Virus record (IMG/VR): IMGVR_UViG_3300037586_000826
Coordinates: 1 to 22,245 of that record
DNA length: 22,245 nucleotides
Strand: one strand, 5' to 3'
Source: a virus
Position numbers and translations under genes: made by a program. Below, piece after piece: positions 1-22,245 of the stretch. The notes under the pieces were generated by a model. It saw only the letters and a program-made list of their open reading frames with translations, was not told the origin of the DNA and searched no databases. Positions within the stretch are counted from its first letter, which is position 1. Every line of letters starts with the position of its first letter.

Positions 1-1
1 T

Positions 2-109
2 GCATGTTCGGATGTTGCGGCCCTTGAAGCCATGTTTGTAGTTCCTGTCGATAGTGACGGAAAGGCTACAGGTAACGCCCCTATGCATGACTGGCCCATT
101 GATGAGTGA
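2..109 (+). CDS. 3' end of an unidentified phage gene (partial)
   Basis: An open frame runs from the window edge to TGA at 107-109 and encodes about 35 residues, ending DWPIDE. The real start lies outside the window. The end of the frame contains the ATGAGTGA overlap with the next small gene, the usual junction style in this operon, which supports it being a true gene end. The visible part is acidic with no recognisable domain. From its position upstream of tail-type genes it is probably a structural or assembly protein, but that is inference from context only. I cannot name the family. Confidence 0.5.
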   Translation, partial: ACSDVAALEAMFVVPVDSDGKATGNAPMHDWPIDE

Positions 110-266
110 GATGGAAGATTTAGCTATGCATGTGACCTTATGTGAGGAAAGATATTCTCAGGTCAATGCAAGGCTAAAGCGTCTTGAAACAGTTATGATG
201 ACGGGTACGGCTCTTTTGTTGGGAGCTATGGGTACAATAATTGCTTTATTGGTTAGTAAAATTTAA
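102..266 (+). CDS. small membrane protein, holin-like (XhlA-type layout)
   Basis: This encodes about 54 residues. The N-terminal half is a short charged, heptad-like helix (ERYSQVNARLKRLETVM). A single hydrophobic membrane segment of about 18 residues follows (GTALLLGAMGTIIALLV), with a short lysine-containing tail. That coiled-coil plus single C-terminal membrane helix layout matches small phage holin or XhlA-like proteins, which help the endolysin reach the cell wall. I chose ATG 102 because it overlaps the upstream stop as ATGAGTGA. ATG 111 and ATG 126 are possible, and a GTG at 54 has no convincing ribosome-binding site. The stop shares bases with the next start (TAATG). The endolysin gene is 13.6 kb downstream, so the lysis pairing is inferred. 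It could instead be a small virion membrane protein. Confidence 0.55.
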   Translation: MSEMEDLAMHVTLCEERYSQVNARLKRLETVMMTGTALLLGAMGTIIALLVSKI

Positions 267-2557
267 TGCCTCTTACAAAGGTCACTTTCAAGCCTGGAAT
301 TAATCGAGAATCCACTTCCTATGCAGCAGAGAACGGCTGGTATGATTCCGATTTAATTCGGTTTAGGAAAGGGCGCCCTGAGAAGATGGGGGGCTGGGTC
401 AAACTTAGCTCAAACACTATTATTGGCACAACTCGATCCTTACATACTTGGGCCGCTTTAGATGCGTCCAAGTATATGGGGGTAGGGACAGAAGCTAAAT
501 TTTATATAGAGGAGGGTGGCACATATAACGACATAACCCCCCTTAGAAAGACAGTAACTTTGGGAACGGATCCTATTGTAACGGGGACGGCCTCAAGTGG
601 TGTTGTAACGATTAACGACACTAATCATGGAGCGCGAAGCGGGGATTATGTAACAATTTCCGGTGCCACAACAACAGACAGCATTACCGCTGCCCAACTC
701 AACCTGGAATTTAAACTAACTGTTGTTAATCCTAACAGTTATACGGTTTCAACGGCTGGCAGCGCAGGGTCTGGTAGTACGGCGGGAGGTGGCTCTGCCG
801 TCAAAGCAGCTTATCAGATTAGTGCCGGTCTTGGGATCGTGGTCCCTGGTACGGGCTGGGGTGCCGGTTTGTGGGGTGGTTCTGTTGAGACGTATTCGGA
901 AACCACGCTTAATGGTTCAATAAATGATTCTGCAACCTCCATAATTTTAACGTCTGCTGCGGATTTTGATACGGCGGCTACTACTATTACAGCAAACTTA
1001 ACGGATGTGAGTACCTCCATTCCTTTAGCCGATTCTTCAAGCTTCCCCTCTCAGGGAACTGTTCTTATTAACAGTGAAAAGATCCGTTACGGCAACAACA
1101 CCAGCAACACCTTATCTGATTTGACCCGTGAAACGGATGGCACTACGGCAGCGGCTCATACGAGTGGGGATACCGCAACCTATGTCGGACTGATTCAGAT
1201 TGAGCAAGAACTGATTCAGTATACGGGCAAAACGTCACAGACCCTGGATGCGGGGGTGGTCCGTGAGGTTCGTGGAACAACGGCAGCGGCTCACGCCGAT
1301 GGAACGGCAGTAAAAGAAGCCCATGATTTTGTAGGATGGGGCGAAGCTGCGGATATAACCACGTCAGCAGGCTCCAACATACGTCTCTGGTCTCAGGACA
1401 ACTGGGGCGAAGACCTTGTTTTTAATGCTTATGATGGCACACCATATTATTGGGATAAAACGTTAGGCACCAGCGCACGGGCCATACGTCTTGAAGATTG
1501 GCCTGCGGGTGCAACGAGCGCCCCTACGGTTACGCGGCGGGTGATGCTTTCCGGTGCGGACAGGCATCTGGTTTGTTTTGGTGCCAACCCTATTGGGGAG
1601 ACGGATCAAGATCTTTTGATGGTGCGGTGGAGTGACCAGGAAGATCCGTTTGATTGGTATCCTACGGCTACAAATACCGCAGGTTCCCAACGCCTAGCCA
1701 CGGGCTCTGAAATAGTGTCGGCCCAGAAAACGCGCCAGGAAATGCTCATCTGGACGGATGCCTCTCTTCATGCCATGCGGTTCACGGGTCCTCCCTATAC
1801 TTTTACTATTAGCATGCTGGCGAACAACATCTCCATTTTGGGTCCAAATGCGGTAGCTACCATTGGCGACAAAGCCTTTTGGATGGACCGGGAAAATTTC
1901 TACGTCTATTCAGGACGGGTACAGGTTATTCCATGTACGCTTCTCAGGTACGTGTTTGATGATATTAATTTGACCCAAAGCCATAAGTTCTTTGCCGCGT
2001 CCAATAGGATGTTTGACGAGGTGTTCTGGTTTTATGCAAGCGCCTCCTCCACGGATATAGACCGATATGTAAAATTTAATTTTACAGAAAGCACCTGGGA
2101 TCTTGGTACGTTAGCCCGAACGGCTTGGGTTGATTTTGGCATCCACGACAACCCGCGAGGTTGCGGTGCAGCAAGCGATGTCAATTACGTGTACCTTCAA
2201 GAGTATGGTCAAAATGCGGACGAGGCTGCGATGAACTCCTTCATTGAATCCGCTGATTTTGATTTGGCTCCGGATGGTGATCATTACATGTTTATTAGCC
2301 GGTTGATTCCTGATGTATCCATTAACGATACAAGTGGAGGAGCTTCCGGAACCGTTAATTATGTTGTGAAAACAAGGAACTATCCTGGAGATAGCCTTAC
2401 TACAAATTCCACGAATGCCGTCACAAGCACCACGCAACAATCTTTTTTAAGAGCCCGCGCCCGACAAGCGGTTTTAAGAATAGAAAGTTCCACAGCAGAC
2501 TTTTCATGGACGCTGGGTGATTTGCGCTTGGAAGTGCGTCCGGACGGGCGGCGCTAA
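266..2557 (+). CDS. large phage tail/stabilisation-type structural protein with inserted beta modules
   Basis: This 763-residue protein resembles a family common in marine podovirus-like phages and related in spirit to the P22 packaged-DNA stabilisation (gp10-like) tail proteins. The conserved core is residues 1-100 (opening MPLTKVTFKPGINRESTSYA, then GWYDSDLIRFRKGRPEKMGGW) and about 351-763. The second part contains RLWSQDNWGEDLVFN, VRWSDQEDPFDWYP, WTDASLHAMRF and an aromatic, Asp-rich C-terminal half. Residues about 101-350 look like an insert: a Thr/Gly-rich beta module, then two related copies ending GTTAAAH near 292-298 and 337-343. It starts in a TAATG overlap and ends in one with the next gene. 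I infer a beta-propeller-like tail hub or host-contacting protein. The exact role is not shown by sequence. Confidence 0.7.
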   Translation: MPLTKVTFKPGINRESTSYAAENGWYDSDLIRFRKGRPEKMGGWVKLSSNTIIGTTRSLHTWAALDASKYMGVGTEAKFYIEEGGTYNDITPLRKTVTLGTDPIVTGTASSGVVTINDTNHGARSGDYVTISGATTTDSITAAQLNLEFKLTVVNPNSYTVSTAGSAGSGSTAGGGSAVKAAYQISAGLGIVVPGTGWGAGLWGGSVETYSETTLNGSINDSATSIILTSAADFDTAATTITANLTDVSTSIPLADSSSFPSQGTVLINSEKIRYGNNTSNTLSDLTRETDGTTAAAHTSGDTATYVGLIQIEQELIQYTGKTSQTLDAGVVREVRGTTAAAHADGTAVKEAHDFVGWGEAADITTSAGSNIRLWSQDNWGEDLVFNAYDGTPYYWDKTLGTSARAIRLEDWPAGATSAPTVTRRVMLSGADRHLVCFGANPIGETDQDLLMVRWSDQEDPFDWYPTATNTAGSQRLATGSEIVSAQKTRQEMLIWTDASLHAMRFTGPPYTFTISMLANNISILGPNAVATIGDKAFWMDRENFYVYSGRVQVIPCTLLRYVFDDINLTQSHKFFAASNRMFDEVFWFYASASSTDIDRYVKFNFTESTWDLGTLARTAWVDFGIHDNPRGCGAASDVNYVYLQEYGQNADEAAMNSFIESADFDLAPDGDHYMFISRLIPDVSINDTSGGASGTVNYVVKTRNYPGDSLTTNSTNAVTSTTQQSFLRARARQAVLRIESSTADFSWTLGDLRLEVRPDGRR

Positions 2558-2724
2558 TGGTAAAATTACTGGATCACTCCATGCCTAACGCACCGGAAGA
2601 CTATGATCCGGAAACTTTTGTGCGAATACTCAGGGACATTGAAATGGCGCTAACGAAGCTGGAATTTCCTGCCATTGTTAGCGGCGAGGATGAAACGCAT
2701 GGTCTTATGTGGTTTAACGAGTAA
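2557..2724 (+). CDS. small acidic phage protein of 55 residues
   Basis: This short gene fits exactly between its neighbours. Its ATG overlaps the upstream TAA as TAATG at 2555-2559, and its own TAA overlaps the next ATG at 2722-2726. The product begins MVKLLDHSMPNAPEDYDPET, is acidic, has a central helix (FVRILRDIEMALTKLEF) and no membrane segment or Cys motif. The double TAATG junction strongly supports translation by coupling. Many marine podoviruses carry a similarly small gene between the large tail protein and the next structural gene, so a minor virion or assembly role is plausible. I do not recognise a named family. Confidence 0.7.
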   Translation: MVKLLDHSMPNAPEDYDPETFVRILRDIEMALTKLEFPAIVSGEDETHGLMWFNE

Positions 2725-3065
2725 TGACGGTTGCATATAAAAATATTACGAGCTTGGTGGGCTCTACGGGGGATGTAACAATTTACACGTGTCCTGCCGT
2801 TCAGACGGATCCGACAAGGGTTACTCAAGCCGTTGTACGCAACATAAATTTGTATAATAGTCACTCTGGGACTATAGTAATTTACCCTAAAATAACCGAC
2901 AGTTCCGCATCTGTTACAGCTACGCTGGAAAAGATAAGTCTTGGAACTCTCGCACAAACGTCTCTTGCTGGTCCGTTTAATTTAGAATCCAGCGACGCGC
3001 TCATTTTAAATTGTGATGTGGCTTCAAAGATTTATGTCTTTGCCAGTGTTTTGGAGCTTTCGTAA
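2724..3065 (+). CDS. small beta-rich structural protein, hypothetical
   Basis: This 113-residue protein has alternating hydrophobic and polar stretches typical of a beta sandwich (VTIYTCPAV, VVRNINLYN, GTIVIYPKI, IYVFASVLEL) and almost no charge. There is no signal peptide or membrane helix. Such small all-beta proteins in phage structural operons are often decoration, tail-completion or fibre-attachment proteins, but the sequence does not say which. It sits in a chain of TAATG junctions at both ends, so it is expressed with the large tail protein before it and the probable ejection protein after it. A minor virion protein is the best guess. Confidence 0.65.
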   Translation: MTVAYKNITSLVGSTGDVTIYTCPAVQTDPTRVTQAVVRNINLYNSHSGTIVIYPKITDSSASVTATLEKISLGTLAQTSLAGPFNLESSDALILNCDVASKIYVFASVLELS

Positions 3066-4678
3066 TGATGCAACAAACTCATACGACGTTATCTAATGGC
3101 CTACAGTCCTTTGCGGACGTTTCTCCTGATTATGCCCTCGCTCCGGTTGGCATAGGATCTTTTAAAGAACAAGCAGACAAACTTGCGGAATATGGCCGCA
3201 ACGGTGATGTCTATGTTGTTCATGCTGCCGAAGGTGAAACGGTAGTTCCCATAGAGGTTCTTGAGGCCAACCCAAAGGTCAAGGAACTGTTATTCGGGCA
3301 GATGCGCGAGATGGGCTTGGACCCCGGAGAGTTCATTGTTGGCAATGAATTGAACAGCATCAACCCTGCTACGGGTATGCCGGAGTTCTTTTTTAAGAAA
3401 ATTTTCCGCGCCGTTAAGAAGGCGGTCAAGAAGGTTGTTAGTTTTGCCAAGAAGGCCGCACCTGTTATTCTGCCGTTAGCGGCTGCTGCTTTTGGTATAC
3501 CGGGGCTCCCAGCACAATTTTTTGGTGCGGGAAAATTTGGTGCCGCATTTTTAGGAAGCGGCATAGGTTCTCTTGCATCTGGAAAAAGTCTAAAGAACTC
3601 CTTTAAAGATGCCTTGATAAGTGGGGGCATAACTAGTCTTGCGGGAGGACTTACAGGGGCTATGGGCTATGGTCCAACTGGTGCAAAAGGCTTTGAAGGC
3701 TTTAAACAAGGTTTGGGTCACACTGTTGGGATAGGGGGCTATCCTACTCCTGATTGGCGAACACAAGGAAAACGTTTTGGGGAGATCTTTACCGGAAACG
3801 ACAAGGTAGGGTCCGCAAAAGACTTTTTATTCGCTACACCTGAAGGTCAGGAAGCCGCCTATCTTCAGACAGCAGATCCTTCCCTTAGAGCAGATATTTA
3901 TTCAGGTGGAACCGGTGAGAACGTTAAAGGCGGCATGGCCGACGACTTCATGGCCGCATGGGACGCGGATAAAGGGGTTCTAAGATCTGGTCGTCAATTA
4001 AGTCCGTGGGCAGAAGCTTCTGTTGAATCCGGTGGCAAAACCGTTTTTGGAACCCCTGCGGAAGACATTATTCGGAAAGCTGCCAAGGATAAAATTTACA
4101 AGGAAGCTGCCACCAGAGGTATATCTGACGCTACAGTGTTTGAAGCAGCCCAAAAAGCGGGTAAAGAAGCAGTAGCCGCCGCGCAACCAACAATGCTTCA
4201 ACAGTGGGGTCCCGCCGCTGCCATTGGTGCAGGTGCGGCTTACGGCCTTGGTGCGTTTGACACGCCTCCTGTTGAAGAAGTCACAGAGGATATGCTTACA
4301 GGTTATGGGCAGGATACGGGCGTGGAGTTGTATCGAACAGCCATGGCAAAGGATCCTAAAACATATCAAGTAGAAAAGTTCTGGGCAGATGCCCCAGGAA
4401 TGCCGAAATATAATCCGTATGCCACAAGTATTCCACCTATCGCAACGGCAGCAACGGGCGGTTTGGCGTCCTTCCCGCGCCGCGATGGGGCCATCAACGG
4501 ACCTGGAACAGAGCGTTCCGATGACATTCCCGCCATGCTTTCGGACGGTGAATTTGTTATGACGGGCAAAGCGGTACGTGGAGCCGCCAAAAAGCCTACA
4601 GGAAACCCTGAAACAGACCGCCGCAACGGTGCTAAAAACATGTACGCCATGATGCGTAACTTTGAGATGAGGGCTTAA
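3065..4678 (+). CDS. probable internal virion / DNA-ejection protein with amphipathic helix
   Basis: This 537-residue protein has an acidic N-terminal domain (1-107). A strongly cationic amphipathic helix (about 110-131, FKKIFRAVKKAVKKVVSFAK) then runs into a hydrophobic Ala/Leu/Gly segment (132-146), and a Gly-rich glycine-zipper-like stretch (about 154-205) follows. The C-terminal region carries GGLASFPRRDGAINGPGTER (465-484) and then SDDIPAMLSDGEFVM, a motif I recognise from many marine phage structural proteins. Membrane-active helices of this kind suit a protein ejected into the host envelope during DNA entry; that role is inferred. Translation starts in a TAATG junction; the second ATG at 3068 is an equally good start. 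The next gene begins 2 bases after the stop. Confidence 0.6.
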   Translation: MMQQTHTTLSNGLQSFADVSPDYALAPVGIGSFKEQADKLAEYGRNGDVYVVHAAEGETVVPIEVLEANPKVKELLFGQMREMGLDPGEFIVGNELNSINPATGMPEFFFKKIFRAVKKAVKKVVSFAKKAAPVILPLAAAAFGIPGLPAQFFGAGKFGAAFLGSGIGSLASGKSLKNSFKDALISGGITSLAGGLTGAMGYGPTGAKGFEGFKQGLGHTVGIGGYPTPDWRTQGKRFGEIFTGNDKVGSAKDFLFATPEGQEAAYLQTADPSLRADIYSGGTGENVKGGMADDFMAAWDADKGVLRSGRQLSPWAEASVESGGKTVFGTPAEDIIRKAAKDKIYKEAATRGISDATVFEAAQKAGKEAVAAAQPTMLQQWGPAAAIGAGAAYGLGAFDTPPVEEVTEDMLTGYGQDTGVELYRTAMAKDPKTYQVEKFWADAPGMPKYNPYATSIPPIATAATGGLASFPRRDGAINGPGTERSDDIPAMLSDGEFVMTGKAVRGAAKKPTGNPETDRRNGAKNMYAMMRNFEMRA

Positions 4679-4680
4679 TC

Positions 4681-5706
4681 ATGGTTGATAAAACTATCCA
4701 AGAACAAATTTACCGTGAAGCCCCAGAAATTGAAGCCATCAAGCTGGGCCTTCTTGAATCGGCAAAAAACCTAGCCGACGAGTCTATAAACCTTCCCGAT
4801 TATGAAGTCGCAGGTCTCAGTGATATACAACAACAGTTGTATGGCGATACGGGTGTAGCGGGTGGTATTACCGCTCCCGGAGGTATTGGGGGTTACAAGG
4901 ATTACCTGACAACGGGTACGGGAACCCTGGAGAGTGGTCTTGGGACCATAGGCACCGCGCTTGGCGACACTGGTGTTCTGGCGGGAGCGCGGACGGCGGC
5001 GGAAGGCTCCGCACAAATGTTCCGTCCGGACGACCTTTCGGCCTACATGAACCCGTACCAACAAGAAGTCATCGACCAGACGATGAAGGAGTTACAGCGT
5101 CAGGAGGCCATAAAGTACAACCAGATGGCCGCAGGTGCAGGGCAGGCTTTTGGAGGAAGCCGTTTTGGTGTAGAGGGAGCGAACCTGGGGCGTGGTTTCC
5201 AAGATGTAAAGTCCAGAACCCTGGCTGACCTTTATTCGCAAAATTATCAGCAAGCCCTTCAGACGGCGTCGTCTTCTTTTGAAAACCAGCAGCGCCGACA
5301 ACAAGCGCAGTCGGAGTTGTTGCGTGGTATTGGCGCATTGTACGGGGACTTGGGCAAAGCGGAAGCGGCCATAGGCGGTCAGCAACTTGGAGCCGCCGAA
5401 CTTGCTCAGACTGCGGGCCTTAAAGACATTGCAAGCTTGCAGACACTTGGTACGGAACAGCGCGGCATAGCGCAACAACAACTGGATGCTAAACGTCAGA
5501 ATCTATATCAGGACCTGTACGAACCGTATCAGCGGATGAGTTGGCTTTCTGATATGTATAAGGGTGCGCCGTCCTCGCAAATGACGCTTGGTACGACGGT
5601 AGCGCCCAGTGCGCCAACGCCGTCCATATTCCAGCAAGCGGCGGGTGCGGGCGTAGGGCTTCTTGGAGCGGGGGCCGCTGCCAAGCAACTTGGGAGCTTG
5701 TTTTAA
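4681..5706 (+). CDS. probable internal virion / DNA-transfer protein, helical
   Basis: This 341-residue protein is Ala/Gln/Gly-rich. The central part has SAYMNPYQQEVIDQTMKELQ, then AFGGSRFGVEGANLGRG and repeated Gln-rich helices. The AFGGSRFG-type segment next to a MNPYQ motif is shared by many marine phage proteins annotated as injection or internal virion proteins. The C-terminus is a small hydrophobic Gly/Ala helix (AAGAGVGLLGAGAAAKQLG) that could touch membranes. It resembles the smaller ejectosome components (T7 gp14-like or P22 injection-protein-like) in size and composition, but no strict homology can be read by eye. It follows the previous gene by 2 bases and precedes the next by 14. 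Confidence 0.6.
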   Translation: MVDKTIQEQIYREAPEIEAIKLGLLESAKNLADESINLPDYEVAGLSDIQQQLYGDTGVAGGITAPGGIGGYKDYLTTGTGTLESGLGTIGTALGDTGVLAGARTAAEGSAQMFRPDDLSAYMNPYQQEVIDQTMKELQRQEAIKYNQMAAGAGQAFGGSRFGVEGANLGRGFQDVKSRTLADLYSQNYQQALQTASSSFENQQRRQQAQSELLRGIGALYGDLGKAEAAIGGQQLGAAELAQTAGLKDIASLQTLGTEQRGIAQQQLDAKRQNLYQDLYEPYQRMSWLSDMYKGAPSSQMTLGTTVAPSAPTPSIFQQAAGAGVGLLGAGAAAKQLGSLF

Positions 5707-5720
5707 TTAAGGAATAGATC

Positions 5721-6401
5721 ATGGCAGGCGTATTAAACAGACGGATGTTCAGAATGGCTAACGGAGGCATGATGCCTCCCGAAATGGCGATGATGCCTCC
5801 CGGCCCACCGCCCATGGACCCTGGTATGGCTCAAGGCATGGACCCGAACATGGAAATGGCGGCTATGGCAGAAATGCTGCCTGCCGAAGTTTTGCAGGCT
5901 GCAAGCCAGGACATGTCGCAGGCCACGCAAGAGGTTGCCGCCGAAGAAATCAACGCCGCCGCTGGTGAGGAAGCTTCTGCCACTATGGCGCAATTGGATA
6001 CCGCAGGCGATTACCGCGACATAATGAATGCCGTCTGGGAGGACGGCGCGGACATAGAAGCCTACCGCAACCGCTTGGCGGACGTGGTTGGTTGGGACGA
6101 TGCAGACCGCACTCCGGATTCGGTGCTGGCTCTGGTACAACCCACGTTGCAGCTTGCCGAAATAGACAAAGGCATAGGAGCCCTGATGCAGGAAGAGTTG
6201 GCCGAAGTCGGTGAGATGGACGGCGGCATTACGGAACTCGCTACCAAGAGCGCCGTCGCGGACAACATGGCCGCTGAGACGGGGGCCTTGGTTAATGCCG
6301 TCAGCGGCATGGCTCCAACAGACAGGCCCTCCGAAATGGACGACATGGCAATGATGGCAGAGATGGCCGAACCACTGCCCATGGACCAAGGCATCGTTTA
6401 G
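5721..6401 (+). CDS. Met/Ala-rich virion-associated protein, hypothetical
   Basis: This 226-residue protein is extremely rich in Met, Ala, Glu and Asp. It begins MAGVLNRRMFRMANGGMMPP and continues with Met/Pro repeats (MMPPEMA, MMPPGPP), then an acidic helical region. A conserved-looking segment follows around 128-150 (TPDSVLALVQPTLQLAEIDKG), which I recognise from marine podovirus-type genomes. There is no catalytic motif. A purine-rich AAGGAA lies about 9 bases upstream of ATG 5721. Its place between probable ejection proteins suggests a minor internal virion or scaffold-like protein; this is inference. The antisense frame is open too, but only because of this composition. Confidence 0.6.
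   Translation: MAGVLNRRMFRMANGGMMPPEMAMMPPGPPPMDPGMAQGMDPNMEMAAMAEMLPAEVLQAASQDMSQATQEVAAEEINAAAGEEASATMAQLDTAGDYRDIMNAVWEDGADIEAYRNRLADVVGWDDADRTPDSVLALVQPTLQLAEIDKGIGALMQEELAEVGEMDGGITELATKSAVADNMAAETGALVNAVSGMAPTDRPSEMDDMAMMAEMAEPLPMDQGIV
5763..5779 (+). repeat. 17-base perfect palindrome inside the Met-rich gene
   Basis: GGAGGCAT, one G, then ATGCCTCC form a perfect inverted repeat 42 bases after the start codon of the Met-rich gene. As RNA it would form a 6-base-pair GC-rich stem with a 5-base loop. A second copy of the ATGATGCCTCCCG part starts at 5790, making a 21-base direct repeat that encodes the MMPP repeats. It may affect translation of the early coding region, or it may be a by-product of the GGMMPP codons. 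Confidence 0.4.
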
Positions 6402-6410
6402 GAGCGTTTT

Positions 6411-9296
6411 ATGGTTGCACCAAAAGGTCTGGCAGGTCTTGCTCAATGGAGACAGGCGGTAACAGATGCAAAATTTGGAGAACGTCCTAGCCTAGAAGAG
6501 GTTGGTTCTCGCGCTGCGGATTTACAAGCAATTCTTGGTAGCACGGACTACAGCAAGCAACTTCAGCAAGCCCAAGATGCCGCCAAGCTACAAGCGGCTC
6601 TTTCGCTGGCGGCTCGTGGTTTTGCGTCAATGGGGGCGACTCCTAAAAGGGGTGAATCTCCTTTTGCAACAGTAGGGCGCGAACTTCTGGCTCCTGTTGG
6701 TGCCGACCTGATCCCCGTTGCTACGAAACTGATGGAAAGGAAGGTTGCAATAGATGCAGCCAAGCAGGCCGAAGACCGTCAAGTAAAGCTGGCTGCTTAT
6801 ACACAGGCCGCTGCCGGAAAGAAGGACCAGGACACTGTTGCGCTGGAACTTTGGAAACTTGGGCAAAAAACCGATAAGCTTCTTTCAGGCCATTTTGTTC
6901 TTTATAAGACAGATGACAAGGGACTGCCCACAACCCCTGTTTTAGATAAAAGCGGTTCTATAACGCAGGGACGACAACAGGGAAAGACCCCCGTCTTTAC
7001 TAATCTGCGGGATCAATCGTCTTTTTCTCCTGGCAACAAGCAGATGATGGTAAAATCCACCGACCATTTTAAGGGCGTTGGTGGAAGTAAAGGCAAGGCT
7101 GCAAACGTAGGTTATCTGCAAAATGACACTACCGACGAAATAATACACATGGCAAGACAGGGTCCAGGACAACCTGGATTTAACTCTTTAACCGGAAACA
7201 CTATTAACGACCCAGAGAATTGGACGTTTCTTGGAGCCTCCATCCCTAAAAGTACTGACCCAAAGGTTGCCAACAACTTTGTTCTGGTAGACAAGGATAG
7301 AATCGGACAGAGAGACGCCAAGGGAAGGCTTATCCAGCTTCGGCAACAAGGCGGACAATGGATAAAGTTAGCAGGAGTGGGCGGCGGGAGTGTGTTTGAT
7401 ATTCCACAAGATAATGAAGCCATGCCTGCCAGCAATTATTTTGCAAAACACGCTAAAGATTCTAAGCCTAGTGTTTCGGACGCGGGATTGGCACAAGAAT
7501 ACATTCAAGACCCTAAATACCCTAACGATCCGTCAAAATTAATTCTTGGTCCGGTGGTTGAGACAAAAGTTGTCTCTAAAAATGGAGCACTAACTCAAGT
7601 TCGCGCTGACAACAACGCAGCAATTAAAATAGGATCCACAAAAGGCTCGTACAAAATGTACTTCAAGCCTTTTGCGCCTACAGATCCGAAAGGTGTGGAT
7701 AGCGCGGACGCCAAAGCCAACTTTGAAGGCTTCCTGAACAGGTTTCCTGCAATTCAAGAAGCGGGAGCACTGGCTAACACTTCTATTAAGTTTGACCCGT
7801 TTCGACACAAAGCAGGCCAACAACCGTTTACCTATCTTAATGGTACGCCTCTCTCTGACGATGATGGAAAACGTATTCTCCGTATGATTGAAACCGATTA
7901 CTTTAACTTATACGACAAAGGCTTCAAAGCAGGGCAGGATCCAGTAGATATAAATCAGCGGGCGGTAACTAATTTTCTTAAACGGTCTTTGCATTCATAT
8001 GGGTTGAAACCTCCTGTTCTTGCACCAGGAGCGCAGCGGCCTCCTTCCCAACTTAAAAGCAAGCAGGCTCAACTTACGAGGTACATGACGGCTCCGACAG
8101 GTTTTAATACGCAACCCGTAGCCGCCGAAACTCTTGATAACATGCCTGTTCCAAACATAGCTAATTATAAAAACGGCATTGGGCGGTTGAAGGTTTTTCA
8201 AGAGCTTGGGGTTCCTTTTGGTGCGGATACCACGTCTCCTGCTCCTTTATCTCCAAATCTGCCTTCGCAACAATTAGGAGAAGCTTTAAACAATCGTTCA
8301 GCGGAGATTGCCCGTTTATCCGATGACCCCGATCCCATTCAAACACGTGTAGATGCGGAAGCTCTGTCAAAAGGGACCTCCCTCGCAGCAACCCTAACTT
8401 CTCAAGCCAACACTCCGGAAAAAAGAGATGCAGCAGTAGCGAAAGCTCTAGAAAAGGTGCGAGAAAATAGAGCTACCATTCAGGCCAAACCAGGAAACAA
8501 AGTGGCGGCGAAAGAACTGGGGGCGGCTCTCGCCGCGTATAGGAACATTTCAAGAATGCGGCTCGCGCTGAGTCGGAGTGGGGTTCCCGGATTTTTTACA
8601 GGACCTATTGAGGTGGGTGCAAGAAAGTATGTTGGTTTAGAAATAGGGGCGTGGTTCCGAACACCGGAGGGACAAAGGTTCGCAAATGAGTTTATAGCAA
8701 CCCTCCCGGTTATGGGTGAAATCGTATCCAGACAATTGTTAAGGGGAGCAGGTGAAGGCGCTAAGATGTCTGATAAAGATCTTAAAGGGATGAAAGGGGT
8801 GCTCCCTAAAGCAGGACAAAACTTTGAGTACGAAGTTGATAAAATAAATGCTTTGGACAGGTATCTAAAGGCTGGTATTCAGAGCATGCTGGAAGGCATT
8901 GGGGACTTCGCGCCGTCAAAAACTCTTCTTACTCAGGCCGCAACTCTTGGGTTTGATTTAAAAGAAATCAAAGGAAAAAACAATTACTATGATCCTTTTT
9001 TAAAGGATAGCCGATATAAAGTTTCAAAGCAGGCTGTTCCTTCTTATTCAAAGGAGAATCAGACACAACTTAGAGACAAGGGAGTTCTTGATTTTGTTTC
9101 AAAGTCGGTTCCTGGTAAGCCTATTCATTATGAACTTATGGTTATAGATGTGAATGGGCAACCCATCTGGGATGTCGCAAATAATAAGTGGACAACAACA
9201 ATTGTAAACGAGGCCGGATTGAAAAACCCCAATAACCGCGATTTAGTTAGGTTTAATACCGATTGGTTGAAGAGAGAGCATAAGCTGGACCGATAA
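6411..9296 (+). CDS. large probable internal virion / ejection protein (961 residues)
   Basis: The N-terminal 150 residues are mostly helical and Ala/Gln-rich (SKQLQQAQDAAKLQAALSLA). A long mixed region follows, then a C-terminal helical domain from about 660 with SRMRLALSRSGVPGFFTGPI and a segment around LLRGAGEGAKMSDKDLKGMK. That C-terminal pattern recurs in large marine phage virion proteins. I see no lytic transglycosylase or protease motif. Its length and place before the even larger 1524-residue protein parallel the T7 order gp15-gp16 (747 and 1318 residues), so a role in the ejected core is likely but inferred. TAGGAG at the end of the previous gene, about 7 bases before the ATG, is the ribosome-binding site. 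The next gene starts 1 base after the stop. Confidence 0.6.
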   Translation: MVAPKGLAGLAQWRQAVTDAKFGERPSLEEVGSRAADLQAILGSTDYSKQLQQAQDAAKLQAALSLAARGFASMGATPKRGESPFATVGRELLAPVGADLIPVATKLMERKVAIDAAKQAEDRQVKLAAYTQAAAGKKDQDTVALELWKLGQKTDKLLSGHFVLYKTDDKGLPTTPVLDKSGSITQGRQQGKTPVFTNLRDQSSFSPGNKQMMVKSTDHFKGVGGSKGKAANVGYLQNDTTDEIIHMARQGPGQPGFNSLTGNTINDPENWTFLGASIPKSTDPKVANNFVLVDKDRIGQRDAKGRLIQLRQQGGQWIKLAGVGGGSVFDIPQDNEAMPASNYFAKHAKDSKPSVSDAGLAQEYIQDPKYPNDPSKLILGPVVETKVVSKNGALTQVRADNNAAIKIGSTKGSYKMYFKPFAPTDPKGVDSADAKANFEGFLNRFPAIQEAGALANTSIKFDPFRHKAGQQPFTYLNGTPLSDDDGKRILRMIETDYFNLYDKGFKAGQDPVDINQRAVTNFLKRSLHSYGLKPPVLAPGAQRPPSQLKSKQAQLTRYMTAPTGFNTQPVAAETLDNMPVPNIANYKNGIGRLKVFQELGVPFGADTTSPAPLSPNLPSQQLGEALNNRSAEIARLSDDPDPIQTRVDAEALSKGTSLAATLTSQANTPEKRDAAVAKALEKVRENRATIQAKPGNKVAAKELGAALAAYRNISRMRLALSRSGVPGFFTGPIEVGARKYVGLEIGAWFRTPEGQRFANEFIATLPVMGEIVSRQLLRGAGEGAKMSDKDLKGMKGVLPKAGQNFEYEVDKINALDRYLKAGIQSMLEGIGDFAPSKTLLTQAATLGFDLKEIKGKNNYYDPFLKDSRYKVSKQAVPSYSKENQTQLRDKGVLDFVSKSVPGKPIHYELMVIDVNGQPIWDVANNKWTTTIVNEAGLKNPNNRDLVRFNTDWLKREHKLDR

Positions 9297-9297
9297 C

Positions 9298-12200
9298 ATG
9301 GCAGATATTAAACACCCTCTTTATCCCGACGTTACAGTAGATTCTGCTTCTGGCGTTCCAGATGCTGGTGGAAACAACTGGACGTACACCGCAACGAAAG
9401 GGGGATCTAGTTTCACCCTTCCCATGATGCAGTTTCCCCCTGGTGATCTTTCTTCAGAAGAGGGACTAGATGCCCTTGCCGTGGTTCTGCAAGATGTAGG
9501 ATCTGTGGACCAGCCATCCGATCAGGGCTCTCTATGGGAGGAAACAATTTCTCCTGCGATACAAAAAGCGGTACCAAATCTTGTTGGGGCTCCTGTGGAG
9601 ATTGCAAACCTGCTTTTACGAGTAGGCGTGGACGCACCTGTAAATTTGGCAAAATGGGCTGCGGAAGGTTTTGAGGGAAACATACCTTCTGATAGGTATG
9701 CCTCGTCCGCTGATCCTTGGTTGGGATCTAAACAAATAGTTGCTGGCTTTGAAGCTGTCGGTGACGTTGCTCGTAAAGGAATAGAGTCTGGAGTAGGGAG
9801 TGTTACGGTTCCAGAATCTGTTTCAGTGTTTGATTTTGACATTCCCGTTCCAGTGTTAGGTGGAGAAAAAGTGGGGGTTGCAACCCTTTTGCAACCCTTT
9901 GCTTTTGATATGACGCCAGATGAAAGCACCAAAGCTAAGAAGTATATATCTCTTATTACTCAGATAACGGCGGGGGCTCCTATGGAGGGTGCCGTTATTG
10001 GAAAGTTGGCCGTTCAACTCGCTAAATCGGCAGAAAATGTTACCTATCAGTCGGTATTAAATGCGATAAGTGAATTGCAAATGACGCGGCCCAAGACTGC
10101 CGCCGCCTATGAAACCATCATGGGAACGGCAGTTGGAGGAAGCATGGTGACCTCCATAGAGGTGTTGGATGCCGTTTACCCCGACGCTCCTCAATGGATG
10201 AAAAACACGGTTATGGCGGGGGGCGGAATTCTTCTTCCTATTGGCGGCATGACAGCAACCCGTGCTGCTTGGGACATAGGATTAAAAACGCCAATTGTTA
10301 AGTGGCCTCTGCAAATGGCTAGGGGATTCACCGAACGTCTTACACCTTCCGGGGCTAGAAAAGCTGCGGCCCACGCTCTTCAAACACCTCAATCTTTGGG
10401 TTCTGATTGGAGAAACCGTTCAGAAATATTAGATGTTACTCAGCAACTTCGCCTCGCTCTCACAGAAGGTCGCGAGATGGATCCTTTTACGAGGATTTCT
10501 TACACAACGCCCCAATTGGCCCGTTCTGAAGCAAACGTTTTGGAAGCTAAACTTGCAGAAGCTCTTAGCTCTGACCGTCCTCCAACTACGGAACAGATTG
10601 CCGCTCAAAGACACGTGATTGAAAAACTTAGGGGGTGGTCAAATTTTCAGGAAGGTCACCTAAAGACAATAACGGAAGGGAAAATAGGCGCACAGGCGTA
10701 TGCAAAATATTCTGAACGTATGATAGAGAGAAGTAACTCAATTTTTGATGCTCTAGATGACCTTATTCTTAAATTAGATGTTGGTGGAATAAAGCACGAT
10801 GGAGATCCCAAAAAACTTTCTCTACAAGAAGATTGGAATATAGGAAAAGGAACTGGGGCATATGTCTATACTGATAATATTCTTAGAGCAGTTCAAGAAG
10901 GGCAAAGCACCAACATCTCTCCGGAACGTCTGGAAGCTATACAACTGGCTTTTGACAAAGTTAATAGTCGCGTAGCTAAAGTCCGCGACGAATTACTTGC
11001 TGATGCTCAAATGCGAGTAGAGGGCTGGAGAGAACGGATGCCTGAGAAGATGTCCGATGAGGAAAGAGCCAACTTTGACTTTGCTATTCGTAGAGAACTT
11101 GATACCGCTTACAAAGAAATGGACTTTTACGAAGACGCTCTTTGGAAAAGCATAGATAATTTTGATGCACCTAAGACGGAGTCCTTTATAACTCCTGACG
11201 GACAAGATCTTGGACCACAACTTCTTATTGATGGTGTTCCCATTGGTGAACACTTTGCAGCTAAAGCAGCCGCCATTCGGGGACAGGCTGGAGAAGCACA
11301 GAATCAGAGCAAGTGGCTCTGGATGCTTGCGGGCCGCACCGCGTTAGTAGAGCAGGCAGCAAAGGGCGCGGGACCCGACGCAACAAAAGTTGCGACGCAA
11401 GAAAACCGACTGGCATTTTTGCGGCGAGAAGCGGAGGCTCAAGACGCTATTGTAAGCCGCGAACAAGCTAAACTAGAGGACATAGAGAAAGCCAATGTGA
11501 AGGCCCGTTTAGAAGAGCTACAAAAAGAACTGTACGACGTAGGGGCTGGACACTTTCCTTCATTTAGAGGGTCGCGAGCCGAACTCATGGCCGACATAAA
11601 AAGCGAACAAAGTGCGCTTGCTGAAGGAGCTACCTTGGGTCCATTGTGGCGCGAGAGATTGCCAGAATCGGCGCGTAAGGCGTATGACAAGCAAGCAGGC
11701 GTACTCACCAGAGCGATGGAGAAGCTAAGAAAACAAGAAAGTGCTCTTCTTGAAGCACAAGGCAAATTAGACATTACGATGGGAGCCAAGGTCACCAGCG
11801 AAGGCGCAGAGGTAAACGTTGCCGACGAAATACTAGATACCAGTGCATTAGGTGTAAAAACAGTGGACGGTGTTCCGGTTGGCCGGAGCGGGCAAGAGGT
11901 TCACAACATCATCTCGCATCTAAAACGGGAGTTGGCCCATGAAGTAGGACAAGGAGCCACGAGCAATGCCAAAAAGATTCGGGCAATTTCAGACACAATT
12001 AGTGATCTTCAGCGAGCCATTGAGGACCCCGAAAACTTTACCTTTAATGTTTTACAGAGACAAGCAGCAGTAAGAGCAACCGCCCTCAAAAAGCATGTTT
12101 TTGAAAAGGGGAGTATTGGAAAACTTCGTGGATTTACCAGGACAGGGGAACCACGTGTTCCTATCGAAAGAACAATAGACACTCTTGTTCCAGGGTCCAA

Positions 12201-13872
12201 AGACAGGGGCAAGCAGGACGTTGCCTTACGAGAACTGGAAAATGCTTTAACACCAATAACTACAGGAGATAACACCCCTGTCCGAATGGTGGTTAATGAT
12301 AACGGAACAACTTCTCCAGAATTTAATCCAGACTTTAATTTACAAAAATATGCGGAAGCTCCCCCACCTCCTTTTGAAAGAATGCTTGTGGGCGATGGAG
12401 GTCGATCTTACGGGTTTAAAGTTGTAGAAGGAACACAGAACACTCCCGCTAATATTGATATAGTAAGAAACACGCTCTGGGACAGGTTTAGCCAGTTTGG
12501 TAGTGGCACCGAATTTAATTCATCTGCGGCTTCCAAATGGATAAATGATAACAAGGCGGCTATCGGATGGTTAGCGAAAGCTACTGGAAAAGACACGGGT
12601 TTTGAAGATTTAGCTAACGCGGAGCGTGTGGCTAGATCTATAAAGAATGCCAAAGCTTCTAATCTAGATACGATAATCGAAGAGTTGCACGTTGCCAAAG
12701 CTTTTGACGAAACCTTTACAGAGGAAGGATTCCGAACTCTTATAGAAAATGCCGCCAAGCAAGATTCAGAAATTATTTCTGCGGCAACTCTTTTAGATAA
12801 CCCTGATCCTATGACGTTGGGAGAAACCTTTTTAAAAACTTATGAAAATCCAATAGGTAAGCCCGTTGAAACTTTGAATAACACTTTAAAGATTCTAGAA
12901 AAGGGAAGACTAGAGGATGGTAGCAATCCCGCTCTAGAAGGTTTTAAACAAGCGGTGGCGGAAGCTCTTATAAAAAGAGCCGTAACCGGAGCCGGTGACG
13001 GGAGTCCCGCAGCGCAGGAAGCCTTACGACTATCGCAATCGTTAAGAACGGATGTACGGCTTTGGGATCCGACTAAGCTTATGGAACTTTCTCAGTCCCC
13101 ACAGATATCTCGACTTCTTTCCGGGCTGTATGGAGAAGAAGCACCTGTACTCTTTAGCAAAATTGCACAAGGAGCCCAAGACCAGTTTGCTATAAGCAAA
13201 GCAGCACAACGAGGCGTTGCGCTACAAGATAAGGGCTCCCCAGAATTGGCGGGGAACATTGGTCGAATGCTAGGTGGTCTTACTGCCAGAGCAATGGACA
13301 ACATAGTAAGTGCTTTAGTTTTAACAGGCGTGGGTAGACGGCAAGCTATAAAAATGGTAGAGGCCATTCGCGGAGTTGCCGTTGAGAAGCTTATTGTAGA
13401 CATGCTAATGAATCCTAAACTGGCCGCAGAAGCAATGGCAGAATTTCCGCTAGTTTCTCCTACTGAAGGATTAAGCTTTCCTCAAAGATTTAAATTATGG
13501 GCGCATGAAAGCTTTATTACCAAAAACGGAAAACGCTTGCGTCGAATGGGACGGGCTCCCGGTATCTTATACGAGATTGGAGAACCCACAAAATATGAGG
13601 AATTAGAAGGCCCCGTGTTAGGCCCCGTAACGGAAGCGGCTCCCGAAGCACCGCCCACGCGCCAAATGGCGGCGCGGCCTATGCAGCCTCCCTCTGCCGC
13701 ATCCGTACTAAGCCAAGTCAGTCCGGTCCAGCCGTTGCCGCAGCAAGTTGCCGCTGCCTCCCCCGATACCATGCAACGTGGTCAACAGGTGTTTGGACCA
13801 ATGGATCCAGTGTTTGCAAAAGATGGCGGAATTATGTCGGTTAATTGTAAGCCAAGGCAGATGGTAGGATGA
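9298..13872 (+). CDS. very large probable internal virion / ejection protein (1524 residues)
   Basis: This is the largest gene in the window. Residues 93-160 contain PNLVGAPVEIANLLLRVGVD and DPWLGSKQIV, a pattern seen near the N-terminus of large marine phage internal proteins. A hydrophobic glycine-rich stretch lies around 304-320 (VMAGGGILLPIGG). Several long charged helices likely to be coiled coils follow, around 400-500 and 710-850. The C-terminus is Pro/Ala/Gln-rich and ends FAKDGGIMSVNCKPRQMVG (1506-1524). I see no clear enzyme domain. By analogy with T7 gp16 it may span the envelope during DNA entry; this is inference. It begins 1 base after the 961-residue gene and ends in an ATGA overlap with the endolysin gene. 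Confidence 0.6.
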   Translation: MADIKHPLYPDVTVDSASGVPDAGGNNWTYTATKGGSSFTLPMMQFPPGDLSSEEGLDALAVVLQDVGSVDQPSDQGSLWEETISPAIQKAVPNLVGAPVEIANLLLRVGVDAPVNLAKWAAEGFEGNIPSDRYASSADPWLGSKQIVAGFEAVGDVARKGIESGVGSVTVPESVSVFDFDIPVPVLGGEKVGVATLLQPFAFDMTPDESTKAKKYISLITQITAGAPMEGAVIGKLAVQLAKSAENVTYQSVLNAISELQMTRPKTAAAYETIMGTAVGGSMVTSIEVLDAVYPDAPQWMKNTVMAGGGILLPIGGMTATRAAWDIGLKTPIVKWPLQMARGFTERLTPSGARKAAAHALQTPQSLGSDWRNRSEILDVTQQLRLALTEGREMDPFTRISYTTPQLARSEANVLEAKLAEALSSDRPPTTEQIAAQRHVIEKLRGWSNFQEGHLKTITEGKIGAQAYAKYSERMIERSNSIFDALDDLILKLDVGGIKHDGDPKKLSLQEDWNIGKGTGAYVYTDNILRAVQEGQSTNISPERLEAIQLAFDKVNSRVAKVRDELLADAQMRVEGWRERMPEKMSDEERANFDFAIRRELDTAYKEMDFYEDALWKSIDNFDAPKTESFITPDGQDLGPQLLIDGVPIGEHFAAKAAAIRGQAGEAQNQSKWLWMLAGRTALVEQAAKGAGPDATKVATQENRLAFLRREAEAQDAIVSREQAKLEDIEKANVKARLEELQKELYDVGAGHFPSFRGSRAELMADIKSEQSALAEGATLGPLWRERLPESARKAYDKQAGVLTRAMEKLRKQESALLEAQGKLDITMGAKVTSEGAEVNVADEILDTSALGVKTVDGVPVGRSGQEVHNIISHLKRELAHEVGQGATSNAKKIRAISDTISDLQRAIEDPENFTFNVLQRQAAVRATALKKHVFEKGSIGKLRGFTRTGEPRVPIERTIDTLVPGSKDRGKQDVALRELENALTPITTGDNTPVRMVVNDNGTTSPEFNPDFNLQKYAEAPPPPFERMLVGDGGRSYGFKVVEGTQNTPANIDIVRNTLWDRFSQFGSGTEFNSSAASKWINDNKAAIGWLAKATGKDTGFEDLANAERVARSIKNAKASNLDTIIEELHVAKAFDETFTEEGFRTLIENAAKQDSEIISAATLLDNPDPMTLGETFLKTYENPIGKPVETLNNTLKILEKGRLEDGSNPALEGFKQAVAEALIKRAVTGAGDGSPAAQEALRLSQSLRTDVRLWDPTKLMELSQSPQISRLLSGLYGEEAPVLFSKIAQGAQDQFAISKAAQRGVALQDKGSPELAGNIGRMLGGLTARAMDNIVSALVLTGVGRRQAIKMVEAIRGVAVEKLIVDMLMNPKLAAEAMAEFPLVSPTEGLSFPQRFKLWAHESFITKNGKRLRRMGRAPGILYEIGEPTKYEELEGPVLGPVTEAAPEAPPTRQMAARPMQPPSAASVLSQVSPVQPLPQQVAAASPDTMQRGQQVFGPMDPVFAKDGGIMSVNCKPRQMVG

Positions 13873-14318
13873 AGCTTTCGGACCATTTTTATCTAAGCGA
13901 GCTAACCAAGTCCAGTACGGCAGAACGACAGGGCATTACCAACGAACCCGACGAAGAGCAAATACAAAACCTTACCCTTGTCTGCGACAAAATCCTGGAG
14001 CCCGTCCGCAATCAGTACGGCATACCGTTCATCCCCAACAGCGGCTTCCGCTGCCTGGAGCTAAACCGCGCTATCGGTTCTTCGGACAAGTCGCAACACA
14101 CCACGGGAGAAGCCGTAGACTTTGAAGTCCCCGGAATTTCCAACAAGGAAGTGGCTCTCTGGGTAAAAGAGAACTGTGAGTATGACCAGCTTATCCTGGA
14201 GTTTTACAAGGAAGGCCAACCCGCCAGTGGCTGGGTCCATTGCAGTTACACTATAAATGAGGATCTAAGAAAGACGGCCCGTGTCTTCGACGGCAGTAGC
14301 TGGACGGACCTAGCTTAA
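13869..14318 (+). CDS. endolysin, M15-type zinc peptidase (Peptidase_M15_3-like)
   Basis: This 149-residue protein matches small phage M15 peptidases that cut peptidoglycan stem peptides to release progeny. The zinc-binding pattern is clear: SQHTTGEAVDFE gives His77 and Asp84, and GWVHCSY gives His124. NSGFRCLELNRAIG (57-70) is the conserved substrate-side segment, and the N-terminal LSDHFYLSELTKSSTA is also typical. There is no signal peptide, so export probably needs a holin; the small membrane protein at 102-266 is a candidate. The start overlaps the previous stop as ATGA, coupling it to late virion genes. The 3' end overlaps the minus-strand helicase by 9 bases. Confidence 0.9.
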   Translation: MKLSDHFYLSELTKSSTAERQGITNEPDEEQIQNLTLVCDKILEPVRNQYGIPFIPNSGFRCLELNRAIGSSDKSQHTTGEAVDFEVPGISNKEVALWVKENCEYDQLILEFYKEGQPASGWVHCSYTINEDLRKTARVFDGSSWTDLA

Positions 14319-15752
14319 CCAAGCCCGCACGTCTTCCCCCAATATCTGATCCGCTATCTTTATCTTGCCGCGCAACGCGCTGACAATCTTCTCGTCAATC
14401 GTCTTCGGGGAAATCAAGTCTATATAAGTGACCTTGTTGGTCTGCCCTATGCGGTGGGCGCGGTCCTCTGACTGAAGCCGAAGCTCCAAGTCATAGCTGT
14501 TTGAATAGTAGATAACCGTGGTGGCGGCTGTAAGCGTCAGCCCAAACCCTCCGGTGCGGGGATGCCCCACGATGAAACGTAATTCCGATTGTCGATCCTG
14601 GAAAGATTCCACGATCTGTTGACGCTCAGAATCAGGTGTTTCACCGTGGAGCGGTGAGACCGATAGTACGCTAAATCGGTCTCGCAGGGCCTCAGTGATC
14701 GAACGAATGTCCATGGACCATGTCGCCCAGATGATCGCCTTACCCTGTATCTCGTCGCAAATGTCGAGCAAACTCGACAGGCGGTTTGATTTCACTTCAT
14801 GTATAGTACCGTCATCGTCTGTTAGGTGACCACAGCAAATTTGTTGCAGCCGCATAATCTGTGTCAAAACATTTTGTGTGGTGGCTAACTCACCACTGCC
14901 CAATCGCGCCAGTGCGAGGTGCTTCATTTGCGTGTAGGCAGACGTTTGTTCCTTGGTCAATTCCACCTCGCGTTTTACATACACCTTGTCTGGTAGATCC
15001 AGGCAGTCTTCTTTCCGCACCCGGTAGGAGTGCTCTTGCAGTTTTTCTGTAAGCTCGTCCAGCCTGCGAAACCCGACAATGTGGTTAAACGAATGTGCGC
15101 CCATGGTCCGTCGCTGCACGACAGCATAGCGGCCTTGGAAAGCGTAGTAGCTTTTGAAACCCAGTATGCGTGGATTTAAAAAGTCCATTTGACTGTACAG
15201 GTCCATGGGGGAGCGTGTAACCGGAGAGCCCGTCAGGATGCGCCGCATAACACACTGCTCGCCTATCTTACAAAGGGCCTTGGTGCGTTTGGCTTTTCTG
15301 TTTTTGATAGTTGTGGATTCATCGACGGTCATAAACACGTCAAAATTCTTTACAAAATACTCTGCTACGTCCACGCCTTTTTTGCTGCTGAAAGCTTCTA
15401 CGTTCATCAGCAAAAACTTCAACGTCTTGGGATCTTTTTTGGAAAGCTCCCGAAGCTCGTCTCGTTTTGTTTTGGTGAGGCTGGGTTTCCAGATGACCAC
15501 TTGACGGGCTATCCGCTCCGGCAAATGCGTTTCTATTTCGTTTGCGAGGTTGGCTACCACGGCCTTGGGTGCTACCATAAGGGCGAAGTCAATTTTACCC
15601 TTTTCAAAATTATATCCAGTGGTGTCGATATCCACCTTCGATTTGCCCGTTCCCATATCCATTAACAGCGCATAGTTGTCCTTGTCGGCGCTCGCGTCGA
15701 AGGCTTCCTTCTGGTGCGCGTAGGGTTGGGTCTTAAAAATAAATTCCGACAT
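14310..15752 (-). CDS. SNF2-like superfamily 2 helicase/ATPase
   Basis: This 480-residue protein carries the whole two-lobe SF2 motor. It has PYAHQKEAF with Gln14 (Q motif), DMGTGKS at 32-38 (Walker A), VDES at 143-146 (Walker B), LTGSP at 173-177 (motif III), GGFGLTLTAA at 401-410 (motif V) and QSEDRAHRIGQ at 427-437 (motif VI, SNF2 style). Such short SNF2 proteins are common in phage replication modules, where they may remodel protein-DNA complexes or drive branch migration. It is the only minus-strand gene here. It converges on the endolysin with no intergenic space and diverges from the replication operon across a 99-base gap. An A/G-rich AAGAGAAA lies about 10 bases before the start. Confidence 0.9.
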   Translation of the reverse strand: MSEFIFKTQPYAHQKEAFDASADKDNYALLMDMGTGKSKVDIDTTGYNFEKGKIDFALMVAPKAVVANLANEIETHLPERIARQVVIWKPSLTKTKRDELRELSKKDPKTLKFLLMNVEAFSSKKGVDVAEYFVKNFDVFMTVDESTTIKNRKAKRTKALCKIGEQCVMRRILTGSPVTRSPMDLYSQMDFLNPRILGFKSYYAFQGRYAVVQRRTMGAHSFNHIVGFRRLDELTEKLQEHSYRVRKEDCLDLPDKVYVKREVELTKEQTSAYTQMKHLALARLGSGELATTQNVLTQIMRLQQICCGHLTDDDGTIHEVKSNRLSSLLDICDEIQGKAIIWATWSMDIRSITEALRDRFSVLSVSPLHGETPDSERQQIVESFQDRQSELRFIVGHPRTGGFGLTLTAATTVIYYSNSYDLELRLQSEDRAHRIGQTNKVTYIDLISPKTIDEKIVSALRGKIKIADQILGEDVRAWLS

Positions 15753-15766
15753 ACCGAAGATTTCTC

Positions 15767-15795
15767 TTGCTTTGTTTGATATATCCCCATATAAG
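15767..15795 (+). promoter_or_regulatory. sigma70-like promoter for the replication operon
   Basis: TTGCTT at 15767-15772 (-35) and TATAAG at 15790-15795 (-10) are separated by 17 bases. Each box differs from consensus at two positions, and the spacing is ideal. Transcription would start near 15802, about 50 bases before the first replication gene. This predicts reading by host RNA polymerase. No phage RNA polymerase is visible in the window. Confidence 0.6.
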
Positions 15796-15802
15796 GGATG
15801 TT

Positions 15803-15821
15803 GATGGTTAAGTCAACCATC
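15803..15821. promoter_or_regulatory. inverted repeat, likely operator
   Basis: GATGGTT, five bases AAGTC, then AACCATC form a perfect 7-base inverted repeat. It begins one base after the predicted transcription start of the replication operon, a position where a bound repressor would block the polymerase. The Cro/C1-type protein encoded at 18800-19060 is a candidate binder; this is inference. As RNA it could also be a weak 5' leader hairpin. Confidence 0.5.
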
Positions 15822-15851
15822 GATTCATTAAACAAGAAAAGAGGAACCACG

Positions 15852-16427
15852 ATGAACGATCTTTTATCAGAGATGGCTTCCGATAGCGGAAGCTCCCCCG
15901 ACAAAATAGACCAGCTAGATGACGGCCAACTTGACGGCGTGTCTAGGCTGGCAAATGAAGCGGCCACGTTGGAGCAAAAGCTCGCTGAACACGAGCGGGC
16001 CATGAAAGATACAAAGGCCGCACTTCATAAAATCACGGACGAGCAGCTTCCAGAAGCTCTGGAAGAAATGGGCTTGCAGAAATTCACCCTGACGGATGGG
16101 TCAGAGATTTCGGTCAAGCCTATCTACTCCGCGTCCATTTCAAAGGACCGCCGCGAAGAAGCGTTCCAGTGGCTGCGCGACCATGAGTTTGGTGACCTCG
16201 TAAAGAACAACGTCACCGTGACCTTTGGACGCGGCGAAGACGAAGCTGCGGAAGAGTTTATGAACCTGTGCGGTTCACAAGGATACGCTCCCGACCAGTT
16301 GGAAAAGGTTGAGCCCATGACGTTGAAGGCTTGGCTCCGGGAACGTGTAGAAGCGGGTGACGCCGTCCCGCTGGATTTATTCGGCGCTTTCATAAGTCAA
16401 CGAGCAACCATTAAGAGGAGTAAATAA
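15852..16427 (+). CDS. conserved phage replication-module protein, function unknown
   Basis: This encodes about 191 residues. The N-terminus is acidic, followed by a coiled coil (about 33-62, ANEAATLEQKLAEHERAMKD). A compact domain with EEMGLQKFTLTDGSEISVKP, SKDRREEAFQWLRDHEFGDL, VTVTFGRGEDE and a C-terminal DLFGAFISQRATIK follows. I recognise this protein as a recurrent neighbour of the DNA-binding protein gene in T7-like and marine phages, but its activity is not known to me. ATG 15852 is chosen because AAGAGGAA ends 5 bases before it and it lies downstream of the predicted promoter start. An in-frame ATG at 15798 would precede the transcription start. It is the first gene of the operon, 2 bases from the next. 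Confidence 0.65.
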   Translation: MNDLLSEMASDSGSSPDKIDQLDDGQLDGVSRLANEAATLEQKLAEHERAMKDTKAALHKITDEQLPEALEEMGLQKFTLTDGSEISVKPIYSASISKDRREEAFQWLRDHEFGDLVKNNVTVTFGRGEDEAAEEFMNLCGSQGYAPDQLEKVEPMTLKAWLRERVEAGDAVPLDLFGAFISQRATIKRSK

Positions 16428-16429
16428 TC

Positions 16430-17209
16430 ATGGCTAAAGCCGTAGCGAAAAGGAAGGAGACTGCGCTCTCCACGGAAGTCACGGATCTGTTTGCAGCGGA
16501 TGCCGGAATTGGTGTCAACGATCTTGGTTCTGAAGATCTTGCCATCCCCTTCATAAAAATCTTGCAAAAGATGTCCGATCAACTGGATGAGTTGGATGGT
16601 GCCAAGGCTGGGGACATTTTCAACAGCGTGACCAGAGAGGTCATCAAGGGCAAAGACGGCATTTCTGTCATTCCTTGCGCCTACCGCTTGGAGTGGATTG
16701 AGTGGGAGCCTCGTGGCACCGGAACCGGAGCCCCCTACGCAATCTACCAGACGGGCGATTCTCTTCCGGAAACAGAGCGCAGTGAAGACAACAAGGACAT
16801 GGTTGTCGATGGTGGAGGGCGTTATCTTGAGCGCACTGCACAGCATTATGTTCTGGTTGTTGATGCGGATGGCGTAGCACAACAGGCGTTGCTCCCCATG
16901 AAAGCAACCCAGTTCAAGAAGTCGAAGCAGTGGAACTCTGCCATCAAGTCCATCAAAATGAAGGACGCTACTGGCAACCTTTTCACACCGCCTCGCTTCA
17001 GCCACATTTGGCATCTGTCCACGGCCAGTGAGGAAAACAAAAGCGGTTCGTGGCACGGGTGGCAGATAACTAAAGATGCTGTCATCGAAGATCCAAACCT
17101 CTATGCGGAAGCCCGTCTTCTAGCCCAATCTATCCAGGCAGGTGATGTCAAAGTGCAGCATGTGCGCGAGGATGACGGCTCTTCTTCTGACGAAAACACG
17201 CCGTTCTAA
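16430..17209 (+). CDS. probable single-stranded DNA-binding protein with SSB-like acidic tail
   Basis: This 259-residue protein resembles a phage family near replication genes. Features are DLAIPFIKILQKMSDQLDEL (37-56), GDIFNSVTRE (61-70), a beta-rich core with GISVIPCAYRLEWIEWEPRG, and LLPMKATQFKKSKQWNSAIK (155-174). The last 13 residues, EDDGSSSDENTPF, copy the style of bacterial SSB tails, which end in acidic residues plus Pro-Phe and recruit partner proteins. That tail and the position before primase, helicase and polymerase genes support ssDNA binding, analogous in role to T7 gp2.5. An OB fold cannot be proved by eye. A strong site, AAGAGGAG at 16413-16420, lies 9 bases before the ATG. 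A GC-rich hairpin follows the gene. Confidence 0.65.
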   Translation: MAKAVAKRKETALSTEVTDLFAADAGIGVNDLGSEDLAIPFIKILQKMSDQLDELDGAKAGDIFNSVTREVIKGKDGISVIPCAYRLEWIEWEPRGTGTGAPYAIYQTGDSLPETERSEDNKDMVVDGGGRYLERTAQHYVLVVDADGVAQQALLPMKATQFKKSKQWNSAIKSIKMKDATGNLFTPPRFSHIWHLSTASEENKSGSWHGWQITKDAVIEDPNLYAEARLLAQSIQAGDVKVQHVREDDGSSSDENTPF

Positions 17210-17218
17210 TAGGACTAG

Positions 17219-17244
17219 GGGGGAGGCTCGCCCTCCCCCGTTTT
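17219..17244 (+). terminator. terminator- or attenuator-like hairpin between SSB-like and primase genes
   Basis: GGGGGAGG at 17219-17226 pairs with CCTCCCCC at 17232-17239 around a 5-base loop. A G and four T residues follow at 17241-17244. This is a stable 8-base-pair stem with a short U tract, close to an intrinsic terminator. It sits only 4 bases before the primase start codon, so it may reduce expression of downstream genes relative to the abundant DNA-binding protein. The short U tract suggests partial termination. Confidence 0.65.
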
Positions 17245-17247
17245 CCC

Positions 17248-18789
17248 ATGACGAATACGGTTGACAGATTTGCACGGCTATTCCGTGGCTTGAATAAAGC
17301 GTATGGCGCAGTGGACCTGACCACTAAGGACGCCAACGGTAAGCAGAAGGGCAATTACAAAATTGTCCGCGAACCACGGACCAAGGCCACTTATGAATCC
17401 CACCTGAAGGGTGAGGTCAGCATTGGCGTTGTTCCGATCAACGAAGACAATGTATGCGTCTGGGGTGCCATCGACATAGACCAATACCCCTTGGACCATG
17501 CAGAAATAATCAAGAACATCATCCAACAAAAGCTCCCCTTGATCGTCTGCCGCAGTAAATCCGGTGGCGCACATTTATTCTTATTTTTTAAAGACTTTGT
17601 AGACGCCGAAAAGGTGCAGTTGAAACTGAAAGAACTTGCCAGCGAACTGGGCTATGCAGCCAACACTGAGATTTTCCCCAAGCAGATCAAGCTTCTGGTT
17701 GACCGTGGCGATACCGGAAACTTCCTGAACCTCCCCTACTTCAAACAGGATGGAGGGTTGCGCTATGCATTCAACCCGGATGGCAGCGCCGCCACTCTTG
17801 AAGAGTTCCTGGACATGGCCGAAGCCATTGCCATTACCCAGGAAGAACTTGACGCGCTCCTGTCCAAGAAAGAACCCAAAATAGACGAGCGCCTCAAGGA
17901 CGGCCCTCCTTGCTTACAGGCTCTTCTGCGACAGGGCTTCCCGGAAGGCACCCGCAACAACGGCCTCTTTAACGTGGGCGTATACCTACGCAAGTCGAGC
18001 CCCGACGATTGGGAAAAGAAGATCCTGGAGTACAACCAGCAAGTCTTTAATCCACCGCTTGATCTTAAAGAAGTCAACGTGGTAGCCGACCAAGTCAAAA
18101 AGAAGGACTACCAGTACAAGTGCGCCGACCAACCCATCTGCAATTTCTGCAACAAGGACTTATGCCGCAGCCGCAAGCATGGCGTGGGGGGAGGGACGAA
18201 CACTCCAACCGTAGCCAACCTCCGTAAGTATGACAGCGAACCGCCGCTATGGTTCCTCGACGTGAACGGTTCTCCGGTTGAACTGGATACCGAAGCCTTA
18301 CAGAAGCAGCCGCGCTTTCAAATCCTATGCATGGAGCAAATCAATTTCATGCCGCGCACCATGGCGAAGCAAGCTTGGGAAGCGGGGATGAACAACCTCC
18401 TCAGTCAAATGGTGCAAACAGAAGGAGCGGTTATTTCCACGCCAGATGATACCAGCTTACGCGGCCAGTTCTATGACCTCCTTGAGGAGTTCTCGACGCA
18501 CATGCAGACGGCACTGGATAAAGAAGAGATCCTTCTGCGCCGCCCGTGGACGGATGAAGAGGAAGGCCGCACCTATTTCCGGCTCAAGGATTTTGAGGCG
18601 TTTCTGAAACGCAACAAGTTCTTTGAATACAGATCAAACAAGATTGCCCAGCGCCTACGCGACATGGATGGCCGCGCCGAACAGTTCCGCATCCAAGGGC
18701 GCACCGTTCGTTGCTGGTCAATACCAGCGTTCGCCAAGATTGAAGAAGACTTTAGTTCAAAATTTGAGGATGAGGACGTACCGTTCTAA
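17248..18789 (+). CDS. archaeo-eukaryotic-type (AEP) DNA primase, TOTE-like, with SSB-like tail
   Basis: This 513-residue protein makes primers for the phage replisome. The AEP catalytic core is visible: AIDIDQY with Asp76 and Asp78 (metal binding), CRSKSGGAHLFLFF with Ser105 and His109 (nucleotide-binding sxH), and TEIFPKQ (140-146) as in AEP-TOTE primases. A helical PriCT-like part follows (RNNGLFNVGVYLRK, 236-249). A Cys cluster then comes at 292, 298, 301 and 306 (CADQPICNFCNKDLC), likely binding zinc or an iron-sulphur cluster. The C-terminus ends FEDEDVPF, an SSB-like acidic tip. The start follows family pattern (VDRFARLFRGLNKAYG near the N-terminus), but no usable Shine-Dalgarno precedes it; the only GGAGG lies in the upstream hairpin. 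Confidence 0.85.
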   Translation: MTNTVDRFARLFRGLNKAYGAVDLTTKDANGKQKGNYKIVREPRTKATYESHLKGEVSIGVVPINEDNVCVWGAIDIDQYPLDHAEIIKNIIQQKLPLIVCRSKSGGAHLFLFFKDFVDAEKVQLKLKELASELGYAANTEIFPKQIKLLVDRGDTGNFLNLPYFKQDGGLRYAFNPDGSAATLEEFLDMAEAIAITQEELDALLSKKEPKIDERLKDGPPCLQALLRQGFPEGTRNNGLFNVGVYLRKSSPDDWEKKILEYNQQVFNPPLDLKEVNVVADQVKKKDYQYKCADQPICNFCNKDLCRSRKHGVGGGTNTPTVANLRKYDSEPPLWFLDVNGSPVELDTEALQKQPRFQILCMEQINFMPRTMAKQAWEAGMNNLLSQMVQTEGAVISTPDDTSLRGQFYDLLEEFSTHMQTALDKEEILLRRPWTDEEEGRTYFRLKDFEAFLKRNKFFEYRSNKIAQRLRDMDGRAEQFRIQGRTVRCWSIPAFAKIEEDFSSKFEDEDVPF

Positions 18790-18795
18790 AGGAGG
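18788..18795 (+). promoter_or_regulatory. consensus ribosome-binding site for the small regulator
   Basis: AAAGGAGG is a full anti-Shine-Dalgarno match that begins within the primase stop codon and ends 4 bases before ATG 18800. It fixes the start of the regulator gene against a longer in-frame extension reaching back into the primase gene. It is the best ribosome-binding site I see in the window. Confidence 0.8.
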
Positions 18796-18799
18796 AATC

Positions 18800-19060
18800 A
18801 TGCACGGTGACATCGTACCCATACATTGGCAAATCCTACTGCGCGAGATACGACAGGAGGCCGGTCTAAGCATGGTGGCATTAGCCAAGAAAGCCAACAT
18901 GCCGCAACGCACAATTGCCGAATACGAAAATGTCAAAGCTCCGCGCCACCTGTCTATATATAAAGTAGAGAAAATCCTTAACACGTTGGGCTATGAGGTG
19001 GATTTTTTCCTCAAGTCAGACGGCCCACGGGTCATACAAAACCGCCCGTCGCATGTTTAG
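18800..19060 (+). CDS. small Cro/C1 (XRE)-type helix-turn-helix regulator
   Basis: This encodes 86 residues. Residues 11-71 form an HTH_3-like five-helix domain: ILLREIRQEAGLSMVALAKK, then ANMPQRTIAEYEN as the second and recognition helices, and HLSIYKVEKILNTLGYEVDF at the end. It should bind a palindromic DNA site as a dimer. The inverted repeat at 15803-15821 at the operon promoter is a possible target, which would give negative feedback. It lies within the replication operon rather than beside an integrase, so a lysogeny role is not implied. An excellent ribosome-binding site ends 4 bases upstream. The 3' end overlaps the helicase start by 8 bases. Confidence 0.8.
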   Translation: MHGDIVPIHWQILLREIRQEAGLSMVALAKKANMPQRTIAEYENVKAPRHLSIYKVEKILNTLGYEVDFFLKSDGPRVIQNRPSHV

Positions 19061-20573
19061 GTATTTTGGTCCTCCCGGTACGGGAAAGACCACTACTTTG
19101 CTCAACCAAGTGGATGAACTCCTGGTTGGTGGAATGCCGCCAACCAGCATTGGCTACTTTGCATTTACCCGGAAGGCGGCGCACGAGGCCCGTGACCGCG
19201 CCGTCAACCGCTTTGGGCTGGACCCGGAAAACGACTTCACCTATTTCCGAACCCTGCACAGCCTAGCCTTTCTACTTCTGGGCTTGAACAACTCCGACAT
19301 CCTGTCCGATTCCAACCTCAAAGAATTTGGAAACACGGTAGGCGTTGACCTGTCTTCTACAAACGAAAGCGTGGAAGACGACGGCTTCAGCATTTTGCGC
19401 TCCAACCATCCCATCATGCGCTGCATAGACATAGCACGGAACACGCTCCAAGGGCCTGAGTACGCATACAACTTTTGCAATCTTCAAATGCCGCTCTACG
19501 AGTTTGAACACCTGTTTAAAGAGTACCAGAGGTTTAAATTATCTCAGGGTTTAAAAGATTTTACCGATATGATGGTAGACTTGTCGGCCAGTGCGGGGCA
19601 TATTCCATATTTCCAAGTAGTTTTCCTAGATGAGGCCCAGGATTTGACCCCGTTGCAGTGGCAAGTTGCCAACCAATTAGATGAGCGCAGTGACCGGATG
19701 TATGTTGCTGGCGACGACGACCAAGGCATCTACAAATGGGCCGGGGCCGACATTGATCATTTTATTGGTCTCTCTGGTGGGTCAGAAGTCCTGGAGCAAT
19801 CCTACCGCATTCCCCGCTCCGTTCACCGCGTTGCCAATTCTGTGGCGTCCCGTATCCGCAACCGTCAAAAGAAGCACTGGAAGCCGCGCACCGAAGAAGG
19901 CTCTGTCACACGCATTTATGATCCGCAAGGCTTTGACTTTGGAGACGAGAACTGGCTGGTCATGGCTCAAGCCAATTACATGCTCGACGCCGTGGCCGCA
20001 GAGATGCGCTCCACGGGACAATTCTTTGAGCGGTTCAACAAGCCTTCTCTCAGCAAGAAGGTGCGTTCTGCCATCAGTTCCTGGAATCACCTCCAACTGG
20101 ACGGGGGACATGAGGTGTCCCTGAAGGATGCACAGAACCTGTACCGTTTTATTTCCAGCGGCGACGGCAAGCTGATGCGTGGTGCCAAGAAAATGTTGAG
20201 TGGCGCAAACGATCAGGATCTGTTCACGTTGGGCATCTTGCGCGAGCACTTTGGTTTAGAGATTCCTGACGTACCTTGGGACAAGGCGCTTGACCGCATC
20301 CGTGATGAGGACCGGGCTTATGCGACGGCTCTCCTCAATCGGGGTATCAACATATTCCAAAAACCGAATGTGAGATTGTCCACCATTCACGGAGCCAAGG
20401 GCGGCGAGGCCGACAACGTCCTCCTGTTCACGGACCTGTCCGGAAAAGCTCTGGAAGACATGGAGCGCAATCCCGACGACGCCCACCGCGTTTTATATGT
20501 GGGCATTACACGAACCAAGCAGAATTTAGTTTTAAAAATGCCAGAGGATTCACAGAGAGGGTGGGCAATATGA
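19053..20573 (+). CDS. UvrD/Rep-like superfamily 1 DNA helicase
   Basis: This encodes 506 residues with all SF1A motifs in order. They are GPPGTGKTT at 6-14 (Walker A), AFTRKAA at 37-43 (Ia), TLHS at 67-70, DEAQD at 193-197 (Walker B), GDDDQGIYKWAGA at 220-232 (III), QSYRIP at 249-254 (IV), STIHGAKGGEADNV at 443-456 (V) and VLYVGITR at 480-487 (VI). It unwinds duplex DNA with 3' to 5' polarity if it follows the family. It is shorter than bacterial UvrD (about 700 residues), as usual for phage versions. ATG 19053 gives the family-like start MFRYFGPPGTGK and overlaps the regulator stop. An upstream in-frame ATG would add 20 unrelated residues. The end overlaps the next gene as ATGA. Confidence 0.92.
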   Translation: MFRYFGPPGTGKTTTLLNQVDELLVGGMPPTSIGYFAFTRKAAHEARDRAVNRFGLDPENDFTYFRTLHSLAFLLLGLNNSDILSDSNLKEFGNTVGVDLSSTNESVEDDGFSILRSNHPIMRCIDIARNTLQGPEYAYNFCNLQMPLYEFEHLFKEYQRFKLSQGLKDFTDMMVDLSASAGHIPYFQVVFLDEAQDLTPLQWQVANQLDERSDRMYVAGDDDQGIYKWAGADIDHFIGLSGGSEVLEQSYRIPRSVHRVANSVASRIRNRQKKHWKPRTEEGSVTRIYDPQGFDFGDENWLVMAQANYMLDAVAAEMRSTGQFFERFNKPSLSKKVRSAISSWNHLQLDGGHEVSLKDAQNLYRFISSGDGKLMRGAKKMLSGANDQDLFTLGILREHFGLEIPDVPWDKALDRIRDEDRAYATALLNRGINIFQKPNVRLSTIHGAKGGEADNVLLFTDLSGKALEDMERNPDDAHRVLYVGITRTKQNLVLKMPEDSQRGWAI

Positions 20574-20941
20574 AAAACGAAGAATTTAGAGTGATCATTG
20601 AAAGTCCCTACAAGGGCTTTGTTTTACTGGATAACATTGATTACGCACGGCAGTGCATGTGGCATTCGCTGTTGCAAGGCGAGTCTCCGTTCGTATCGCA
20701 CTTACTGTACACGCAAGTGCTGGACGACAACATACCGGAGCAGCGCGAGATGGGCATGACCCTGGCGCGAAACTGGTACGGTGTAGCTGACCTCTGTGCC
20801 GTCTACACGGACAGAGGCATTAGCTGGGGCATGGAGCAGGGCATCGAATACGCCAACTCCATAGGATTGAAAGTAGAGGAAAGGTCATTAGATGACGGCG
20901 AAAACAATACTGGAAAAAGCTATAAAGCTGGTTGGAGGTGA
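20570..20941 (+). CDS. DUF7768/DUF4406-like protein (nucleoside deoxyribosyltransferase-like fold)
   Basis: This encodes about 123 residues. SPYKG (12-16), HLLYTQVLDD (44-53), EQREMGMTLA and YTDRGISWGMEQGIEYA (79-95) are the signature of a phage and bacterial family with a deoxyribosyltransferase-like Rossmann fold. The biochemical role is unproved; nucleotide recognition or salvage is a reasonable inference given the neighbouring polymerase. ATG 20570 overlaps the helicase stop as ATGA, and a purine-rich AGAGAGGGTGGG lies just upstream; a GTG at 20561 would add three residues. The last 15 residues are encoded where the next gene is also read in another frame, and they look like a low-constraint tail. 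Confidence 0.75.
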   Translation: MKNEEFRVIIESPYKGFVLLDNIDYARQCMWHSLLQGESPFVSHLLYTQVLDDNIPEQREMGMTLARNWYGVADLCAVYTDRGISWGMEQGIEYANSIGLKVEERSLDDGENNTGKSYKAGWR

Positions 20942-21185
20942 CCGCTCTGCTACCCACGGTAGTATGTGGGAAAACCACGAAAACATAGCGCGGTTGTGGA
21001 ACGGTTACTTATGGAACGTCGAAAAGATTTCTGCTTCCGACGTTGCGAATTTAATGGAACTTTTAAAGGTTGCCAGACGTAAACTGGGCTCGTTCAATCC
21101 GGACGATTACGTGGACGGCGCGGGGTACTCCGGTGTCAGCTACGAGTGCAGACTAGCGGAGTTGGAAGATGAAACAGAATCTTAA
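20892..21185 (+). CDS. DUF6378-like small phage protein
   Basis: This encodes 97 residues. GGDRSATHGSMWENHENIAR (15-34), then WNGYL, SASDVANLMELLKVARRKLG (47-66) and NPDDYVDGAGYSGVSYE (69-85) match the phage DUF6378 pattern. The conserved His and Asp residues (His22, His29, Asp71, Asp72, Asp75) in an all-helical protein suggest metal or nucleotide binding, perhaps a role in nucleotide metabolism; I cannot show it. AGAGGAAAGG lies about 8 bases before ATG 20892. Its first 50 bases overlap the previous gene in another frame, and its last 17 overlap the polymerase gene. Confidence 0.75.
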   Translation: MTAKTILEKAIKLVGGDRSATHGSMWENHENIARLWNGYLWNVEKISASDVANLMELLKVARRKLGSFNPDDYVDGAGYSGVSYECRLAELEDETES

Positions 21186-22245
21186 AAAACCCAAGTGGGG
21201 CGTCAAGACCGAATGGGTTCCGGTGGACGAGCTTCCTCCTACCCCCAGCGCCGTCAAGGAAATTGCAATAGACCTGGAGACCAAAGACCCACGGCTCAAG
21301 AGCCATGGTCCAGGCTGGCCCACGGGCAACGGCGACGTAGTAGGAATTGCTGTTTGTTATGAAGGGTTTAACGCCTACTTGCCTTTTGGGCATGAGGGCG
21401 GCGGCAACCTTGACCGCAAGATTGTCCTCAAGTGGTTTGAGAAAGAGATAGCCAAGCACCCTTCCGATAAGATCTTTTATAATGCCGCCTACGACGTAGG
21501 CTGGCTCCGGCGCATTGGCATCAAACCGCAGGGCCGCATCATCGACGCCATGCTGGCCGCACCTTTGTTGAATGAAAACAGGTTCAGCTATTCCCTCAAC
21601 GCCGTCGCTTACGACTACATGGGTGAGATGAAATCCGAAGCCGCACTAAGAGAAGCGGCGCAAGAATTTGGCGTAGATCCAAAGGGGGAACTGTACAAGC
21701 TTCCTGCCACCTTTGTTGGCGAGTACGCGGAGGCCGATGCACGGCTCACGCTCCAGTTGTGGCAGACGTTCAAGGCAGAGCTTGCAAAAGAAGACTTGTG
21801 GCAAGTGTTTGACCTGGAATCGGAAGTGCTTCCGCTTTGCATTGACATGACGTGGCGCGGGGTGCGGGTAGACCTGGATGAAGCCGAACGTCTCAAGCAG
21901 TCTCTTTTTGCTCACGTCAAAAAGATCCTCTCCGACATCAAAAAGCAAACCGACCTCGACATTGAGTTGTGGGCAGCGGCGTCTATTGCCAAGGTGTTCG
22001 ACCAACTGAAGATCCCCTACGGTAGAACCAAAACCGGGCTCCCTAGCTTTACCAAGAATTTCCTGGCCCAGCATGAGCATCCCATTGCCCAGCAAATTGC
22101 AGAAGCCAGAGAGTACGACAAGATTGGAAATACCTTCCTGTCGAGCATCTTCCGCTATGCAGAGAAGGACCGCATCCACGGCCATATAAACCAGCTACGG
22201 AGTGAGGGCGGCGGTACGGTATCCGGACGCATCTCCATGGCTTCC
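21169..22245 (+). CDS. polA-like: family A DNA polymerase, N-terminal part (cut by window end)
   Basis: The visible 359 residues run off the window edge. They contain a 3'-5' proofreading exonuclease: AIDLET with Asp35 and Glu37 (Exo I), NAAYDVGWL with Asn105 and Asp109 (Exo II), and YAEADARLT with Tyr186 and Asp190 (Exo III). After this, MTWRGVRVDLDEAERL begins the linker to the polymerase domain, and GTVSGRISMAS is the conserved approach to polymerase motif A. The catalytic motifs A, B and C lie beyond the window. This is the replicative polymerase, probably acting with the primase, helicases and DNA-binding protein encoded upstream. GGAAG just precedes ATG 21169, inside the preceding gene, so translation is probably coupled. 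Confidence 0.93.
   Translation, partial: MKQNLKKPKWGVKTEWVPVDELPPTPSAVKEIAIDLETKDPRLKSHGPGWPTGNGDVVGIAVCYEGFNAYLPFGHEGGGNLDRKIVLKWFEKEIAKHPSDKIFYNAAYDVGWLRRIGIKPQGRIIDAMLAAPLLNENRFSYSLNAVAYDYMGEMKSEAALREAAQEFGVDPKGELYKLPATFVGEYAEADARLTLQLWQTFKAELAKEDLWQVFDLESEVLPLCIDMTWRGVRVDLDEAERLKQSLFAHVKKILSDIKKQTDLDIELWAAASIAKVFDQLKIPYGRTKTGLPSFTKNFLAQHEHPIAQQIAEAREYDKIGNTFLSSIFRYAEKDRIHGHINQLRSEGGGTVSGRISMAS

Follow-up and report, generated by a model that had tools for sequence, protein, structure and literature searches.

In the replisome of bacteriophage T7, the single-stranded DNA-binding protein (SSB) gp2.5 and the primase gp4, which is fused to a helicase, carry acidic C-terminal tails with the same type of tip, DGDF in gp2.5 and DTDF in gp4. 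Both proteins dock on the polymerase gp5 with its thioredoxin, using the same region of the polymerase. The tail of gp4 docks on basic patches of gp5, which belongs to polymerase family A (PMC12593628, PMC8472574). Matching tips are also present in the T7-like controls CHF17 (GDF/PDF), RHEph01 (DIPF/TAPF), and P-SSP7 (DDF/TDF). Phages JSF34, CRP-4, and K1E were left out of this count because no SSB was recognizable by annotation in the stretch read. The cyanopodoviruses P-SCSP1i and P-SCSP2 have no DNA polymerase gene (PMC9860041). Their predicted SSBs have aromatic ends (EEF in P-SCSP1i, locus L626, and ADF in P-SCSP2, locus L631), and their gp4 proteins end in GEKL and VFGD, without the DF tip of the P-SSP7 type. 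The absence of the gp4 tip from phages lacking a polymerase may reflect a single loss, but fits a tip made for the polymerase.

The C-terminus of bacterial SSB (SSB-Ct, DDDIPF) is formed of acidic residues followed by a terminal Pro-Phe. The same arrangement, on a protein with a predicted OB fold, characterizes the clade of the virus studied here. However, bacterial SSBs belong to the family PF00436, of which the phage protein is not a member. Unlike in the bacterial system, the primase of the phage also bears the tip, and in several phage lineages the tip departs from that of the host.

The DNA analyzed is a 22,245-base virus record, referred to in its entirety as the window. It encodes a protein of the Pam3_Gp34 family (gp34 in the following) and an AEP primase, which, like gp2.5 and gp4 of T7, are an SSB-like protein and a primase of one phage with the same tip. 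In contrast to T7, the primase is not fused to a helicase, the place of gp2.5 is taken by an OB-like protein of the Pam3_Gp34 family, the tails are acidic in the clade of the window but not family-wide, and the identity of the tip varies widely and co-varies between the two proteins. Whereas T7 gp5 contains a thioredoxin-binding insertion, the polymerase match of phage DSL-LC04 in this phage group points against a large insertion, and docking on the polymerase is proposed by analogy. A previous interpretation of the window, the sequence-only reading, presented the shared tail as not known to be described for this primase family. This agrees with the open-access literature, in which no description of the tail in this family of AEP primases, of its link to Pam3_Gp34 proteins, or of a co-varying tip was found. 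However, the principle is known from T7, and it is the AEP primase, the Pam3_Gp34 protein, and the co-variation of the tip that are apparently new, as far as searches of the open-access literature show. The sequence evidence suggests that a single docking site serves two unrelated proteins of replication, which would extend the T7 principle of a shared SSB and primase tail to AEP primases and would give an SSB-like role to Pam3_Gp34, a large family of 'hypothetical' proteins. The phages are common in aquatic metagenomes, and their replisome is unstudied as far as literature searches show.

Pro-Phe tails of adjacent gp34 and primase

The gp34 of the window (259 aa) is encoded on the forward strand at positions 16430–17209 and has the C-terminus REDDGSSSDENTPF, with the last residues SSDENTPF. 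Its tail, EDDGSSSDENTPF, corresponds to positions 17168–17206. The primase (513 aa), which is formed of a PrimPol domain and a PriCT-like region, is encoded on the same strand at positions 17248–18789 and ends in SSKFEDEDVPF; the tail FEDEDVPF occupies positions 18763–18786. Both translations are as quoted in the sequence-only reading, which had described Pro-Phe tails on an adjacent DNA-binding protein and AEP primase. The conserved neighbors include a protein similar to Pam3 gp33 (positions 15798–16427, forward strand; PF23984, E 1.2e-33) and an SNF2-type helicase encoded on the opposite strand (positions 14310–15752; PF00176 and PF00271). A UvrD-like SF1 helicase (positions 19053–20573, forward strand; PF00580, E 7e-26) and a family A DNA polymerase (positions 21169–22245, forward strand; PF01612, PF00476, phrog_17), of which only the 5' part is present because the end of the window cuts it, are candidate docking partners. 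The window further contains an HTH protein and proteins with DUF7768 and DUF6378.

The primase belongs to the AEP-TOTE family (PF22548, E 3.3e-14; phrog_21866, E 3e-100), and its motif residues D76 and D78, which form the DxD, and H109 of the His motif downstream are invariant in 97 homologues. The match to PriCT-1 is borderline, with 20.9 bits against a curated cut-off of 21.1. The structure model of the primase matches the CAPP PrimPol from Marinitoga (7nqf) with a Foldseek E of 2.2e-11, and the corresponding profile match has an E of 3.1e-14. The phage primase has the AEP catalytic domain in common with the CAPP and AEP-TOTE primases, but the genomic context differs.

The gp34 sequence is matched at residues 23–241 by the Pam3_Gp34 profile (PF23977, E 3.4e-62; phrog_2402). 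About 500 records of phages in GenBank contain members of this family. The AlphaFold model of gp34 (pLDDT 86) is mostly beta with helices. Chains containing OB folds head the list of its VIA-align matches (phiC31 recombination directionality factor, Z 7.9; RB69 gp32, 6.3; BRCA2 OB, 6.3; T4 gp32, 5.8; RPA, 4.2; further RPA and SSB chains follow), all with Z below 8, a range in which the tool warns of a merely common arrangement. The resemblance of the predicted core to the gp32 fold of T4 and RB69 is therefore modest. Foldseek places RPA and SSB at E of about 0.01 or worse, with the best E at 9e-3, and the sequence profile of gp34 has no match among solved structures. Because the structural scores are modest, the OB fold and the likeness to SSB are predictions. 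The canonical bacterial SSB profile PF00436 has no match in gp34. It has none in 17 related phages, which supports the SSB-like reading, and gp34 probably acts as the ssDNA-binding protein of the phage. It may not be the only SSB in every phage, since Vibrio phage J3 (L622, positions 7914–9265) encodes a gp34 relative ending in FPDEM and a separate, adjacent SSB ending in DDDIPF. The best structural match, the phiC31 recombination directionality factor (9teh), raises the possibility of a family link between gp34 and such factors.

Eight scans of viral contigs, one scan of genome contigs, and annotated GenBank regions yielded 392 unique loci in which both proteins are complete, forming 85 clusters at 70% primase identity. 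The phage group with the gp34 and AEP primase pair is widespread, in both marine and freshwater environments. The 81 loci closest to the window, whose own record is counted in, have primase identities of approximately 77–100% and were chosen by patterns in the body of the primase, without use of the tail. A PF end is present in all 81 of these primases and in all 79 gp34 proteins found, but in only 34 of the 16,638 other ORFs of the surveyed loci, and the shared PF ends thus exceed chance.

In the clade of the window, residues -12 to -2 carry a mean net charge of -4.0 in the primase and -4.5 in gp34. In the primase family overall, however, the mean tail charge is -0.8, and 47% of the tails have a charge of at least 0. 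The last one or two residues form the conserved and shared part, and the acidity is largely specific to the clade of the window. The description of the tails as acidic therefore holds for this clade and not for the primase family overall. Close relatives without Pro-Phe, which would have spoken against the sequence-only reading, are absent (81/81 and 79/79), but among distant relatives Nanhaivirus, the HTVC023P group, and the cluster of locus L492 keep PF on gp34 and not on the primase.

gp34 and primase tips co-vary beyond phylogeny

Divergent loci carry matched tips of the types PF/PF, PY/PY, NY/NY, IV/IV, IM/IM, SF/SF, VF/VF, and EF/EF. The PY/PY pair is found in L378, L381, and L383, NY/NY in the L421 cluster and L540, IV/IV in the cluster of phage HTVC027P, and SF/SF in L506 and L551. 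Locus L171 has VF/VF within a PF cluster. A near-minimal pair is formed by L502, with IM/IM, and its more than 70% identical relatives L375, L508, and L513, with PF/PF. In phages Kokobel2 and Bhz9 (EF/EF), the tips match even though the genes are about 3 kb apart. Other loci have related but non-identical pairs: PFV/PFA (L084), PI/PV (L503), IL/LI (L539), and DF/EF (L177). The natural tip-swap variants PF, PY, NY, IV, IM, SF, VF, and EF could be used for testing the partner and the specificity of docking.

Exceptions are Nanhaivirus and the HTVC023P group, in which gp34 ends in PF and the primase has no tip, and the L492 cluster (L492, L494, L496–L500, and L521), in which the primases end in GGL, DMI, DLL, DMM, SDI, or SDL and gp34 constantly in APF. 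The primases of the L492 cluster can be described as carrying a different hydrophobic tip. In 023Pt-like phages, the primase ends in ENF or EDF and gp34 in TPY; the primases of the L083 cluster have an internal TPY or IPY right before the ENF or EDF end, and the corresponding gp34 ends in TPY. The gp34 proteins of phages without an AEP primase also have hydrophobic ends (PVF, EEF, EQF, PPF), and no tip common to gp34 and the few neighbors read was found in these phages.

The agreement of the tips was compared with expectation on a tree with 169 loci as representatives at 85%, for which the tails were cut off before alignment. In 2000 simulations, the gp34 tips evolved at their fitted rate and the primase tips stayed fixed. 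The last two residues are identical in 96 of the 169 loci, compared to 48.4±16.6 in the simulations (maximum 83). Identical tips other than PF occur 23 times against 2.9 simulated (maximum 14), and there are eight distinct types of shared tip against 2.1 (maximum 5). The results are similar on trees calculated from either gene alone. The effect is weaker when only the last residue is considered (111 vs 81±21, p 0.003). Among phylogenetically independent pairs of loci that differ in both tips, 12 are concordant, one is swapped, and six are ties (p=0.003); independent contrasts on the single-gene trees give ratios of 9:1 and 14:2. The gp34 and primase tips therefore co-vary beyond phylogeny.

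The same tip is encoded by different codons in the two genes, which argues against copied DNA. The primase gene encodes the SF end with AGT-TTT and the gp34 gene with TCT-TTT or TCT-TTC, and the two VF ends, including the stop codons, are GTG-TTC-TAA and GTA-TTT-TGA. The serine codons AGT and TCT, together with a codon identity of 52% within loci as compared to 44% between loci, led to the rejection of gene conversion or DNA sharing at the 3' ends as an explanation. The tips converge at the protein level. A search for a third neighboring protein with the tip of gp34 returned 37 matches among the other ORFs of the same loci against 32 expected, which is the level of chance. A recurrent third protein with a PF end (L007, L524, and L534; about 270 aa, ending in H[VA]HK..PF) has a transposase-type appearance in its sequence.

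Candidate docking partners of the shared tip

That two unrelated proteins switch one terminal dipeptide together suggests, as the simplest reading, a shared pocket on a phage protein. The docking pocket common to both tails, proposed in the sequence-only reading, gains support from the concerted changes of the tips, the different codons, and the lack of sharing with other neighbors. In the proposed mechanism, gp34, as the ssDNA-binding protein of the phage, and the AEP primase would bear an identical short C-terminal docking peptide, which would fit one pocket on a third, phage-encoded protein of the replisome. Since the pocket would hold one tip only, the SSB-like gp34 and the primase would bind in turn. 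This turn-taking would hand the SSB-coated template and the fresh primer to the same enzyme, in the manner of T7 gp2.5 and gp4 on gp5. The pocket, its location, and the turn-taking are putative. By analogy with T7, the most likely partner is the PolA-family polymerase of the phage, and the second choice is the UvrD-like helicase. We estimate the probability of alternating docking by gp34 and the primase at a single phage-encoded site, with PolA as the most likely partner, at roughly 60%.

The intergenic region between gp34 and the primase (positions 17210–17247, forward strand) contains a GC-rich hairpin followed by a U-run, which resembles a terminator or attenuator (-22.4 kcal/mol, z -2.6). 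G-rich and C-rich arms are present at the matching place in several relatives. The hairpin would allow an excess of gp34 over the primase and could set the SSB-to-primase ratio; such an excess would be expected if the SSB competes with a primase of lower abundance.

Both PolA and the UvrD-like helicase are present in all 16 phages with AEP primase that were checked, and their presence therefore cannot separate the two candidates. Co-variation of alignment columns with the tips, evaluated by mutual information relative to simulated tips and by deviation in the lineages with switched tips, gave signals confounded with clade in every protein, so that it names no partner. Residue W63 of PolA (numbering of the L082 alignment) and residues R458 and S360 of the helicase (numbering of the L001 stop-to-stop ORF) track the PF and non-PF tips of gp34 and are candidate contacts, likewise confounded with clade. 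Nanhaivirus and the HTVC023P group have PolA but lack the tip of the primase, indicating that this tip is dispensable in some lineages. The DNA_pol_A match of phage DSL-LC04 is nearly gap-free, with about 388 aa for 380 positions, which makes a T7-like thioredoxin-binding insertion unlikely. More tentatively, each lineage might use a private two-residue C-terminal address code on the SSB-like protein and the AEP primase, read by one co-evolving socket of the replisome. A change of the code would then take three matched changes, and the code would separate the phage replisome from the traffic of host SSB and from co-infecting phages.

It is somewhat unlikely, although conceivable, that the pocket is on the UvrD-like helicase instead of the polymerase, and that the SSB and primase dock there. 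The SSB of phage T4, gp32, docks on the helicase Dda in this way, and the gp32-Dda complex (8gme) is among the fold matches of gp34. The helicase gene is positioned directly 3' of the primase gene in most loci read, its family occurs in 16/16 phages, and in relatives of Yuavirus gp34 is directly upstream of a Dda-like helicase. Helicase residues R458 and S360 are kept in approximately 88–90% of the PF/PF loci and as a rule differ in PY and several further lineages. However, R458 is also kept in the IM/IM locus and in two of the four NY/NY loci, and columns of other proteins, for example PolA W63, score as high as those of the helicase.

A pocket that belongs to one of the two tip-bearing proteins, gp34 or the primase, appears unlikely. 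The tip of the primase could plug a site for the gp34 tip, resulting in autoinhibition, or both tips could compete with ssDNA for the OB cleft of gp34. A precedent is DnaG of E. coli, a known binder of the SSB tip (PMC5872125). The pLDDT is raised at the terminal residues of both models: residues 247–254 of gp34 are below 50, but residues 255–259 are not, and no residue of the primase is below 50. However, conserved tails may gain pLDDT without docking. Columns of gp34 and the primase top the co-variation scan, but this is no surprise, since both proteins had served to calculate the tree.

The tips of the PF lineages resemble the bacterial SSB-Ct (DDDIPF) and might mimic it, so that host SSB-binding proteins would be recruited, as the sequence-only reading had suggested. 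This is improbable. All four SSBs read from Pelagibacterales genomes with such phage loci end in DDEIPF, yet the phages of such genomes or hosts include PY/PY and IV/IV types: the phage locus in one of these genomes, L378, has KEEAPY/ETKQPY. HTVC027P (IV/IV) and HTVC023P (gp34 ending in SVPF) have different tips, even though both are from Pelagibacter HTCC1062. Recruitment of host SSB partners was thus rejected as a general explanation, since the host tips stay DDEIPF while those of the phages change. An artefact of shared ancestry, recombination of neighboring genes, or composition, to which the usual adjacency and co-inheritance of the genes and the inflation of the naive match count by large PF clades might point, is highly improbable in view of the tree simulations and independent contrasts, the different codons for the same tip, the lack of an effect in other neighboring ORFs, and the matches between the distant genes of Kokobel2 and Bhz9.

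In addition to the tips of gp34 and the primase, the UvrD-like helicases have ends of the form aromatic-x-[LIV] (FRL, YDL, YQI, WAI, and others) in most of the tip-bearing lineages, and a few end in NDK, as in HTVC023P, or in NEQ or EKK. The aromatic-x-[LIV] end is possibly a second docking motif, or simply the last strand of the helicase.
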